From positions 1-64,000 of the forward strand of contig CANNFB010000004.1 of the NCBI GenBank assembly GCA_947503785.1: 64,000 nucleotides of DNA. The letters are read 5' to 3'. Both the position numbers and the translations under genes were made by a program. The notes under the pieces are model-generated. The model had not been told where the DNA came from. It saw only the letters and a list, made by a program, of their open reading frames with translations, and did not search any database. Position 1 is the stretch's first letter; every line of letters starts with the position of its first letter. The stretch comes from an uncultured Campylobacterales bacterium (GTDB taxonomy: Bacteria > Campylobacterota > Campylobacteria > Campylobacterales > Arcobacteraceae). Positions 1-64,000 of this stretch are shown here, in pieces.

Positions 1-321
1 ATAATGGGTCTTACATTTAAAGAAAATTGCCCAGATATTAGAAATACAAAAGTTGTAGATATTATCTCAGAACTAAAAGAATATGGGGCAAAGATAGATG
101 TATATGAACCATGGATAGATGAGAAAGATAAAGACTATTATGATTATAATTTTATTCAAGATCCTCTAAAATCTGATAAAAAATATGAAGCAATAGTAGT
201 AGCTGTTGGACATGATAAGTTTAGAACTATTTCTCAAGAAGAATTTGAATCATTGATAAATGGTGAGAATGTTTTAGTAGATGTTAAAAATGTAATACCA
301 AAACCTACTTGGAAATTATAA
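1..321 (+). CDS. UDP-HexNAc 6-dehydrogenase, C-terminal part (partial)
   Basis: The reading frame is open from the first base, so this is the 3' end of a longer gene; an internal ATG lies at 4. The visible part is the UDP-binding C-terminal domain of the UDP-glucose/UDP-GlcNAc dehydrogenase family (WbpA/TviB type), with the family signature GLTFKENCPDIRNTK near the start and a final VLVDVKN strand. The family oxidises C6 of a UDP-N-acetylhexosamine with NAD to give the uronic acid used in O-antigens or capsules. The catalytic Cys and NAD-binding domain would lie upstream of the window. It runs 3 bp before the next glycosyltransferase, so it is probably the same operon. The substrate (GlcNAc or GalNAc) cannot be told. 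Confidence 0.88.
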   Translation: MMGLTFKENCPDIRNTKVVDIISELKEYGAKIDVYEPWIDEKDKDYYDYNFIQDPLKSDKKYEAIVVAVGHDKFRTISQEEFESLINGENVLVDVKNVIPKPTWKL

Positions 322-324
322 GCT

Positions 325-1068
325 ATGACTCCTAACAAATCTCAATTAATAACAATCATTACTGTTGTATATAATGGTGAAAATTGCTTAGAAAAAACAA
401 TAAAGAGTGTTATTGATCAGACTTATAAAAATATAGAATATATCATAATTGATGGTGGCTCTTCCGATCGAACTGTTGATATAATAAAAAAGTATGAAGA
501 TAAAATTAGTCATTATATAAGTGAATCTGACGATGGTATTTATGATGCAATGAATAAAGGGATGATATTTGCGAAGGGCGAGTATATATTATTTTTAAAT
601 GCAGGTGATGATTTTTGTGATGAAAATATAATAGAAAATATTTTTGATAAAGACGAACAAATAAATGATGATATTGTATATGGTGCAGCTATTGTAGTTG
701 ATGAAAATAGAACTAAAGAAACTTATCTTAATCCAAAATGTTTTACTAAATTTAATCTTTTGTTTTGGACTACTCGTGTGTTATGTCATCAATCTCTATT
801 TATTAGAAAAAGTATTCTGAAACCTTATAGTTCTAAATATAAGTTAAAAGGTGAATTAAACTGGTATTTTGATTTGCTAGAAAAAGTTAAAAGTTATAAA
901 ATAGTTGATTTTCCTATTGTTTATTACTCTTTAGGTGGAGCTGGTGATGTTAACTTTAAACTAAATACAGTTGAAACTTTGCAAGTTGTATTTAGTCAAA
1001 CTGGCATATTAGGAATACTATCCATTCCTGTAACATTATACAAATATTTAAAAAAGATTCTCTCTTGA
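325..1068 (+). CDS. GT2 family glycosyltransferase
   Basis: A 247-residue GT-A fold glycosyltransferase of family 2. The start of the Rossmann-like domain is ITIITVVYN (residues 9-17), followed by the nucleotide-binding IIDGGSSDRT (41-50), the subfamily motif DGIYDAMNKG (70-79) and the metal-site NAGDD (92-96). No membrane anchor is evident. It presumably adds one sugar to the lipid-linked repeat unit made by this locus; donor and linkage cannot be predicted. It closely resembles the third GT2 at 4087-4833, sharing the QTYKNIEYII and YDAMNKG blocks, so the two look like paralogues. Its stop overlaps the next gene's TTG start. Confidence 0.9.
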   Translation: MTPNKSQLITIITVVYNGENCLEKTIKSVIDQTYKNIEYIIIDGGSSDRTVDIIKKYEDKISHYISESDDGIYDAMNKGMIFAKGEYILFLNAGDDFCDENIIENIFDKDEQINDDIVYGAAIVVDENRTKETYLNPKCFTKFNLLFWTTRVLCHQSLFIRKSILKPYSSKYKLKGELNWYFDLLEKVKSYKIVDFPIVYYSLGGAGDVNFKLNTVETLQVVFSQTGILGILSIPVTLYKYLKKILS

Positions 1069-1967
1069 TTAGTTTTATTATGATGGCATATAATGTTGAA
1101 GATTATATAAGAGAAGCTATTTCAGAACTTCAAAAAGAAGATGACATTGAATGGGAACTTATTATTATAGAAGACTTTTCTGATGATAATACTTTTGATG
1201 TAACAAGGAATATTGCTGAATATGATAACAGAATAAAATTAGTGAAAAATCTATCTAAAGGTAAAGTTATAGGTACAAATTATGGATATAGTTTAACTAA
1301 AGGTGATATTATAAAATGTATTGATTCTGATGACATCTTAACTCAAGATTATTTTAGAGAGTATGAAAAAATGAAAAATTACGATGCTCATTGTCATGAT
1401 TCCTTAATAGTAAATAATACACTGGAACCAATGGGTACTTATAATGTAAACCCTATAATAATAAATAAATCTTATGAAGAAGTAGTTAATAATTTAGTAA
1501 GTTTACCAAAAGCATATTGGTCCTTTAACAGAGAACTCGCAGATAAAATATTTCCAATGCCAGAAAACTTGCCATTTGAGGATGTATGGATATCTTTACA
1601 TATTAAAAAATATGCTAAATCTATTTATCACATAAATAAACCAATATATCTTTACCGACAACATCAAAATCAAGTGTTTGGAGGAATATTAAATTATGAA
1701 AAAACTAGAGTTATATTTAGAGCGAATAGACTTATAAAACTAATTTATATTATAGAGAATGAACAAAAATATTTAATAGAAGGTATTGAAAATCCTTTTA
1801 ATAGCATGAAAGAATATCTTTATTTACAAGCTTCAACATCAAGTATAAAAGATATTTTTAATTCAAGAATATCTTTTATTAAAAAGATGAAATTATTATT
1901 AATTATTCATATGCCATTTATTGCAATAACTATAACTAAATTAAAATGGCAATTGGATAAAAGGTAA
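1065..1967 (+). CDS. GT2 family glycosyltransferase, TTG start
   Basis: A 300-residue family 2 glycosyltransferase. It starts at a TTG that overlaps the previous stop as TTGA (1065-1068), implying translational coupling. ISFIMMAYN (2-10) opens the GT-A domain, LIIIEDFSDDNT (32-43) is the nucleotide-binding turn, and DSDD (87-90) is the DxD-like metal site. The C-terminal third (about 190-300) is less conserved. It is more distant from the other two GT2 proteins of the locus than they are from each other. It likely adds a sugar to the polysaccharide repeat; the donor is unknown. Confidence 0.87.
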   Translation: MISFIMMAYNVEDYIREAISELQKEDDIEWELIIIEDFSDDNTFDVTRNIAEYDNRIKLVKNLSKGKVIGTNYGYSLTKGDIIKCIDSDDILTQDYFREYEKMKNYDAHCHDSLIVNNTLEPMGTYNVNPIIINKSYEEVVNNLVSLPKAYWSFNRELADKIFPMPENLPFEDVWISLHIKKYAKSIYHINKPIYLYRQHQNQVFGGILNYEKTRVIFRANRLIKLIYIIENEQKYLIEGIENPFNSMKEYLYLQASTSSIKDIFNSRISFIKKMKLLLIIHMPFIAITITKLKWQLDKR

Positions 1968-1969
1968 AT

Positions 1970-3055
1970 ATGTATTATTTAGTTGTTTTATTCATTTGTA
2001 CTGGTTTTCTTTATTTTTTAGAAAAAAAAGAAATTAGTAAAAGTAACAATTTTTTAATAGGATTGTTTCCTATTATGTGCCTTTATTTTGTATTACCTGC
2101 ATTTCAATATAATGTAGGTAGTGATTATACTAGTTATATCTGGATTTATGAGACTACAAATAGAATAGAATTATATTCTTTTTTACACCATGAATACGGC
2201 TTTTATTATCTTATAAAAGTATTACAATATTTTAACTTAGATAGTCAAAGTATATTTATTGTATTTGGTTTTTTAGACACAGTATTATTATTTACTATAT
2301 TAATGATGTTAAAGAAATATAGATTTAAACTTTGGCTTGTATTTTTATTATTCTTTACCATCTCTACTATCTATCACAATCAAATGAATGGACTTCGACA
2401 ATATATTGCAATATTGTCAACACCTATATTATTAATTTTAATTTATGAGAAAAAATATTTAAAATCTATTTTAATTTCTTTATTTGCATTATCCTTTCAT
2501 AAATCATTTATAATGATACTCATGCTAGTACCTATTTTAATTTATATAAAAAGATTTAATCCTCTGCAGTTATTCAAGGTATCATTAACTATTCCTTTTG
2601 TTATACTATTTATTTTTCCGATATTTATTACTGTATTAGTAGAGTTTATTTTTCCAATTTATAAGATTTATTTAATTTCAAGTGAATTTAATATTAAAAG
2701 TATATTATCTAAAATATATTATTTAATTTTTATTGCTTATTTTTGGTATATATATTTAAATAAAAAAGTTATTAGTAGTATAGATAGGGATATATTTAAA
2801 TTTATGATAGTTATTTTATCTATAACTTATTGCTCTTATCTAGTAGATGTATCAACTCCAATGTATGGACGATTTTTCCAATATTTCCAATTTTTTTATA
2901 TATTTCCCATATATTACATAATGGAATATAATATTTTACATAAAAATCATAAAGTATCAATATTTATTGTATTAATGTTTTTAATACCTTATTTATTAAA
3001 AATATTAGTCTTTCCCATAAGCGAGTATAGTTATCAATCTATATTTTTTAACTAA
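1970..3055 (+). CDS. EpsG-family polytopic membrane protein (probable polysaccharide polymerase)
   Basis: A 361-residue protein that is almost entirely hydrophobic, with about ten membrane helices. The segment VGSDYTSYIWIYE (about 49-61) and the later LRQYIA (about 142-147) fit the EpsG/Wzy-like family, which polymerises repeat units in exopolysaccharide and O-antigen loci. Its position between glycosyltransferases, together with the lack of any other Wzy candidate in the window, supports a polymerase role, but this is inference. Third codon positions are nearly all A or T, more extreme than in the genes after 5680, as is common in variable surface loci. It ends 12 bp before the acyltransferase. 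Confidence 0.75.
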   Translation: MYYLVVLFICTGFLYFLEKKEISKSNNFLIGLFPIMCLYFVLPAFQYNVGSDYTSYIWIYETTNRIELYSFLHHEYGFYYLIKVLQYFNLDSQSIFIVFGFLDTVLLFTILMMLKKYRFKLWLVFLLFFTISTIYHNQMNGLRQYIAILSTPILLILIYEKKYLKSILISLFALSFHKSFIMILMLVPILIYIKRFNPLQLFKVSLTIPFVILFIFPIFITVLVEFIFPIYKIYLISSEFNIKSILSKIYYLIFIAYFWYIYLNKKVISSIDRDIFKFMIVILSITYCSYLVDVSTPMYGRFFQYFQFFYIFPIYYIMEYNILHKNHKVSIFIVLMFLIPYLLKILVFPISEYSYQSIFFN

Positions 3056-3067
3056 AGGAGATATTTT

Positions 3068-4090
3068 ATGAGACCAAATAATTTTGATTTGCTAAGGCTC
3101 TTTGCTGCACTAAGTGTTGTTTTCTTTCATACTATACACAGATTAAATATAGATATGAATTATTTTATTTTAAGTTTTTTTAAATTTATACCAGGTGTCC
3201 CTATTTTCTTTTTTATAAGTGGCTTTTTGATTAGTTTATCTTATTCGAAATCTACTTCTATTAAGAGTTACATCAAAAAAAGAGCATTACGAATATATCC
3301 TGCCTTATATTTATGTTTAATTCTATCAATAATTTCTGTATTTTATATTGGATACTTAAATACAGAAGTGTTTTTTATAAAAGATTTTTGGATTTGGATA
3401 ATAGCACAAATAAGTTTTGTACAGTTTTATAATCCAGAGTTTCTAAGAGGGTATGGAGTTGGAACATTAAATGGTAGCTTATGGACTATATCAGTTGAAT
3501 TGCAGTTTTATTTTTTAATACCAATCTTATATAGACTTATAAGGAACAAAAATAAAAACAACTATTTAATAATCCTGATAATAATATTTGCTTTTATTAA
3601 TATACAATTTTCATCTTTTGGTAATAGTAATGACTTTGGAAATCAAACAATAGTCTATAAACTATTATTTGTTTCTTTTCTCCCTTGGTTTTATATGTTT
3701 TTGATTGGAATATTTATACAAGAGAATTTTGATAAGTTTAAAATTCTATATGAGATGAAATTTATAAATAAACTCTTTTATTCAACAATAGTATTATTCC
3801 TTTATAATTCCTATGGTATGAATCCTATTACATTTTTTCTTTTTATAACAGTAATTTTTATCCTTGTTTATAGTTTTAAAAATTTAAGTTATAAAATGCT
3901 AAAAGGTAATGATTATTCATATGGTATTTATATTTATCATGCAGTTATTGTTAATTATTTTGTATATATGGAGTATTTAAAGGAAGTAAAATATTTAATG
4001 TATATAATAGTACTATCTTTTTTCTTTGCTGCCTTTTCCTGGCATATTTTAGAGAAACCAATTTTAAGTTTAAAGAAAGTAAAAAAATGA
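3068..4090 (+). CDS. Acyltransferase 3 family membrane protein (polysaccharide O-acetylation)
   Basis: A 340-residue integral membrane protein of the acyltransferase 3 (OafA/NodX) family. The N-terminus NNFDLLRLFAALSVVFFH (4-21) carries the family's R and catalytic-type H; GFLIS and the later SLWTISVEL motif are also typical. About ten membrane helices are visible. It has no C-terminal SGNH domain, so it is the short form. It most likely transfers an acetyl group to a sugar of the surface polysaccharide. An AAAGGAG ribosome site lies 8 bp before the ATG, the strongest in this locus. The end overlaps the next start as ATGA. Confidence 0.88.
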   Translation: MRPNNFDLLRLFAALSVVFFHTIHRLNIDMNYFILSFFKFIPGVPIFFFISGFLISLSYSKSTSIKSYIKKRALRIYPALYLCLILSIISVFYIGYLNTEVFFIKDFWIWIIAQISFVQFYNPEFLRGYGVGTLNGSLWTISVELQFYFLIPILYRLIRNKNKNNYLIILIIIFAFINIQFSSFGNSNDFGNQTIVYKLLFVSFLPWFYMFLIGIFIQENFDKFKILYEMKFINKLFYSTIVLFLYNSYGMNPITFFLFITVIFILVYSFKNLSYKMLKGNDYSYGIYIYHAVIVNYFVYMEYLKEVKYLMYIIVLSFFFAAFSWHILEKPILSLKKVKK

Positions 4091-4833
4091 AAATATCAAT
4101 AATAACAGTGGTTTGGAATAATAAAGAAACAATAAAATATGCTATAAATTCAATACTTAATCAAACATATAAAAATATAGAATATATTATAGTTGATGGT
4201 GCTAGTACTGATGGAACGATTGAAATAGTTAAAAGTTATGGAGATAAGATAACTAAGTTTATCAGTGAAAGAGACAACGGTCTTTATGATGCAATGAATA
4301 AAGGAATTGCTTTAGCTACAGGTGAGATTATAGGTATTTTAAATAGTGATGACTTTTATATCGATAATTTTGTTATTGAAAAAGTCATAAAAGAATTTGA
4401 AAAAAATCAATGTGATAGTTTATATGCTGATTTAGTATATGTAAAGCCTGAAAACCTTAATAAAACTGTTCGATATTATGATAGTAGTAAGTGTGGAATA
4501 AAAAATTTTAAATATGCTTTGTATCCTGCTCATCCTACTTTTTTTGTTAAAAGATGGGTATATGAAAAATATGGAATTTTTAAAACAGATTATAAAATAG
4601 GTGCAGATTTTGATATTATGGCTCGATTTTTATATACAAACAAAATTAACTATATTTATCTAAAGGAACCCTTGATAAAAATGAGAATAGGTGGAGTTAG
4701 TACTTCTTTTAGTAGTATTTGGATTAATAGTTTAGAGCAATTAAGAGTCTGTAAAGAAAATAATATAAATTCAAATTTATTTATGATATTTTGGAAATAT
4801 CCAATAAAACTTTTGGGGATGATCAAGAAATGA
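4087..4833 (+). CDS. GT2 family glycosyltransferase
   Basis: A 248-residue family 2 glycosyltransferase: ISIITVVWNN (3-12), IIVDGASTDGT (34-44), DNGLYDAMNKG (63-73) and NSDD (86-89). The arrangement matches the protein at 325-1068 motif for motif, suggesting gene duplication inside the locus. The later block HPTFFVKRWVYEKYG with a following DFDIMARF resembles the acceptor-side region of this subfamily. It starts four bases inside the acyltransferase gene (ATGA) and ends with the same kind of overlap with the epimerase. Sugar specificity is not predictable. Confidence 0.9.
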   Translation: MKISIITVVWNNKETIKYAINSILNQTYKNIEYIIVDGASTDGTIEIVKSYGDKITKFISERDNGLYDAMNKGIALATGEIIGILNSDDFYIDNFVIEKVIKEFEKNQCDSLYADLVYVKPENLNKTVRYYDSSKCGIKNFKYALYPAHPTFFVKRWVYEKYGIFKTDYKIGADFDIMARFLYTNKINYIYLKEPLIKMRIGGVSTSFSSIWINSLEQLRVCKENNINSNLFMIFWKYPIKLLGMIKK

Positions 4834-5684
4834 AAGTATTAGTTACCGGAGCCAATGGATATGTGGGAAGTAGTATTATAAAGCTTTATAAGGATAAATA
4901 TAATTTTCAAAAATTTTCGTTATTAAGTAAAAAACTAGAAGATATAAATTTTTTAGATATTAATACCGTTATTCATTGTGCGGCATTAGTACATCAAAAA
5001 ACTGAACAAGCTTATAAAAAATATAATGAAATAAATGTAGAATATCCAGTAAAATTAGCAAAACTAGCAAAAACAAATGGCGTAAAACAATTTATTTTTA
5101 TCAGTACAATTGCTATTTATGGTGAAGATTTAGAAAAGTTAGATGAAAATAGTAATTGTAATCCAATAACATCTTATGGTAAAAGTAAACTTGAAGCTGA
5201 AAAGCAATTGTTGGAATTAAATGATGAAACTTTTGTAGTAAGTATTATAAGACCTCCAATGGTTTATGGTAAAAATGCTCCAGGAAATATTGATAGTTTA
5301 GTAAAGTTAGTAAAGAAATTGTCTATTATTCCTCTAGGAAAAATACAAAATAAAAGAAGCTTTTTATATATTGAAAATCTTTGCTATCTTATTGATGAAT
5401 TAATAAAGCAAAAAGAATCAGGCGTGTTTCTAGCTTCTGATGATGAACCTGTTTCTACTTCAAAACTTATTGAGCTAATAGATGAAAATTTAGAAAAAAA
5501 GGTATATATAATCAAAATACCATTTTTTGAAAGTTTGTTAAAGTTTCTTAAACCACTATTTCATAAAAAACTATATCAAAACTTAGAAGTTGATAATACT
5601 ACTACAAAAGAAAAGTTGAACTTAATAAATCCCTATAGTGTGGAAGAAGGAATAAAACTTATGATGAAAGGAGATAAGTTTTGA
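4830..5684 (+). CDS. NAD-dependent epimerase / 4-keto reductase (WbpV/WbpK-like)
   Basis: A 284-residue short-chain dehydrogenase/epimerase. I chose the ATG at 4830 (protein MKVLVTGANGYVG) because the NAD-binding GxxGxxG then sits at residues 7-13 as in the family, and the ATG overlaps the previous stop as ATGA. The frame is open upstream to 4791 but those residues fit no domain. STIAIYG, followed by the YGKSK motif, supplies the catalytic Ser and Tyr-x3-Lys. Placed between glycosyltransferases and a WecA-like transferase, it resembles WbpV/WbpK, which reduce the 4-keto intermediate made by WbpM-type dehydratases to UDP-QuiNAc or UDP-FucNAc. That product assignment is inference. Confidence 0.85.
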   Translation: MKVLVTGANGYVGSSIIKLYKDKYNFQKFSLLSKKLEDINFLDINTVIHCAALVHQKTEQAYKKYNEINVEYPVKLAKLAKTNGVKQFIFISTIAIYGEDLEKLDENSNCNPITSYGKSKLEAEKQLLELNDETFVVSIIRPPMVYGKNAPGNIDSLVKLVKKLSIIPLGKIQNKRSFLYIENLCYLIDELIKQKESGVFLASDDEPVSTSKLIELIDENLEKKVYIIKIPFFESLLKFLKPLFHKKLYQNLEVDNTTTKEKLNLINPYSVEEGIKLMMKGDKF

Positions 5685-6640
5685 TTTATTTAATATTACT
5701 TTTGATGTCTTTTTCACTCACATATTTTATAAAAAACTATGCTATTAAAAAATCACTTGTAGCTGTTATAAACGAAAGAAGTTCTCATACTACTCCTACT
5801 CCTCATGGTGGTGGTATAGCTATAGCTGTTACTTGGTTTATTGGTTTGTATTATTTGTATTTGACAAATGAGATTGAAACTACTTTTTTTTATGCTCTTT
5901 TAGTGGGTATTGTTATTTCTGTGGTTAGTTTTTTTGATGATATATATGAACTTAGTGCTAAGTTTAGGCTAATAGTTCAGTGTATTGTGGCTATCTTAGG
6001 TATTAGTATTATTGGTGGACTTGATAGTATTGAGCTTGGGTTTTTTAGTATTGAAAATAAGTTTATTACTAGTATTTTTGCATTTTTACTTATTGTTTGG
6101 TTTATAAATCTTTATAATTTTTTAGATGGTATAAATGGATATGCTGGAAGTGAAGCTGTATTTTTAAGTTTAGCTGGGTTTATACTATTTAGTGGAGGTC
6201 ATTTTTTAGTTTTAGCTGTATCTGCCCTTGGGTTTTTATTTTGGAATTATAATAAGGCCAAGATATTTATGGGTGATGTTGGAAGCACTCTTTTAGGTTA
6301 TAATATTTCTATTTTTACACTTTACTATGCAAATATTGAGTCTTCAAACCTTTGGATTTGGATGATTTTATTCGGCGTTTTCTTATTTGATGCTACTATC
6401 ACATTACTTAGAAGAAAACTAAATAATGAAAATGTAAGCCAAGCACATAAAAAGCATGCTTATCAAAGACTAAATCAAAGTGGATGGAGTCATTTAAAAG
6501 TTACGAATTATTCTATTGGATTAAATATAGTTTTATTTTTTATAGTTTATTTTATATCAAATGTTTTTTTAGCTTTACTTGTAACTATTATTCTTTTAGG
6601 CTTTATTATAAAATTTGTTGAGAATAAAAAGAAGTTTTAA
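5681..6640 (+). CDS. WecA/WbpL-like undecaprenyl-phosphate sugar-1-phosphate transferase
   Basis: A 319-residue polyprenol-phosphate HexNAc-1-phosphate transferase (GT4/MraY-WecA family) with about ten membrane helices. Family motifs in order: HGGG (42-45), FFDDIYE (84-90) with the DD Mg site, NLYNFLDGING (143-153), KIFMGDVGS (194-202) and the cytoplasmic HKKHAYQRL (256-264). It starts the lipid-linked glycan by moving a sugar phosphate from a UDP-sugar to undecaprenyl phosphate. The TTG start at 5681 overlaps the upstream TGA and follows an AAAGGAGA site. Linked to a reductase and a WbpM-like dehydratase, it resembles WbpL, which uses QuiNAc/FucNAc; the exact donor is unproven. Confidence 0.9.
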   Translation: MIYLILLLMSFSLTYFIKNYAIKKSLVAVINERSSHTTPTPHGGGIAIAVTWFIGLYYLYLTNEIETTFFYALLVGIVISVVSFFDDIYELSAKFRLIVQCIVAILGISIIGGLDSIELGFFSIENKFITSIFAFLLIVWFINLYNFLDGINGYAGSEAVFLSLAGFILFSGGHFLVLAVSALGFLFWNYNKAKIFMGDVGSTLLGYNISIFTLYYANIESSNLWIWMILFGVFLFDATITLLRRKLNNENVSQAHKKHAYQRLNQSGWSHLKVTNYSIGLNIVLFFIVYFISNVFLALLVTIILLGFIIKFVENKKKF

Positions 6641-6722
6641 TAACATCTTCAAATTATTAAATTTAACTAATATCTCATTTATATTTAACTATAATAATAT
6701 ATAATTAAAACCAAGGATTTCT

Positions 6723-8495
6723 TTGTTAAAGCCATCTCCTCTAAAAAGAATAATATTTTTTTTATCAAGTGATACCTTAATCTCACTTTTTACACTATAT
6801 CTATCTTACAATCTTAGATTTAATTTTACAGTACCTGAGGATTTTTTAGATAACTTTTTAAACATATTTTTTATTATTTTAGTTTTGAAAATCTTAGTAT
6901 TTGTTTCCTTTAGACTTTATAGAACTGCTTGGAGATTTTTTTCGCTTCATGAAGTAAAGAAAATACTTTTAGCTCATATTATTGTTTATAGTTTATTTAC
7001 AATAATCCTAATTCTTTTCAGAGATGACATGATGCCATTTGCTAGAAGTATCATCATTATAGATTTTATGCTTTCGCTTGTATTTATAACACTTTTACGA
7101 CTTTCTAAAAGAATTATCTTAGAAAGTGGCAAAGGAAGTAATTATAAAAACACTTTGATAATAGGTGCAAATGGTTCTATAAACACACTTTTAAATGACA
7201 AAAAAAATATAGAATACACCCCCGTTGCTATTATCGATAAAAATAAAAATTTAATAAATACATATATTTTAAATCTGAAAATTTATTCATTTGACGATTT
7301 AGAAAAAGTTATATTAAATAAAAGAATTGAAGCTGCTATTATCTCAAAAGAATATTCACAAGCAGAATTAATAAATATTTTTGAAATATTAAATAAGTCA
7401 GGGATAAAAGATATAAAAATAATTAATACTTTATCTTCAAACTCAAATACAAAAAAACAATTAAAAGACATCTCTGTTGAAGACTTACTAGCAAGGCATC
7501 CAAAAGATCTAGATACCCAGAAAATTGAATCTTTTATAAAAGATAAAGTGGTACTTATTACAGGAGCAGGTGGTAGTATTGGATCTGAAATCTCTAGACA
7601 ATGTAAGAATTTTAAAGCAAAACAGCTTATTCTTTTAGATCATAGTGAGTATAATCTTTATCAAATATGTGAAGAATTATCAGGTTTTAATATTGTACCT
7701 GTTATGCAAACTGTTCGAAAACTTGATTATCTTGAAAATACATTTAGTAAATATAAACCAGATATCGTAATTCATGCAGCTGCTTATAAGCATGTACCAT
7801 TAGTAGAAGATAACATTTTAGAAAGTATTTTAAATAATGTTATGGGTACTAAGAATTGCATCGATATGGCTATTAAGCATAAAGTAAAGAAATTTGTACT
7901 TATTTCTACAGATAAAGCAGTTCGACCTACAAATGTGATGGGTACTACAAAACGTATTTGTGAGCTATACTCACAAAATGTTGACTCTAAAGATACTGAA
8001 ATAGTTGCAGTTAGGTTTGGCAATGTTTTAGGGTCTTCTGGTTCTGTAATTCCAAAATTTAGATCACAGATAGAAAAAGGTAAAAATATCACAGTAACAC
8101 ATCCAGATATTACAAGATACTTTATGTTAATACCTGAAGCTTGTGAGCTTGTACTTCAAGCTGGAGCAATTGCAAAAGGTGGAGAGATATTTATTCTTGA
8201 TATGGGAGAGCCTATAAAAATAGTTGATTTAGCTAAGAAGATGATTGATTTATCAGGACGTGATAATATTGAAATAGAGTTTTGTGGTCTAAGACCTGGC
8301 GAAAAGTTATATGAAGAGTTATTGATAAATGACAGTGATAAGAAAACGCAATATGAATCAATTACAGTAGCAAACTCTACGAAATTTGATATAGATAAAT
8401 TAAATAAAAAGATTGAGGAGTTACTTAATAGCAAAGATAGGTTAAGAATTTTAAAAGAAATAGTGCCTGAATTTAAACATAAAAAAAATAATTAG
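6723..8495 (+). CDS. UDP-N-acetylhexosamine 4,6-dehydratase (WbpM/PglF/CapD family)
   Basis: A 590-residue membrane-bound nucleotide-sugar dehydratase. Four N-terminal membrane helices (about 8-30, 45-65, 80-100, 108-128) precede a first Rossmann domain (about 140-250) and the catalytic extended SDR domain, with the NAD site ITGAGGSIG (279-287), AAAYKHVPLVE (352-362) and STDKAVRPTNVMGTTKR (395-411). In this subfamily Met-Lys (M406, K410) replaces the usual Tyr-Lys, as seen here. It makes UDP-2-acetamido-2,6-dideoxy-4-ketohexose in the membrane. The TTG start has AAGGA 6 bp upstream. In Campylobacter PglF feeds protein glycosylation, in Pseudomonas WbpM feeds O-antigen; this locus context favours surface polysaccharide. 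Confidence 0.93.
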   Translation: MLKPSPLKRIIFFLSSDTLISLFTLYLSYNLRFNFTVPEDFLDNFLNIFFIILVLKILVFVSFRLYRTAWRFFSLHEVKKILLAHIIVYSLFTIILILFRDDMMPFARSIIIIDFMLSLVFITLLRLSKRIILESGKGSNYKNTLIIGANGSINTLLNDKKNIEYTPVAIIDKNKNLINTYILNLKIYSFDDLEKVILNKRIEAAIISKEYSQAELINIFEILNKSGIKDIKIINTLSSNSNTKKQLKDISVEDLLARHPKDLDTQKIESFIKDKVVLITGAGGSIGSEISRQCKNFKAKQLILLDHSEYNLYQICEELSGFNIVPVMQTVRKLDYLENTFSKYKPDIVIHAAAYKHVPLVEDNILESILNNVMGTKNCIDMAIKHKVKKFVLISTDKAVRPTNVMGTTKRICELYSQNVDSKDTEIVAVRFGNVLGSSGSVIPKFRSQIEKGKNITVTHPDITRYFMLIPEACELVLQAGAIAKGGEIFILDMGEPIKIVDLAKKMIDLSGRDNIEIEFCGLRPGEKLYEELLINDSDKKTQYESITVANSTKFDIDKLNKKIEELLNSKDRLRILKEIVPEFKHKKNN

Positions 8496-8534
8496 TTCTA
8501 TCTTTTAATAAATTATTTTATTATTTATAGATAA

Positions 8535-8561
8535 CCTTTTATATTATTAAAATATAAAAGG
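8535..8561 (+). promoter_or_regulatory. Inverted repeat burying the pseudopilin Shine-Dalgarno
   Basis: CCTTTTATATT (8535-8545) and AATATAAAAGG (8551-8561) are perfect 11-base complements with a 5-base loop. The right arm holds the AAAAGG ribosome site that serves the ATG at 8569. In RNA the hairpin would hide that site. It could alternatively be an operator. The arms are AT-rich, so the stem would be weak and possibly temperature-sensitive. Confidence 0.55.
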
Positions 8562-8568
8562 ACATATC

Positions 8569-8982
8569 ATGAAAAAAATGAAAAAAGGGTTTTCTCTTTT
8601 AGAGTTAATATTCGCTATTGTTGTTATTGGTATTATTGCATCTTTTGCAATACCAAAATATTTAGATACTAGAGATTCTGCAATGGCTTCAACTATTAAA
8701 AGAGATATTGCAAGTGCTACTACTTCTATTCAAAGCTATCATTTAGTAAATGCTAAAATTGATAAAATTTCTGATGCTATTACATTAAATCCAACTCATT
8801 GGACTATTACCGACTCTAAAATTACATATAAAGATAATAATAAAGATTGTGTAAGCTTAGAGGTTAAAGATAACTCAGGTTCTAAGAGTCTTGAACTTGT
8901 TGTTGATTCAACTGCTAAAAGTGGTATTTGTAAGATATTAACAGCTGATGGAATTAAGACAAGTACTTTTGATTTATTCTAA
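8569..8982 (+). CDS. Type II/IV pseudopilin (N-methylated prepilin-like protein)
   Basis: A 137-residue protein with a class III prepilin signal: a basic leader MKKMKKG, then cleavage before FSLLELIFAIVVIGIIAS, with Glu at mature position 5 and a hydrophobic helix. The remainder is a short globular domain with two Cys (in NKDCVSLE and GICKIL) that may form a disulphide. It belongs to type II secretion or type IV pilus-like pseudopilins. No assembly genes (ATPase, secretin, peptidase) are in the window, so it is an orphan here. An in-frame ATG at 8578 is a possible alternative start. It abuts the ligase gene tail to tail with no gap. Confidence 0.85.
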   Translation: MKKMKKGFSLLELIFAIVVIGIIASFAIPKYLDTRDSAMASTIKRDIASATTSIQSYHLVNAKIDKISDAITLNPTHWTITDSKITYKDNNKDCVSLEVKDNSGSKSLELVVDSTAKSGICKILTADGIKTSTFDLF

Positions 8983-9801
8983 TCACTCTTTTTTTCGTAT
9001 TCTTAAAAAAGATGCGAATTTTGGTTTTCCAAATCTTGTGAAATTATAGTATTTGAAAGTTACTATATCTCCAATTTTTGGGTGATTAATTTTTTTCTCT
9101 TTTGTAAAGCCGTTTCCTAGATTAAAAACTACACCATTTTCTAATTTTAGTACTAAACTTTTAAATTTATACTTTTTATCTTTATTAAAATTTATATCTA
9201 TTACTTCAGCTTCCATATCTAAAAACTTTTTTACTTTTAATATATTTGAATTTCTGCCTACAAAATATTCTAGACTAGGATTTTTTAACATCACTCCTTC
9301 TGCTTTTAAATTTATAACTTTTTTTAAGTATTTTTCTAAGTGATTATTGTCTTTACATTTTATTTGCTCAATTATTTTTATATACTTATTATTATAAAGC
9401 TTTTGCCAATTTTCTATTTTTTCAAGTCTTTTTAAAAAAATCCCTTTTTCTTCTGGTACTTCAAATATATTATAAGTAATTTTATTCCAATGTTTACTTG
9501 GAGTCTTGTCTAAAACTATACTTTGAATATTTTCAAAATCATTTCTTTTTGTCCAAAGTTCACCATCAAGTCTAAAGTTTGGAAAATCTTTTGTAAACCA
9601 TTTTGGCGAATTGATAATATTTCCATTTTTACTAAGTAATTGTTTTCCATCCCAATAAGCTCTTATTCCATCAAGTTTTTCACTCATCATCCAATTTTTT
9701 ATAGAATGAGTTTTATTATAGGTTTTTGCTTTTTGTAATTCAAATGCACTTAATTTTTGACTTAGAATTGAAATTAATAATAGATATAAAAATACTTTCA
9801 T
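8983..9801 (-). CDS. Secreted ATP-dependent DNA ligase (Lig E type)
   Basis: A 272-residue minimal ATP-dependent DNA ligase. Residues 1-19 form a signal peptide (ending KLSAFE), so the enzyme is probably periplasmic. The adenylation domain shows motif I SEKLDGIRAYWDG with nucleophile Lys42, motif III RLDGELW (77-83), motif IV EGVMLKNP (168-175) and motif V LKVKKF (188-193); a short OB domain ends the protein. There is no extra DNA-binding domain, as in Lig E of Haemophilus, Neisseria and Campylobacter. Family studies link secreted Lig E to extracellular or incoming DNA; a role with the adjoining pseudopilin in DNA uptake is speculation. The chromosomal replicative NAD ligase is not in the window. 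Confidence 0.88.
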   Translation of the reverse strand: MKVFLYLLLISILSQKLSAFELQKAKTYNKTHSIKNWMMSEKLDGIRAYWDGKQLLSKNGNIINSPKWFTKDFPNFRLDGELWTKRNDFENIQSIVLDKTPSKHWNKITYNIFEVPEEKGIFLKRLEKIENWQKLYNNKYIKIIEQIKCKDNNHLEKYLKKVINLKAEGVMLKNPSLEYFVGRNSNILKVKKFLDMEAEVIDINFNKDKKYKFKSLVLKLENGVVFNLGNGFTKEKKINHPKIGDIVTFKYYNFTRFGKPKFASFLRIRKKE

Positions 9802-9831
9802 AAAGATCCTTCTAATAATTTTATTAATTAT

Positions 9832-9863
9832 ATTTAAAGCAATATTAAATAATTGCTTTAAAT
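9832..9863. promoter_or_regulatory. 12-bp inverted repeat between lig and apt
   Basis: ATTTAAAGCAAT (9832-9843) and ATTGCTTTAAAT (9852-9863) are exact complements with an 8-base spacer; arm starts are 20 bp apart, about two helical turns. It lies between two divergent genes, so it is not a terminator; it is a candidate operator or promoter-region site. No regulator is indicated. Confidence 0.4.
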
Positions 9864-9888
9864 CATAAAGTCATAATAATTATTTAGA

Positions 9889-9919
9889 TAAAATATTTAA
9901 CTTTTCACTAAATTTAGTG
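9889..9919 (+). promoter_or_regulatory. apt -10 element followed by a 14-bp palindrome
   Basis: TAAAAT at 9889-9894 fits a -10 box, predicting a start near 9901. Immediately downstream is the perfect palindrome CACTAAATTTAGTG (9906-9919), ending just before the apt ribosome site AAAAGGA (9924-9930). A dimeric repressor site is possible. There is no convincing -35. Confidence 0.4.
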
Positions 9920-9936
9920 TTATAAAAGGATTATAT

Positions 9937-10491
9937 TTGAATAAAAAATTATTAACAGAAGATGAAAAAAATATATTATTAAACTCTATTAGAAGTATCG
10001 AGGACTTTCCAAAAGCAGGTATTGTATTTAAAGATATTACTACATTATTAAATGATAAAGAAGCTTACTCTCTTTTAATGAAACACTTTGAAGATAGATA
10101 TAAAGATTATAACTTGGATTATATAGCTGGAATAGAAGCAAGAGGTTTTATTTTTGGGGCAGCATTAGCTGATCGTCTTGGAATTGGTTTTGTTCCAGTT
10201 AGAAAAAAAGGAAAACTTCCTAGTACTACTGCATGTGAAAAATATGAATTAGAATATGGTTTTGATGAAGTTGAGATACACTTAGACGCCTTTAGAAATA
10301 CTAAAGATGCTAGAGTACTTTTAATAGATGATATTATTGTGAGTGGTGGAACTGCATATGCAGCTGCTAATTTAATAAACAAATTAAATGTAAACTTAGT
10401 AGAGATGTGTTTTTTAATGGATATTAAAATATTAAGTGGTGCTAAAAAACTTGAAAAAGTAGCACCAGTTTATTCTGTATTAGAAATATAA
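9937..10491 (+). CDS. apt: Adenine phosphoribosyltransferase
   Basis: A 184-residue type I phosphoribosyltransferase. [12 protein letters not shown] (24-35) is the APT N-terminal motif, [14 protein letters not shown] (65-78) the adenine and pyrophosphate region, and [14 protein letters not shown] (127-140) the PRPP loop. It converts adenine and PRPP to AMP in purine salvage. The TTG start at 9937 is preceded by AAAAGGA with a 6-base spacing, and the length matches the family. It is followed after 13 bp by trpB, so the two are probably cotranscribed. Confidence 0.95.
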
Positions 10492-10504
10492 AGAGGAAGA
10501 AAAT

Positions 10505-11713
10505 ATGAGTGATTATATACCAAAACCAAGTCCTTTTGATCCTGATGAAAAAGGTCAATTTGGAATTTTTGGAGGGCAATATGTTCCTGAAACATTAATG
10601 CCTGTATTAAAAGAATTAGAGATAGAATATAAAAAATATAGATTTGATAAAGAATTTTGGGCTGAAGTAAATGCATTATTAAAAGATTATGTAGGACGTG
10701 AAAATCCTCTTTATCTTGCAAAAAATATTTCAGAAGAAATTGGTGCAAAGGTATATTTAAAACGAGAAGATTTAAATCATACTGGTGCACATAAAGTAAA
10801 CAATGTTATTGCTCAAGGTTTATTAGCAAAAAAACTTGGAAAAACAAAAATTATAGCTGAAACAGGTGCTGGTCAACACGGTGTTGCAAGTGCTACAATT
10901 GCTGCTTTAATGGGTTTAGAGTGTACTGTTTTTATGGGTGCAAAAGATGTTGAAAGACAAGAGTTAAATGTATTTAGAATGAAGCTTCTAGGTGCAAAAG
11001 TTATTGCTGTTGAAAGTGGAAGTAAAACTTTAAAAGATGCTATGAATGATGCAATTAGATATTGGGTTACAAACGCACGTGATACTTTTTATATAATTGG
11101 AACGGTAGCTGGTCCTCATCCTTATCCTATGATGGTAAGAGATTTTCAATCTGTAATTGGTTATGAAGCAAGAAAGCAAATTTTAGAAAAAGAAAATAGA
11201 CTTCCTGATTATGTAATAGCATGTATTGGTGGTGGTTCAAATGCCATTGGAATGTTCTCTCATTTTTTAGAAGATAAAGAAGTAACTTGTATTGGGATTG
11301 AAGCTGGAGGATTAGGATTAGATACCGATAAACATGGATGTTCTTTAGAAAAAGGAAGTCCAGGAGTATTACATGGTCAGTGTTCATACCTACTTCAAGA
11401 TGAAGATGGACAAGTTTTAGAAGCTCATTCAATTTCTGCAGGGCTTGATTATCCAGGAATTGGACCAGAACACTCTTTTCACAAAGATAATAAAAGTGTT
11501 GAGTATGATTCAATAACAGATAAAGAAGCTTTAGATGCATTTGTTTGGTTAAGTAGACGTGAAGGAATTATTCCTGCTTTTGAAAGCTCTCATGCAATTG
11601 CTTATTTAAAAAAAGCAAAAGATAAACTAAAAGGTAAAATTGTAATTATCAATTTATCTGGACGTGGTGATAAAGATATGGTACAGGCAAAAAGTTTACT
11701 AAATTTTGACTAA
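10505..11713 (+). CDS. trpB: Tryptophan synthase beta chain
   Basis: A 402-residue TrpB1-type beta subunit. [12 protein letters not shown] (22-33) is the N-terminal signature, HTGAHKVNN (92-100) holds the PLP lysine K97, AETGAGQHG is the catalytic glutamate loop, and GGGSNAIG binds the PLP phosphate. It condenses indole and serine to tryptophan with TrpA. The usual partners (trpA, trpC, trpD) are not nearby; instead it sits between apt and a DedA gene, so tryptophan genes are dispersed. A GAGGAAGA site lies before the ATG. Confidence 0.96.
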
Positions 11714-11724
11714 AAAGGAAAAAG

Positions 11725-12444
11725 ATGGAACAGTTCTTTAAAAAGTTTCAGCCCCATTCAGGAAAAATATTAGCAGGTATTCTTATTATCTTCTTTTCTT
11801 TTTTAGCTTATAATCTTTATCAAGCGCCAGTTGAAGGTTTTGAGAATAGTTTTGTTTATTTATTAAAAGAGTATGGTTATATTATACTTTTTGCTTGGGG
11901 TATGCTTGAAGGAGAAGCTGGTCTAATTATGGCTGGACTCTTATCTCATACTGGAGATATGAATCTATATATTGCTATTTTTGTTGCAGGCCTTGGTGGT
12001 TTTGCAGGAGATCAAGTATATTTTTATATAGGTAGATTTAATAAATCCTATGTTCATAGTAAGTTTAAAGGACAAAGAAGAAAGTTTGCTTTAGCTCATT
12101 TATTACTTCAAAAATATGGTTGGCCAATTATTTTTGCTCAAAGATACATGTATGGTATGAGAACTATTATTCCAATCTCAATTGGACTTACAAGATATGA
12201 CGCAAAAACGTTTGCATTTATAAATTTAATATCAGCATGGTGTTGGGCTGCTATTACAATTGTTCCTGTTTGGTATTTTGGAGAAGAGATTCTAAAAGTT
12301 TTACATTGGGCAAAAGATCATTGGTATTTTGCAATTCCAGTTGTTCTAGGGTTTGGTGGGAGTATTATTTACTATTTTAATAAAGCATCAAAAAAAGCAG
12401 AGAAGAAAAATTTTAAAATGAAAGAAGAAAAAAATGAAAATTAA
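11725..12444 (+). CDS. DedA family membrane protein
   Basis: A 239-residue DedA/SNARE-associated (PF09335-type) protein with about five membrane segments. The family region runs from EYGYIILFAWGMLEGEAGLIMAGLL through GDQVYFYIGR to RYMYGMRTIIPISIG; the acidic EGE and the later R-x3-P/G region resemble the DedA proton/lipid-transport core. DedA proteins are lipid transporters or scramblases, with undecaprenyl phosphate recycling shown for some members. Which lipid this one uses cannot be told. The C-terminal tail is lysine-rich and overlaps the aminopeptidase start by 11 bp. AAAAGG precedes the start. Confidence 0.85.
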   Translation: MEQFFKKFQPHSGKILAGILIIFFSFLAYNLYQAPVEGFENSFVYLLKEYGYIILFAWGMLEGEAGLIMAGLLSHTGDMNLYIAIFVAGLGGFAGDQVYFYIGRFNKSYVHSKFKGQRRKFALAHLLLQKYGWPIIFAQRYMYGMRTIIPISIGLTRYDAKTFAFINLISAWCWAAITIVPVWYFGEEILKVLHWAKDHWYFAIPVVLGFGGSIIYYFNKASKKAEKKNFKMKEEKNEN

Positions 12445-13882
12445 TTTAACAAATACAAAAATTAATAAAATAAAATCTGATATTGAAATTGTATTAGTAA
12501 ATAATATTGATAATATAGATGAAAAAGAATTATTAGAAAGCTTAGGTTTTGAAATTTTAGATGAGGCTATAGTCTTCTTACCCGAATCAGGAAAAATATT
12601 TGTAGCTTACGAAGAAGAAATATACGATTGTTTAGCAATTGCAATTGCAACTGCTATAAAGAAGTTTCAAACAACTACTTTTAAAAACGCAAAGTTAGAC
12701 TTAGGTTCTTTTGATTCTAAGATTTTAAAGTCTATAGTTGAAGGAACGCTTTTAGGTTCTTATACTTTTAACAACTACAAATCAAAACAAGAGAAAAAGA
12801 AAAAACAAGAATTAACAATTTCAATCCAAGAAGATTCACCAACATTAGATAATATTGAATTAAATACAATATTAAACGAATCTACAATTATTTCAAAAGC
12901 AGTAAATAAAGCAAGAGATATGGTAAATACTACTCCTGGTGATTTCTACCCAGATGTAATGGCAAAACTAGCTAAAAAACTAGCAAAAGATGCCAAAATT
13001 GAGTGTAAAATTAAAGGTGAAAAATTCCTAGAAAAAAATGATATGAATGCAATGCTAAGTGTTGGACGAGCCTCTATTCATGAATCAAAACTAATTCATT
13101 TATCTTATAAACCAAAAGATGCAAGAAAGAAAATAGTTCTAGTAGGAAAAGGTCTTACTTATGATTCTGGTGGACTTTCTTTAAAACCTGCAGATTATAT
13201 GGTAACAATGAAATCTGATAAGTCAGGTGGTTGTGCAGTATTAGCAACTATTTGGGCAATTGCAAAACTAGAACTTCCTTATGAAGTTCATGCGGTAATT
13301 GGTGCAGTTGAAAATATGATAGGTGGAGATGCTTATAAGCCTGATGATGTATTAAAAGCTAAAAATGGAAAAACAATAGAAGTACGAAATACAGATGCAG
13401 AAGGAAGACTAGTTCTTGCTGATTGTTTATGTTATGCGCAAGATGAGATTTCAGATATTGATTATATTTTTGATTATGCAACATTGACTGGTGCTTGTGT
13501 TGTTGGAGTTGGACAATATACAACAGGTATTATGGGTAATAATGAAATTTTAAAAAGAAATGCAGTATTAGCGTCTTTAAAGTCAGGTGAATACGCAACT
13601 GCTTTAGATTTCAATAGATATTTAAAGAAAACAATAAAATCAGATATTGCAGATATTTCAAATATTGCAAGCACTAGATACGGTGGAGCAATTACGGCAG
13701 GGTTATTTTTAGATAATTTTGTAGAAAAAGAAAATAAAGAAAAATGGATTCATTTTGATATTGCAGGACCTGCATTTGTAGAAAAAGCATGGGGATATAA
13801 TCCTTATGGCGCTAGTGGAGCAGGTGTTAGAATGACTATAGAATTTTTAAAGAATATTGAAAATAAAGTAAAAGATATTTAA
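12434..13882 (+). CDS. pepA: Leucyl aminopeptidase (M17)
   Basis: A 482-residue cytosolic M17 aminopeptidase. The catalytic C-terminal domain has VGKGLTYDSGGLSLKP (237-252), with Lys239 and Asp244 as metal ligands, the MKSDKSGG segment near 259-266, and the family signature NTDAEGRLVL (319-328) with Asp321, Glu323 and Arg325. The N-terminal domain (1-150) is less conserved and ends in a lysine-rich stretch. It removes N-terminal residues from peptides using two metal ions as a hexamer. It starts inside the end of the DedA gene, so translation is probably coupled. Confidence 0.95.
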   Translation: MKINLTNTKINKIKSDIEIVLVNNIDNIDEKELLESLGFEILDEAIVFLPESGKIFVAYEEEIYDCLAIAIATAIKKFQTTTFKNAKLDLGSFDSKILKSIVEGTLLGSYTFNNYKSKQEKKKKQELTISIQEDSPTLDNIELNTILNESTIISKAVNKARDMVNTTPGDFYPDVMAKLAKKLAKDAKIECKIKGEKFLEKNDMNAMLSVGRASIHESKLIHLSYKPKDARKKIVLVGKGLTYDSGGLSLKPADYMVTMKSDKSGGCAVLATIWAIAKLELPYEVHAVIGAVENMIGGDAYKPDDVLKAKNGKTIEVRNTDAEGRLVLADCLCYAQDEISDIDYIFDYATLTGACVVGVGQYTTGIMGNNEILKRNAVLASLKSGEYATALDFNRYLKKTIKSDIADISNIASTRYGGAITAGLFLDNFVEKENKEKWIHFDIAGPAFVEKAWGYNPYGASGAGVRMTIEFLKNIENKVKDI

Positions 13883-13889
13883 TTTATAT

Positions 13890-13962
13890 TACTTATGAAG
13901 GGTTTGAATAATGAAATTATTAAATAAAAAAATTCTATTTATAACAATACTCTTCATAAGTA
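13890..13962 (+). promoter_or_regulatory. Long-range RNA stem masking the sensor kinase ribosome site
   Basis: RNA bases UACUUAUGAAGGGU (13890-13903) pair with ACUCUUCAUAAGUA (13949-13962) over 14 positions, with one G-U. The left arm contains the Shine-Dalgarno AAGGG for the ATG at 13911; the right arm lies within codons 13-18 of the kinase. Closing it would block initiation. The pairing is read directly from the bases; the function is inference. Confidence 0.5.
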
Positions 13963-16751
13963 TATCGCTTAGTATTTATTTATTAGCATATAAATTAACT
14001 AGTGAAACTATACAAAAGTCCTTTAATAATCAAATAAAAATCAATCAAAACAATATAAGTTTTGTTATAAAACAGTTTAATAATACAAAATTTGATTTAT
14101 TAAATACTTTAGTGAAAAATGAGAATCTAAAAGAATTTATTTCATCAAAAAATGATATAGAATTAAAAAAACTTTTTTTATCTTTTGCAAGTTCTGATAA
14201 ACTAATAATGCAAATGCGTGTGTTAGATTTAAATGGTAATGAGACATTTAGGCTGGATAAGATAAAAGATAAATATATTTTTCAAAAGAAAGATTCTTTA
14301 CAAAACAAAGGGCATAGTGACTATTTTAAAAATTTTATAAAACTAAAAAATAATGAGTTAGGTATTTCTAAACTTGGTTTAAATTTTGAAAATAATAAAA
14401 TTGAAAAACCTTTTAAATCTACAATTAGAATGGCAATGCCAATTTTCTCAGATAAAAAAGAAAAAGCAATTTTAGTTATAAATTATAATATGAATAGTTT
14501 TATTAAAAGTCTTTTTTCTTCATCTACTTTTAATTTGTACTTAATAGATGAAAATGAATATTTTATTTATCATCCAGAAGATAAATTTTCATGGACAAAA
14601 TATAAAGATAAGAAAACTGTTATATCTGATTACTTTTCAAGAAATACACTTAAAAAATTAGTTTTCAAAGATATTGATTTATGGAGAAATAAATATAAAA
14701 TCATTTATGAAAATAAACAAACTGCTAGTTTAAACTTTTTTATAGAGAGAACTACAGATATTGGTGGACTTATATTTTTAGCAAGTTTATTTTTAGTAGT
14801 TCCATTTTTATATATGATTTTATTGTATATAAAGAAAATCAATTTATTAAACTCTTCCTTAATAGATTCAAAGGTAAAAATTGAGTCAATACTTAATCAT
14901 ACTTCAGATGCAATTATTTTGATTGATTTAAAAGGAATAATACAAGAAGTAAACTTATCTACAGAAAAGATATTTGGTTATAAAAAAGAAGAGTTAGTGT
15001 CTAAAAATATAAATATTTTAGTTCCTTCTCCACATCATAGTAAACATGATAATTATATTAAAAATCACGATAAAAACATGCATAGTAAAGTTATCAATGT
15101 TGATAGAGAATTATTTGCTTTACATAAAGATGGTTCAAGTTTATCGATTAGTTTAGTTGTAACAAAAGTTAATATTGCAAATTCTGAATATTTTATAGGA
15201 ACAATAAAGAATTTAAGTGATGAACTAAAAACAAAAAAGTTATTTGAAAATATTTTTGCTTCTTCTGCTATTGGGATAGGAATTGTATTAAAGGATGGAA
15301 GTTTATGGAGAGTAAATAAAAAGTTTGCAGATATAGTTGAGTATCCAATAGAAGAGTTAAAAAAATTAACTTTTCAAGATATTACGCATAAGGATGATTT
15401 AAGTAAAGATTTAGAGTTAGTTAATAAAGTATTAAATAAAGAGATAGATGAATACTCAATTGAAAAGAGATATATAACTAAATTAGGAAAAACTGTATGG
15501 GTAAATTTAAGAGTAAAGGGTGTTTTTAGTAATGAAAATAATGAAGTTTTTGATTACTTTATTGCTAGTATAGATGATATTACGGAGCAAATTCAGATTA
15601 AAAATAATTTAAAAGAAGCTGAGGAAATAGCTCATATTGGGCATTGGCTATGGGATATAAGAAAAGAAACTGTAGTCTTATCTGATAATATGCTAGCAAT
15701 ATTTGGAAAAACAAAAGAAACTTTTAAAAATAGCTATAGTTCTTTTATCAATATAATTCATAATGATGATAAAGAAAATGTTCTTAATACTTTAACTGAA
15801 TGTCTTAATATGAAAAAAGATTTAGAAATTGAGTATAGAATAGTAGTAAATAATGAAATAAAATTTATTTATGCTAAAGGTAGAATTTTATGTTTAGGTG
15901 AAGAATCAATAGAATTTTTTGGTACTTGTCAAGATATAACTAAATTAAAAATATTAGAAAAAGAGACGAAAAAAAGAGAACTTATATTAATGGAACAATC
16001 AAAATTAGCTTCTATGGGGGAAATGGTTGGTTCAATTGCACATCAATGGAGACAACCTTTAAACTCTATTGGTTTTATTTTACAAGATATGATTTCTGCT
16101 TATAAACATAATGAATTTGATGAAGATTATTTAAAAGAAGTAAAAAGAGAGATGATGGAACAGTTAAATTATATGTCAGAAACGATTGATGAATTTAGAA
16201 ACTATTTCAAAAATAATGAACCATATAAAGAGTTTAATATTGTTAATTCTTTATTAGATGTTAATAAGCTATATAGAGCTCAACTTGATAATTACTACTT
16301 GCATCTTCATATAAAAGCTAATAATAAAGATGTGAAAGAATTAACAAAAGAAGAGGTGTCTAATTTCAAAGTAATTAATCAAGAATCACAATTAAAACAA
16401 GTTTTAATAAATTGTATCTCAAATGCAAAAGATGCAATAATTCAGCTAGATACAAATATCAAAGAGCAAAAAAATATAATAGTTGAAATAAATGAAAATG
16501 AAAAAAATATTCAAATTTGTATAAATGATTTAGCAGGAGGAGTATCTTTGAAAAGTTTACCTCGAATATTTGAGCCATATTTTACTACTAAGAAAATGGG
16601 TACAGGATTAGGTTTATATATTTGTAAAACTATTTGTACTCAATCTTTAAAAGGAGATATTGAGTACAAGTACAATAATAAATTAATAAATGATATAGAG
16701 TATTTAGGTTCAAGTTTTATTATTACTGTACCTAAATTTATAGAAGATTAA
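13911..16751 (+). CDS. Membrane sensor histidine kinase with Cache-like and three PAS domains
   Basis: A 946-residue hybrid-free sensor kinase. Membrane helices at about 7-27 and 283-307 bracket a periplasmic region of about 255 residues that looks like a double Cache sensor. Three PAS domains follow (about 325-435, 445-558 with its PAC segment, 568-678). The dimerisation domain has the phospho-acceptor His711 in GSIAHQWRQPLNS, typical of the Campylobacterota kinases. The ATPase has N838 (INCISNAKDA), DLAGGV (873-878) and GTGLGLY (897-903). The ligand is unknown. No cognate DNA-binding regulator is adjacent; a REC-kinase is convergent just downstream. A 14-bp stem may mask its ribosome site. 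Confidence 0.9.
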   Translation: MKLLNKKILFITILFISISLSIYLLAYKLTSETIQKSFNNQIKINQNNISFVIKQFNNTKFDLLNTLVKNENLKEFISSKNDIELKKLFLSFASSDKLIMQMRVLDLNGNETFRLDKIKDKYIFQKKDSLQNKGHSDYFKNFIKLKNNELGISKLGLNFENNKIEKPFKSTIRMAMPIFSDKKEKAILVINYNMNSFIKSLFSSSTFNLYLIDENEYFIYHPEDKFSWTKYKDKKTVISDYFSRNTLKKLVFKDIDLWRNKYKIIYENKQTASLNFFIERTTDIGGLIFLASLFLVVPFLYMILLYIKKINLLNSSLIDSKVKIESILNHTSDAIILIDLKGIIQEVNLSTEKIFGYKKEELVSKNINILVPSPHHSKHDNYIKNHDKNMHSKVINVDRELFALHKDGSSLSISLVVTKVNIANSEYFIGTIKNLSDELKTKKLFENIFASSAIGIGIVLKDGSLWRVNKKFADIVEYPIEELKKLTFQDITHKDDLSKDLELVNKVLNKEIDEYSIEKRYITKLGKTVWVNLRVKGVFSNENNEVFDYFIASIDDITEQIQIKNNLKEAEEIAHIGHWLWDIRKETVVLSDNMLAIFGKTKETFKNSYSSFINIIHNDDKENVLNTLTECLNMKKDLEIEYRIVVNNEIKFIYAKGRILCLGEESIEFFGTCQDITKLKILEKETKKRELILMEQSKLASMGEMVGSIAHQWRQPLNSIGFILQDMISAYKHNEFDEDYLKEVKREMMEQLNYMSETIDEFRNYFKNNEPYKEFNIVNSLLDVNKLYRAQLDNYYLHLHIKANNKDVKELTKEEVSNFKVINQESQLKQVLINCISNAKDAIIQLDTNIKEQKNIIVEINENEKNIQICINDLAGGVSLKSLPRIFEPYFTTKKMGTGLGLYICKTICTQSLKGDIEYKYNNKLINDIEYLGSSFIITVPKFIED

Positions 16752-16763
16752 TAAGTCTTGAGT

Positions 16764-17888
16764 CTAATACTCATCTAAAGATTCTAAATAAATTTCAAAT
16801 TTAGCGCCATAATATGAAGTATCATTATGTATAAAGTTTTCATTGCTAACAGTTAATTTTCCTTGTAAATGATTTTCTACTATTTGTCGAGACATATGAA
16901 GCCCAATTCCTGTTCCTTTGTCTTTCTTAGTAGTAAAATATGGCTCAAAAACTTTATCTATAAATTCCTCAGGAATTCCCCCTGCGTTATCTTGTATAGT
17001 AATTATAAAGTTATTAGTATCTTTTCTTGTGCTAACTTTTATAATTCTTTCTTTATCTTGCTTTGCCAGTTCTTCTATTGCATTTTTTTCAATATTTATT
17101 AAAACTTGTATAAGTTCATTTTGATAATTACATAAATGAAAATCTTGAATATCTTTTATTTTTTCAATTTTATATGTTTTCATTTGAGAAAACATTAATT
17201 TCTCAATTTTATCTAAAGTATCTTTTATATAAAAGCAAGATTCTAAGTTATTTGGTTTAAGATAACTTTGAAAGTCATTAAGTGTTACATCCATATATTG
17301 AATTGAATTCATTATATTCTCAACCATACTATCCAGTGTATTATCTTCATCAATTATCTTTCCAAACTCTTTTTCAAGTTTAATATTTGAAGCACATATT
17401 GAAATTGTATTTAATGGTTGTCTCCATTGATGTGCAATATTTGCAAGCATTTCACCCATAGCTGCCATTTTAGATTGCATCATTAACATTCTCTCTTGTT
17501 TTATTGCTTCTTTTTCATTTAATAATTCTTGTTCAAATTGTTTAAGTTCATTTATTAACTCGTCTAAATCTATAGGTTTAACAATAAACTTTTTAACTTT
17601 TAATTTAATAGCTTCAATAAAATATTCTGGTTCACTAAATGCAGATGCAAGAATAATTGGAATGTCGAAATTATTCCTTTTTAATTCCTTATACATATCT
17701 ACACCGTTCATTTCAGGCATATTTATATCAGAAATAATTATGTCAGGCTTAATTTCATTAACTTTGCCAATTGCTTCTATAGGATTTTTAAAAGTATATA
17801 TATTGGAAATTTCTCTACTTAAAATTTTACCAATTTTTTTTAAGAGAAATTCATCATCTTCAACAATCATAACACGTAAATTAATCAT
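16764..17888 (-). CDS. Response regulator-histidine kinase fusion (REC-HisKA-HATPase)
   Basis: A 374-residue soluble protein. The receiver domain (1-115) has acidic pocket E10/D11/D12, phospho-acceptor Asp54 (IISDINMP) and Lys104 (FIVKPID). A helix (116-145) leads to the kinase dimerisation domain with His153 in ANIAHQWRQPLNT, then an ATPase domain with a DNAGGI box and GTGIGLHMS. A phosphorelay where the receiver tunes its own kinase is the usual reading. Its H-box nearly matches that of the adjacent 946-residue kinase, so the two may act on a shared pathway. It is tail to tail with that gene (12 bp apart) and divergent from the REC-PAS gene at 17982. Confidence 0.9.
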   Translation of the reverse strand: MINLRVMIVEDDEFLLKKIGKILSREISNIYTFKNPIEAIGKVNEIKPDIIISDINMPEMNGVDMYKELKRNNFDIPIILASAFSEPEYFIEAIKLKVKKFIVKPIDLDELINELKQFEQELLNEKEAIKQERMLMMQSKMAAMGEMLANIAHQWRQPLNTISICASNIKLEKEFGKIIDEDNTLDSMVENIMNSIQYMDVTLNDFQSYLKPNNLESCFYIKDTLDKIEKLMFSQMKTYKIEKIKDIQDFHLCNYQNELIQVLINIEKNAIEELAKQDKERIIKVSTRKDTNNFIITIQDNAGGIPEEFIDKVFEPYFTTKKDKGTGIGLHMSRQIVENHLQGKLTVSNENFIHNDTSYYGAKFEIYLESLDEY

Positions 17889-17981
17889 AGTATATAACCT
17901 CTTATTTTAATAATAACAATATTATCATGTTTTTATGTTTATTGAGATAAAATTGAAAAATTAGCAAGTAGGTATTGATTT

Positions 17982-19190
17982 ATGGAAGAAAGTTTTTTAA
18001 AAAAAATAAGCATTTTAATTGTTGATGATAGCAAAACAGATCTAGCTATAATAGATAAATCTTTAAGTCGATATTTTAAAAAAGTATACTCAGCTTCAGA
18101 TGGTGCAGAGGCATTTGAAATTTATAAAGAGAATAAAAATATTGATATTATAATATCAGATATTCAGATGCCTAAAATAAATGGTTTGGATTTATTGAAG
18201 CTTGTAAGACGTTCAGATTTAAGCATACCTTTTTTAATTGTATCTGCAACTTTCGATCAAGATATATTGATCCAATCTATAAATTTAAATGTAAGTTCGT
18301 TTCTTCCTAAACCTATCAATCTTCACTCCCTTATTGAAAAAATAGATATCCTCTGTGAAAGAAAATATTTTAATTATAAAGAAGAATTAAGAAAAGATGA
18401 AATAAATAATTATTTAGATTCAGTAAATACTGTTGCGTGTATTTATAAAATGAATCATGATGGCAATATTACATATATGAATAATCCAATGTTAAACATT
18501 ACAGGATATGAAGAAAAAGATATTGATATGCTATTCTTTGATCATATTATTCATCCTGATATTCCTAAAAAATATATTGAACAAAGTTGGGAAAATTTAA
18601 AAAATGGTGAAGTATGGAAAGGTAATACAAAGTTTATTACTAAGAATAAAGAGGCATTTTATTTAAACAGCACAATTTTTAAGTTAAGTAGTGAAGATGA
18701 CTCCTTTATAACTATTGCATTTTTAACAACAAAAGAAAATCTTGAAAAAAGAGATTTTCAAAAAAAAGTTATAAATAATATTAAAGAATATAATTTAAAA
18801 GAATCTAATTATAAAAAAGAGATTGAAAACTTAAATTCACAAAAAGCTAATTTGATTTTTTTATCAAATACAACGACAGGATTAGAAGAAAAAATAGCTA
18901 GATTACGTTCACAGGTTAATAAATATGAATTAGAGTTGAATCAAAAAGATAAAAAATATGAGCAAATGTTAAAACATAAACAAGAAGAAATTAGAAGTTT
19001 TGTAGAAAAAGCACAGAATGAAATGATAAAAGTATCTTTAATTCAAGAAGAAAAAGTTTTTTTAGAAAAAAATATTAAACTAATTGCAAAACAAAATATG
19101 ATGTTAAAAGAAGAAAGTGAAAGATCTAATAAACGATTGAAAGACTTAGAAGAATTATTGAAAATTAGCAGAAGTAAGAAAAGCATTTAA
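17982..19190 (+). CDS. REC-PAS-coiled-coil protein without output domain
   Basis: A 402-residue soluble protein. Receiver domain 1-125: acidic D15/D16, phospho-acceptor Asp60 (IISDIQMP), Thr/Ser around 88-90, Lys110 (FLPKPIN). PAS domain about 140-255, with GNITYMNNPMLNITGY and a HPDIP turn (191-195) resembling Aer-type PAS but missing the RHPDMP arginine. Residues 260-395 are a charged coiled coil. No kinase, cyclase, methyltransferase or DNA-binding domain follows, so it may signal through protein contacts. It is a paralogue of the protein on the opposite strand at 19218-20477, with the same domain order and matching motif positions (D60, K110). Confidence 0.85.
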   Translation: MEESFLKKISILIVDDSKTDLAIIDKSLSRYFKKVYSASDGAEAFEIYKENKNIDIIISDIQMPKINGLDLLKLVRRSDLSIPFLIVSATFDQDILIQSINLNVSSFLPKPINLHSLIEKIDILCERKYFNYKEELRKDEINNYLDSVNTVACIYKMNHDGNITYMNNPMLNITGYEEKDIDMLFFDHIIHPDIPKKYIEQSWENLKNGEVWKGNTKFITKNKEAFYLNSTIFKLSSEDDSFITIAFLTTKENLEKRDFQKKVINNIKEYNLKESNYKKEIENLNSQKANLIFLSNTTTGLEEKIARLRSQVNKYELELNQKDKKYEQMLKHKQEEIRSFVEKAQNEMIKVSLIQEEKVFLEKNIKLIAKQNMMLKEESERSNKRLKDLEELLKISRSKKSI

Positions 19191-19217
19191 AAGATTTATT
19201 TCTAAAGTTACTTGCTT

Positions 19218-20477
19218 CTATTTTAAATGTAAAACAAGATCTTCTAACTCTTTTATTCTTTTCAATTTTTTTATATTATCTTTTGATAAACTTATATTTT
19301 TACTCTCTAGTAAGCTTATATTTTGATTTAAAGTATGTTTACTTTGAACTAATAAGTCTTTATCATTTTTTAATTGATCATTTATTTTTATATATTTTTC
19401 TAATTCAGTTTTTTTATTTTTTCTAACTGTATCGACTCTTTTATCAACATTTTCCATTTGCAGTTCATAGTGATTTAATTGTCTTTCTTTTATACTGTTT
19501 TTTTCTTCTAGACTAGCATTCATACTTTGTAAATTATTTATGTATTTATTTAAATCAATAATTTGCTCACTCATCTCTTTATTTTGAAGGCTTAATTTTT
19601 TTATTTCAATTTCTAATTCATTTTTATTATTAACTAATTGATATTCTTTTTGTCTTGTCTCTTTAATATTAACAATTACTTTTTTCTTAAACTCTCTTTT
19701 TTCATTTTCTTCTTCAGTTGTCAAAAACCTTATGCCTATATAACCTGTGATTTCTTTTGATGTATTATCATAAAGTGGGAAAATTGTTGCATTTACATAA
19801 TAAGGAGTCCTATCTTTTGCCAAGTTTTTGACTTTTCCTTGCCATTTTTTACCTTTTTGAATATCTTTCCACAAATTTTCAAATGCAGATTTTGGCATAT
19901 CTGGATGTCTTACAATATTATGAGGTTTTCCAATTAATTCTTCTTGTTTATATTGAGCAACCTCGCAAAAAATATTATTTACATAAGTTATATTACCTTT
20001 TAAATCAGTCTTTGAAACTATTGCAACTTTGTTTAATGCATCAAGATACATTTTTATCTCTTTTTCTTTTAATATAAGTTTTTGCGCATTATCTTTTTCT
20101 TCACATAAGTTTGCAATCTTAGACAACATATCTTTTATATCAATTGGTTTAGGAATATATTCACTTACATTGTATTTTATTGATTCAAGTAAATATTCAG
20201 TTTCAGTATAAGCTGAACTTAAGATAAAAGGTATTTCTTTGTTCTCTTTTCGAATAGATTTTAATAAATCTATTCCATTTAAGTTTGGCATATTAATATC
20301 ACTAACAATTACATCAATATTATTTTTATTTTTAAAATAGAGTTCAAGACCTTTCTCTCCATCTTCTGCAATTAAAACTTTTTTAAATATTAAATTAAGT
20401 AAGGATTTGACTTTTTCTCTTAAGTCTTTATTATCTTCTACATATAAAATAATTGATTCTTTTAATATCTCTTTCAT
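19218..20477 (-). CDS. REC-Aer-type PAS-coiled-coil protein
   Basis: A 419-residue paralogue of the preceding protein. The receiver domain (1-125) has D15 of ED, Asp60 (VIVSDINMP) and Lys110 (YIPKPID). The PAS domain (about 145-255) carries a full aerotaxis-type signature: LIGKPHNIVRHPDMP (181-195), then LWKDIQKGKKWQGKVKN. In Aer, this PAS type binds FAD and reports redox or oxygen. The rest (260-415) is a long coiled coil rich in Lys, Glu, Asn. With no catalytic output, it could be an adaptor or scaffold that links redox sensing and phosphorylation to a partner. Cofactor binding is inferred from the motif only. Confidence 0.87.
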   Translation of the reverse strand: MKEILKESIILYVEDNKDLREKVKSLLNLIFKKVLIAEDGEKGLELYFKNKNNIDVIVSDINMPNLNGIDLLKSIRKENKEIPFILSSAYTETEYLLESIKYNVSEYIPKPIDIKDMLSKIANLCEEKDNAQKLILKEKEIKMYLDALNKVAIVSKTDLKGNITYVNNIFCEVAQYKQEELIGKPHNIVRHPDMPKSAFENLWKDIQKGKKWQGKVKNLAKDRTPYYVNATIFPLYDNTSKEITGYIGIRFLTTEEENEKREFKKKVIVNIKETRQKEYQLVNNKNELEIEIKKLSLQNKEMSEQIIDLNKYINNLQSMNASLEEKNSIKERQLNHYELQMENVDKRVDTVRKNKKTELEKYIKINDQLKNDKDLLVQSKHTLNQNISLLESKNISLSKDNIKKLKRIKELEDLVLHLK

Positions 20478-20730
20478 AAATCATTTTCCTATTTACTTAA
20501 TTTATTTCTTAATATTAGAAAGTATAAATATTCCCTAATAATATTATTTATTTAGTATTATACTTTATAATAGATTCTATTGTAATTATTTACTTAAAAT
20601 AATAAAAATATTACTTTTTCTATATTCTAAAATGCAACTTTGCATCTATACTTGTTTTATCTGTATTTTTGTATTATTCGTTTATAATACAAATAAAAAA
20701 TTACTAACAATAATATATAAAAGGAAAGAA
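20478..20730. promoter_or_regulatory. Divergent promoter region upstream of ychF
   Basis: 253 bp without a gene between two divergent starts. A TATAAT at 20683-20688 would start ychF transcription near 20695. A 14-bp palindrome ATGCAACTTTGCAT lies at 20632-20645. The open frame that begins at 20632 and runs into ychF is not a real extension, because it would place codons across this -10 box. Confidence 0.45.
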
Positions 20731-21834
20731 ATGGGATTAGGTGTAGGAATTGTAGGATTACCAAATATAGGGAAGTCAACAACGTTTAATGCGTTAACAA
20801 AAGCACAAAATGCTGAGGCACAAAATTATCCATTTTGTACAATTGAACCAAATAAAGCAGTTGTTCCAGTACCTGATAAAAGATTAGATGCATTAGCAAA
20901 GATTGTAAATCCAGAAAAAATTCAACACTCAACAATTGATTTTGTTGATATTGCAGGTTTAGTTAAGGGTGCATCAAAAGGTGAGGGTTTAGGTAATCAA
21001 TTCTTATCTAATATTAGAGAAGTTGAAGTTATTTTACATATGGTAAGATGTTTTGAAGATGAAAATATTGTTCATGTTGAAGGTGGAATTGATCCTTTAC
21101 GAGATATTGAAATAATTGAAACAGAATTAATATATGCAGATATTACACAAGTTGAAAAAAAGTGTGATAAGCTTAAAAAAGAATCAAAGTTTGATAAATT
21201 AGCAGCTGCTAAATTACCTATTGCTCAAGCTCTATTATCTCACTTAGAAGATTTAAATCCAGCAAGTTCATTTGAAGATAGAGATGATGAAAACTTTATT
21301 GAATTAGATAGAGAATTAAGATTATTATCAAATAAAAGTATTATTTATGGAACGAATGTTGATGAAGATTCATTAGCAGATGGTGGAAATAAATACGTAG
21401 ATTTAGTAAAAGAACATGCAAATGCAGTAAATGCAGATGTAATTGTTTTATGCGCAAAAATTGAAGAAGAATTAGTAGGTCTTGAAGATGATGAAGCACA
21501 AGAGTTTTTAACTGATTTAGGTGTTGAAGAATCAGGATTGGAACAAATTATTCATCATGCTTTTGATAAACTAGGTCTTCAGTCATACTTCACAGCTGGA
21601 AAAATGGAAGTTAGAGCTTGGACTATTAAAAAAGAAACTAAAGCACCACAAGCAGCAGCTGTAATTCATAATGACTTTGAAAAAGGTTTTATTAAAGCTG
21701 AAGTTATTGCATATGAAGATTTTGTTTCACTAGGTGGTGAAGCTAAAGCAAAAGAAGCTGGTAAATTAAGATTAGAAGGTAAAGATTATGTTGTTAATGA
21801 TGGTGATGTTATGCACTTTAGATTTAATACATAA
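20731..21834 (+). CDS. ychF: Redox-regulated ATPase/GTPase YchF (OLA1 family)
   Basis: A 367-residue Obg-related P-loop protein. The start ATG at 20731 is chosen because AAAGGAAAG lies just before it and the protein then begins MGLGVGIVGLPNIGKST, the normal YchF N-terminus with the Walker A loop at 8-15. The DIAGLVKGASKGEG switch region follows, a coiled-coil insert lies at about 130-200, and the C-terminal TGS domain ends with VNDGDVMHFRFN. YchF binds ribosomes and prefers ATP over GTP (NKxD is replaced in the family). Length matches the usual 363-368 residues. Confidence 0.95.
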   Translation: MGLGVGIVGLPNIGKSTTFNALTKAQNAEAQNYPFCTIEPNKAVVPVPDKRLDALAKIVNPEKIQHSTIDFVDIAGLVKGASKGEGLGNQFLSNIREVEVILHMVRCFEDENIVHVEGGIDPLRDIEIIETELIYADITQVEKKCDKLKKESKFDKLAAAKLPIAQALLSHLEDLNPASSFEDRDDENFIELDRELRLLSNKSIIYGTNVDEDSLADGGNKYVDLVKEHANAVNADVIVLCAKIEEELVGLEDDEAQEFLTDLGVEESGLEQIIHHAFDKLGLQSYFTAGKMEVRAWTIKKETKAPQAAAVIHNDFEKGFIKAEVIAYEDFVSLGGEAKAKEAGKLRLEGKDYVVNDGDVMHFRFNT

Positions 21835-21921
21835 ATTTGTAAGCAATTATTTAAATAATTTATAAATAATTGATAAATAATTAGTTATAATAAAAAATAA
21901 TAATATTTATAGGAGTTACAT

Positions 21922-22740
21922 GTGTCTGCTAACATACTAGAAAAGATAGAGTCTTTACCACCTTTACCTAAAACTATTATTGAAATAGAAGAGTTTAGGA
22001 AAAAGTCTGATAAAGAAGCCTCTGAACTATTAGAAATAATAGAAAAAGATGCATTAATAATTTCAACATTACTTAAAATATCAAATTCAGCAATGTTTGG
22101 ATTTAGGTCAAAAGTTGAAACTCCTGGCCGTGCCATTAATTTACTAGGAATTAATTTTACTATTTCTATAGCAATTGGTGGTACAGTTCAAAACTTACTA
22201 AACACTAATTTAGAACCATATGGTATTACTAGTGATGATTTTATGAGAGCTTCAAATATCTCATCAACACTTACAAGTTTATGGCTATCACGTGTTGATG
22301 TTGATTTAAAAGATGAACTTTTACTTCCTGTTTTACTACAAGAAGCAGGGAAATTTATTTTAGCAGATATAATTACTAGTGAAAAAAAGACAGAAGAATT
22401 CAAAACTATGCTTTCATCAGGTTCCTCTCTGTGTGATACAGAAAAAGAAATAGTAGGCCTAACTACTTCTGAAATTACAGCTAAAATATTTAGACATTGG
22501 AAATTAAGTGAAAACTTAATTGAGCTAATTGAATTTGTTGATGATATTTCAAAATGTTCTGATGCAATTAAAGAAAAAGCTCAAATACTAGATGTAATTA
22601 AAACAGCATGTGATATTTCTAAGCCATTAAATGACGATAGTGTTGCCAAGGCTATTGCTAAAGCTACATCGTATGGTTTAGATGTTAAAGCTTTAGAAAA
22701 GGCAATTGAAAGATTACAAGATAGATTATTAGACGAATAA
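21922..22740 (+). CDS. HDOD domain protein, GTG start
   Basis: A 272-residue single HDOD-domain protein: LPPLPKTIIEIEEF (12-25) opens the domain and ALIISTLLKISNSAMFGF plus INLLGIN are conserved HDOD helices. HDOD proteins lack the HD metal site and act in signalling, often with c-di-GMP or chemotaxis systems; nothing here identifies the partner. The GTG start at 21922 has AGGAG at 21911-21915. An overlapping ATG at 21920 is in another frame. It converges on recO with 11 bp between. Confidence 0.85.
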   Translation: MSANILEKIESLPPLPKTIIEIEEFRKKSDKEASELLEIIEKDALIISTLLKISNSAMFGFRSKVETPGRAINLLGINFTISIAIGGTVQNLLNTNLEPYGITSDDFMRASNISSTLTSLWLSRVDVDLKDELLLPVLLQEAGKFILADIITSEKKTEEFKTMLSSGSSLCDTEKEIVGLTTSEITAKIFRHWKLSENLIELIEFVDDISKCSDAIKEKAQILDVIKTACDISKPLNDDSVAKAIAKATSYGLDVKALEKAIERLQDRLLDE

Positions 22741-22751
22741 AGTCTAATAGT

Positions 22752-23366
22752 TTATAAACCTTGTAAAATTATATCCCACAAATATTCAACTTCTTCATCT
22801 GTTAAATTTATTAGTTTTTTTTCTTCAAATAACTCTTTGATTTTTTTTAATTCAAATATTTTAGAATAAGTACATTTAGCATGAACAGGTAAAAAACCTC
22901 TTACTAAAGATATATTTTCAGTAATTTCATTTTCACATATTAAGCACTCATAATCTATATGAAGCCTTCCTTCATATTCTAAAATAGTTATATACGATTC
23001 ACATATTGCTCTTAAGGCATTTTGTTTAATCATTATATGTACTAGATTATCGAGATTATAAAAATAAAAAGCATCAATTTCTTCTAATTCTTTTAAGTGT
23101 GGATAAAACTGTTTTACAAACCTTTGCCAACAATACATTTTTTCATAGTCTAAAATCCATTGAAATCCAAGTTGTATTACATCTTTTAATCTAGGAATTG
23201 TTGACCGTGTATCTTCTAACTCAAAATCTATTTTATACCCTATGTTGATATTAGAATGTCTTGCACCATAAAATCTATAGGTAGTTAAAATAGATGTCTC
23301 TGTTAGTATTGATACTATAAGATCATCATCTTTTACAGGTTTTATATCTATAATATAACCTTGCAT
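22752..23366 (-). CDS. recO: Recombination protein RecO (epsilon type)
   Basis: A 204-residue RecO of the short Campylobacterota form. The N-terminal OB-like domain (1-75: MQGYIIDIKPVKDDDLIVSI) binds DNA and the helical part follows. A Cys-x2-Cys (ECLICENEI, about 140-143) plus a later HAKC suggest a zinc finger like that of longer RecO proteins. RecO helps load RecA on SSB-coated single strands with RecR. The protein is diverged from E. coli RecO, so I rely on the overall pattern. It follows the small acidic gene with an 8-bp gap and is probably cotranscribed. Confidence 0.75.
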   Translation of the reverse strand: MQGYIIDIKPVKDDDLIVSILTETSILTTYRFYGARHSNINIGYKIDFELEDTRSTIPRLKDVIQLGFQWILDYEKMYCWQRFVKQFYPHLKELEEIDAFYFYNLDNLVHIMIKQNALRAICESYITILEYEGRLHIDYECLICENEITENISLVRGFLPVHAKCTYSKIFELKKIKELFEEKKLINLTDEEVEYLWDIILQGL

Positions 23367-23374
23367 AAAAAGTT

Positions 23375-23629
23375 TTAGTCCTCTTTTCTCATTTCAGTAA
23401 TTTCTTCCATTATTTCTTTAGCTTCTTCTTCATCTATCTCTCCAGCATCTAAATCTTTTAACATATCATTAAAATCTTCTCTCATTTCTTGCATTGAAGC
23501 TAACTCTTCTTTTGTTCTTTCATCTTCTTTTTTTGAAGCAATAATTTCAAATAGTTCATCAATATAATCTTCTATTTCAATTAATACATCGTTTTTTAGT
23601 AAAGAGGCTAATTCATCTTGAATAGTCAT
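23375..23629 (-). CDS. Small acidic helical protein of unknown function
   Basis: An 84-residue protein, very rich in Glu and Asp, predicted all-helical, with no Cys, membrane segment or recognised motif. The C-terminal third reads as alternating EEEAKEIMEEITEM helices. It precedes recO by 8 bp on the same strand and so is likely part of that transcript. A real gene is supported by the AAGGATA ribosome site before the ATG and by the operon spacing. I do not recognise the family and assign no function. Confidence 0.7.
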   Translation of the reverse strand: MTIQDELASLLKNDVLIEIEDYIDELFEIIASKKEDERTKEELASMQEMREDFNDMLKDLDAGEIDEEEAKEIMEEITEMRKED

Positions 23630-23744
23630 AAATATCCTTATTTAATTTTTTGCAATTATATCTAAAAAGAACTAGCCTTTTGCTTCAATAAAACCAAATA
23701 AATTTTATGATATAATTTATAAAATAATTATGTAAGGAAGTTAT

Positions 23745-24068
23745 ATGGCAGAATTTAATAATGTTTCTATCGCAAAAGCTGCAAGTGTTCTTTTTGAAGG
23801 GAATATTACAAGTAGAAGTATTGAATTTGAAGATGGTTCTAGAAAGACATTAGGAATTATGTTACCTGGTGAATATGAATTGAATACAGTTCACAAAGAG
23901 ATTATGGATATCCAAAGAGGTGAGCTAGAAGTTCTATTACCAGCACAAGAATGGGTTACATTTACAGGACCTGCAACATTTGAAGTTCCTGCTAATTCCA
24001 AATTTAAATTAAGAGTACACTCTTTAGTTGACTATTGTTGTTCTTTTATAAAAATTAAATCAAAATAA
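23745..24068 (+). CDS. ppnP: Pyrimidine/purine nucleoside phosphorylase (cupin, YaiE family)
   Basis: A 107-residue single-domain cupin of the PpnP (YaiE, DUF1255) family. Characteristic blocks are FEDGSRKTLGIMLPGEYEL and the later VLLPAQEWVTFTGPATFEVPANSKF. E. coli PpnP phosphorolyses a broad range of nucleosides to a free base and pentose-1-phosphate. Length matches the family. TAAGGAAG precedes the ATG, and a TATAAT-like box lies about 35 bp further up. A strong symmetrical terminator follows. Confidence 0.9.
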   Translation: MAEFNNVSIAKAASVLFEGNITSRSIEFEDGSRKTLGIMLPGEYELNTVHKEIMDIQRGELEVLLPAQEWVTFTGPATFEVPANSKFKLRVHSLVDYCCSFIKIKSK

Positions 24069-24083
24069 TTTAAATTTTATTTA

Positions 24084-24120
24084 AAAGGCAATGCAAATAA
24101 ATTTGCATTGCCTTTTTTTA
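24084..24120. terminator. Bidirectional intrinsic terminator
   Basis: AAAAGGCAATGCAAAT (24084-24099) pairs perfectly with ATTTGCATTGCCTTTT (24102-24117) over 16 bp with a 2-base spacer, then runs into T. The mirrored A-run serves the opposite strand. It separates ppnP from the converging NosL-like gene, whose stop codon falls within the T-run. Confidence 0.9.
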
Positions 24121-25221
24121 ATATAAAAACTCTTCTTTTATATCTTCAAATTTTAATACTTTTTTTCCAAAATGACTTTTAGAAAAATCGTTTGCTTCTT
24201 TTTTAGTTTTAAAAGGTATTAATTCTTCACCCATTGGACCATAAATATTAGAACCTATAACATAAAAAGCGCTTTTAGCATCAATAGCATTTAAACTATA
24301 ATAATCTGTTACTAGCATTTTAGATATATCAATTGCTTTATGTGAATGTTTGAACTTTGATGGATTAAAGTAAAATTTCATCATATCTTTTACCCCATCA
24401 AAATAGTGGGAATCTTTTTTGGATACTTCTATTTGTGCTACCCATTTAGGATATTTTGATACAAACATTCCACATACAGGGCATTTAGTATCATTATTTA
24501 CTTTTATCATTTTATCTTTATTTGCAGCTAATAAAGGGTCATATAAATAAATAGCTACGGCTTGTTGCATTTTTGCTTTTAATGTTTTACATAATTTATT
24601 ATCAATTATATATTGTTTACTTTCACCAATAGAATTAAACTCTGGAAATTTATCTTGTTTACACATAGAAGTATAGATTTTTTTACCCTTTTTTGCCATC
24701 ATCATTCTTTTTTTAGTAACAGCCATAGTGTCTTTTGATAAAGAATTTTTTGCAATTTTTAAAGTTTCATCAAAACTATGAATTTTTCCACCAAAGTTTT
24801 TTTGAAATAATAAAGCATCTTCTTTTTTCTCAAAAGCATATTTGCTAACAGGACTCATTGTTCCTTTTTTTGATGAACCAACTACATAAGTAGCTGTTTT
24901 TGCATCAATAAGTTTTAATGATTTAGTATCAACAACTTCAACTTTCTCTATTTTATTAGAGTATTCGTCATCTATATGTGCTTGACAATGAATTGAACAG
25001 TATTGCTCTTTATGTCCATTTTTAAATGTACTTACATGACTTGTTTTATAAAATTTTGTTAAGTGCATTCCACATACATTACAAAAAGCCTTGCTTGAAT
25101 CAGACTTAACTAAGGTAGCTTCTGAAGGTTTTACTGTTTGGAACATTTTATTTTCTTGTGCACTAAGTGAACTCAAACTTAATAACATTAAAGTGAATAA
25201 AACTAGAAGTTTTTTTAACAT
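24118..25221 (-). CDS. Tandem NosL-like copper/metal-site protein, secreted
   Basis: A 367-residue exported protein with two NosL-type modules. A signal peptide spans 1-21 (ending LSAQE). Module 1 (about 40-155) has FCNVCGMHL (C47, C50), module 2 (about 240-360) has CPVCGMFV (C247, C250); both end with DAKTATYVVGS / DAKSAFYVIGS followed by PMG/MSP blocks. NosL delivers Cu(I) to nitrous oxide reductase. The linker (about 172-228) looks like a cytochrome c core, GKKIYTSMC ... QQAVAIYL, but has one Cys and no CxxCH. There is no nosZ or other nos gene in the window. It may act as a general periplasmic copper or thiol chaperone. Confidence 0.82.
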   Translation of the reverse strand: MLKKLLVLFTLMLLSLSSLSAQENKMFQTVKPSEATLVKSDSSKAFCNVCGMHLTKFYKTSHVSTFKNGHKEQYCSIHCQAHIDDEYSNKIEKVEVVDTKSLKLIDAKTATYVVGSSKKGTMSPVSKYAFEKKEDALLFQKNFGGKIHSFDETLKIAKNSLSKDTMAVTKKRMMMAKKGKKIYTSMCKQDKFPEFNSIGESKQYIIDNKLCKTLKAKMQQAVAIYLYDPLLAANKDKMIKVNNDTKCPVCGMFVSKYPKWVAQIEVSKKDSHYFDGVKDMMKFYFNPSKFKHSHKAIDISKMLVTDYYSLNAIDAKSAFYVIGSNIYGPMGEELIPFKTKKEANDFSKSHFGKKVLKFEDIKEEFLY

Positions 25222-25320
25222 GATATTTCCTTTTTATTGTGTTATGTGAAGTATATAAAAAAGTCGTTAATTATTTGTTAATCTAAATCAATAAAGTAGA
25301 GTTTAAAATAAAGATATAAA

Positions 25321-25357
25321 AAAAGGGCAAAGAAATTAATCTTTACCCTTTTTATTT
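25321..25357. terminator. Intrinsic terminator after the superoxide reductase gene
   Basis: AAAAGGGCAAAG (25321-25332) and CTTTACCCTTTT (25341-25352) pair around an 8-base loop with one mismatch. T and A runs flank both sides. On the minus strand it lies just past the superoxide reductase stop and before the NosL-like gene start. Confidence 0.75.
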
Positions 25358-25375
25358 ATTAAAGATAATTAGAGA

Positions 25376-25762
25376 TTACGCTTCTACAGAAACTTCAACA
25401 GCAGTTGATTCCCAGATACCGTGTTTAGTACAGTAACCGTGAGCAGTTAAGTTTAATTTTTTTCCAGTTGGAATAATTGTAAAAGTAGTAGTATTATGTG
25501 CTTTAATATTTCCTAATGTTCCTGGAACATAAGTAACTTGAGCTAATTTTACATCAGCATTGAATAATGTAATTGATTCAATATAGTGATCAAAATCATC
25601 TGGATGAGTATATTCATTACCCATTTTAACAGTTACTTCAAATGGTTCACCTTGTTTTGCAGTTGCAGCACAGTGAATAAATGGTGAATGTCTATCAATT
25701 AAATCTTTTTTCGCTTCTCTTTCAACAGTATCAATATCAACGTATTTGTTAATTTTTGGCAT
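25376..25762 (-). CDS. Superoxide reductase (1Fe, neelaredoxin type)
   Basis: A 128-residue single-domain superoxide reductase. From the start chosen here, iron ligands are His25, His53, His59, Cys111 and His114 (HSPFI, THPDDFDHY, YCTKHGIW), matching the His4-Cys site; there is no N-terminal desulforedoxin domain. It reduces superoxide to peroxide without making oxygen. The ATG at 25762 has AGGAGA upstream. An in-frame ATG at 25792 is rejected because a TATAAT box (minus strand, 25798-25793) abuts it and would leave it outside the transcript. It fits a microaerobic lifestyle. Confidence 0.93.
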   Translation of the reverse strand: MPKINKYVDIDTVEREAKKDLIDRHSPFIHCAATAKQGEPFEVTVKMGNEYTHPDDFDHYIESITLFNADVKLAQVTYVPGTLGNIKAHNTTTFTIIPTGKKLNLTAHGYCTKHGIWESTAVEVSVEA

Positions 25763-25792
25763 ATTTTCTCCTAAGTTTTTTAAATAAGCCAT

Positions 25793-25838
25793 ATTATACT
25801 ATAAATTTTATAAAAGTAAATAGGATAAAATATATCCT
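25793..25838 (-). promoter_or_regulatory. Superoxide reductase promoter with inverted repeat
   Basis: On the minus strand a TATAAT lies at 25798-25793. About 24 bp further upstream is the inverted repeat AGGATA-N5-TATCCT (25822-25838), near the -35 position. A metal- or redox-responsive operator is possible, but the sequence does not match a known Fur or PerR box. Confidence 0.45.
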
Positions 25839-25891
25839 GTATCAAAAATTATCATTTGAGAATGAACATGTGTATATTTTGCTCATATTTG

Positions 25892-25906
25892 GTATAATTG
25901 CGAATG
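25892..25906 (+). promoter_or_regulatory. thiL -10 box abutting the start codon
   Basis: TATAAT at 25892-25897 is followed after 6 bases by the ATG at 25904, which is where transcription should begin. No Shine-Dalgarno is present between or upstream. The mRNA is therefore predicted to be leaderless. Confidence 0.55.
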
Positions 25907-26725
25907 AATAAAGAAGAATATTTTATAAAACAATTTTCAAACAATAAATTTATAGGTGATGATGGTGCTGTTGTAGGTTCACATGTTTATTCTATGGATG
26001 CTTTTTTTGAAAATATCCACTTTAAAAGACAATGGTTTACTTTAAGACAAATAGCTTATAAATCAATGATTGTTAATATCTCTGATGCTATTGCTATGAA
26101 TGCAATTCCTAAGTATGCATTACTAAGTGTTGCAATTCCATCATCTTATACTAACAAAGAGCTAAAAGAACTCGCAAGTGGCTTTAAAAAAGCTTCTAAA
26201 GAGTTTGGTATTACAATAATTGGTGGGGATACAATATCAAATAATAAACTTGATATTTCAATTACAATTATCTCTAAAACTAAAAATCCAATACTTCGTT
26301 CAACTGCAAAAAAAGATGACTTATTTTGTTATACAGGTACACTAGGAACTTGTAAAAAAGATTTAACTAAACTATTTAGTGGTAAAAAAATAAATAAAAA
26401 ATCAAAATTTATTAAACCAAAACTAAATCCTGAGTTTTTTTATGAAAGTTCAAAGTATATAACTTCTGCACTTGATATTTCAGATGGACTTTTTTACGAA
26501 TTACAAAGAGTTTCAAAAGCAAGTAAGATTGGTTTTGAATTTTTTAAAGAAATTGATGAAGATATTGGAAGTTCAGGAGAAGAGTATGAAATGCTTTTTT
26601 CTTTTAATAAAAAGCATTTAGAAAAAATAAAAAAGATAGCAAAAAAACATAAAGTAAAGTTAAATATATTTGCAAAAGCAGTAAAAGGCAAATACGAAAC
26701 AAAAATTAAAAATCACCATTTTTAA
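25904..26725 (+). CDS. thiL: Thiamine-monophosphate kinase
   Basis: A short ThiL (273 residues from this ATG) of the PurM/ThiL ATP-binding superfamily. FIGDDGAVV near the N-terminus, YSMDAFFENIHF, KSMIVNISDAIAMNA and IIGGDTIS are the metal- and ATP-binding blocks; ALDISDGLFYEL lies in the C-terminal domain. It phosphorylates thiamine phosphate to the diphosphate. The family usually has about 300-330 residues, so this is a compact version. A TTG two codons earlier (25898) is possible, but the -10 box at 25892-25897 makes the ATG at 25904 more likely and suggests a leaderless mRNA. truD follows by 38 bp. Confidence 0.85.
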   Translation: MNKEEYFIKQFSNNKFIGDDGAVVGSHVYSMDAFFENIHFKRQWFTLRQIAYKSMIVNISDAIAMNAIPKYALLSVAIPSSYTNKELKELASGFKKASKEFGITIIGGDTISNNKLDISITIISKTKNPILRSTAKKDDLFCYTGTLGTCKKDLTKLFSGKKINKKSKFIKPKLNPEFFYESSKYITSALDISDGLFYELQRVSKASKIGFEFFKEIDEDIGSSGEEYEMLFSFNKKHLEKIKKIAKKHKVKLNIFAKAVKGKYETKIKNHHF

Positions 26726-26763
26726 AAAAACAAACGAAAATATAAAAAATCTAAGGAAACATA

Positions 26764-27828
26764 TTGAAGCAATTACAAAGATATTTAAATCACTCAAAAA
26801 TAGATGTACTATTTAAACAAAATAAAGACGATTTTGTTGTAACAGAAGTACCATTATACGAATTTTCAGGTGAGGGTGAACATCTTATTTTAAAAATAAG
26901 AAAAAAAGATTTAGCAACTTGGGATGCTTTGGAAATAATAGCAAAGTTTGTAGGATGTAAAAGTAGAGATATTGGATATGCAGGATTAAAAGACAAAAAT
27001 GCAATGACAGTTCAAACTATTTCTATTCATAAGCAATATGAAGAAAAATTAAAAACATTTAATCACCCAAATATTAAAATTTTAGGAACGACTTATCATA
27101 ATAATAAAATCAAAGTAGGTCATTTAAAAGGAAATAAATTCTTTGTTAGATTAAAAAGAGTAAATGTTTTAGATTCTAGAAAAATTGAAGCAGCTTTAGG
27201 AAGTATTGTAAGTTTAGGTATGCCTAATTATTTTGGATTTCAAAGATTTGGAATTGAGGGTGATAATTATAAAAAAGGTAAGGCTATAATTGAAGGTACG
27301 TTAAAAGAGAAAAGAAGAAATCTTAAACAAATGTATATTAACTCTTACCAATCTTATCTTTTTAATAATTGGCTTTCAAAAAGAATTGAAATTTCAAAAT
27401 TGGTTGCTGCTTTTGAACCTAAAGAAATATGTGAGCGATTAAATCTTCCTTTAGATGTTGTAAAAAGAATGAAAAAACAAAAACATCCATTAAAAATAAT
27501 GACGGGAGATTTATTATCTCATTATCCATTTGGAAAGATTTTTACAATTGAAGACTTAGAAACTGAATCAGATAAATTTTATGATAGAGATAGAGTTCCT
27601 ACTGGCTTGTTATCTGGTAAAAGAGTGATGAATTCAGTTGACTTAGCTTATGAGATTGAAAAAGAGTATGAAGCTCCTACAGGTGAAGATGGAGCTAGAA
27701 GATTCGCATGGATTTTTCCAGAAGAGGTTGAAAGTAACTATAAAGAAGATAAAAATTGGATGGAATTAAAGTTTATGCTTCCAAAAGGTTGTTATGCTAC
27801 AGAATTAATTGCAGAAATAATTCATTAG
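26764..27828 (+). CDS. truD: tRNA pseudouridine synthase D
   Basis: A 354-residue TruD. The catalytic aspartate D77 lies in GYAGLKDKNAMT (71-82), the family signature; DDFVVTEVPL (22-31) precedes it and NYFGFQRFG is the central motif, with the TRUD insertion domain after it. It forms pseudouridine at position 13 of tRNA-Glu in E. coli. The TTG start at 26764 has TAAGGAAAC just upstream. It is downstream of thiL and probably cotranscribed. Confidence 0.95.
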   Translation: MKQLQRYLNHSKIDVLFKQNKDDFVVTEVPLYEFSGEGEHLILKIRKKDLATWDALEIIAKFVGCKSRDIGYAGLKDKNAMTVQTISIHKQYEEKLKTFNHPNIKILGTTYHNNKIKVGHLKGNKFFVRLKRVNVLDSRKIEAALGSIVSLGMPNYFGFQRFGIEGDNYKKGKAIIEGTLKEKRRNLKQMYINSYQSYLFNNWLSKRIEISKLVAAFEPKEICERLNLPLDVVKRMKKQKHPLKIMTGDLLSHYPFGKIFTIEDLETESDKFYDRDRVPTGLLSGKRVMNSVDLAYEIEKEYEAPTGEDGARRFAWIFPEEVESNYKEDKNWMELKFMLPKGCYATELIAEIIH

Positions 27829-27915
27829 AAATTTACTAATAATTTTTTAATAATATCTTTTAGTTAAGTTTAAATAAGTTAAACTATAAAATATTTTACT
27901 TACTAAAGGATATGA

Positions 27916-28269
27916 ATGAAGTATGAAGAGTTAATAGCCCAGTTATGTGATGTAATTAAAGAGTCAGAAAATAATGCCTTAGCAATATATAATAACTTAG
28001 AAGTTATAAATGATAAGGTAAATTCTTTATCAATTTTAGATCATGAAAAAGAGAAAATAAATTCAAAAGTTTCAGAGTCTTTAGGTTTATTGCAACATCA
28101 AGATTTACATAGACAAAAAATTGAAAGAGTTGTAAACTTTGTTTGTGAGTACAATAATATTGATAAAACTCAATATGGATTTGCTCCAAGTGCTAAAAAT
28201 ATCGATTCTTCTGATGAAATTTTAAATGATGATGAAGTAGAAGCACTTATAAAACAAATGCAATCTTAA
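27916..28269 (+). CDS. Small CheZ-like protein (candidate CheY phosphatase)
   Basis: A 117-residue, largely helical protein. LLQHQDLHRQKIERVVNFV (58-76) matches the catalytic helix of CheZ (E. coli DFQDLTGQVIKRMMDVI), keeping an Asp and Gln four apart: D63 and Q67, equivalent to CheZ D143 and Q147. An acidic C-terminus DDEVEALIKQM (105-115) could be a CheY-docking tail. It is about half the length of E. coli CheZ, as if reduced to the essential helices. It is convergent with the chemoreceptor gene at 28331. Function is inferred from this short match only. Confidence 0.55.
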   Translation: MKYEELIAQLCDVIKESENNALAIYNNLEVINDKVNSLSILDHEKEKINSKVSESLGLLQHQDLHRQKIERVVNFVCEYNNIDKTQYGFAPSAKNIDSSDEILNDDEVEALIKQMQS

Positions 28270-28289
28270 TTATTTTCTAAAATAAAATA

Positions 28290-28325
28290 AAATAAAAGAA
28301 GTTTAAACCTCTTTTATTTATTTTC
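28290..28325. terminator. Intrinsic terminator between convergent genes
   Basis: AAATAAAAGA (28290-28299) pairs with TCTTTTATTT (28310-28319), with a further G-C and TTT/AAA inside, and flanking T and A runs. It can serve both the CheZ-like gene and the chemoreceptor gene. Confidence 0.7.
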
Positions 28326-28330
28326 TGTAC

Positions 28331-30517
28331 TTATTTTTTACAAGCAATTCTTTTTACATTGTTTAAATTTCCAAATATTCTAAGCGTATTTACTTCAACA
28401 TCTTTAGCTTTTTTGTTTAAGTTTTCATTATTTTCTTTATTTGCATTTGCATCAACTAAAGATTGTAAATCTTGGTGAAGTTGTTTATTTAGAGTATCAA
28501 TATTATCCATTATTTCCATATCTATTTTTTTACCAGAGTTTTTATGAGATGTAGACCATATATCTAAACTTGTATTCTCTTGTATCTTCCATGAATTATA
28601 AGTTCCTAGTTGTGAATAGATTTTATCTTTTGTAGTTAATAAATCAACTTTAATTTGTGCTGTATCAAACACTAAATCAACATCACAAACTTTTTCAAGT
28701 GTTTCTTCTAGAAATGAAGCTCTTGATGCTGCAGTTACAAGTGAATTTGACATATTTGATATATTACCTGCCATATCTGAAATTTCATTTGCTACTTGTG
28801 CATTTTTCTGAGTGGCTTGGTCTAAAGTATTTACTGCATCATTTATTTGTATGATACCTCTTTCTTGTTCTTTTGAAGCCATTGCAACTTCTTCAATTAT
28901 TGTTATAGTGTTAGATATATTCTTATTAAGTTCACTATATCCTTCTATCATTTCCCCTGAAATAACTTTACCATGTTGTGCTTTTGATGATGCCGCTTCT
29001 ACTATATTTTTTATCTCTTTTGCAGCTTCTGCTGATCTATTTGCAAGATTTCGTACTTCTGCTGCAACAACTGCAAAGCCTTTTCCAGCTTCACCTGCAG
29101 TTGCAGCTTCAACAGCTGCATTTAATGAAAGAATATTTGTTTGGAATGCAATTTGATCAATTACTTCAATTGCTTCATTAATAGATGATACTTGTACATT
29201 TATCTCATCCATAGACTCAGCAGTTCTATTAGCTAATTCTTGACCAGACTTTGCTGAACTTGTAACATTTTGAGCTAACAGTGACATTTTTTCTGATGAT
29301 TGTGTATTTGCAGAAATAATGGCAGTAATTTCTTCTAGTGCAGCTGCCGTTTCTTCTAATGATGCAGCTTGTTGATTTGATGAAACAGATAAATTATTTG
29401 AAGCACTTGATAATACAGCTGTATTTTGATTTAACGAATTACCTGTATTCATAATCATTGCTAAAATTTCTGAAGTATTATTTCCAACAAGTTTTATTCC
29501 TGCAGTTAAAGAACCCAAATCTCCATAAATACCTTCATCATCTATTTTAAAATCATATTTCGATTCAGAATATTTTCTAAGTGTTTGATTAATATTATCT
29601 AAGGTAGTTTTTGTATTTCTAATCATTTCATTTAATTTATTTTTTAAATCTTCAACATGAGGATTTGATGCTGTTTTATCAACTTGATAAACAAAGAAAC
29701 CATTTCCAGCTTTTTCTAAAATATCACTAGCTTCTTCAATTACAATAGCATCTTTTCTAAGGCCTTCTCTTACTTTATCCATATATGAATTAAATAGCTT
29801 TGATACTTCACCTATCTCATCTTGTGATGCTACTTGCAATGTAATTGATGGGTCATTTGATTCTAAAAGTTCTTCAAAACCGTCTTTTAATTTGGCAATA
29901 GGATTAGTGGCTTTTTTAACAATAAAGAAAATTAAGGCAATAGTTAAAAAACCTAATACAGCAGAAATTATTGAGATATAAACAACTAAATCTGCAATTT
30001 CACTATCCGCTTCATCTAAGGAGAATGTTAAATCCATTACCCCAATTACATCACCTTCATTTTGATTAGCATGACACATTAAACAATCAGGCGTTGCAAT
30101 CATTGGCTTAATCATTCGAAGGTTATGTCCCAGGGAATCATTTGTTTCTAAAAGAGCAGACTTTTTACTGTTAAATGCTTGTATTGTTTCTGGATCTTTT
30201 GTAAATATGGAGTCTGATGGGTACATTTCCATTAAAGGTATACTTTTTGCAACATGTAAACTTTTTACACCTTTTATAGTACGTGCATCATCTTCTGCTT
30301 TTTTGATTTGATCAGGATCTCCTGTATTCATCGCATTTCTAAGACTTTGAAACATTGCAGCATTTAACATTTCAAGATTTTCTTTTGTTTTATTTATTGA
30401 ATCTTCTGAAACTTTAGAAGTAGTTAAAATCACAATAGAAATACTACTAATAGTCATCAAAAAGAATAGTGCAAATATAATTTTATTACTAATCTTTTTT
30501 GTTATTAACTCTAACAT
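28331..30517 (-). CDS. Methyl-accepting chemotaxis protein with CxxCH sensor domain
   Basis: A 728-residue chemoreceptor. Membrane helices at about 12-34 and 177-200 bracket a periplasmic domain that carries CLMCH (145-149), a c-type haem attachment motif, in a Tll0287/DUF3365-like setting (MIKPMI ... [14 protein letters not shown]). A HAMP domain follows (about 201-255), then the signalling domain with its hairpin tip [35 protein letters not shown]. About 115 residues after it resemble the chemoreceptor zinc-binding (CZB) position but lack the expected His/Cys ligands. A redox, oxygen or NO sensor is plausible. The mini-CheZ gene lies tail to tail with it. Confidence 0.9.
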
Positions 30518-30613
30518 AATACAAGCCTTTTAGTTTAAGTTCAATTATTATATAATGATATATGTTTATAGTTTATTAAATCAAAGAACGAATTAAGTAA
30601 AGAGTAGAATTAT

Positions 30614-31180
30614 ATGATAGTAGGCCTTATAGGTAAAATAACAAAAAAAGAACCAACATTATTAAATTTAAATGTTAATGGAATTATTTACGAAATATTT
30701 ATTTCATTAAATTGTAGTTCAAAAATTATTAGTGATAATGTAACTTTAGAAATAACTCATATTATTAGAGAAGAATCCCAAACTTTATATGGCTTTTTAG
30801 ATTCAAATGAAAAAAAACTTTTTGATACTGTTATAAAAATAAATGGGGTAGGTCCAAAAGTTGCACTTGCAATATGCTCAACTTTTACTCCATCTTCTTT
30901 CGCTCAAATAGTAAATGAAAATGATGTTTCAATGTTAAAAAGAGTTCCTGGAATTGGTCCAAAGGGTGCGAGTCGTATTTTAGTAGAACTTTCAGGTTCA
31001 ATCATAGATTTAAATGTTGATGAGAATGATAGTTCAAGCAACTCTTCTTTATTGGAAGCTTCGCTTGCGTTAGAATCTTTAGGCTTTAAAAAAGATGTTT
31101 TAGCTAAAATACTAAAAACTTGTGTTTCAACAACTACAAGCGATTTAGTAAAAGAAGCGTTGAAAAAATTACAAAAATAG
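30614..31180 (+). CDS. ruvA: Holliday junction branch migration protein RuvA
   Basis: A 188-residue RuvA. The OB domain begins [13 protein letters not shown] (1-13), and two helix-hairpin-helix motifs follow, [12 protein letters not shown] and [16 protein letters not shown] (about 76-124), then a flexible linker and the C-terminal RuvB-contacting helices. It tetramerises on Holliday junctions. It is shorter than E. coli RuvA (203) mainly in the linker. It heads a ruvA-ddl-hydrolase-murF-HIT cluster with gaps of 2-15 bp and is divergent from the chemoreceptor gene. Confidence 0.95.
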
Positions 31181-31195
31181 AATTAAGGGAAGTTA

Positions 31196-32236
31196 ATGAA
31201 AATAGCTATAGTTTTTGGTGGAGTTAGTTTTGAACATGAAATTTCAATTGTAAGTGCAATTGCGATGAAAGATGTTTTAAGTGATGAATTAGTTTATATA
31301 TTTTTAGATGAAAATAGAGAATTCTACCATATTCCAACAAATACAATTAAATCAAAATTATTTAGCACAGGTGAGTATAAAAAATGTGATAAAGTTGATA
31401 TTTGTAAAAATGGTTTCACAAAAAAAGCTGGATTTTTAGGTAAAGATAAAGCTATAGATTTTGATGTAGTTTTAAACCTTTCTCATGGGGGAGATGGTGA
31501 AGATGGAGTTTTATCTTCTGTGTTAGAATTTTATAATATTCCTTTTATTGCTCCAAGAACAGAAGCTTGTGTAGTTAGTTCTAATAAATTTCTTACAAAA
31601 GGCTATGCATCATCTGTTAATGTAAAAACACTTGATTATAAATATTACACAAAAGGTGATGAAGTTATAGTAGATACTTTTCCTGTAATTGTAAAACCTG
31701 TAAAATTAGGCTCTTCAATTGGGGTTTCAATTGTTAAAACACAAGAAGAGCTTGAATACTCACTTGATGTTGCATACGAGTTTGATAATGCAATTATTAT
31801 TGAGCCATTTATATCTGGTGTTAAAGAGTACAATTTAGCCGGAACTAAAGTAAATGGAGAGTTTAAATTTTCGATTATAGAAGAACCTCAAAAAACTGAG
31901 TTCTTAGATTTTGATAAAAAGTATTTAGATTTTTCTAGAACTTCAAAAGCTGTTGAAGTTGATTTAGGAATGGAGCTTAATGCTAAAGTGAAAGAATCTT
32001 TTGAAAGAATTTATAATAATTTATTTGAAGGTTCAATTATTAGATGTGATTTCTTTGTAGTTGATAACGAAGTGTATTTAAATGAAATAAATTCAATTCC
32101 AGGTTCAATGGCAAACTATTTATTTGAAGACTTTAATACTCTACTTAAAAGTGTTGCTACAACATTACCAAGAAAAAAACATATACCAGTTACTTATGAA
32201 TATGTAAATAAAATTCATGCAAGTAAGGGAAAATAA
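31196..32236 (+). CDS. ddl: D-alanine-D-alanine ligase
   Basis: A 346-residue ATP-grasp enzyme. FGGVSFEHEISIVSA (7-21) is the N-terminal signature, LSHGGDGEDG holds the first substrate contact, KPVKLGSSIGVSIV the ATP-binding loop, and EINSIPGSMANY the metal site near the C-terminus. It joins two D-alanines for peptidoglycan precursor synthesis. The product is used by MurF, encoded two genes later. The ATG follows GGGAAGTT. Confidence 0.96.
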   Translation: MKIAIVFGGVSFEHEISIVSAIAMKDVLSDELVYIFLDENREFYHIPTNTIKSKLFSTGEYKKCDKVDICKNGFTKKAGFLGKDKAIDFDVVLNLSHGGDGEDGVLSSVLEFYNIPFIAPRTEACVVSSNKFLTKGYASSVNVKTLDYKYYTKGDEVIVDTFPVIVKPVKLGSSIGVSIVKTQEELEYSLDVAYEFDNAIIIEPFISGVKEYNLAGTKVNGEFKFSIIEEPQKTEFLDFDKKYLDFSRTSKAVEVDLGMELNAKVKESFERIYNNLFEGSIIRCDFFVVDNEVYLNEINSIPGSMANYLFEDFNTLLKSVATTLPRKKHIPVTYEYVNKIHASKGK

Positions 32237-32238
32237 AC

Positions 32239-32958
32239 TTGGCTTCAAAAAGTTTAATAGTTGATAATAAAACATTTGATATTTCTTATGAGATAGTAAA
32301 TACATCAGGTAAAAAAGATATTATATTTTTACATGGTTGGGGCTCAAATAAAGATATTATGAAAAATGTCTTTTCCCCTTTTTTAAAAGACTTTAGACAT
32401 ATTTATATTGATTTACCAGGCTTTGGAAAAAGCCCAAACGAGAGTGAGCTTAAAACTGAAGATTATGTAAAAATCACAGAAGAATTTTTATATCTTCTAA
32501 ACTCAACAAAAGATGTAATAGCAGGTCACTCGTACGGTGGGAAAGTAGCAACTCTTTTGAATCCTAAAAATTTAGTTCTTTTAAGTTCGGCTGGAATTTT
32601 AGAAGAAAAATCTTGTAAAGTAAAATCTAAAATTGTGATTGCAAAGATTTTTAATGCCTTAGGTCTAAATACGATTACTAAGATGTTTAGAAGTGCAGAT
32701 GTTAATACTATGAATGAGGGAATGTATGCAACATTTAAAAATGTTGTAAATGAAGACTTTTCTAGTAAGTTTGAAAATTATAAAAACAATGCATTGATTT
32801 TTTGGGGACAAAAAGATACCGCAACATCTTTAGAATCTGGAAAAAAAATTGCATCTTTAATTAATACATCAACTTTTATATCTTATGATGGAGATCATTA
32901 CTTCTTTGTAAAAAATGCAAAAGATATCACTGAGAGAATAGAAAATGGAATACTTTAA
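32239..32958 (+). CDS. Alpha/beta hydrolase
   Basis: A 239-residue serine hydrolase of the alpha/beta fold: oxyanion loop HGWGSN (about 31-36), nucleophile elbow AGHSYGGK (about 94-101) with Ser97, an Asp in the WGQKDTATS region, and the catalytic His in DGDHYFF near the C-terminus. A TTG start lies 2 bp after the ddl stop. The substrate is unknown. This gene sits between ddl and murF, and its 3' end overlaps murF by 14 bp, which suggests coexpression with wall synthesis. Confidence 0.88.
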   Translation: MASKSLIVDNKTFDISYEIVNTSGKKDIIFLHGWGSNKDIMKNVFSPFLKDFRHIYIDLPGFGKSPNESELKTEDYVKITEEFLYLLNSTKDVIAGHSYGGKVATLLNPKNLVLLSSAGILEEKSCKVKSKIVIAKIFNALGLNTITKMFRSADVNTMNEGMYATFKNVVNEDFSSKFENYKNNALIFWGQKDTATSLESGKKIASLINTSTFISYDGDHYFFVKNAKDITERIENGIL

Positions 32959-34381
32959 TTTATTTACACAAATTTTATTAATAATGAGTTTAGGTTATTA
33001 CCTAATTACAAACTTGCAATGGTATAACTATAAGTTAGAAAGAGTTATATTAAAACATCACAAATGGCAATGGCACATTACATATTTTATTACACCAATT
33101 GTGCTATTTTATTTAATCCCTGATTTATATTATTCAATCTATTTTTATGCGCTTTTTATGACTAGTTTCATAATGTGGAATAAAAAACTAGATAGACCTG
33201 TCGTTTTAACATCAAGAGTAAAAAGATTTTTAGCTATTTTATTATTTGCAACTTTTGCTATTTCAGCCTTATGTTTAGCAAATCCTTTATGTAATAGTAG
33301 TTTTGTATTTATACCTTTAATTATTGCTTATGTAGGTTCTTTTATTTTAGAGAAAATATTTTTTATATCTTATAAGCATAAAGGTAAACAAAGAGTTCAT
33401 AGTATTACAGGTTTAAAAATTATTGCAATTACTGCTTCTTATGGAAAAACATCTATTAAAAACTATTTACACCATGTATTAAAGAAAAAATATAAAACAT
33501 ATAAAACACCTAGATCTGTTAATACAATAGGTGGAATCGTTTTAGATGTAAATAGAGATATTCCTTTAGATACTCAAATATATATAGCAGAAGCAGGTGC
33601 ACGAGAAAAAGGTGATATTGAAGAGATTGCAATGTTTCTTGAACCTCAAATTTGTGTGATCGGAAGTGTTGGTGAGCAACATATAGAATACTTTAAAACT
33701 TTGGACAATATTATTCATACAAAAATGGAATTATTAAAATCTCCTAGAATGCAAAAAGGTTTTGTTCATGAGAGTGTTCCTATTAAAGATTATGAAACAA
33801 TTACAAAATTTCCAAATAACTTACATATTACAAAAAGTTCTTTAGATGGTATTTGGTTTGATGTAGAAATAAATGGTGTAATTGAACATTTTCATGCTCC
33901 AATACTTGGAAGCTTTAATGCAATAAACTTAACGGCTGTTATTTTAGTAGCACATGAATTAGGTATGAGTTTAGATGAGATTAAAGTAGCTTTAAAAAGC
34001 TTACCTCAAGTTGAGCATAGATTACAGCTTATAAAAGCTGGAGGAAAAGTTATTGTTGATGACTCTTTTAATGGTAATTTAGAAGGAATGCTAGAAGCTG
34101 TAAATATCTGTTCTACATATGAAGGCAGAAAAGTAATAATAACTCCAGGACTTGTAGAATCAACAGATGAAGCAAATATTTTACTTGCAAAAGAGATAAA
34201 TGAAAAGTTTGATTATGTAATTTTAACTGGAAGTTTAAATACTCAATTATTAAATGCTCATATAAGTAGTGAAAAAGTATTTATTTTAAAAGATAAATCT
34301 TTAATGGAAACAACACTTGCAGAGCAAACAAGAGTAGGGGATTTAATCCTTTTTGCAAATGATGCACCAAACTTTATTTAG
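32945..34381 (+). CDS. murF: UDP-N-acetylmuramoyl-tripeptide--D-Ala-D-Ala ligase
   Basis: A 478-residue Mur ligase. An N-terminal region with about four membrane helices (up to residue 140) is an addition seen in Campylobacterota MurF. The ATP-binding P-loop is ITASYGKTSIKNY, EAGAREKGDIEEI carries the Mur ligase acidic residues, VIGSVGEQHIEYF follows, and DDSFNGN is in the C-terminal domain. It adds D-Ala-D-Ala to the UDP-MurNAc tripeptide. It starts inside the hydrolase gene and is followed by the HIT gene 8 bp later. Confidence 0.93.
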   Translation: MEYFNLFTQILLIMSLGYYLITNLQWYNYKLERVILKHHKWQWHITYFITPIVLFYLIPDLYYSIYFYALFMTSFIMWNKKLDRPVVLTSRVKRFLAILLFATFAISALCLANPLCNSSFVFIPLIIAYVGSFILEKIFFISYKHKGKQRVHSITGLKIIAITASYGKTSIKNYLHHVLKKKYKTYKTPRSVNTIGGIVLDVNRDIPLDTQIYIAEAGAREKGDIEEIAMFLEPQICVIGSVGEQHIEYFKTLDNIIHTKMELLKSPRMQKGFVHESVPIKDYETITKFPNNLHITKSSLDGIWFDVEINGVIEHFHAPILGSFNAINLTAVILVAHELGMSLDEIKVALKSLPQVEHRLQLIKAGGKVIVDDSFNGNLEGMLEAVNICSTYEGRKVIITPGLVESTDEANILLAKEINEKFDYVILTGSLNTQLLNAHISSEKVFILKDKSLMETTLAEQTRVGDLILFANDAPNFI

Positions 34382-34389
34382 GATATAAA

Positions 34390-34878
34390 ATGGAACACTT
34401 ATATGCACCTTGGCGATATGAATATGTAAGTGAAGAGAAAATTGAAGGATGTGTCTTTTGTCATATATCTAAAAATTTAGATGATGATAAATTACAAGTT
34501 CTTTTTTATGATGAGTACTGTTATGTTGTTATGAATAAATTTCCATACTCTCCTGGACATATGATGGTGATTCCACACTTTCACACAGATAAAATAGAAG
34601 AACTTTCTGATGAATCTTGGTATCAACTTAGTCTTCGTGTTAGACAAGGTGTAAAGCTTCTAAAAGATATTATGACTTGTGAAGGTGTAAATATTGGTAT
34701 GAATCTTGGAAAAGCAGCTGGTGCTGGAATTGAACAACATGTTCATTATCATATGCTTCCTCGATGGCTAGGAGATACAAACTTCATAAGTTCAATTGCT
34801 GGAACTAGAGTTTATCCTGCAAACTTTGATGATATATATACAAAACTAAAAAACAACTCTTCAAAATATTTTATTTAA
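34390..34878 (+). CDS. HIT family nucleotide hydrolase/transferase
   Basis: A 162-residue HIT protein. The catalytic triad HVHYHMLPRW (histidine triad HxHxHxx) is near residue 117-126, and NKFPYSPGHMMVIPHFHTDKI is a conserved strand. CxxC at the N-terminus (GCVFCHISK) is a typical metal-binding extension. HIT proteins of this type hydrolyse AMP-linked or ApnA substrates; the substrate here is not determined. It is the last gene of the ruvA-murF cluster. Confidence 0.9.
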   Translation: MEHLYAPWRYEYVSEEKIEGCVFCHISKNLDDDKLQVLFYDEYCYVVMNKFPYSPGHMMVIPHFHTDKIEELSDESWYQLSLRVRQGVKLLKDIMTCEGVNIGMNLGKAAGAGIEQHVHYHMLPRWLGDTNFISSIAGTRVYPANFDDIYTKLKNNSSKYFI

Positions 34879-34892
34879 GCATCAGAAAATAT

Positions 34893-36110
34893 ATGAAAAG
34901 CTTAATTAAAAACTTTTATTCAAAAAACTTTGTTTATAAAGGAAAAGAGAAACTATCAAAGCTAACGATACTTTTCATTTTCTTTCTTAACGTATTTATT
35001 TTTATAACACTTGGCTTAGGAATTGATTTTCAGATAAAAGTTTTAAATAATCCACAAGTAACATTTTCATCTACATGTAGAACTATAATAAACTCAAATA
35101 GTGTTGATGACTTTAACAGCTACTTTTATTTATCAAAAGATTACAATAGTAAATATCAAAATATCAAAAATAAAGAAATGGATAAAAGGTGTAGTACTCT
35201 TTTATATACAAAACTTAAAAATGTAAAAACAGAACATAATATAAAAACTTTAAGAACAAATCAAAAAAGAGTAAATAATGATTTAAATAAAGTAAGTAAT
35301 GAATTATCATATTTAAGAGAAAACTATAATACTGTACTTTTTGAAAAGATGAGTTCCCAAGAATCTTCGAAATCTATAATTAAAGATAAAATATCTTCTG
35401 AAAATATAAAATTAAAATACAATCTCTATTTAAAAGAGAATGAAAAACTAAAAAAAGAAAAAGAAAATTTATTAAAACAATTTAAAAATTCAAAAAGTGT
35501 GAGAGAATTACTTACTTTTGTAAAAGATAATAAAAAGCAAATAAAAGAAGATTATAAAAATTTAAGTAAATCATATGATATTAAAAGAGAATTAATTACA
35601 CTATTATTTTTACTTCCTTTACTATTAATATCTTTTTATATAATGAAAAGATATCTAACAAATGAAAAATATACATTATATATAATGTTTAAAAATATAG
35701 TAGTTGTAATATTTATTCCAACTATTATTTCTACTTTAAGTTTAATTTATATTCTAATGCCAAAAATATTTCTAGAAAAAGTTTTAAAATTCTTTTATGA
35801 ATTAGAAGTACCTTTTATTGTCTATTATCTAGTAATTGTGCTACTAGTTCTAATTTTTGGGTACATAATAGTTAAAATCCAAAAGAAGCATAGAGAGGAT
35901 AATAGGAAGCTTGAAAATAACAGTATCTCCAAAATTGAAAGCTTTAACAAGAATATTTGTAATAAGTGTTTTAATAAAATAGACTATAAATTAATGAACT
36001 TTTGCCCTAATTGTCAAAATGAATTAAAAATAAAATGTAACAACTGCCAAAAAGAAACGATAAAAGGTTTAAACTATTGCATGAATTGTGCAGATTCAAT
36101 AAAAAGTTAA
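34893..36110 (+). CDS. Membrane protein with coiled coil and double zinc ribbon
   Basis: A 405-residue protein I cannot assign to a named family. A membrane helix (about 23-45) is followed by a hydrophilic, lysine/glutamate-rich coiled coil (about 105-235). Three more membrane helices lie at about 234-250, 265-290 and 305-328, and a C-terminal tail has four CxxC pairs (356/359, 371/374, 382/385, 396/399) that fit a double zinc ribbon. The tail would be cytoplasmic if the first helix is N-in. Such ribbons often bind nucleic acid or partner proteins. It lies between the wall cluster and the S10 operon promoter. Confidence 0.7.
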   Translation: MKSLIKNFYSKNFVYKGKEKLSKLTILFIFFLNVFIFITLGLGIDFQIKVLNNPQVTFSSTCRTIINSNSVDDFNSYFYLSKDYNSKYQNIKNKEMDKRCSTLLYTKLKNVKTEHNIKTLRTNQKRVNNDLNKVSNELSYLRENYNTVLFEKMSSQESSKSIIKDKISSENIKLKYNLYLKENEKLKKEKENLLKQFKNSKSVRELLTFVKDNKKQIKEDYKNLSKSYDIKRELITLLFLLPLLLISFYIMKRYLTNEKYTLYIMFKNIVVVIFIPTIISTLSLIYILMPKIFLEKVLKFFYELEVPFIVYYLVIVLLVLIFGYIIVKIQKKHREDNRKLENNSISKIESFNKNICNKCFNKIDYKLMNFCPNCQNELKIKCNNCQKETIKGLNYCMNCADSIKS

Positions 36111-36218
36111 TTTTATCTTTTACCTTCCTTCTTGCTTAAAGGTATAGCAATAATCTAATAGTTATCCTTTTTAAAAGGAAACAAAATACTACTTTTTTAA
36201 TACGAAACCCCATTATAC

Positions 36219-36247
36219 TTGACATCTAATCTAAAATAAGTTATAAT
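36219..36247 (+). promoter_or_regulatory. Consensus sigma70 promoter of the S10 operon
   Basis: TTGACA (36219-36224) and TATAAT (36242-36247) with a spacer of exactly 17 bp, both perfect consensus. Such a strong -35 is unusual in this group, where promoters commonly rely on the -10 and periodic A/T. Transcription should start near 36254. Confidence 0.9.
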
Positions 36248-36253
36248 CCGCGT

Positions 36254-36293
36254 CCACAAAATGTGGTTAGAGTGCTTTTTAGGCACCTCTAAC
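36254..36293 (+). promoter_or_regulatory. Structured 5' leader of the S10 operon
   Basis: Two adjacent hairpins can form: CCACA-AAA-TGTGG (36254-36266) and GTTAGAG-TGC...GCA-C-CTCTAAC (36266-36293), the latter with a 7-bp lower and 3-bp upper stem and one bulged C. They would occupy the first 40 bases of the mRNA ahead of the rpsJ ribosome site. In E. coli L4 represses its operon through the S10 leader; an equivalent role here is inference. Confidence 0.5.
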
Positions 36294-36313
36294 GAGTTCT
36301 TTAAAGGAAAAAA

Positions 36314-36628
36314 ATGGAAAAAATCAGATTAAAGCTTAAAGCTTATGATCATAGAGTTTTAGACAGAAGTGTTGCTTCAATTGTTGAAGCTGTTAAGAGA
36401 ACTGGTGCAGAGTTGAGAGGTCCAATACCTTTACCAACAAAGATCAGAAGATATACAGTTATCAAAGGTCCTCACGTTAACAAAAGTTCACGAGAGCAAT
36501 TTGAAATCAGAGTTCATTCAAGAATGATTGATATCATAGCTGCTACTCCAGATACTGTAGATTCATTGATGAAACTAGACTTAGCTCCTGAAGTTGATGT
36601 TGAAGTTAGATCAATGGGTCAAGAATAA
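36314..36628 (+). CDS. rpsJ: 30S ribosomal protein S10
   Basis: A 104-residue S10 (also transcription factor NusE). The N-terminus [19 protein letters not shown] and the [10 protein letters not shown] loop are typical, ending [12 protein letters not shown]. It heads the S10-spc operon with an AAAGGAAA site before the ATG, and follows a perfect sigma70 promoter and a structured leader. Confidence 0.98.
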
Positions 36629-36641
36629 GAAAGGGTAATAA

Positions 36642-37217
36642 ATGGAATTTATCGTAGAAAAAATTGGTATGAGTAGAACAGTTTCTGTTCCTGCTGTTCC
36701 TGTTACACTTTTAAGAGTTCTTGATACTAAGGTATGTGAAGTGACTGACGGTGTAGCATTTGTTTCTTATGCATCTGGTAAAAAGATGAATAAGACAATT
36801 GAAGGTCAACAAAAGAAATTCGACTTATCTAAAGAGTTTAATAGATTTGCAACAATTACTGTAGCAAATACTGAAGCTGGTGATTTAGATGTAAGTGGTT
36901 TATCAGAAGCAAAAGTATTAAAAACAACTTTTAACAGTAAAGGTAGAGGTTTCTCTGGTGTAGTTAAAAGATGGAATTTTGCTGGTGGTAGAGCATCACA
37001 CGGTCATAGAATGGGAAGAAGAACTGGATCAATCGGTAATGCTGAATGGCCAGGTAGAGTTCAACCAGGTAAGAAAATGCCAGGTCAATACGGAAATACA
37101 ACTGTTAGTGTTAAAAATGAAGTAGTTTCATTTGATGCAGAAACTGGAATTTTAGTAGTTAAAGGTTCAGTATCTGGAGCTAATGGTAGACTAGGTAAAG
37201 TAAAGGTTGCTAAATGA
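36642..37217 (+). CDS. rplC: 50S ribosomal protein L3
   Basis: A 191-residue L3. The C-terminal half has the conserved [20 protein letters not shown] segment and [24 protein letters not shown], which reaches the peptidyl transferase centre. The stop overlaps the L4 start as ATGA. Length is somewhat shorter than E. coli (209) in the central region. Confidence 0.98.
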
Positions 37218-37825
37218 GTAATGCAATAGTATTAAATGATAAATTTGAAGCTAATGGTGATGTAGCATTACCAGCTAAGTTTGCTGAGATTAATTCTCAC
37301 AACTTATATTTATATGCTAAATCATACTTAGCTGCTCAAAGAGCAAATACTGCTAGAGTTAAAAATAGATCACAAGTTAGAGGTGGTGGTAGAAAACCTA
37401 AAGCTCAAAAAGGTTCTGGTGGAGCTAGATATGGTTCTATGAGATCACCTTTATTCGTTGGTGGAGGTCAAGTTTTTGGTCCTACTAAGAGAAATTATGT
37501 GCAAAAAATCAATAAAAAGCAAAAAGCATTAGCATTAAGTTTTGCTATAAATGCTCAAGCTGATAACGGTTCTTTATTTGTAACTGATTCAATTTCAATT
37601 GAATCTGGAAAAACTAAAGATGCACTAGCAATTTTAGCTAAATTAAACCAAAGAGATACTCTAGTTGTAGTTGATACAATTGATGAGAAAACATACTTAG
37701 CGTTTAGAAATGTTAAAAATTGTTACATGATTGAAAAGCAAGAAGTTAACGCTTATTTAATTGCAGCATACCATTCAGTACTAATTGAAAAATCAGTATT
37801 TGAATCATTAACAAAAGAGGCTTAA
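37214..37825 (+). CDS. rplD: 50S ribosomal protein L4
   Basis: A 203-residue L4, starting at ATGA overlap with rplC. It has the extended loop [21 protein letters not shown] that lines the exit tunnel and [15 protein letters not shown]. In E. coli L4 is also the translational repressor of this operon, which makes the leader at 36254 of interest. Confidence 0.98.
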
Positions 37826-37826
37826 G

Positions 37827-38108
37827 ATGGCAGATATAACAGATATTAAAGCAATATTATATACAGAAAAAACGATTGAGCTTCAAGAAAATGGTGTAAT
37901 CGTTGTTCAAACTAGTCCAAGAATGACTAAAAATGGTTTAAAAGAAGTATTCAAAGAATATTTCGGTGTTACTCCATCAAAAGTAAATTCTTTAAGACAA
38001 AACGGAAAAGTTAAAAGATTTAAAGGGAAATTAGGTTCAAGACCAGATTTCAAAAAATTCTATGTAACATTACCAGAGGGCGCTGAAATAGCGAACCTTT
38101 CAGCTTAA
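37827..38108 (+). CDS. rplW: 50S ribosomal protein L23
   Basis: A 93-residue L23, a typical length. It has a [11 protein letters not shown] strand and [16 protein letters not shown] helix, and sits at the tunnel exit where SRP and trigger factor dock. It starts one base after the L4 stop and is followed by L2 after 10 bp. Confidence 0.97.
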
Positions 38109-38118
38109 GGGGATATGA

Positions 38119-38946
38119 ATGGCAATTAAAAAATTTAGACCAATAACTCCTGCTAGAAGATTCATGTCTGTAATGGATACTTCTGATATTACTTCTAAAC
38201 CAACAGTTAGATCTTTACTTGTAAGAGTAAAAGCAGCAGCTGGTAGAAATAATAACGGTAGAATCACTTCAAGACACAGAGAAGCAGGTGCTAAGAAATT
38301 ATATAGAATTATTGATTTCAAAAGAAATAAATTCGGTGTTCAGGGAACTGTTTCAACTATTGAATATGACCCATATAGAAACTGTAGAATTTGTTTAATT
38401 ACTTATGCTGATGGTGATAAAAGATACATCTTACAAGCTTCTGGATTAAAAGTTGGAGATAAAGTACAAGCTGCTGAATCAGGACTTGACATCTTACCAG
38501 GTAATGCAATGAAACTTATCAATATTCCTATTGGAACAATGGTACATAACATTGAAATGAAACCAGGAAAAGGTGGACAAATCGCTAGATCTGCTGGTGG
38601 ATATGCTCAAATCATGGGTAGAGAAGAAAGATACGTTGTTCTTAGATTACCATCTGGTGAAATGAGAAAAATTCTTTCTGTTTGTATTGCAACAATTGGT
38701 ATTGTTGGAAACGAAGACTTCTCTAATATGGTTATCGGTAAAGCTGGTAGACAAAGACACTTAGGTAAGAGACCACAAACAAGAGGTTCTGCAATGAATC
38801 CAATTGATCACCCGCATGGTGGTGGTGAAGGTAAGACTAACTCTGGAAGACATCCTGTTACTCCATGGGGTATGCCAACTAAAGGTTATAAAACTAGAAA
38901 GAAAAAAGCTAGTGATAAACTAATCATTTCAAGAAAAAAGAAGTAA
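38119..38946 (+). CDS. rplB: 50S ribosomal protein L2
   Basis: A 275-residue L2. [18 protein letters not shown] near the C-terminus and [12 protein letters not shown] in the middle are the universal motifs; [12 protein letters not shown] holds the histidine implicated in peptidyl transferase integrity. AAGGGGAT precedes the ATG. Confidence 0.98.
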
Positions 38947-38955
38947 GGGTTTAAA

Positions 38956-39231
38956 ATGTCAAGATCAATAAAAAAAGGTCCATTTATAGACGCACACTTA
39001 TTAAAGAAAGTTATCAAAGCTAAAGAAAGTAATGATAAAAAACCAATCAAAACTTGGTCAAGAAGATCTATGGTCTTACCTGATATGATTGGACTTACTT
39101 TTACTGTGCACAATGGAAGAAACTTCGTTCCTGTAAATGTTACAGAGAATCATGTTGGATATAAATTAGGTGAATTTGCACCTACTAGAACGTTTAAGGG
39201 CCATAAAGGTTCTGTTCAAAGAAAGGCGTAA
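38956..39231 (+). CDS. rpsS: 30S ribosomal protein S19
   Basis: A 91-residue S19, begun by ATG after [36 protein letters not shown] and HNGRNFVPV are conserved; it contacts the A-site tRNA region in the 30S head with S13. It ends 3 bp before the L22 start. Confidence 0.98.
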
Positions 39232-39234
39232 TTG

Positions 39235-39567
39235 ATGGCAAGAGCAATATTAAAATTTATTAGACTTTCACCTACTAAAGCTAGATTAATCGCTAGAGAA
39301 GTTCAAGGTATGAACGCTGAGTATGCAATAGCATCTTTAGAATTCACTCCTAACAAAGCTGCTGGTATTATTTCTAAAGTTATCGCATCTGCTGTTGCAA
39401 ATGCAGGTTTAGAACCAGAAAATGCAGTTATTACATCTGCTAGAGTTGATAATGGTCCAGTACTTAAGAGATTTACTCCAAGAGCAAGAGGTTCTGCTTC
39501 ACCAAAGCATAAGCCAACTGCACACATTATGATTGAAGTTGCAGAAGCTACTAAAGGAGACAAGTAA
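39235..39567 (+). CDS. rplV: 50S ribosomal protein L22
   Basis: A 110-residue L22. I use the ATG at 39235; the TTG at 39232 in the same frame would add one residue and abuts the S19 stop. The beta-hairpin ending [16 protein letters not shown] lies in the exit tunnel. The stop overlaps the S3 start by one base (TAATG). Confidence 0.96.
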
Positions 39568-40265
39568 TGGGTCAAAAAGTTAATCCAATAGGTTTAAGAT
39601 TAGGTATAAACAGAAACTGGGATTCTAGATGGTTCCCAAAATTTGCTACAATGCCTGCAAATGTAGCTGAAGATGACAAAATCAGAAAGTATGTTAAAAA
39701 AGAATTATACTATGCTGGTGTAGCTTCAACTATCGTTGAAAGAACTGCTAAGAAAATTAGAGTAACAATTGTTGCTGCAAGACCTGGTATCGTTATCGGT
39801 AAAAAAGGTGCAGACGTTGAGAAATTAAAAGCAAACTTAGCAAAATTAGTTGGTAAAGAAATTGCTGTTAATATTAAAGAAGAAAGAAAGCCACAATTAT
39901 CTGGTCAACTTTCAGCTGAAAATGTTGCACAACAATTAGAAAGAAGAGTTGCATTTAGAAGAGCTATGAAAAGAGTTATGCAAAATGCACTTAAAGGTGG
40001 AGCTAAAGGTATTAAAGTTTCTGTTTCTGGTAGACTTGGTGGAGCTGAAATGGCTAGAACTGAGTGGTATTTAGAAGGTAGAGTTCCTTTACATACATTA
40101 AGAGCTAGAATCGATTATGGTTTTGCTGAAGCTCATACAACTTATGGTTGTATTGGTATTAAAGTTTGGATCTTCAAAGGTGAGGTACTTGCTAAAGGTA
40201 TTCCTGCTGAACAAAAAGAAGAAGAAAAACCTAAAAGAAGACCACAAAAGAGAAGAGGTAAATAA
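39567..40265 (+). CDS. rpsC: 30S ribosomal protein S3
   Basis: A 232-residue S3. [22 protein letters not shown] is the N-terminus, the KH domain has [14 protein letters not shown], and the C-terminal domain ends with a basic, Lys/Arg-rich tail ([12 protein letters not shown]). It helps form the mRNA entry helicase with S4 and S5. Confidence 0.98.
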
Positions 40266-40267
40266 TT

Positions 40268-40693
40268 ATGTTAATGCCTAAGAGAACAAAATACAGAAAG
40301 ATGATGAAAGGTCGAAACAGAGGTAAAGCTGCAAGAGGTAACTCTTTAGCTTACGGTGAGATCGGTCTTAAAGCTGTAGAACATGGTAGAATCGATTCTA
40401 GACAAATTGAAGCTTCAAGAGTTGCAATGACTAGAAAAGTAAAAAGACAAGCAAAAGTTTGGATTATGGTATTCCCTGACAAACCTTTAACTGCTAAGCC
40501 ATTAGAAACAAGAATGGGTAAAGGTAAAGGTGCTGTAGATAAGTGGGTTATGAATATCAAGCCTGGTAGAATTTGTTTTGAAATGGCTGGTGTTGATGAA
40601 ACTCTTGCAAGAGAAGCGTTAACTTTAGCAATGCACAAATTACCATTTAAAACAAAAATTGTAACAAAAGATAGCGAAAATGAACTATATTGA
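40268..40693 (+). CDS. rplP: 50S ribosomal protein L16
   Basis: A 141-residue L16 starting [19 protein letters not shown], a standard N-terminus, with the [19 protein letters not shown] loop near the A-site tRNA. It overlaps rpmC by 14 bp, the largest overlap in this operon and probably enforcing coupled translation. Confidence 0.97.
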
Positions 40694-40871
40694 TTTAAAA
40701 GATAAAAGCTTACAAGAGCTTTTAGTATTATTAAAAGAAAAAAAGGTGCTTCTTTTTGAATTAAAAGCTAAGCTAAAAACTATGCAGTTAACTAATACTT
40801 CTGAATTAAGAGTAGCGAAAAAAGATATCGCTAAAATTCAAACAGCTATTACTGCAGTAAAAGCTAACTAA
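40680..40871 (+). CDS. rpmC: 50S ribosomal protein L29
   Basis: A 63-residue two-helix L29, within the family size. [28 protein letters not shown] is the first helix; a [16 protein letters not shown] segment is conserved. It begins 14 bp inside rplP, with no separate ribosome site visible, so it should rely on translational coupling. Confidence 0.95.
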
Positions 40872-40882
40872 GGATCTATAGA

Positions 40883-41134
40883 ATGACACATAAAAGAGAG
40901 ATTCAAGGTGTAGTGGTTAAGATTTCTGGAGACAAAACAGCTTCTGTTTTAGTTACTAGACAAGTTATTCACCCAAGATACCACAAAATGGTAAAAAGAT
41001 TTAAAAAATATTTAGTTCATGACGAAAGAAATGAAATTAAACTTGGTGATAAAGTTATTGCTGTTGAATGTAGACCTTTATCTAAAACTAAATCTTTTAG
41101 ATTAAAGACTATAGTAGCAACAGGAGCTAAGTAA
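40883..41134 (+). CDS. rpsQ: 30S ribosomal protein S17
   Basis: An 83-residue S17 with the OB-fold signature [23 protein letters not shown] and [18 protein letters not shown]. The stop TAA overlaps the L14 start by one base (TAATG). AAGGAT lies before the ATG. Confidence 0.97.
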
Positions 41135-41502
41135 TGATTCAAAGTTTTACTAGATTAAACGTAGCTGACAACACTGGTGCTAAACAGATCATGTGTATTA
41201 AAGTTCTTGGTGGATCTAAGAGAAGATACGCAACTGTTGGTGACGTTATTGTTGCTTCAGTTAAGAAAGCTTTACCAACTGGTAAAGTTAAAAAAGGTCA
41301 AGTTGTTAAAGCAGTAGTTGTTAGAACACATAAAGAAGTTCAAAGAGAAAATGGTTCTTTAATCAGATTTGATGATAACGCAGCAGTTATCTTAGATGCT
41401 AAAAGAGATCCTATTGGAACAAGAATTTTCGGACCAGTTGCTAGAGAAGTTAGATATTCAGGTTTTATGAAAATCGTTTCACTTGCACCGGAGGTATTAT
41501 AA
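41134..41502 (+). CDS. rplN: 50S ribosomal protein L14
   Basis: A 122-residue L14, exactly the family length. [18 protein letters not shown] and the [17 protein letters not shown] loop are conserved, and FGPVAREVR lies near the end. A TAATG overlap links it to rpsQ; CGGAGG near its end is the ribosome site of rplX. Confidence 0.98.
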
Positions 41503-41503
41503 T

Positions 41504-41743
41504 ATGGCAATTAAATTAAAAATTAAAAAAGGTGATACAGTTAAAATCTTAGCTGGTGATGACAAAGGTAAAACTGGAGAAGTTTTACAAGTATTACCTT
41601 CAAAAAACAAAGTAATCGTTAAAGATTGTAAAGTTGCTAAAAAAACTGTTAAGCCTGATCAAGAGAAAAACCCAGATGGTGGTTTTGTAAACAAAGAAAT
41701 GCCAATTGACATTTCAAATGTAGCAAAAGTAGAAGGTGAGTAA
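41504..41743 (+). CDS. rplX: 50S ribosomal protein L24
   Basis: A 79-residue L24 with a KOW motif ([20 protein letters not shown]). The ATG at 41504 is chosen because CCGGAGG lies 8 bp upstream and the protein then begins [11 protein letters not shown]. The open frame starting at 41483 is just read-through into the end of rplN. Confidence 0.96.
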
Positions 41744-41744
41744 A

Positions 41745-42293
41745 ATGGCAGCTAGATTATTAGAAAGATATAAAGCAGAGATTAAACCAGTTTTAGAAAC
41801 AGAATTTCCAAAAAACAAAATGTTAACTGCAAAAGTTGACAAAGTTGTTATTTCTGTTGGTGCTGGTGAAGCAATGAAAGATAGTAAATTAATGCAAAAC
41901 ATTCAAGATACTATCTCTTTAATAGCTGGTCAACAAGCTGTTAAAGTTATTGCTAAAAAATCTGTTGCTGGATTTAAAGTAAGAGAAGGTTACCCTGTAG
42001 GAGTAAAAGTTACTTTAAGAGGTGAACAAATGTACACTTTCTTAGATAAACTTTGTTCAATTGCATTACCAAGAGTTAAGGATTTTAGAGGTCTTAATAA
42101 AAATGGTTTTGACGGTAGAGGAAACTTTAACTTTGGTTTAGACGAACAATTAATGTTCCCAGAAGTTGTATATGATGATATTATTACAACTCACGGTATG
42201 AATATTTCAGTTTCTACAACTGCTACTGATGATGCGGAAGCATTTAGATTATTAGAGTTAGTGGGAATTCCATTTACTAAAGGAAGAGCGTAA
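41745..42293 (+). CDS. rplE: 50S ribosomal protein L5
   Basis: A 182-residue L5, starting [10 protein letters not shown] at 41745, one base after the rplX stop; an in-frame GTG at 41736 lies within rplX and is not preferred. [21 protein letters not shown] and [14 protein letters not shown] are conserved. It binds 5S rRNA. Its last base is the first of rpsN (TAATG). Confidence 0.97.
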
Positions 42294-42478
42294 TGGCAAA
42301 GAAATCTATGATTGCAAAACAACAGAGAACTCCTAAGTTCTCTTCAAGAGCATATACAAGATGTTCTGTTTGTGGTAGACCACACTCTGTTTACAGAGAT
42401 TTTGGTTTATGTAGAATTTGTTTAAGAAAAATGGCTAGCGAGGGTTTATTACCTGGCGTTAGAAAAGCTAGTTGGTAG
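42293..42478 (+). CDS. rpsN: 30S ribosomal protein S14, zinc-binding form
   Basis: A 61-residue S14 of the short C+ (type Z) class with four zinc ligands, C24, C27, C40 and C43 (RCSVCGRPH ... GLCRICLR). Long S14 lacks these. The zinc form is usual in this phylum. It starts at a TAATG overlap with rplE. Confidence 0.97.
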
Positions 42479-42491
42479 GAGAATTTAAGCT

Positions 42492-42890
42492 ATGATGAAT
42501 GATATGATCGCAGATGCTTTAACAAGAATTAGAAATGCAGCACTAAGAAAATTAGATGTTACAACATTATTACACTCAAAAACTGTAGTAGGCGTTTTAA
42601 ACGTTTTACAAGCAAAAGAGTATATTACTGGATTCAAAGTTATTGACGGACAAAACAATAAGAAAACAATTCAAGTTGAATTGAAGTATGATGACAATGA
42701 AAAATCAGTAATTAACGAAATTACTAGAGTTTCTAAACCAGGAAGAAGAGTTTATAAAAACTTTTCTGATATTAAAATGTTTAAAAACGGGTACGGTACT
42801 ATTATCGTTTCTACTAACAAGGGTGTTATTGCTAATGATGAAGCATACGCAGCTAAAGTTGGTGGCGAAGTATTATGTACAGTTTGGTAG
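42492..42890 (+). CDS. rpsH: 30S ribosomal protein S8
   Basis: A 132-residue S8. [20 protein letters not shown] begins it, and [10 protein letters not shown] and [11 protein letters not shown] are typical. Two ATGs (42492, 42495) follow an AGGAG at 42477-42481; either could be used. In E. coli S8 represses the spc part of the operon by binding the L5 region, which I cannot confirm here. Confidence 0.96.
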
Positions 42891-42899
42891 GAGAGTATA

Positions 42900-43433
42900 A
42901 TGTCTAGAATTGGTAAAAAACCTATCGCTATTCCTGCTGGAATAGAAGTATCAGTTAATGGTACTATTATTGATGTAAAAAAAGGTAACAAAACTACTCC
43001 TGTTGAAACACATGGAAGAGTTACTGTTGAGATTGCTGATAACAATGTTATTTTAGGAAAAGTTGGAGAAGAAAAAGAATCTTCTGCTTTCTGGGGAACA
43101 TATAGAGCATTATTAAGCAACGCTATTGATGGATTAAATACTGGTTTCTCGAAATCATTAGAAATCAATGGTGTTGGTTATAGAGCTGCTGTTAAAGGTA
43201 AAGTTTTAGAACTACAATTAGGTTATTCTCACCCAATTAATTTCGAAATCGCTGATGGTTTAGAAATTACTGTTGAAAAAAACTTAATTCACGTTAAAGG
43301 TGCTGACAAACAACAAGTTGGTCAAGCTGCTGCAATAATTAGAGGCTACAGAAAACCAGAACCGTACAAAGGTAAAGGTGTGAAGTATACTGACGAGCAT
43401 ATCGTTAGAAAAGCCGGAAAAACAGCTAAGTAA
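42900..43433 (+). CDS. rplF: 50S ribosomal protein L6
   Basis: A 177-residue L6, the standard length. [16 protein letters not shown] (2-17) begins it and the C-terminal signature [14 protein letters not shown] is present. It sits near the GTPase centre. TAGGAGAG precedes the ATG; the next gene begins 12 bp later. Confidence 0.98.
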
Positions 43434-43444
43434 GGTATGATACA

Positions 43445-43804
43445 ATGAGTAGAGCAAAAGATTTAGCAAAAAAGAATTCATTAAGAATTAAGAGAAAAAA
43501 AAGAGTTAGAGGAAATATTTTTGGAACAGCAGAGTTACCAAGAGTTTCTTTCTTTAAATCTAATAAGTATATTAGTGCGCAAGCAATTAATGATGTTGAA
43601 GGTAAAACTTTAGCAGCAGTTAATTCTCAAACAATGAATTTAAACGTGAATAAAGAAAATGCAGGAAAAGTTGCAGCAGTTTTTGCTGAAACTTTAAAAG
43701 CTGCGGGAATTGATACAGTAGTATTTGATAGAAATGGTTACCTTTATCATGGTGTTGTTGCAGCTTTCGCTGACGCACTTAGAGATAACGGTATCAAATT
43801 ATAA
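43445..43804 (+). CDS. rplR: 50S ribosomal protein L18
   Basis: A 119-residue L18, basic at the N-terminus ([13 protein letters not shown]) with a [25 protein letters not shown]-terminus. It binds 5S rRNA with L5. Position after rplF and before rpsE is the conserved spc order. Confidence 0.97.
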
Positions 43805-43810
43805 GGGTTA

Positions 43811-44254
43811 ATGATGGCAATTAATAGAGATGATTTTGAAGAAGCAATCGTTAAAATTGGTAGAGTAACTAAAGTTGTTAAGGGTGGTAGAAGATTCAGA
43901 TTTACTGCTTTAGTTGTTGTTGGTGATAAAAAAGGTACTATTGGTTTTGGAACTGGTAAAGCTAAAGAAGTTCCTGATGCTATTAAAAAAGCATTAGATG
44001 ACGCATTTAAATCTTTGATTAAAGTTAATATTCATGGTACAACTATTGCACATGATATTGAACATAAGTATAATGCAAGTAGAATCTTACTTAAACCTGC
44101 ATCTGAAGGTACAGGACTGATTGCTGGTGGAGCTGCTAGACCAGTTCTTGAGCTTTCAGGAGTTACAGATATTATTGCAAAATCTTTAGGTTCAAATAAT
44201 CCTAATAACTTAGTACAAGCTACTGTTGAAGCATTAGCTAGAATTAAAGGATAG
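43811..44254 (+). CDS. rpsE: 30S ribosomal protein S5
   Basis: A 147-residue S5. [19 protein letters not shown] and [15 protein letters not shown] are the RNA-binding core, and [22 protein letters not shown] the second domain. Two ATGs (43811, 43814) are possible. The next gene is rplO; rpmD (L30), which sits between these two in E. coli, is absent here. Confidence 0.97.
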
Positions 44255-44656
44255 ATGATGGCATTAAATAATTTACAACCAGCACCTGGTAGTACAAAAA
44301 ATACTAAAAGAGTTGGTAGAGGTCAAGGTTCAGGAATGGGTAAGACTTCTACTAGAGGTCAAAAAGGTCAAAAATCTAGATCTGGATATAAAATTAAGAG
44401 ACACTTCGAGGGTGGGCAAATGCCAATCCAAAAAAGAATGCCAAAAGTTGGTTTCTTTTCAAGAGTTGTTAAACCTTATTCTATCAATGTTGATAAAATA
44501 AAACAAATTGCAACTTTAGAAGAAATTACACTTGAGTCAATCAAGTCTGTATATAAATTATCTAAATCAGTTGTGAAAGTTAAATTAGTTGGATCAACTG
44601 CTAAAGATTTAGCATCTAAGATTAAAGACGAAAACGTTACAACTACTGGTAAATAA
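44255..44656 (+). CDS. rplO: 50S ribosomal protein L15
   Basis: A 133-residue L15. The glycine-rich start [20 protein letters not shown] and [15 protein letters not shown] are typical. It begins directly after the S5 stop with tandem ATGs at 44255 and 44258; the second gives the usual MALNNLQ start. It ends two bases before secY. Confidence 0.97.
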
Positions 44657-44658
44657 CC

Positions 44659-45921
44659 ATGAGTAAAGATCTAATAAATAAGATTCTTATTACATTAGGT
44701 TTTATATTTATTTACAGGTTACTGGCATACGTGCCAGTTCCTGGGGTTAATATAGACGTAGTTAAAGAATTTTTTGATTCTAATTCAAACAATGCCTTAG
44801 GTCTTGTTAATATGTTCAGTGGTAATGCAGTTGAAAGACTATCTATTATTTCACTTGGAATCATGCCTTATATTACTGCATCCATTATCATGGAATTACT
44901 TGCAGCAACTTTCCCCGCACTTGGTAAAATGAAAAAAGAACGTGATGGTATGCAAAAATATATGCAAATCATTAGATATGCTACTATTGTAATTACTTTA
45001 ATTCAATCTATTGGTGTATCAATGGGTCTTAATTCTTTAACAGGTCAAAATGGTCAGGGTGCAATTTCTATTGATATGGACACATTTATAGCTGTTTCAT
45101 CTATTTCGATGTTAACAGGTACTATGCTTCTTATGTGGATTGGTGAACAAATCACACAAAAAGGTATAGGTAATGGTATTTCATTAATTATCTTCGCTGG
45201 TATTGTATCTGCAATTCCTAGTGCAATTGGTGGAACTATTGATTTAGTTAACAGTGGACAAATGAATTTCTTAACTGTAATTGCAATCGTTGTTATTATT
45301 ATGGCAACTGTTGGTGCAATTATATATGTTGAGTTAGGTGAAAGAAGAGTTCCTGTTTCGTATTCAAGAAAAGTAATGATGCAGAATCAAAAGAAAAGAG
45401 TTATGAATTACATTCCTATCAAGGTTAACCTTGCAGGTGTTATTCCAGCAATTTTCGCAAGTGCTATTCTTATGTTTCCAGCTACAATATTACAAGGTTC
45501 TCAAAACGAGTATCTTTTAATTATTGCTGATTACTTAAGTCCTGCATCATATACGTTTAATGTATTTATGTTCTTATTTGTTGTTTTCTTTGCATTCTTT
45601 TATGCATCGATTACCTTTAATGCTAAAGATATTTCAGAGAATTTAAAAAAGCAAGGTGGATTTATACCTGGTATTAGACCAGGGGCGGGTACAGCTGAGT
45701 TTTTAAATGAAACTGCAAGTAGATTAACATTCTGGGGTGCAATTTATCTTGGATTAATTTCAACTGCTCCATGGCTTGTAGTAAAAGCTATGGGAGTTCC
45801 TTTCTATTTTGGTGGGGTTGCTGTACTAATTGTTGTACAAGTTGCTATTGATACTATGAGAAAGATTGAAGCACAACAATATACAAATAAATATGAAACG
45901 CTTAGCGCGGTTGGTCTATAA
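44659..45921 (+). CDS. secY: Preprotein translocase subunit SecY
   Basis: A 420-residue SecY with ten membrane helices, the channel of the Sec translocon. PVPGVNIDVV, LGIMPYITASIIMELL and the cytoplasmic loop VPVSYSRKVM and RPGAGTAEFLN are signatures. It sits in its conserved place after rplO. secE/secG are elsewhere. Confidence 0.98.
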   Translation: MSKDLINKILITLGFIFIYRLLAYVPVPGVNIDVVKEFFDSNSNNALGLVNMFSGNAVERLSIISLGIMPYITASIIMELLAATFPALGKMKKERDGMQKYMQIIRYATIVITLIQSIGVSMGLNSLTGQNGQGAISIDMDTFIAVSSISMLTGTMLLMWIGEQITQKGIGNGISLIIFAGIVSAIPSAIGGTIDLVNSGQMNFLTVIAIVVIIMATVGAIIYVELGERRVPVSYSRKVMMQNQKKRVMNYIPIKVNLAGVIPAIFASAILMFPATILQGSQNEYLLIIADYLSPASYTFNVFMFLFVVFFAFFYASITFNAKDISENLKKQGGFIPGIRPGAGTAEFLNETASRLTFWGAIYLGLISTAPWLVVKAMGVPFYFGGVAVLIVVQVAIDTMRKIEAQQYTNKYETLSAVGL

Positions 45922-45926
45922 AACTT

Positions 45927-46688
45927 ATGGCTATCCCATTAAGAAAACTAAATGAAATTGAGAAACTTCGTACTGCAAATATTGCAGTTGCGAAGACTCT
46001 AAACTATCTAAAAGAAAACGTTAAAGCTGGTATGACTTTGAAAGAAGTTGATGCTATGGGTGAAGAGTTTTTAGACAATCTAAATGCTCGCCCATCTTTT
46101 AAAGGCTTATACGGTTTCCCAAATGCTATATGTACATCTTTAAACGAAGTTATTATTCATGGTATTCCATCAGATGTAGTTCTTAAAGAAGGAGATATCT
46201 TAGGTATCGACATTGGAACTGAAATTGATGGTTGGTATGGAGATGCTGCAATCACAATGCCTATTGGTAAAATATCAAAAGAAGATGAAGATTTAATTGC
46301 TTGTGCAAAAGACTCTTTATATCATGCTATTGATTCTATCCATGAAGGTATGAGATTTAAAGAACTTTCTAAATTAATCGAAGATTTCATTGTTAGTAGA
46401 GGTTATCAACCACTAGTACGATTTTGTGGCCACGGAATAGGTAAAAAACCTCATGACGAGCCAGAAATTCCTAACTATATTGGTAATGGAAAAACTAACT
46501 CAGGTCCTAAAATTAAAAATGGAATGGTTTTTTGTTTAGAGCCAATGATTTGTCAAAAGATGCGAGAACCAGTTATTTTAGATAATAAGTGGGATGTTGT
46601 TTCTGAAGATGGATTAAGAGGTAGTCATTATGAGCATACAGTTGCCGTTATAAACGGTAAAGCAGTAATATTAAGTACAGTAGACTAG
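45927..46688 (+). CDS. map: Type I methionine aminopeptidase
   Basis: A 253-residue type Ia enzyme. Metal ligands D95, D106, H169, E205 and E236 and substrate His79 are all present ([38 protein letters not shown]). It removes N-terminal Met when residue 2 is small; this would include Pro2 and so expose Pro in the SRAP protein at 59056. It begins 5 bp after secY. Confidence 0.97.
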
Positions 46689-46698
46689 GGAGATTAAG

Positions 46699-46917
46699 TT
46701 GGCAAAAGATGATGTAATTGTAATTGATGGTAAAGTAACTGATGCATTACCAAATGCAATGTTTAAAGTAGAATTAGATAATGGTCATATGGTATTATGT
46801 CACATCTCAGGAAAAATGAGAATGCATTATATTAAAATATTACCAAATGATAAAGTTAAAGTTGAGATTACACCTTATTCATTAGATAAAGGTAGAATTA
46901 CTCATAGATATAAATAA
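46699..46917 (+). CDS. infA: Translation initiation factor IF-1
   Basis: A 72-residue S1-like OB-fold protein. [23 protein letters not shown] and [13 protein letters not shown] are the family motifs. It starts with TTG at 46699 after GGGAGA. It ends the operon: rpmJ-rpsM-rpsK-rpsD-rpoA-rplQ, which often follows, does not occur in this window. Confidence 0.96.
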
Positions 46918-46931
46918 TTTATATCTTTTTT

Positions 46932-46956
46932 AAATAAGGAATTTTTTTCCTTATTT
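46932..46956 (+). terminator. Possible terminator after infA
   Basis: AAATAAGGAA (46932-46941) and TTCCTTATTT (46947-46956) form a 10-bp stem with a 5-base T loop, 14 bp after the infA stop. The following sequence is AT-rich but lacks a clean U-tract, so confidence is moderate. Confidence 0.5.
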
Positions 46957-46969
46957 ATATTCTTACATC

Positions 46970-46989
46970 ATAATCATAATAATGATTAT
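46970..46989. repeat. 20-bp inverted repeat after infA
   Basis: ATAATCAT-AATA-ATGATTAT is a perfect 8-bp-arm inverted repeat (46970-46989). It may be an operator (it has some resemblance to Fur-type palindromes) or part of termination. Beyond it, to 47103, I see nothing else convincing. Confidence 0.4.
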
Positions 46990-47103
46990 TCTCATAATAT
47001 AAAAATTCAAATTCAAATATACAAAATTATGAAGCCGCAATTTCAAATATTTCGCGTGCTTTAAAAAAGTCATTCTAAAACTATGGCTCCATAAGTTTAT
47101 ATA

Positions 47104-47316
47104 CTAAACTATTCTATTCTTTGTAATATCGATCTCTTCTTCTATTAATTCTTTTTGTTTTATCATTGATTCTAAATGTTTTTTTATTATCTCTCTATCC
47201 TTATATGATTCAATTATGAATTCATAAAGTTTTGGTCTATTTTTTTTCCAATTATGTAAAGTAGTTTTATTCACATTTAAATCAAGTTCTAATTTCCTTA
47301 AACTAGGTGCTGTCAT
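47104..47316 (-). CDS. Small HTH protein (candidate transcription regulator)
   Basis: A 70-residue protein. The first half, SLRKLELDLNVNKTTLHNWKKNRPKLYEFI, is a helix-turn-helix of the phage-repressor or transposase-associated sort; the second half is a short amphipathic helix rich in Lys/Glu that may dimerise. An AGGA site lies 7 bp before the ATG. It is divergent from the UDG-like gene at 47442, and two matching 19-bp operator-like units lie between them. The target set is unknown; an autoregulatory role is likely from its position. Confidence 0.65.
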   Translation of the reverse strand: MTAPSLRKLELDLNVNKTTLHNWKKNRPKLYEFIIESYKDREIIKKHLESMIKQKELIEEEIDITKNRIV

Positions 47317-47344
47317 TATATATCCTGAATTTATTTGAAAGTAT

Positions 47345-47405
47345 TGTACCTATTATTGGAACATAAGTCAAATATTTATTAATTATTGTTCTTATTATTG
47401 GAACA
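47345..47405. promoter_or_regulatory. Pair of operator-like units between HTH and UDG-like genes
   Basis: Unit 1 (47345-47363) is TGTACC-TATTATT-GGAACA and unit 2 (47387-47405) is TGTTCT-TATTATT-GGAACA. The 13-base right part is identical and each unit is an imperfect inverted repeat with a 7-base centre. Starts are 42 bp apart, four DNA turns. This fits two dimer sites on the same helix face. Confidence 0.6.
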
Positions 47406-47441
47406 AATAATCATAAAAGAAAGATTTTTGTACAATTTATC

Positions 47442-48110
47442 ATGACAAAACTAGTAAAACAAAAACTTTTATACAATTTACACCTTTTAAAATCCATGGG
47501 TTATGAATACCATAAATCTTTAGATTTGTTGCCACCTGATATTAAAAACATGAAACTACCTGATAATATTTTTGCATTAAAATCAAATGTTGAAAATTGT
47601 TATTTATGTGAGTTATGTAAGACTAGAAAAAATGTTTTATTTGGAATGGGAAATCCTAAAGCTGATATTATGTTTATAAGTGATGAACCTTCAAATAGTG
47701 AAGATGATTTAGGCTTTTTTTATGCAGGAAAATCTGGTGAGTTATTAACTAAAATGATAGAAAATGTATTAAATATAAAAAAAGAAGATGTTTATATAAC
47801 AACTTTAGTTAAATGTAAAAGTTCAAACTCTTTAAATAAATCACATGTTGAATCTTGTAATGAATATTTATTGAAGCAAATTGAACTTGTAAAACCAAAA
47901 TTAATAGTAACACTAGGTGAAAATACATATTCTTATTTAATTAATGAAAAAGAGAACTTTTCACATGTTAGAGGAAAAGAGTCTATTTTTAGAAATATTA
48001 AAGTAGTACCTACTTTTTCTGCTAACTATTTATTAAGAAATCCTTCGTCAAAAAAAGATGCATATTATGATATGCTTAGAATCAAAAATATACTGGAGTT
48101 ATCAAATTGA
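47442..48110 (+). CDS. Family 4 uracil-DNA glycosylase-like protein, altered motifs
   Basis: A 222-residue member of the UDG superfamily. Fe-S cluster ligands C56, C59, C125 and C139 fit family 4 (with an extra C53). The active-site motifs are altered: motif A, normally GEAPG, is SDEPS (80-84), and motif B, normally HPAYLLRNP, is SANYLLRNP (193-201), so the His is Ser. The rest of the fold motif (LVKCKSSNS, VTLGENTYSYL) is clear. Removal of uracil may be weak or lost. It starts with ATG at 47442, 37 bp past operator unit 2, and its end overlaps the lipoprotein gene as TTGA. Confidence 0.75.
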   Translation: MTKLVKQKLLYNLHLLKSMGYEYHKSLDLLPPDIKNMKLPDNIFALKSNVENCYLCELCKTRKNVLFGMGNPKADIMFISDEPSNSEDDLGFFYAGKSGELLTKMIENVLNIKKEDVYITTLVKCKSSNSLNKSHVESCNEYLLKQIELVKPKLIVTLGENTYSYLINEKENFSHVRGKESIFRNIKVVPTFSANYLLRNPSSKKDAYYDMLRIKNILELSN

Positions 48111-49228
48111 AATATTTATTGACCTTTTTATTAATAACATTCTTTTTTATTGGATGTAGTACAAAACAAGAAGTTGAGATTAAACTTCCAAATAAGAACG
48201 ATATTGGAACGCCAATTAAAAACAATGAATTACCAAATAAACCAATAAAAGATGATATTGAGCCATTTTTAGAAGATGAAATAATTGAAGATGAAATGCC
48301 AATTATTGATAATAGTGAAGTAATGAAAATAGCATTTATTTACCCTTCCAAAATTGTTGCAAAATATGCTAAGTCTTCAATAAACACTGTTTTAGGATAC
48401 TTTGATTATAAAAAAATTAGATATGAAGTTAAAATATTTGATACTTTAAATGAAGATGAACTAAGTATTCAAAAAGCATTTAATGATGCTAAAGAGGGTG
48501 GATTTACAAATGTAATAGCATTATTTACTCCTCGTGTTATCGATTTTCTACATCTTGCTGATACAAGTGATTTAAAAGTTTATTTACCTTTAACAAATAA
48601 GAAAAATCTTACAAAATACAATAACAATTTTATTTATGGTGGAATTTCATATAAAGATCAAGTAAATAAATTATTTGAGTATTCTAATATAAATAATGCA
48701 ATGTTTTATCAAAGTTCATTTTTAACTAATAAATTAAAAAGTATTTATGAAACTACATTTTCTGATGTAAAAGTTGTAAAAGAGATAAAAAATAAAAGAA
48801 ACTATTACAAGGGAATTGTTAAAGATTACAGAATTAAAAACTCTACACTATTTTTAAATACTCCTATTGTTAAAACATCAATTTTACTTTCTCAATTAAG
48901 AGCTTATAGTATATATCCAAAAGTTATTCTTTCTACTCAAATTAATTATAATCCAAAAATTTTAACATTAACACAAGCAAAAGATAGATCAAATTTTGTT
49001 CTTGCTAATTCTATTGATGTAGTTGATGATGAGCTAAGAGATAGTGTTAGTTCTTATGGTTCTGATATTATTTATAACTGGGTTGATTATTCTACTTTAG
49101 TTGGTGTAAATTATCTGTATGATCAGAATATGTCAGGTCTAATTAGTACTAAAATTGAAGAAAATCAGGTTATGTATGAACCTAAACTATTTATAACAAC
49201 TGCTTATGGATTTTTAGAAATTAAGTAA
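48107..49228 (+). CDS. Lipoprotein with periplasmic-binding-like domain
   Basis: A 373-residue lipoprotein. Signal peptide plus lipobox FIGC (Cys17) ends the first 17 residues; a Pro/Glu/Asp-rich linker (18-70) leads to a domain starting MKIAFIYPSKIVAKYAKSSINTVLGYF that resembles amino-acid receptor/LppC (LpoA) folds. In Gram-negatives LpoA activates a penicillin-binding protein; this match is by feel and not firm. The TTG start overlaps the previous stop. I have no specific function. aspS follows after 43 bp (from its TTG). Confidence 0.6.
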   Translation: MKYLLTFLLITFFFIGCSTKQEVEIKLPNKNDIGTPIKNNELPNKPIKDDIEPFLEDEIIEDEMPIIDNSEVMKIAFIYPSKIVAKYAKSSINTVLGYFDYKKIRYEVKIFDTLNEDELSIQKAFNDAKEGGFTNVIALFTPRVIDFLHLADTSDLKVYLPLTNKKNLTKYNNNFIYGGISYKDQVNKLFEYSNINNAMFYQSSFLTNKLKSIYETTFSDVKVVKEIKNKRNYYKGIVKDYRIKNSTLFLNTPIVKTSILLSQLRAYSIYPKVILSTQINYNPKILTLTQAKDRSNFVLANSIDVVDDELRDSVSSYGSDIIYNWVDYSTLVGVNYLYDQNMSGLISTKIEENQVMYEPKLFITTAYGFLEIK

Positions 49229-49236
49229 GATTTAGA

Positions 49237-49274
49237 TAAAATCGCGGATATTTATATTTATGGAGTTTGAATTG
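49237..49274 (+). promoter_or_regulatory. aspS promoter -10 and start-deciding ribosome site
   Basis: TAAAAT at 49237-49242 predicts a transcript starting near 49249. GGAG (49262-49265) lies 6 bases before a TTG at 49272, which is better placed than before the ATG at 49260, so the TTG is preferred. Confidence 0.5.
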
Positions 49275-51017
49275 AGAACACATTATTGTACAGAAGTTAC
49301 TGAAGAAAGCATCGGGTTAGAAGTTACAGTTGCCGGTTGGGTTAACAGTAGAAGAGATCACGGTGGAATTATATTTATTGATTTAAGAGATAAGGGTGGT
49401 TTAGTTCAACTAGTAGTTGACCCATCAGAACTTCCTATTTCAGAAACAGTTAGAGATGAATTTGTATTAGTAGCACGTGGAACTGTAAGAGCTAGAGGTG
49501 AAGGATTAGAAAATCCTAACTTAGTTACTGGAAAGATTGAAATTGTTTTAAGCGAATTAACTATTGAAAACAAATCTAAGCCAATGCCTTTTGATTTAAA
49601 TGACGATAAAGTTAATGACGAAATTAAATTAAGAAATAGATTTTTAGAATTAAGATCTAAAAAATCTTTTGAAATTTTTCAATTAAGATCAAAAGCTGCT
49701 ATTCAAGTTAGAAACACTTTAGATGAATTAGGTTTTTTAGATGTTGAAACTCCAATTTTAACAAAATCTACACCAGAAGGTGCTAGGGATTATTTAGTAC
49801 CTTCAAGAGTTCATGGTGGGGAGTTTTATGCACTTCCTCAATCTCCTCAATTATTTAAACAATTATTAATGGTATCTGGATTTGATAAGTATTTCCAAAT
49901 AGCTAAATGTTTTAGAGATGAAGATTTAAGAGCTGATAGACAACCTGAATTTACTCAAATAGATGTTGAAATGTCTTTTTGTGATCAAGAAGATGTAATT
50001 AAAGTAGCTGAAAAAGTTATCACTGATGTATTTAACAAGTGTGGAAAGCCAGTTCCATCTACATTCCCAAGAATGAGATACTGGGATGCAATGGAAAAAT
50101 ATGGTTCAGATAAACCAGATATCAGATTTAATATGCCATTAGTTGATGTTATTGATATTTTCGCTAACTCTACAAATGAAATTTTTGCTGATATTGCTAA
50201 AGATAAAAAGAACAATAGAATTAAAGCTTTAAAATGTCCAAATGGAGATAATTTATTCTCTAAAAGACAAATGAAAGGTTTTGAAGATTACGTTAGAAAA
50301 TTTGGAGCTAAAGGTTTAGGTTACTTCCAAATGAAAGAAGACGGTCTTAAAGGTCCTTTAACTAAATTCTTCTCAGAATCTGATTTAGAAGAAATCGTAA
50401 AAACTACAGAACTTGAAGTGGGAGACGTTGTATTCTTTGGAGCAGGTGATAAAAAAACTGTATGGGATTATATGGGAAGATTTAGACTTTTCCTAGCTGA
50501 ACAAACTAATTCAATCCCTGAAGATGCTTATGAGTTCTTATGGGTTGTTGATTTTCCTATGTTTGAAGTTGAAGATGGTAAAACAAAAGCACTTCATCAT
50601 CCATTTACAATGCCTAAATCACTTGAAGATACATCTGATTTAGAAGCTATTGAATCAATTGCTTATGATATCGTATTAAACGGTATGGAATTAGGTGGTG
50701 GATCTATTAGAATTCATAAAGAAGAAATTCAAGCAAAAGTATTTGAACTTATGGGAATTCCTGAAATTGAGCAAAGAGAGAAATTTGGTTTCTTACTTGA
50801 CGCACTTCAATATGGAGCGCCATCACATGGTGGATTTGCAATGGGTCTAGATAGACTTGTAATGCTTCTTGTTGGAACAGATTCAATTAGAGATGTTATT
50901 GCATTCCCTAAAACTCAAAAAGCTCAGTGTCTATTAACAGGAGCTCCATCACCAGTTGATGCAGAGCAGTTAAAAGATTTAAGTTTAAGAATAAGAAAAA
51001 CTGAACAACAATCATAA
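49272..51017 (+). CDS. aspS: Aspartate--tRNA ligase
   Basis: A class II synthetase of 581 residues from the TTG at 49272 ([12 protein letters not shown]), chosen because GGAG sits 6 bases upstream and the family begins here; an upstream in-frame ATG at 49260 would add four residues. The OB anticodon domain comes first ([21 protein letters not shown]), then motif 2 ([23 protein letters not shown]) and motif 3 (GLDRLVMLL). Bacterial-type insert domain included. Whether it is the non-discriminating form that also charges tRNA-Asn is not decided by sequence alone. The znuA-like gene follows 17 bp later. Confidence 0.96.
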
Positions 51018-51034
51018 AATTATAGGAAGTAGTA

Positions 51035-51826
51035 ATGTATAAACTTTTATTATTACTATTTCCTCTTCTACTTTTCTCAAAATTTCAAGTAACAACTACT
51101 TTACCTTTTGAAGCTCATATTATTAAAAAAATTGGTCAAAATCATATTCGTATAAAAACAATTTCAAATAACTTTTCAAATAAACTTTTAGATTTAAGTC
51201 CCACAGAAATTTCATCTCTTGCAAAAACAAGAGCATATTTTAACTTTTCTCTAGAAATAGAAAAAAAATATGAAAAAATATTTTTAGAAACTAATGATAA
51301 ATTAAATATTGTAAATATGTCCAAAAATATCAAAAAATTAAAATATAAGGGAAAAGAAAATCCATATGTTTGGCTTGATCCTATTTTACTAAGAGAAGTT
51401 GCAAAAAATATTTATGATGCTTTAGTTAAAATTGATTTTTACAATAAAGATAAATATAAAGTAAACTATCAAAATTTTTTATTAGAACTAGATGAATCTT
51501 TTTTAAAAACAAAAAGAAAACTAGTAAAAAGCGAAATTTATAATATTTTTGTTTTTGATGAATCTCTTGATTACTTTGCTAAAAGATTTAAAATAAATGT
51601 TTATAAAAAGAAAAAAAGAATTTTAAGCGCATCCGAGATAAAGTCTTTAGTAGAAGAAGTGAAGATAAATGAAATAAAAGCTGTTTTCACAGCAGATAGA
51701 GAAAATATTACATACGCAAAATCTCTCTCTGGCAATTCAAATATTCAAATTAAGATTTTTAATCTTTATGAAGAACTTTTATTTTACAATTTATCTAATA
51801 TTACACAAGAATTTTTAAGTAAATAA
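51035..51826 (+). CDS. Orphan ZnuA-like metal-binding lipid-free periplasmic protein
   Basis: A 263-residue protein with a signal peptide (about 1-16) and the ZnuA/TroA solute-binding fold. FQVTTTLPFEAHIIKKI is the opening strand, and NPYVWLDPILLREVAKNIYDAL corresponds to the family's H-x-WLDP helix. The His ligands seem lost: the family His before WLDP is Tyr111, the loop at LLDLSPTEIS lacks the usual His, and the DESLDYFAKRF segment has Glu/Ser where His is expected. No ABC permease or ATPase is adjacent. It may bind another metal or ligand, or serve as a sensor. Family is clear; function is not. Confidence 0.65.
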   Translation: MYKLLLLLFPLLLFSKFQVTTTLPFEAHIIKKIGQNHIRIKTISNNFSNKLLDLSPTEISSLAKTRAYFNFSLEIEKKYEKIFLETNDKLNIVNMSKNIKKLKYKGKENPYVWLDPILLREVAKNIYDALVKIDFYNKDKYKVNYQNFLLELDESFLKTKRKLVKSEIYNIFVFDESLDYFAKRFKINVYKKKKRILSASEIKSLVEEVKINEIKAVFTADRENITYAKSLSGNSNIQIKIFNLYEELLFYNLSNITQEFLSK

Positions 51827-51869
51827 ATATATAAATTAAACTTAATTTAGTTTAATTTTAAGTTTATTG

Positions 51870-51900
51870 TATAATATTAAAAGGTATTGTTGCACAATAC
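51870..51900 (+). promoter_or_regulatory. ygiQ promoter with 5' hairpin
   Basis: TATAAT at 51870-51875 would start transcription near 51882. Immediately after is a perfect hairpin GTATTGT-TGC-ACAATAC (51884-51900), so it would form the 5' end of the mRNA. A role in mRNA stability or as an operator is possible. Confidence 0.45.
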
Positions 51901-51937
51901 AAAAAAATAAATACTATCTAAATATAAAGAAAATATA

Positions 51938-53707
51938 ATGAGCAAAATAAATAAACCAAATAAATTTTTACCAACAACTCTAGAAGAAATGCATGAGCGA
52001 GGCTGGTACGAGCTTGACGTTGTTTTAATAACAGGAGATGCCTATATTGATTCTCCTTTTATGGGAATAGCTGTTGTAGGACGAATACTTGAAGATATCG
52101 GTCTTCGAGTTGGAATAATAGGTCAACCTGATGTTAATTCAGATGTTGATATCAAAAGAATGGGCGAACCTAAACTTTTTTGGGGAGTAAGTGGGGGAAG
52201 TATTGATTCAATGGTTTCAAACTATACAGCAACTAAAAAGTTTAGAAACTCTGATGATTACACTGCTGGTGGAAAGAATGAACGACGACCAGACCGTGCA
52301 ACGATGGTGTATACAAATATGATTAGAAGATATTTTAAAGACACAGTTCCTATCGTACTTGGTGGAATAGAAGCTTCTTTACGAAGACTTACTCATTATG
52401 ATTATTGGTCTAATAAGTTAAGAAAACCTATTCTATTTGATACAAAAGCTGATTATATGATTTATGGTATGGGTGAACAAGCTATTATTGATTTAGGAAA
52501 TACTTTAAGAAATGGTGGTGATCCTAAACATATTAATGGTCTTTGTTATATCTCAAAAGAGCCAGTTGAAGAGTATATTCAAATACCTACACATCAAGAG
52601 TGTTTAGATGAAAAAGAGAAATACATAGATTTATTCAAAACTTTTTATGATAATAATGACCCTGTATACTCTAAAGGTTTATGCCAAGGTGTTGATTCTA
52701 GGTATTTAATACAAAATCCGCCAAGTGATCACATGGATCAAGAGGAAATGGATAAAATCGCTTCTTATCCTTATCAAAGAGATGTTCATCCCTTTGATGG
52801 AAAACATGGAAAAGTTAAGTGTTTAGAAACAATTAAGTTTTCTATTATGACACATCATGGTTGTTGGGGAGAGTGTAATTTCTGTGCAATTGCAGCTCAT
52901 CAAGGTAGAACTATCAGAACAAGAAGTGAAGAAAATATTTTAAAAGAAGCTAAGCATTTTACTACAATTAAAGATTTCAAAGGAATCATTTCTGATGTTG
53001 GAGGACCAACAGCAAATATGTATGGTTACGAATGTAAGAAAAAAGAAAAACTTGGAACTTGTGTTGATAATAAAAGATGTGTAGATGCACATAGACTTTG
53101 TAGAACAATGAAAGTTGATCATTCACGAAATATAAAATTACTGAAAGATATTAGACAAATTCCTGGAATCAAAAAAGCATTTGTGGCTTCTGGTGTACGG
53201 TATGATTTAATTACAGCAGATAAAAAGCATGGATATGATTATTTAAAAGAAATGGTTGATCATCATATCTCTGGACAAATGAAAGTTGCACCTGAACATA
53301 CAAATGATGAAGTTTTACATCATATGGGAAAACCAGGTAAGCAGACTCTAATTGATTTTAAAAAAATGTATGATACTTTAAATAAAGAATCTGGTAAAAA
53401 ACAGTTTTTAACATACTATTTAATTGCAGCACATCCTGGTTGTGAAGATAAACATATGCATGAATTAAAGCAGTTTACAACGCATGAACTTAAAATGAAT
53501 CCAGAACAAGCACAAGTTTTTATTCCAACGCCTGGTACTTATTCTGCGGTTATGTACTATACCGAATTGGATCCTTTTACAAAGAAAAAAATCTTTGTTG
53601 AAAAAGACCCAAGAAAAAAAGAAAAACAAAAAGAAATTGTTGTACCACGTACAAATCATAATGTAGCACGTGCTAAAAGAATGAGTAGCTCTGGAATGCA
53701 AGGTTAG
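51938..53707 (+). CDS. YgiQ family radical SAM protein
   Basis: A 589-residue radical SAM enzyme of the YgiQ type, with an N-terminal B12-binding-like domain and then the Fe-S motif C309-x3-C313-x2-C316 (HHGCWGECNFCAIAAHQG). GGIEASLRRLTHYDYWS and APEHTNDEVLHHMGKP are family blocks. The substrate of the family is not established to my knowledge. The length (about 600) is as expected for the short bacterial form. It is transcribed alone or with adk. Confidence 0.9.
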   Translation: MSKINKPNKFLPTTLEEMHERGWYELDVVLITGDAYIDSPFMGIAVVGRILEDIGLRVGIIGQPDVNSDVDIKRMGEPKLFWGVSGGSIDSMVSNYTATKKFRNSDDYTAGGKNERRPDRATMVYTNMIRRYFKDTVPIVLGGIEASLRRLTHYDYWSNKLRKPILFDTKADYMIYGMGEQAIIDLGNTLRNGGDPKHINGLCYISKEPVEEYIQIPTHQECLDEKEKYIDLFKTFYDNNDPVYSKGLCQGVDSRYLIQNPPSDHMDQEEMDKIASYPYQRDVHPFDGKHGKVKCLETIKFSIMTHHGCWGECNFCAIAAHQGRTIRTRSEENILKEAKHFTTIKDFKGIISDVGGPTANMYGYECKKKEKLGTCVDNKRCVDAHRLCRTMKVDHSRNIKLLKDIRQIPGIKKAFVASGVRYDLITADKKHGYDYLKEMVDHHISGQMKVAPEHTNDEVLHHMGKPGKQTLIDFKKMYDTLNKESGKKQFLTYYLIAAHPGCEDKHMHELKQFTTHELKMNPEQAQVFIPTPGTYSAVMYYTELDPFTKKKIFVEKDPRKKEKQKEIVVPRTNHNVARAKRMSSSGMQG

Positions 53708-53708
53708 T

Positions 53709-53714
53709 ATAATA
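53709..53714 (+). promoter_or_regulatory. Promoter -10 for adk
   Basis: TATAAT at 53709-53714 begins right after the ygiQ stop TAG. It predicts a start near 53721, 26 bp before the adk ATG at 53747, which has an AAGGAAA ribosome site. Confidence 0.5.
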
Positions 53715-53746
53715 CAAATATAAACAAAGATATTTAAGGAAAATAA

Positions 53747-54331
53747 ATGAAAAAACTATTTTTAATAATTGGAGCACCAGGTTCTGGTAAAACTACGGAT
53801 GCCGAATTAATTGCACAAAAACATGATTCTATTACTCACTATTCAACTGGTGATATGTTTAGAGCTGAAATTGCAAGTGGTAGTCAACGTGGAGCGTTGA
53901 TTGACTCTTTTGTTTCTAAAGGAAACTTGGTTCCAATTGAAATTGCTATTGAGACAATTGTTACTGCTATTAAGAATGCTCCAAGTGATGTTGTTATTAT
54001 TGATGGATATCCAAGATCTGCTGAACAAATGAATGCTTTAGATACATACTTAAAAGAAGAACCAGAAGTTTCTTTAGTAAATGTTATTGAAGTTACAGTT
54101 TCAAAAGAAGTTGCATGTCAAAGAGTATTAGGGCGAGCTGCTGATGCTGATGTTGCTAGAGATGATGATAATGTAGAAATATTTAATAATAGAATGAAAC
54201 TATATACAGATCCCCTACTTGTAATTCAAGAATTTTATACAAGTAAAGATTTATTAACACAATTTAATGGTGAGAGAACTATTGAAGTTATTGTTAATGA
54301 AATGGATGCATTTATTCAATCTAAAATATAA
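53747..54331 (+). CDS. adk: Adenylate kinase
   Basis: A 194-residue Adk. The P-loop is GAPGSGKTT (9-17), HYSTGDMFRAEIASGS the AMP-binding region, and IDGYPRS the conserved proline-containing loop. It lacks the long LID domain of E. coli Adk (214), as other Campylobacterota do. In many bacteria adk follows secY; here it is separate. Confidence 0.96.
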   Translation: MKKLFLIIGAPGSGKTTDAELIAQKHDSITHYSTGDMFRAEIASGSQRGALIDSFVSKGNLVPIEIAIETIVTAIKNAPSDVVIIDGYPRSAEQMNALDTYLKEEPEVSLVNVIEVTVSKEVACQRVLGRAADADVARDDDNVEIFNNRMKLYTDPLLVIQEFYTSKDLLTQFNGERTIEVIVNEMDAFIQSKI

Positions 54332-54357
54332 TTTTTGATTTTAAATTAGGAAAGATA

Positions 54358-55119
54358 ATGATAGAAAAAAAAGTAAATTTTTACAGTGTTATTATTGGAA
54401 CTGAACTTTTAAATGGACGTCGAAAAGACGCTCATTTCTCTTTTTTAAATAATGAACTTATAAAAAGAGGTTGGGAACATAAAGCCTCTTTTGTAATAGA
54501 AGATGATACAACTTTAATGAATGATATTTTTAATCTAATAAAAGCTGATGAAAACTCTGTAATGTTTTGTTTTGGTGGAATTGGTTCTACTCCAGATGAT
54601 TATACAAGAGTAATAGCTGCTAAAGCTTTTACAAACTATAAAATGGAATTTCATGAAGAGGCAAAAGATCTAATTCTAAATCAATTTAAAGAAGAAGCTT
54701 ATCCTCACAGAATTCATATGTCCTACTTACCAAGTAATGCTAAGTTATTAAAAAATGTTGTTAATAATATAGCAGGATTCTATTTAGAAGATAGATTTTT
54801 CTTTACTCCTGGCTTTCCTTCAATGAGTCAAGCAATGGTTATTGAAGCATTAGAAAAACATTATCCAATCTCAAAGGCAAAATATAGATTAGTTTTAACA
54901 GCATCTTGTAGTGAAAATGATTTAATTGATGTGATGCTTAAAATATCTAAAAATATTGATTTATCATCATTGCCTAAAATTATTGATAATAAAAGAAAAG
55001 TTGTAATTTCAATAGCAGGGTTTGATAAAAATGATGTTGATAAGAACTTCGAGCTATTTACAAAATATCTTAATGATAATCAAATAGAATTTATATTAGA
55101 AGATATAAGCCTTAATTAA
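54358..55119 (+). CDS. Molybdopterin-binding domain protein (CinA N-terminal type)
   Basis: A 253-residue protein with the MoaB/CinA-N fold: IIGTELLNGRRKDAHFSFLNNELIKRGW near the N-terminus and CFGGIGSTPDDYT as the pterin/nucleotide loop, which in CinA is GGLGPTxDD. There is no C-terminal CinA deamidase domain, so it is the stand-alone form. Function in this form is unclear (COG1058-like pyrophosphatase activity is known for CinA). It follows adk by 26 bp and its end overlaps the Sel1 gene by 8 bp tail to tail. Confidence 0.82.
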   Translation: MIEKKVNFYSVIIGTELLNGRRKDAHFSFLNNELIKRGWEHKASFVIEDDTTLMNDIFNLIKADENSVMFCFGGIGSTPDDYTRVIAAKAFTNYKMEFHEEAKDLILNQFKEEAYPHRIHMSYLPSNAKLLKNVVNNIAGFYLEDRFFFTPGFPSMSQAMVIEALEKHYPISKAKYRLVLTASCSENDLIDVMLKISKNIDLSSLPKIIDNKRKVVISIAGFDKNDVDKNFELFTKYLNDNQIEFILEDISLN

Positions 55120-55597
55120 TAGGTTTATTGTAATCTCCGATATTCCAACCTTTATCTTTAGGATATTTCCCTAAATTATAATCTTTCCAAACTTTTTTAC
55201 ATACTTTATTTCCACGTTCATATTCACTCTTAGCAAAGATATGAGCTCTTCCAAAGTTTGGGAAAACTCCTTTTCCACTTGCATACATATATGCTACATA
55301 ACAGTTTGCTGTATACTCTTTTTGTTTGGAAGCCTCTTTAAAATAATATAAGGCTTTCTCAAAATCTTTTTCAACTGCAAGTCCAATTAAAAAAAATCTA
55401 CCAATTAAAATTTGTGATTTTGCATGATTTTCATTTACATTATCTACTAGAAGATTATATGCTTTTTTTATATTATATTCTTTATTTTTTTTTGAAGAGT
55501 ACTCTTTTGCAAGTTCATATCTTATATCAGAAGTAGTTAATTCTGAAGAGTTTAAAAGATTAAAAAAAAGACATATTGAAAGAGCTAATCTTTTCAT
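55112..55597 (-). CDS. Secreted Sel1-repeat protein
   Basis: A 161-residue exported protein (signal peptide about 1-18). At least two Sel1-type repeats are visible: [20 protein letters not shown], then [24 protein letters not shown], with a preceding helical pair. Cysteines are present in the repeats and may form disulphides, as in secreted Hcp proteins of Helicobacter. Function is unknown. It overlaps alr by 4 bp and is likely cotranscribed with it. Confidence 0.78.
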
Positions 55598-56616
55598 TTT
55601 ATAATTCTTCGTATATCTCTACTTAAAGTTGTAGTTATTTCATAAGAGATTGTATTTTGTATTTTTGCCAACTCTCTTACATCATCAAAAATACAAACTT
55701 CTTTATCTTGAGTACTAAGTGAAATATTATCCATAGAAACACGTCCTAAAATTTTATATCCTTTAGCAGTTAGATACTCTTGATTTTCATTTAATCTCAA
55801 AAAACCATCTCCATATCCAATATCATAAGTTGATACTGTCATATCTTTTTGTGCTTGATATGTTCCTCCATATCCAAGGCATTGACCTTTTTTTATAACT
55901 CTTGTTGTGATTTTCTCTGCCCAAAGCGATAAAACTGGCTTTAAATCTGGCAAATTAAATGTAGAATCATTTTCAATATATCCATATAGGGCTATTCCAA
56001 CTCTTGCAAAATCTTCACTAAAATTATTATGTCTAAAAAGGGCAGAAGAGTTACAGGAATGAAAGCAAGGAATATCTAGTGAAAGTTCTTCACATATGTT
56101 TTTCACATTAGCTTTTACATCCCTAAAAATCGAACTTTGCCAAAAGAAATCTGTTGATAAACAGTCTGCATTTCTATGATGTGTAAATATACCACTTATC
56201 TTAATATTTTTCTTTAAAAGCCCTAGAATAGCACTTCTTAACTCTTTTGGTAAAATTCCATTTCGATGCATTCCTGTGTCAACTTTGATATGTACTTTAC
56301 AATAATCTGGTAAGTTATTTATATCTTCTAAAGAATTTAAAGCTATGTGAAAAGCATGTGAATAAGTATGAAATTTTTTTTGGGAAAGTATTAAAATATC
56401 ATCAAAGAACGGCTCTATATCAAGTGCTTCTTCTAGTGTTCTTACTACGGCTTTTGTGATTCCAAATTCATTGCATAATTTTGCAATTTCTAATAATCCA
56501 TGCCCGTATGCATTATCTTTTAAAACTACAGCAACTTTTTCTTTACTTCCTGCATGATTAGAAATGATTTTTAAATTATGAAATAGATTTTCTTTACTTA
56601 TTAAAATTTTTGCCAA
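55594..56616 (-). CDS. alr: Alanine racemase
   Basis: A 340-residue PLP enzyme. [13 protein letters not shown] (28-40) holds the PLP Lys33, [12 protein letters not shown] is in the barrel, and YDIGYGDG near the C-terminus carries the catalytic Tyr of the partner subunit. It supplies D-Ala for the ddl-murF pathway found at 31196-34381. Its stop overlaps the Sel1 protein's start by 4 bp; uvrC lies 2 bp upstream. Confidence 0.95.
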
Positions 56617-56618
56617 GT

Positions 56619-58469
56619 TTAATCCTCTTCTTGATTAAAGTAATTAGAGATGACAATTGCATCTTTTTCATTTAGAACCTCTTTTAGTTCTTCAAGACCC
56701 GCACTTCTAATTTTTTCAAATTCTCCAAAATATAAAAGAAGTTTTTTTACTTTTGCTTCTCCTATTCCTTTGATTTGAAGTAAAGAAATTTGTTTATCTT
56801 CTTTTCTTTTTTGTTTTTTATGAAAGTTTATAACAAACCTATGAGCTTCATCTCTTTGTCTTTGTACAAACTGCAATCTTTGGTCACTAGTTTCTAATTT
56901 TAAAGCTCTATAATCACCTTTATCATCCTTATAGTGCACAATATCTTTTGCCGCACCTTTTGCTCTATGTGCTTTTGCATCTACTTTCTCTTTTGCAATT
57001 GCAATAACATCAAGATTAACTCCAGTTGAATTTACAATATCATAGGCTAATTTTAAAAGTGTAGAACCACCATCAATAACCCAAAGATCAGGAGCTGGAT
57101 TTTTTTCAAAACTATCAACTCTTCGCATTAACATCTCTCTCATTTGTGAGTATTCATCTTTTGATTCTAAATTATAGTGTCTAAAGTCTTTTTTATCAAA
57201 GGCATTTAACTCTTCATTCCACACAACCATTGCTCCAACAGTTGCTTGTCCCATCATATGTGAGTTATCGTAAGATTCAATTCTTGATGGTATAGTTTGT
57301 AAAGAAAATAGTTTTTGAAGCTCTGTATATATTGTGCTTTGATTTCTTGATGAATCTATTCTAAGAAGTTCATCACAGTTGTTTAAAGCTATTTGAACTA
57401 AGTCTTTTTTCTTATCTTTTTTAGGATTTACAAGTTTGATTTTTTTTGAGAACTTATTATATAAAAATTCTTCAATATCTTCCTTTTCTTCTAGTTCTAT
57501 GCCTGTTAATACTTCTTTTGGTAATACTGGAATTTCATTATCATAGTAATTTATAATAGCTCTTTTATAAGCTTCATTTAAATCAATATTTAACTCTTCA
57601 TCTAAGAAATTAATTTTTATAAAATCATAAGAAGAAGATGTAAGTTTTCCATCCCTTATAAACATTCTAACAACTACAGCTTTTTTATTTGAAGCTTTAA
57701 TTGCAAAAACATCTAGATTTTCATTTGTTGCTAAATCCATACCAGATTTAATTTGAGATTTTTCTATAGTTTTTATTCTATCTCTTAATTTCATTGCTTC
57801 TTCAAATCTAAAATCTTCTGAGTATTCCATCATCTTTTCATTTAGTTTTGAAATAAGTTTTGATTTATTATAAATATAATCAATAGCAGTATCTACAATC
57901 TTTGAATACTCTACTGTTGATATCTTACCTTCACATGGAGCATGACATCTTTTGATTTGATGAAAAAGACAAGCTTCTTTTCCTTTAATACATGATTTTT
58001 TTTGTACTAGGGGCACTATCTCATAAATACTATCTAGCATATCTCTAGCACCTGTAGAGTAGGGACCAAAGTATTTTATGTTTTTATTTTTATAAACTTT
58101 TCTTGTGATTTCAAGTCTAGGAAATAATTCTGTGTAATCAATATAAATATATGGATAGGTTTTATCATCACGAAGTAAAATATTGTATTTTGGTTTAAGC
58201 TGTTTAATAAGAGAATTTTCTAAAATCAAAGCATCATGTTCATTTGGTACTACAATCCACTCAATACTAAATGTTTCCGAAATCATTTTGTAAATACGAG
58301 GACCTAGTTTATCAGAAGGTAATAGTTTTGGAGTAAATTTAAAGTACGATTTAACTCTATTTTTTAGTATTTTGGCTTTACCAATATATAGTAATCTTCC
58401 ATCTTTATCAAAGTATTGATAAACGCCAGCATCGTTTGGTAGTTGTTTTAGTTTTTCTTCTAATTGCAT
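56619..58469 (-). CDS. uvrC: UvrABC excinuclease subunit C
   Basis: A 616-residue UvrC. The GIY-YIG nuclease is at the N-terminus ([19 protein letters not shown], about 14-32), a Cys cluster ([20 protein letters not shown]) follows, then a UVR motif ([15 protein letters not shown]), an RNase H-like endonuclease domain ([10 protein letters not shown]), and C-terminal helix-hairpin-helix motifs ([13 protein letters not shown]). It makes both cuts in nucleotide excision repair. Together with alr and Sel1 it forms a tight minus-strand cluster. Confidence 0.96.
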
Positions 58470-58493
58470 TGTGGAATAGTATCAAAATATTGC

Positions 58494-58566
58494 TTTTTAA
58501 TTACATATCTTTAATATGTTATTTCTAATAACTCTGATTCTTTACAATTTTTTTTTAATTACATAT
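58494..58566. repeat. 15-bp direct repeat upstream of ccdA remnant
   Basis: TTTTTAATTACATAT occurs at 58494-58508 and again at 58552-58566, 58 bp apart. It lies between the uvrC start and the ccdA-like gene and may be a regulator site of the toxin-antitoxin pair, or a remnant. Confidence 0.4.
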
Positions 58567-58615
58567 AAATAATTATTAAATAAAAAGTATGGTAAAATAT
58601 GATAAAGGAACTCAT

Positions 58616-58837
58616 GTGACTAGAAAAATGACTATAACTTTGGAAGAATCAATCCTTTCAGATTTAGATAATGCTGCTTTATCTAGTGGTAAAAAGAAAA
58701 GTCAGATTATAAGAGAAGCATTAAGGTCTTATTTAAATATTGCATCAAAAGAAGAGAAAGCTAAACTTTGGGAAGATGAAAATAAAATTGCAATCAAAGA
58801 GTACCTTTCTTACTTGATGTTCAAAATGATATTTTAA
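58616..58837 (+). pseudogene. ccdA-like antitoxin, 3'-truncated
   Basis: A ribbon-helix-helix protein of the CcdA type. I prefer the GTG at 58616, with AAAGGA six bases upstream; the ATG at 58589 overlaps a probable -10 (TAAAAT, 58593-58598). The RHH fold is MTITLEESILSDLDNAAL / KSQIIREALRSYL, and KLWEDENKIAIKEY matches the CcdA toxin-binding tail. After this the expected tail is missing: the last residues (LSYLMFKMIF) are ccdB sequence read in another frame. DNA binding may survive, but toxin neutralisation should be impaired. Confidence 0.72.
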
Positions 58838-59055
58838 AGTCAATGAATACACGTGTGGTTATTCAATTAGTTAGAGATTCAAAACCTTTTAAAGGCTTGA
58901 CAAAAGAGTTTATAATAAATGCAGAAAGAGTATATCTATTTACTTCTCAAATGGGTACTGTAAACTTAAATGAGTTAGAGAAAAAAGTTTGTTCATTATC
59001 TAAAAATAAAGAAGAAATTAAAAACTCTATTGACTTTTTAATGTATGGATATTAA
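58798..59055 (+). pseudogene. ccdB-like gyrase toxin, 5'-truncated
   Basis: The frame with RVPFLLDVQNDILKSMNTRVVIQL (58798 on) matches CcdB (E. coli [22 protein letters not shown]), and the end IKNSIDFLMYGY matches IKNAINLMFWGI. The first dozen or so codons of ccdB and its start are missing, so no start codon exists in frame before the internal ATG at 58843. The gyrase-poisoning C-terminal W-G-I is Y-G-Y here. A single deletion fusing ccdA to ccdB out of frame explains both broken ends. A shortened product from 58843 is possible but unlikely to be active. Confidence 0.75.
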
Positions 59056-59772
59056 ATGCCTGGACGACTAAGTATTTATGATGATAAAGCATTCAAAGTT
59101 GATGCTTCTAGTTTAATACAAAATGATATGATAGAAGAATTAACTCCTAGATATAATATACCTCCTACAACTCCAATACCAGCTTTATTAAACAATGGCA
59201 ACTATTTGTATACACACTTTGGTTATTTGCCTTCTTGGGCTATGTCAAAGGCTTCTATGAATATGAATGCTCGCAGTGAAAGTATTTATGAGAAGAAAAC
59301 TTTTAGAGAGTCATTTAAATACAGACGTTGTATTATTCCTATAAATGGTTTTTATGAGTGGGAAAAAGATGATAAAGAAAAAATACCATATCTTGTAAGT
59401 GATTTAGAAAATGATTATTTAGCACTTGCTGGAATCTGGGATGAGTATTTTGATGAACAGTTAAATATGAAGATTGTGACAATTGCTTTGATTACTTGTG
59501 CTGCAAATGAAAAACTAGGAAAAATACATCATCGTATGCCTGTAGTCTTAGAAAAAAAAGATTTTACAACTTGGCTAAATAGTGGAGATATAAAAGAAGT
59601 AAATAGTTTGTTTAAAATATATCCAAATGAAAAAATCAATATTTATGAAGTTACAAATGAAGTAAATAAAGTATTATTTGATGAGGTAATTTGTATTAAA
59701 AAAGTGGAAGGAAAGAAAGAAAAGGATTTACCAAAAGAGATAAAAGAAGTAGGTCAACTATCTTTGTTCTAA
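59056..59772 (+). CDS. SRAP/YedK-HMCES family protein with Pro2 in place of Cys2
   Basis: A 238-residue SOS response-associated peptidase-like protein. Family residues are kept: N34 (RYNIPPTTPIPAL), N71-A-R73 (NARSE), E101 (GFYEWE) and H158 (IHHRMPVVL). The hallmark MCGRF is MPGRL, so the universal Cys2, which links to abasic sites, is Pro. If Met is removed, Pro becomes N-terminal, as in Fpg/MutM, where Pro1 forms a Schiff base with AP sites. The start at 59056, directly after the ccdB-like stop, fixes Pro2 without ambiguity. The end overlaps the phosphotransferase by 15 bp tail to tail. Confidence 0.85.
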   Translation: MPGRLSIYDDKAFKVDASSLIQNDMIEELTPRYNIPPTTPIPALLNNGNYLYTHFGYLPSWAMSKASMNMNARSESIYEKKTFRESFKYRRCIIPINGFYEWEKDDKEKIPYLVSDLENDYLALAGIWDEYFDEQLNMKIVTIALITCAANEKLGKIHHRMPVVLEKKDFTTWLNSGDIKEVNSLFKIYPNEKINIYEVTNEVNKVLFDEVICIKKVEGKKEKDLPKEIKEVGQLSLF

Positions 59773-60519
59773 AGCTTTAAACCACAAACTCCAAAGGTTT
59801 TCATATACAAGTTTATAGGAAGCTAGTTTTTTTATATCTTGACTTTTAACTTTTTTAAAATACTTTTTTAAAAGTATTTTTTCTTGTTTTTTCTTTAAAT
59901 TGAATTCAAAAGAAATATTTGCAAGATCAAAGAAAATATCATTTACACAAGAAAATTCCCAATCAATAAATTTTACTTTATTTTTATTAAATAAAATATT
60001 GTTTTTATTTAAATCATGATGGCATAAAACTTTTTTAAATTTATACTTTTTTATTTTTTCAAATTCTTTTAAAGATGCTTTGATTATTTGTTTTGATTTC
60101 TTGTCTTTTAGTGTTTTTTTATAGTTTTTAAAGTCATCTTCCATTTTATATGGTTTATCTTTTACTTTTATATTATGAAGTTTTTTAATACTTTTCACTA
60201 AAGTTTTTATATCTTTTTTCTTTAGTTTTTCTTTATGATGACCTTTTAAAAAGTTGCAAATCATTAAAGAATTTTTTTCGTCATGAATATAAACTTTTGC
60301 AGCTATATTTTTTTTAAATGCTTTATTTTGGATTTTAACTTCATTTTTTCTTGATTTTTTATTTGTATGAGCATATTTAAAAGCTCTTAAAATATACTCT
60401 TTTTTAGGAGTTTGTATTTTATATAAGATATTACAAACCCCTTGATTTTCTAGTTTTTCTAGTTTTAGTACTTTAGTATTTTTAAATAAGTTGTATTTTT
60501 TTATTTGGTTTATTTTCAT
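59758..60519 (-). CDS. Choline/ethanolamine kinase-like phosphotransferase
   Basis: A 253-residue, strikingly lysine-rich member of the aminoglycoside phosphotransferase/choline kinase fold. The Brenner motif HHDLNKNNILF (167-177) gives catalytic Asp169 and Asn174, and IDWEFS (185-190) supplies the metal-binding Asp186. An N-terminal EYILRAFK could provide the ATP-contacting Lys/Arg. The substrate is unknown; choline, ethanolamine, thiamine or sugar kinases share this pattern. It is downstream of the glutathione peroxidase gene on the same strand, 13 bp away. Confidence 0.78.
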   Translation of the reverse strand: MKINQIKKYNLFKNTKVLKLEKLENQGVCNILYKIQTPKKEYILRAFKYAHTNKKSRKNEVKIQNKAFKKNIAAKVYIHDEKNSLMICNFLKGHHKEKLKKKDIKTLVKSIKKLHNIKVKDKPYKMEDDFKNYKKTLKDKKSKQIIKASLKEFEKIKKYKFKKVLCHHDLNKNNILFNKNKVKFIDWEFSCVNDIFFDLANISFEFNLKKKQEKILLKKYFKKVKSQDIKKLASYKLVYENLWSLWFKALEQR

Positions 60520-60532
60520 TTAATATTTTAAA

Positions 60533-61081
60533 CTATTTATTTAAAAGCTTTTTTATATCATCTTCTATATCTTCAGGTTTTGTAGTTGAACCAAATCTAT
60601 CAACAACTCTTCCATCTTTATCAACTAAAAACTTTGTAAAGTTCCATTTGATACTTTCCGTTCCTAAAATTCCAGAAGCCTCTTTTTTTAAGTACGTATA
60701 TAATGGAATTTCATTTTCTCCATTTACATCAACTTTTGCAAACATATCAAAATCTACACCATATGTTAAACTACAAAATTCTTGAATCTCTTTATTAGTA
60801 CCTGGTTCTTGATTTGAAAATTGATTTGAAGGAAAACCTAAAACCATAAAATCTTCATCTTTATAAGTTTGATAAAGTTTTTCAAGACCTTCATATTGAC
60901 CTGTAAAACCACATTTACTTGCTACATTTACAATTAGTAAAACTTTATTTTTATACTTTGACATTGAAATGTCATTGTCTTTGATATCTTTTACATTATA
61001 GTTATAAATTGACATTTTATTTTCCTTTGCTATTAAAATTGAAATCGAAAGAATAAACATTAGAATAATTTTTTGAATCAT
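60533..61081 (-). CDS. Glutathione peroxidase-family thiol peroxidase, exported
   Basis: A 182-residue GPx with a signal peptide (about 1-18). The catalytic site is NVASKCGFTGQY with Cys57 (Cys, not Sec), then FPSNQF and KWNFTKFLVD, giving the Cys-Gln-Trp-Asn tetrad. A second Cys in EFCSLTYG may resolve the disulphide with thioredoxin. Reduces hydroperoxides in the periplasm if the signal is used; an internal Met at residue 23 would give a cytoplasmic form. The KWNF block is intact. Confidence 0.9.
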   Translation of the reverse strand: MIQKIILMFILSISILIAKENKMSIYNYNVKDIKDNDISMSKYKNKVLLIVNVASKCGFTGQYEGLEKLYQTYKDEDFMVLGFPSNQFSNQEPGTNKEIQEFCSLTYGVDFDMFAKVDVNGENEIPLYTYLKKEASGILGTESIKWNFTKFLVDKDGRVVDRFGSTTKPEDIEDDIKKLLNK

Positions 61082-61216
61082 AAGATATTCCTTTTTTATT
61101 TGTATTTTAGCCTAAATTATTGTTAGTTTGTATAGTTTTTATAATAGTTTAATGGATTTAGTATTGTTTAGATTTAATAAATATTGTAGGTTCTAAAAAA
61201 GTTAGTTTAAAATAAA

Positions 61217-61293
61217 TGGTCGGAGTGAAAGGACTCGAACCTTCGACCCCCTGGTCCCAAACCAGGTGCGCTACCAGGCTGCGCTACACTCCG
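61217..61293 (-). tRNA. tRNA-Pro (anticodon TGG)
   Basis: A full cloverleaf of 77 bases reads on the minus strand, from acceptor CGGAGTG (61293-61287) to CACTCCG then A and a gene-encoded CCA. The D arm GCGCAGCCTGGTAGCGC, anticodon loop TTTGGGA (anticodon TGG) closed by CCTGG/CCAGG, and T arm with GGTTCGAGTCC are all present. It decodes proline CCN codons. It stands alone between two genes. Confidence 0.97.
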
Positions 61294-61364
61294 ACATTTA
61301 ATAGGCTGGAATTTTAGTATTATTTTTGCTTTTTGTCAAGGGTATTTTGGCTTTTTCTCTAAAT

Positions 61365-61835
61365 TTACTTGTTTTTAGTTATTTCAATAGAGTTAACATC
61401 TTCAATTAAAAACTGTAACTCTCCATCTTTCATTTCAAAAAAACCTTTACTTTTGATTCTATTTTTTGAGTTATAAATAAATTTAAAATTCTTATCAAAC
61501 TTAACATCAATGAACTTATCTTTTTTTACTTCTATTCTTTCATCTTTTGTATTATTTGAAAAAGCTTTATTTAGTATATAAACTATTGCGTATTTGTCTT
61601 TTTTATATTTTGTATTTTCATCATCTTTTTTGCCAATATAGTCTTCGTTATAAAATACAAATTTATCTTTTCCTAATAAAAAACGTGCAATTGTATTTGT
61701 AACATTGGCAACTAAATAGTTGTCTTTTATCGTATCAAAGTTTTCAATATTTCCAAGTGTTAGTCCTTGGTACTTTATAGTATAATCTGCAAATGCAAAG
61801 TTTGTAAGTAGTAATAGTGTTAATAAAAATTTCAT
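61365..61835 (-). CDS. Exported protein of unknown function
   Basis: A 156-residue protein with a clear signal peptide (MKFLLTLLLLTNFAFADY, cleavage near 16). The mature part is Lys/Asp-rich, mostly beta-strand in appearance (YTIKYQGLTLGNIENFDTI), with no Cys and no membrane helix. The alternating pattern may fit a small beta-sandwich, but I do not recognise the family. It follows the SprT and J-domain genes on the same strand after a gap of about 70 bp. Confidence 0.7.
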   Translation of the reverse strand: MKFLLTLLLLTNFAFADYTIKYQGLTLGNIENFDTIKDNYLVANVTNTIARFLLGKDKFVFYNEDYIGKKDDENTKYKKDKYAIVYILNKAFSNNTKDERIEVKKDKFIDVKFDKNFKFIYNSKNRIKSKGFFEMKDGELQFLIEDVNSIEITKNK

Positions 61836-61904
61836 TTATATCCTTTATAAAGAGCGATAGTATATCTAAAAAGTATATTTATTGTGTATGCACATTATTT
61901 TAAA

Positions 61905-62405
61905 TTATTTAAAGATATTTGTTTTTTCGATTAATATGTCTTTATGATTTACAAATCTATCACATCTTAAACCATTTAGTTTTTTACAAATATCTTGCCA
62001 CATTTTTGGATGACCATTGTTTTCATTTGAAAAGTTTCCTAAAGCAAACATAATTGCATGAGCATACTCATGTGGCATAACATCATCTATCATGTAGTTT
62101 TCATTTTCTTTAAATCTACTTTTATTTAAATAGATATTTATTTGCCTATTCTTTGAATATACAGCCATCCCAAATTTATTAGAGTCAAGTTGGTCTGAAA
62201 CTATAATAGGAAAAACTCTTTGTATTTTAAAATATTTATATGTTAAGTATTTTAATTCTTGATGTTTTTTGTATATTTTATCTTGTATGTTTTTTGATAG
62301 AGGATTTGAAGCAAAAGAGTAATCATCATACCAAAGGTATGTAAGTAAAATAGAAGCAAAAATAACAACTATTAAGAAAAATTTTCTAAGCTGTTGAATA
62401 AACAT
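61905..62405 (-). CDS. Membrane-anchored SprT-like zinc metalloprotease
   Basis: A 166-residue protein with an N-terminal membrane helix (about 8-25) and a SprT-like domain. The zinc motif HEYAH (112-116) gives two His and the catalytic Glu113; His132 (GHPKMW) is the third ligand, with the usual spacing to GHxxxW. C-terminal Cys residues (DICKKLNGLRCDRF) are as in SprT. Spartan/SprT proteases cut DNA-protein crosslinks, but this anchored form would face the periplasm. The J-domain protein gene is 4 bp upstream. Confidence 0.82.
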   Translation of the reverse strand: MFIQQLRKFFLIVVIFASILLTYLWYDDYSFASNPLSKNIQDKIYKKHQELKYLTYKYFKIQRVFPIIVSDQLDSNKFGMAVYSKNRQINIYLNKSRFKENENYMIDDVMPHEYAHAIMFALGNFSNENNGHPKMWQDICKKLNGLRCDRFVNHKDILIEKTNIFK

Positions 62406-62409
62406 TTAC

Positions 62410-62880
62410 TTATTCAACAGTACTCAATAAAACATCTTTATAATGATTTAAATCTTTCATTAAAGTGTCATCATGGTCATTTATATCTGGATGATATTTT
62501 CTAGCTAATTCTTTATATCTTTTTTTAATCTCTTCTTTTGTAGGCGAGCCTGTTAATCCAAAAAACTCTTTTGCTTTTTGAACTTCATCAACTCTTGGGG
62601 TATTTGCAAAACCATTAAAGTTAGAGTTATTAAAATTTGTATTATTAAAGTTAGCAAAATCATTTGGGTTAAAGTTTGCGCCTTGTTTAAATTGGAAATT
62701 AAAGCCACTTTTTTTCATCTTCTTTTTTAAATTATAAATAAACATAAACCCAATTATTATGAAGACACCTATAATCATTAAAAAGGTTCCAAAGTTAGTA
62801 AAAACTAGGTAAAGAATAAAAAATAAAATTGATAGTCTAACTATTCTATTAAATATATATATAATTGTGTTGTTTGGCAT
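62410..62880 (-). CDS. Membrane J-domain protein
   Basis: A 156-residue protein with one or two N-terminal membrane helices (about 10-28 and 32-50), an Asn/Phe-rich linker (about 62-92, with repeated FNNSNF-like units), and a C-terminal J domain (about 103-150) with the HPD motif at 130-132 (ARKYHPDIND). It would recruit DnaK to the membrane (TerB/DjlA-like arrangement with the J domain C-terminal). Its stop lies 4 bp before the SprT gene, suggesting joint function in quality control. Confidence 0.85.
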   Translation of the reverse strand: MPNNTIIYIFNRIVRLSILFFILYLVFTNFGTFLMIIGVFIIIGFMFIYNLKKKMKKSGFNFQFKQGANFNPNDFANFNNTNFNNSNFNGFANTPRVDEVQKAKEFFGLTGSPTKEEIKKRYKELARKYHPDINDHDDTLMKDLNHYKDVLLSTVE

Positions 62881-63104
62881 AAAATATAAATCCTTTTTAA
62901 ATAGTGAGTATTATAGTATTGTTTACTCTAGAATAAAATTAAACATATAAACTTATTTTAATCTTAAGTACAAAATATAATTTTGTTACAAAAGTAATCA
63001 TTTAAAATATAAATAAATACTATTTTAATACTATTTAGTTTTTATCATAAAAATATCATATTTAAGGATTATTCTTCATTAGAAACAAAATCAAGGAGAA
63101 TCTA
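62881..63104. promoter_or_regulatory. Divergent intergenic region before the lactate permease
   Basis: 224 bp without a gene, strongly AT-rich. An AAGGAG ribosome site at 63093-63098 precedes the permease ATG at 63105. I see no clear -35/-10 pair or operator. Confidence 0.35.
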
Positions 63105-64000
63105 ATGGAAATAGGTTTACAGGCATTTTTTGCTGCATTACCAATCTTTTTAGCAGGTATATTATTAGTTGGGCTTCGTGTCTCAGCAAAAAAGGCAATG
63201 CCTTTAGTTTATATTGCAACAGTTGCGGTTGCATTTATTGTTTGGGAGGTTTCTTTTAATAGAGTACTAGCTTCTACAATGCAAGGTCTACTTATAACAG
63301 TTGCTGTTTTATGGATTATATTTGGTGCTATTTTACTTTTAAATACACTAAAACATTCAGGTGCAATTGCTGTAATTAGACAAGGTTTTAACAATGTTAG
63401 TGCAGATAGAAGAGTTCAAGTAATTATCATTGCATGGTTATTTGGTTCATTTATTGAAGGTGCTTCAGGATTTGGAACACCAGCTGCTATTGCTGCTCCA
63501 TTGTTAGTGGCAATTGGTTTCCCTGCTATGGCTGCTGTTATGGTGGGAATGATGATTCAATCAACACCTGTATCTTTTGGTGCAGTTGGAACACCTATTT
63601 TAATTGGTATTAATAAAGGTTTAGACTCTGATGGTATTGGAGCAACTTTACAAACTGCGGGTTCTTCTTGGGATGAATACTTACAAATAATTACATCACA
63701 AGTTGCTATCACTCATGCAATTGTTGGTACTTTAATTCCATTATTCATGGTTATTATGTTAACTAGATTTTTTGGTAAAAATAAATCTTGGACGGAAGGT
63801 TTATCGATTATTCCTTTTGCTATTTTTGGTGGTATTGCATTTACTATTCCTTATGCTTTAACAGGTGTTTATTTAGGTGCAGAATTTCCGTCATTAATTG
63901 GAGCTTTAGTTGGTCTTCCAATTGTTACTTATGCTGCAAAAAAAGGTTTTTTAGTTCCTAAGAATACTTGGGACTTTGCTCCAAGAGAAGAATGGCCTAC
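63105..64000 (+). CDS. L-lactate permease (LctP family), 5' part
   Basis: The first 298 residues of a lactate/glycolate permease, cut by the window end. It is highly hydrophobic with about eight helices so far. The LctP signature [21 protein letters not shown] is near residue 115-135 and [12 protein letters not shown] near 150. It imports lactate with protons or sodium. AAGGAG lies six bases before the ATG at 63105. Its promoter region is shared with the J-domain gene. Confidence 0.93.

What the first reader, a model, noticed from the sequence alone, without database searches (positions are those of the whole stretch)
13890..13962. 14-bp stem that hides the sensor kinase ribosome site
UACUUAUGAAGGGU (with the Shine-Dalgarno) is complementary to ACUCUUCAUAAGUA inside codons 13-18 of the same gene, with one wobble. 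A coding-region anti-Shine-Dalgarno of this length is unlikely by chance in 75 bases. It could repress kinase translation until unfolded by ribosome, small RNA or temperature.
Basis: seen in the sequence. Interest (0 to 1): 0.55.

Follow-up and report, generated by a model that had tools for sequence, protein, structure and literature searches.

The report
Kinase ribosome-site hairpin, probably incidental

Summary
Confirmed in the sequence: 13890-13903 (TACTTATGAAGGGT, holding the AAGG Shine-Dalgarno) pairs with 13949-13962 (ACTCTTCATAAGTA, codons 13-18 of a 946-aa PAS/HATPase kinase): 14 bp, one G-U, 45-nt loop. It is the strongest SD-to-coding duplex among 403 sampled genes of this genome, and predicted SD accessibility is near zero from 4 to 42 C, which argues against a thermometer. 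Random leader-by-CDS pairings from the same genes reach 14 bp in 0.105% of cases and the same energy in 0.03%: about 0.02-0.06 such stems per window, about 0.7-2.5 per genome. Only three close orthologues were found, the window's included. Both relatives keep 13 of 14 pairs, but 348 of 929 segments of the same gene would do as well. The one compensatory change is not significant (174 of 500 shuffles). Upstream-arm conservation matches that of neighbouring genes. None of 26 more distant homologues has a stem of 12 bp or more. Verdict: a real, strong predicted stem that could lower translation, without evidence of selection or switching. Closest known kind: coding-region anti-SD (E. coli gnd, H. 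pylori aapA3).

The parts
13890..13903 (+). 5' arm of the stem, holding the Shine-Dalgarno AAGG (13898-13901)
   Evidence: 1 change in each of two orthologues
13949..13962 (+). 3' arm (anti-Shine-Dalgarno) inside codons 13-18 of the kinase
   Evidence: 1 change in L002, 4 in L003
13904..13948 (+). 45-nt loop with the start codon at 13911-13913
   Evidence: weak internal pairing in the MFE fold
13911..16751 (+). sensor histidine kinase, 946 aa: HK sensor domain, PAS domains, HATPase_c
12434..13882 (+). upstream M17 leucyl aminopeptidase (pepA-like), stop 28 nt before the kinase start
13885..13890 (+). possible -10 box (TATATT; TATAAT and TATACT in the orthologues); if used, transcription would start inside the 5' arm
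   Evidence: sequence comparison and the C. jejuni rule in PMC3847290; the consensus scan does not list it; uncertain

Best explanation
The stem is a real thermodynamic feature of the kinase mRNA but most likely arose by chance in an AT-rich gene whose N-terminal membrane helix is encoded by U-rich codons and is therefore prone to pair with a purine-rich SD. On any transcript that starts at or before about 13896 it would close over the SD once the polymerase has passed about 13960. Initiation would then depend on a ribosome loading before that point, or on ribosomes already covering the coding arm. The expected effect is a constitutively modest kinase output, not a switch. Shown here: the pairing, its energy, its rank among genes, its background-level conservation. 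Inferred: reduced translation and the absence of a dedicated regulatory role.
For: Chance rate of 14 bp or of -19 kcal/mol in random leader x CDS pairings gives about 0.7-2.5 per genome (scaled). Cognate stems of 10 bp or more are no commoner than random ones (5.7% against 6.3%). Both orthologues keep 13/14 pairs, but 348 of 929 phase-matched segments of the gene would do so too. Covariation lies within shuffles (174 of 500). Conservation at -21..-14 is 8/8 here and also upstream of apt, trpB and the DedA-like gene. No stem of 12 bp or more in 26 homologues with an assigned start. SD closed at every temperature tried and with every 5' end tried from 13700 to 13896. SD 0.44-0.59 open until the RNA reaches about 13955.
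Against: Rank 1 of 403 genes in both energy and length. Synonymous recodings reach the observed energy in only 1, 48 and 239 of 20000 for window, L002 and L003. In L003, 3 of 4 changes in the 3' arm keep pairing against a gene-wide rate of 0.23, and only 2.4% of 84 segments that diverged as much keep 13 pairs. One G-C to A-U double change.
Confidence: 0.6

Rival explanations
1. A selected static brake: the stem keeps kinase synthesis low because few copies of a sensor kinase are needed. Only ribosomes that load before the 3' arm is made, or (in this species) ribosomes ending pepA translation 7 nt before the 5' arm, can open it.
For: Near-zero predicted SD accessibility; recoding test; 13 of 14 pairs kept in two relatives; 3 of 4 changes pair-keeping in L003.
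Against: Retention at background rate; pair 13 lost in both relatives; the pepA stop is 23 nt, not 7, before the arm in the relatives (sequences); with a transcript starting at -14 the L003 SD is predicted 0.80-0.96 open.
Confidence: 0.28
2. A regulated switch: temperature, a small RNA or another factor opens the stem under some condition.
For: Anatomy only: SD in the stem, start codon in the loop.
Against: No opening from 4 to 42 C; no Rfam match; no alternative fold found that frees the SD in the longer transcripts tried.
Confidence: 0.07
3. The inverted repeat acts at the DNA level, as an operator or as part of a promoter, and the RNA pairing is a by-product.
For: TATANT before the arm in all three orthologues; the upstream arm is well conserved.
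Against: ACTTATGAAG occurs 40 times in the genome but as a close inverted pair only here; near matches in the window are at chance level (12 against 9.6 expected); the 3' arm diverges in L003 at 4 of 14 sites; the consensus scan lists no promoter with that -10 box.
Confidence: 0.05

Closest known systems
E. coli gnd coding-region anti-SD (internal complementary sequence)
   Same: A sequence inside the coding region pairs with the gene's own SD; moved to codon 13, a UCCU anti-SD repressed more strongly (as cited in a passage of PMC6733600). Here too the arm is at codons 13-18.
   Different: In gnd the effect was shown by mutation and the natural arm is near codon 66 (same passage); growth-rate control of gnd and the name 'internal complementary sequence' are recalled, not seen in a paper read here. 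Here there is no functional test and no known input.
H. pylori aapA3 aSD2 hairpin (type I toxin-antitoxin mRNA)
   Same: SD sequestered by an anti-SD inside the ORF, relevant during transcription (passages of PMC6733600).
   Different: There the wild-type hairpin is transient and part of a folding pathway with three anti-SDs and an antisense RNA; here it is one long stable stem in a kinase mRNA.
E. coli rpoH RNA thermometer
   Same: 5' UTR and coding region together hide the SD (passage of PMC4166951).
   Different: No predicted opening from 4 to 42 C here; a single long-range stem.

Membership tests
coding-region anti-SD (gnd / aapA3 type) | sequence in the CDS complementary to the gene's own SD | tested here: met
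   14 bp; rank 1 of 403
coding-region anti-SD (gnd / aapA3 type) | SD predicted to be occluded in the mRNA | tested here: met
coding-region anti-SD (gnd / aapA3 type) | pairing conserved beyond the background of the gene | tested here: inconclusive
   only 3 orthologues; 348 of 929 segments do as well, 174 of 500 shuffles, a weak hint in L003
coding-region anti-SD (gnd / aapA3 type) | arm mutations change translation and compensatory ones restore it | not testable with these tools
   needs reporter fusions
RNA thermometer | SD opens within the physiological temperature range | tested here: not met
   predicted SD unpaired 0.00 at 4-42 C in the window sequence; prediction only
RNA family in Rfam (thermometer, riboswitch or other) | match to a curated covariance model | tested here: not met
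   only a tRNA in the window at gathering score; none at E up to 5 in 13750-14100
translational coupling to the upstream gene | upstream stop close enough for a terminating ribosome to reach the stem, in all orthologues | tested here: not met
   stop 7 nt before the 5' arm in the window but 23 nt before it in the two orthologues (sequences)

The most novel reading that the evidence does not exclude
A selected coding-region anti-SD that keeps a PAS sensor kinase almost untranslated unless a ribosome loads within the roughly 60 nt before the 3' arm is transcribed, so that kinase output follows the rate of co-transcriptional initiation. It would be an uncommon control point for a two-component system.
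Probability: 0.2. Interest if true: 0.4.

Novelty: new member of a known kind. Interest (0 to 1): 0.2.

Why it matters
If functional, it would be a two-component kinase limited at translation by a sequence inside its own coding region, a mechanism that I know from only a few genes. If not, it illustrates that an AT-rich genome of about 2400 genes yields one or two such stems by chance, so length alone is not evidence of function.

Tried and rejected
RNA thermometer: rejected on predicted accessibility from 4 to 42 C. Rfam element: none. Dispersed operator: ACTTATGAAG occurs 40 times in the genome but forms a close inverted pair only here. Conservation of the upstream arm as evidence: rejected, since neighbours are as conserved. 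Distant homologues: a first attempt mishandled reverse-strand loci and is superseded, where 26 of 27 loci got a start (L033 did not); the rule for starts is crude, and two of the starts are TTG codons. L005 and L006 (cyanobacterium, Noviherbaspirillum; partial matches) and L004 (same contig as L012) were not used. The 403 genes come from a simple mechanical gene caller with starts chosen by SD score, so some starts will be wrong.

Small reading frame 13895-13927 overlapping the kinase start: present in all three, but without an SD of its own, and explained by the arm and the SD; not pursued. Literature: search listings; passages read in PMC3847290, PMC6733600 and PMC4166951. I saw no paper on this stem in those listings, which cover only an open-access library and were not aimed at this gene by name.

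Full report
Observation. Window 13890-13903 (TACTTATGAAGGGT) and 13949-13962 (ACTCTTCATAAGTA) form 14 contiguous pairs with one G-U and a loop of 45 nt. The kinase ORF starts at 13911 (946 aa), and an in-frame TGA at 13905-13907 excludes an earlier start (sequence). Pfam gives a sensor domain, PAS domains and HATPase_c for the kinase, and an M17 aminopeptidase for the gene upstream. The MFE structure of 13860-13990 holds the stem at -21.5 kcal/mol; 1 of 200 shuffles is as stable.

How unusual. In 464 kb of this genome (window plus 20 stretches) a simple gene caller gave 403 genes. The target ranks first for leader-to-CDS duplex energy (-19.0 kcal/mol) and for contiguous length; the next longest is one gene at 12. 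When leaders and coding starts of these 403 genes are paired at random, 63 of 59860 reach 14 bp and 12 of 39899 reach -19 kcal/mol. Cognate pairs of 10 bp or more are not enriched (5.7% against 6.3%). Among synonymous recodings at this genome's codon usage, 1 (window), 48 (L002) and 239 (L003) of 20000 are as strong. The three are not independent, and the window's figure leans on a CTC codon (0.5% of Leu codons) absent from the others.

Consequence if it forms. Predicted SD accessibility is 0.0009 at 37 C; one of the other 298 SD-bearing genes is as low or lower, and 11 of 299 are under 0.05. It stays at 0.00 from 4 to 42 C, which speaks against a thermometer. It stays closed with 5' ends tried from 13700 to 13896 and is 0.089 with a 5' end at 13898. 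It is open at 0.44-0.59 while the 3' end has not passed 13955, and closed from 13960 on. A ribosome therefore has some 60 nt of transcription in which to load. That the stem lowers translation is an inference.

Orthologues. Close orthologues were found in two other genomes: L002 (Poseidonibacter lekithochrous A1R12; same contig as L008) and L003 (Arcobacter sp. MAG CPC16; same contig as L009), out of 104 family genomes searched, the window's own included. Both keep 13 of 14 pairs; pair 13 is lost in both (A-A, G-G). L003 has a G-C to A-U double change at pair 11, a G-C to G-U and a U-A to U-G. Three tests say this is background: 348 of 929 phase-matched 14-nt segments of the gene would retain 13 pairs in both relatives; shuffles reach the covariation score in 174 of 500; invariance at -21..-14 is 8/8 here and also for apt, trpB and the DedA-like gene, 7/8 and 3/8 for two others. 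One result leans the other way: in L003 3 of 4 substitutions in the 3' arm keep pairing against 95 of 413 gene-wide, and 2.4% of 84 equally diverged segments keep 13 pairs; in L002 it is 0 of 1. Of 27 more distant homologous loci, 26 were given a start, and none has 12 bp or more or -12 kcal/mol or better.

Transcription. All three have TATANT directly before the 5' arm. By the C. jejuni rule (gnTAnaAT 4-8 nt before the start; passages of PMC3847290) this could start transcription inside the arm, near 13894-13898. The E. coli-type consensus scan does not list a promoter with that -10 box. In the window the stem would survive such a start, in L003 it would not with a start at -14. The pepA stop lies 28 nt before the kinase start in the window but 44 nt in the two orthologues, because of a one-base difference near the end of pepA (sequences), so coupling to pepA would not be shared.

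Comparison. The closest known kind is the anti-SD inside a coding region: E. coli gnd and H. pylori aapA3 aSD2 (passages of PMC6733600), and more loosely the rpoH thermometer (passage of PMC4166951). The anatomy fits the first two; the functional features are untested. It is filed as a candidate member of that kind, more likely than not incidental.

Noticed in passing
window 13911-20477: A cluster of four signalling genes (PAS kinase, response regulator fused to HATPase, two response-regulator/PAS-like proteins) lies between pepA and a YchF-like GTPase gene (20632-21834). In G094 the same interval holds a different hybrid kinase, and in G095 and G099 the gene after pepA looks like a periplasmic binding protein (names other than those are from reading the sequence).
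   Followed up: partly
L074:211-330 (G094): Before the hybrid kinase that follows pepA in G094 there is an ATG with an SD-like AGGA that runs into a stop after five codons, while the long frame starts about 96 nt later: the N-terminal part looks broken or misread.
   Followed up: no
window 13895-13927: A ten-codon reading frame (MKGLNNEIIK) overlaps the kinase start in another frame and is present in both orthologues, without an SD of its own.
   Followed up: no
window 13850-13882: The pepA-like gene of the window is extended by a few codons relative to both orthologues through a one-base difference near its end, which shortens the gap to the kinase from 44 to 28 nt.
   Followed up: partly

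Follow-up and report, generated by a model that had tools for sequence, protein, structure and literature searches.

The window, that is the whole stretch of 64,000 nucleotides analysed here, contains a gene for a member of the SRAP family (PF02586) in which position 2 is occupied by Pro and not by Cys. The gene, its putative functional residues and its immediate neighbours are as follows.

58589..58837, plus strand: truncated remnant of a CcdA-like RHH antitoxin, from a Pfam match and comparison with a congener (genomic context).
58843..59055, plus strand: remnant of a truncated CcdB, its stop codon lying immediately before the start codon of the SRAP gene (context, outside the proposed mechanism).
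59056..59772, plus strand: SRAP protein of 238 amino acids with Pro instead of Cys at position 2, from a Pfam match and the translation.
59059..59061, plus strand: codon 2 (CCT), encoding Pro2, the putative amine nucleophile, predicted to become the N-terminal residue once Met is removed.
59266..59274, plus strand: N71-A72-R73 (N75 and R77 in YedK), positioning and DNA-binding residues by alignment.
59356..59361, plus strand: E101-W102 (E105 and W106 in YedK), by alignment the general acid/base for Schiff base formation.
59497..59499, plus strand: Cys148, adjoining the conserved Thr147 (A150 and T149 in YedK, by alignment).
59527..59529, plus strand: H158 (H160 in YedK), by alignment the ring-opening acid.
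59755..59769, plus strand: C-terminal QLSLF, behind a charged variable linker, matching the sliding-clamp-binding consensus QL[S/D]LF.
59758-60519, minus strand: choline-kinase/APH-like phosphotransferase, convergent with the 3′ end of the SRAP gene and overlapping it by 15 bases.

The encoded protein starts with MPGRLSIYDDKA and ends with EVGQLSLF, followed by a stop codon at 59770-59772. An in-frame TAA (59053-59055) abuts the ATG directly on its 5′ side, so that residue 2 can only be Pro, and an upstream start with a different second residue is ruled out. In Pfam searches the protein matches SRAP with 183.6 bits (cut-off 27.1) over profile positions 1-214 of 214, with no other domain and no match to Fapy_DNA_glyco; an NCBIfam search returned PRK09951 alone, below threshold at 61.9 bits against a cut-off of 349. 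It is the sole SRAP of its genome (2.76 Mb, 54 contigs searched), and its nearest named relative, at 88% identity, is from Poseidonibacter lekithochrous, which suggests that the host belongs to Poseidonibacter or a close relative within Arcobacteraceae (Campylobacterota). Although the protein is only ∼20% identical to Escherichia coli YedK, in a profile alignment to YedK chains its N71 corresponds to N75, R73 to R77, E101 to E105, W102 to W106 and H158 to H160. Its predicted structure (pLDDT 79.2, from 27 sequences) was compared with the PDB using Foldseek, where the top 21 matches are all SRAP proteins and every significant fold match is an SRAP, with E values down to 2e-14 for HMCES and 7e-13 for YedK; the Schiff-base adduct of YedK C2A (PDB 8d2m) is among them. 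The window protein is a full-length member of the SRAP fold.

A first-pass annotation of this DNA had reported an MPGR start with N71, R73, E101 and H158 retained, and a broken toxin pair next to the gene. The coordinates, strand, sequence and YedK alignment agree with the former, and the latter is borne out by the truncated CcdA-like RHH and CcdB remnants, since in a congener (L158) a full-length CcdA (94 amino acids) and CcdB (101 amino acids) lie directly 5′ of the SRAP gene. In 12 of the 13 Arcobacteraceae loci fetched, the SRAP gene lies at most ∼5 kb from a homologue of the window open reading frame at 56619-58469, which we take to be uvrC, and this recurrent proximity marks the Arcobacteraceae SRAP as an old chromosomal gene. 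A PADLOC search gave no match and no link of the SRAP to anti-phage defence. The family name, its annotation and a proposal in the literature (PMC3765255) would make the protein an autopeptidase, a reading to which we attach almost no probability: the proposal has the Cys2 thiol as nucleophile, whose absence from the window SRAP refutes that mechanism here, and the stop codon directly upstream leaves no N-terminal extension that could be cleaved off.

SRAP genes are present in 30 of 104 Arcobacteraceae genomes, representing 7 of 20 genera, and Pro2 is found in all 30, which dismisses a strain-specific quirk, chance or a sequencing error as its origin. The invariant columns among 27 aligned Arcobacteraceae copies include M1, P2, G3, R4, N71, R73, E101, W102 and H158. 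The Pro2 codon differs among copies (CCT in 15, CCA in 9 and CCC in 3), as does the start codon (ATG, TTG or GTG); it is therefore the Pro residue that is conserved, not the DNA. Among the 30 copies, L031 lacks the H158 region through an internal deletion, which shows that the gene can be dispensable, and the sequence of G007 is divided between contigs. Cys2 is present in all three full-length SRAPs recovered from other Campylobacterota (L035, L036 and L037). Residue 2 was sampled in Campylobacterota, Pseudomonadota and some viral contigs; no Pro2 was found among the viral SRAPs of IMG/VR with a readable start.

Pro2 is not restricted to Arcobacteraceae. The 398 Pseudomonadota genomes sampled have mostly SRAPs starting MCGR, together with a short (∼200 amino acids) SRAP paralogue starting MPGR; counts of the Pseudomonadota types refer to selected sequences and not to a random sample. 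When 391 genomes from the order of one carrier of the short protein were searched, ∼75 had a strong match (E < 1e-60), the other SRAPs having E values of 1e-40 or weaker. Among 69 sequences read from this order, 62 have Pro2 and seven have Cys2, all seven stemming from the weaker matches, and the second Pro2 group comprises 63 sequences in total. Clustering of the Cys2 SRAPs from this order with Lutimaribacter (Roseobacteraceae) points to Rhodobacterales as its probable identity. Several of its genomes contain both a Cys2 and a Pro2 SRAP. One genome (G1029) has two Pro2 SRAPs (L219 and L220) ∼2 kb apart, of which L220 bridges the short Pro2 group and the Cys2 SRAPs. The genes for the short protein (L170-L176) often have as neighbours a tesA-like GDSL lipase gene and genes of an ABC transporter that includes an FtsX-like permease; an association of this group with Ku/LigD was rejected, as the neighbours are these lipase and transporter genes and not repair genes.

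A tree built without residues 2 and 148 joins the Arcobacteraceae Pro2 clade (support 100/99) with L037, a Cys2 protein from Campylobacterota, as its sister (98/93), and places the second Pro2 clade (99/95) as sister to the Cys2 SRAPs from the same order (99/98). The AU test rejects a single origin of Pro2 (p=0.0175), which also appears in none of 200 bootstrap trees, in the sample to which the linking sequence L220 and the Cys2 sisters from the same order had been added; on earlier, poorer samples it had not been rejected (AU p=0.519, then 0.229). On the strength of this rejection, Cys has changed to Pro at least twice.

The active site around Pro2 has remained intact. Equivalents of N71, R73 and E101 are kept in all 91 Pro2 proteins, and that of H158 in all 90 having the region. 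In contrast, the SRAPs of Pseudomonadota with Ala2, Thr2 or Ser2 (L141, L143, L144, L145, L149, L150, L151, L115, L116, L130, L122, L136 and L146), which likewise do without Cys2, have lost the H158 and N71 equivalents in 13 of 13 cases and that of E101 in seven, and are probable pseudoenzymes. Their starts are MAGRL or MTGRL (Ala2/Thr2) and MSGRYALF or MTSRYALF (Ser2/Thr2). Site decay preceded the loss of Cys2 in the MCGRYALF group. L121, L131, L133, L134 and L138 have Cys2 (MCGRYALF), no counterpart of YedK His160, and His at the position of Asn75. Across the sequences compared, loss of Cys2 goes with decay of the site except when Pro replaces it, and this retention of the site, set against decay elsewhere, is the strongest sequence argument for Pro2 as a working nucleophile.

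The same data bear on whether the protein has become a non-catalytic relic, or a DNA-binding pseudoenzyme, after loss of Cys2 by drift. Relic status had been considered in the first-pass annotation, and it would fit with the decayed ccdAB pair upstream, the degeneration of the related Ala2 and Thr2 SRAPs and the internal deletion in L031. However, pairwise dN/dS among eight congeners is 0.10-0.24, reflecting strong purifying selection, and Pro2 is invariant with the catalytic residues intact in two lineages, which together make this reading very improbable. The alignment of homologues proposed in the same annotation as a check on Pro2 finds the residue fixed in Arcobacteraceae, with a second origin in another lineage and the whole active site kept, in partial support of its proposal that Pro2 could act as a replacement nucleophile.

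Apart from residue 2, the sole strong difference common to both Pro2 groups is Cys148, present in 89 of 91 Pro2 SRAPs versus 9 of 95 Cys2 SRAPs; Met68 had appeared to be a second shared position, but was an alignment artefact that disappeared in a larger alignment. Such a distribution could reflect a relocated thiol, with Cys148 partly replacing Cys2 by attacking the iminium or the unsaturated aldehyde product, so that a stable cross-link persists. We regard this as improbable, given that an early-branching Arcobacteraceae protein (L029, with Ile) and L219 (with Val) have Pro2 without Cys148, that some Cys2 SRAPs carry Cys148, and that the two independent pairs yield a sign test p=0.5.

In the usual account of the SRAP family, Cys2 is universal and caps abasic (AP) sites as a stable thiazolidine. 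In line with this, the founding survey of the family described Cys as absolutely conserved as the second residue (PMC3765255). Work on YedK (PMC9436759) has shown that the AP sugar is opened by Glu105 and His160, after which the N-terminal amine forms a Schiff base and Cys2 closes the thiazolidine. In the C2A mutant the ring cannot close and the protein acts as a Schiff-base AP lyase through its N-terminal amine, in a manner dependent on E105; the rate constants, given here without units, are 0.05 for C2A and 0.002 for C2A E105Q in the lyase reaction, and 1.7 and 0.2, respectively, in trapping. Because YedK C2A forms a Schiff base and acts as an AP lyase without the thiol, imine chemistry is also expected for Pro2. 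A natural precedent for Pro as nucleophile is mycobacterial Nei2, which acts on single-stranded DNA, uses Pro2 as its essential lyase nucleophile, lacks the initiator Met in its crystal structure and loses lyase activity when Pro2 is changed to Cys (PMC11323726).

By analogy with these systems, the most likely reaction of the natural Pro2 SRAP with an abasic site is formation of an iminium like that of Fpg/Nei, followed by either cleavage or a brief shielding of the site. Removal of the initiator Met, which is standard for Met-Pro-Gly, would expose Pro2. The AP-site sugar would be opened by E101 and H158, as seen for their counterparts in YedK, and the secondary amine of Pro2 would attack C1′ to give an iminium, a step which is textbook chemistry for Pro1 in Fpg/Nei and is paralleled by the Schiff base of YedK C2A. 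Without the Cys2 thiol the thiazolidine ring could not close, and the adduct would consequently be resolved by β-elimination, as in an AP lyase, or by hydrolysis, leaving a short-lived shield. We consider lyase activity the more likely net outcome. A point against the scheme as a whole is that the pocket for Cys2 might be unable to accommodate the ring of Pro.

Hydrolysis of a reversible Pro2 iminium without any cutting would instead produce a transient shield, in effect a quick-release version of HMCES or YedK. It would draw on the same conserved residues as a lyase, a clamp-like tail would suit a fork-protecting role, and for YedK C2A trapping (1.7) is far above lyase turnover (0.05), so that imine formation is much faster than cutting. 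Nevertheless, unreduced YedK C2A does cleave, and the Fpg/Nei-type enzymes that use Pro1 have lyase activity, so that a purely protective outcome appears rather unlikely.

Returning to the proposed lyase, the window genome encodes two HhH-GPD proteins, one AP_endonuc_2 protein and Exo_endo_phos proteins, all of which could process AP sites or 3′ ends; given the HhH-GPD and AP endonuclease-like proteins, there is no obvious need for a further AP lyase. No Fpg/Nei homologue (PF01149) was found in any of the 104 Arcobacteraceae genomes. As this includes the 74 genomes that are also without an SRAP, the absence of Fpg/Nei provides context, not proof of replacement.

The C-terminal tail offers an indication of where the protein might act. 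QLSLF forms the last five residues of the window SRAP, within a tail of low pLDDT, and a matching tail (QL[S/D]LF or QxxLF) follows a variable charged linker in 24 of 28 Arcobacteraceae copies. The consensus also describes the C-terminal motif of Bacillus PolC (PMC12309361). A search of the window genome with the codon pattern of the tail ending gave six matches, not above a reversed control pattern, with the SRAP gene as the sole match within a long reading frame; as there is no excess over the control, it is conservation across species that argues for the tail. Comparable endings in 20 of 89 Cys2 SRAPs show that the tail is not specific to Pro2. Cys2 SRAPs ending in QLDLF, QLSLF or QGSLF include L069, L071, L074-L077, L081, L083-L088, L091-L093, L095, L106 and L155, all from Pseudomonadota. 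It is possible that these too are clamp-binding tails, found in bacterial SRAPs generally, and on this sequence pattern, targeting to forks may be more widespread among bacterial SRAPs. The QL[S/A/T]LF tail at the C terminus of the Arcobacteraceae SRAP probably recruits it to the replication clamp, and the protein would then act on single-stranded AP sites at forks. Human HMCES has a PCNA-binding tail. HMCES offers a parallel, as it is reported to act at replication forks (PMC10250235); no paper describing a clamp-like tail in bacterial SRAPs was found in a literature search.

Taken together, the window SRAP is best explained, with moderate confidence, as a natural Pro2 variant of the abasic-site-reactive SRAP domain that works as a lyase or a short-lived shield. 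We consider the chances evenly balanced for the more specific proposal that a cross-linker of the SRAP/HMCES type has been turned at least twice into a Pro AP lyase resembling Fpg/Nei on an unrelated fold, with one of the lineages targeted to the clamp. A selected change from Cys to Pro in two lineages, with the site otherwise untouched, is in effect the C2A experiment carried out in nature, and Pro2 SRAPs predict an outcome opposite to that of Cys2 SRAPs, namely cutting and not protecting. This raises the testable question of whether cells ever want an SRAP to release or incise AP sites in single-stranded DNA. Annotations as ‘SOS response-associated peptidase’ would accordingly hide at least two chemistries as well as apparent pseudoenzymes, and the clamp-binding-like tail on many bacterial SRAPs would connect them with replication forks, where HMCES acts.

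Among known systems, YedK and human HMCES are closest, having the fold and the N, R, E and H residues in common with the window SRAP. The Cys2 by which these thiazolidine cross-linkers are recognised is missing from the window SRAP and from those of all 30 SRAP-bearing Arcobacteraceae genomes, so that Pro2 would give no stable thiazolidine, and most Arcobacteraceae SRAPs are further set apart from YedK and HMCES by their clamp-binding-like tail. Searches of the freely accessible journal literature found no description of a Pro2 SRAP. YedK C2A (PDB 8d2m, PMC9436759) likewise lacks the Cys2 thiol and keeps a reactive N-terminal amine, but this is the primary amine of a laboratory-made Ala, whereas the window SRAP has the secondary amine of an evolutionarily fixed Pro. 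Fpg/MutM, Nei and mycobacterial Nei2 are AP lyases that use an N-terminal Pro as nucleophile after Met removal, and the window SRAP has a Pro at the same position. Their fold is unrelated to that of the window SRAP, for which a base-excision step is not expected; by analogy, its mode of action is most likely that of a proline AP lyase, although it is not a member of Fpg/Nei.
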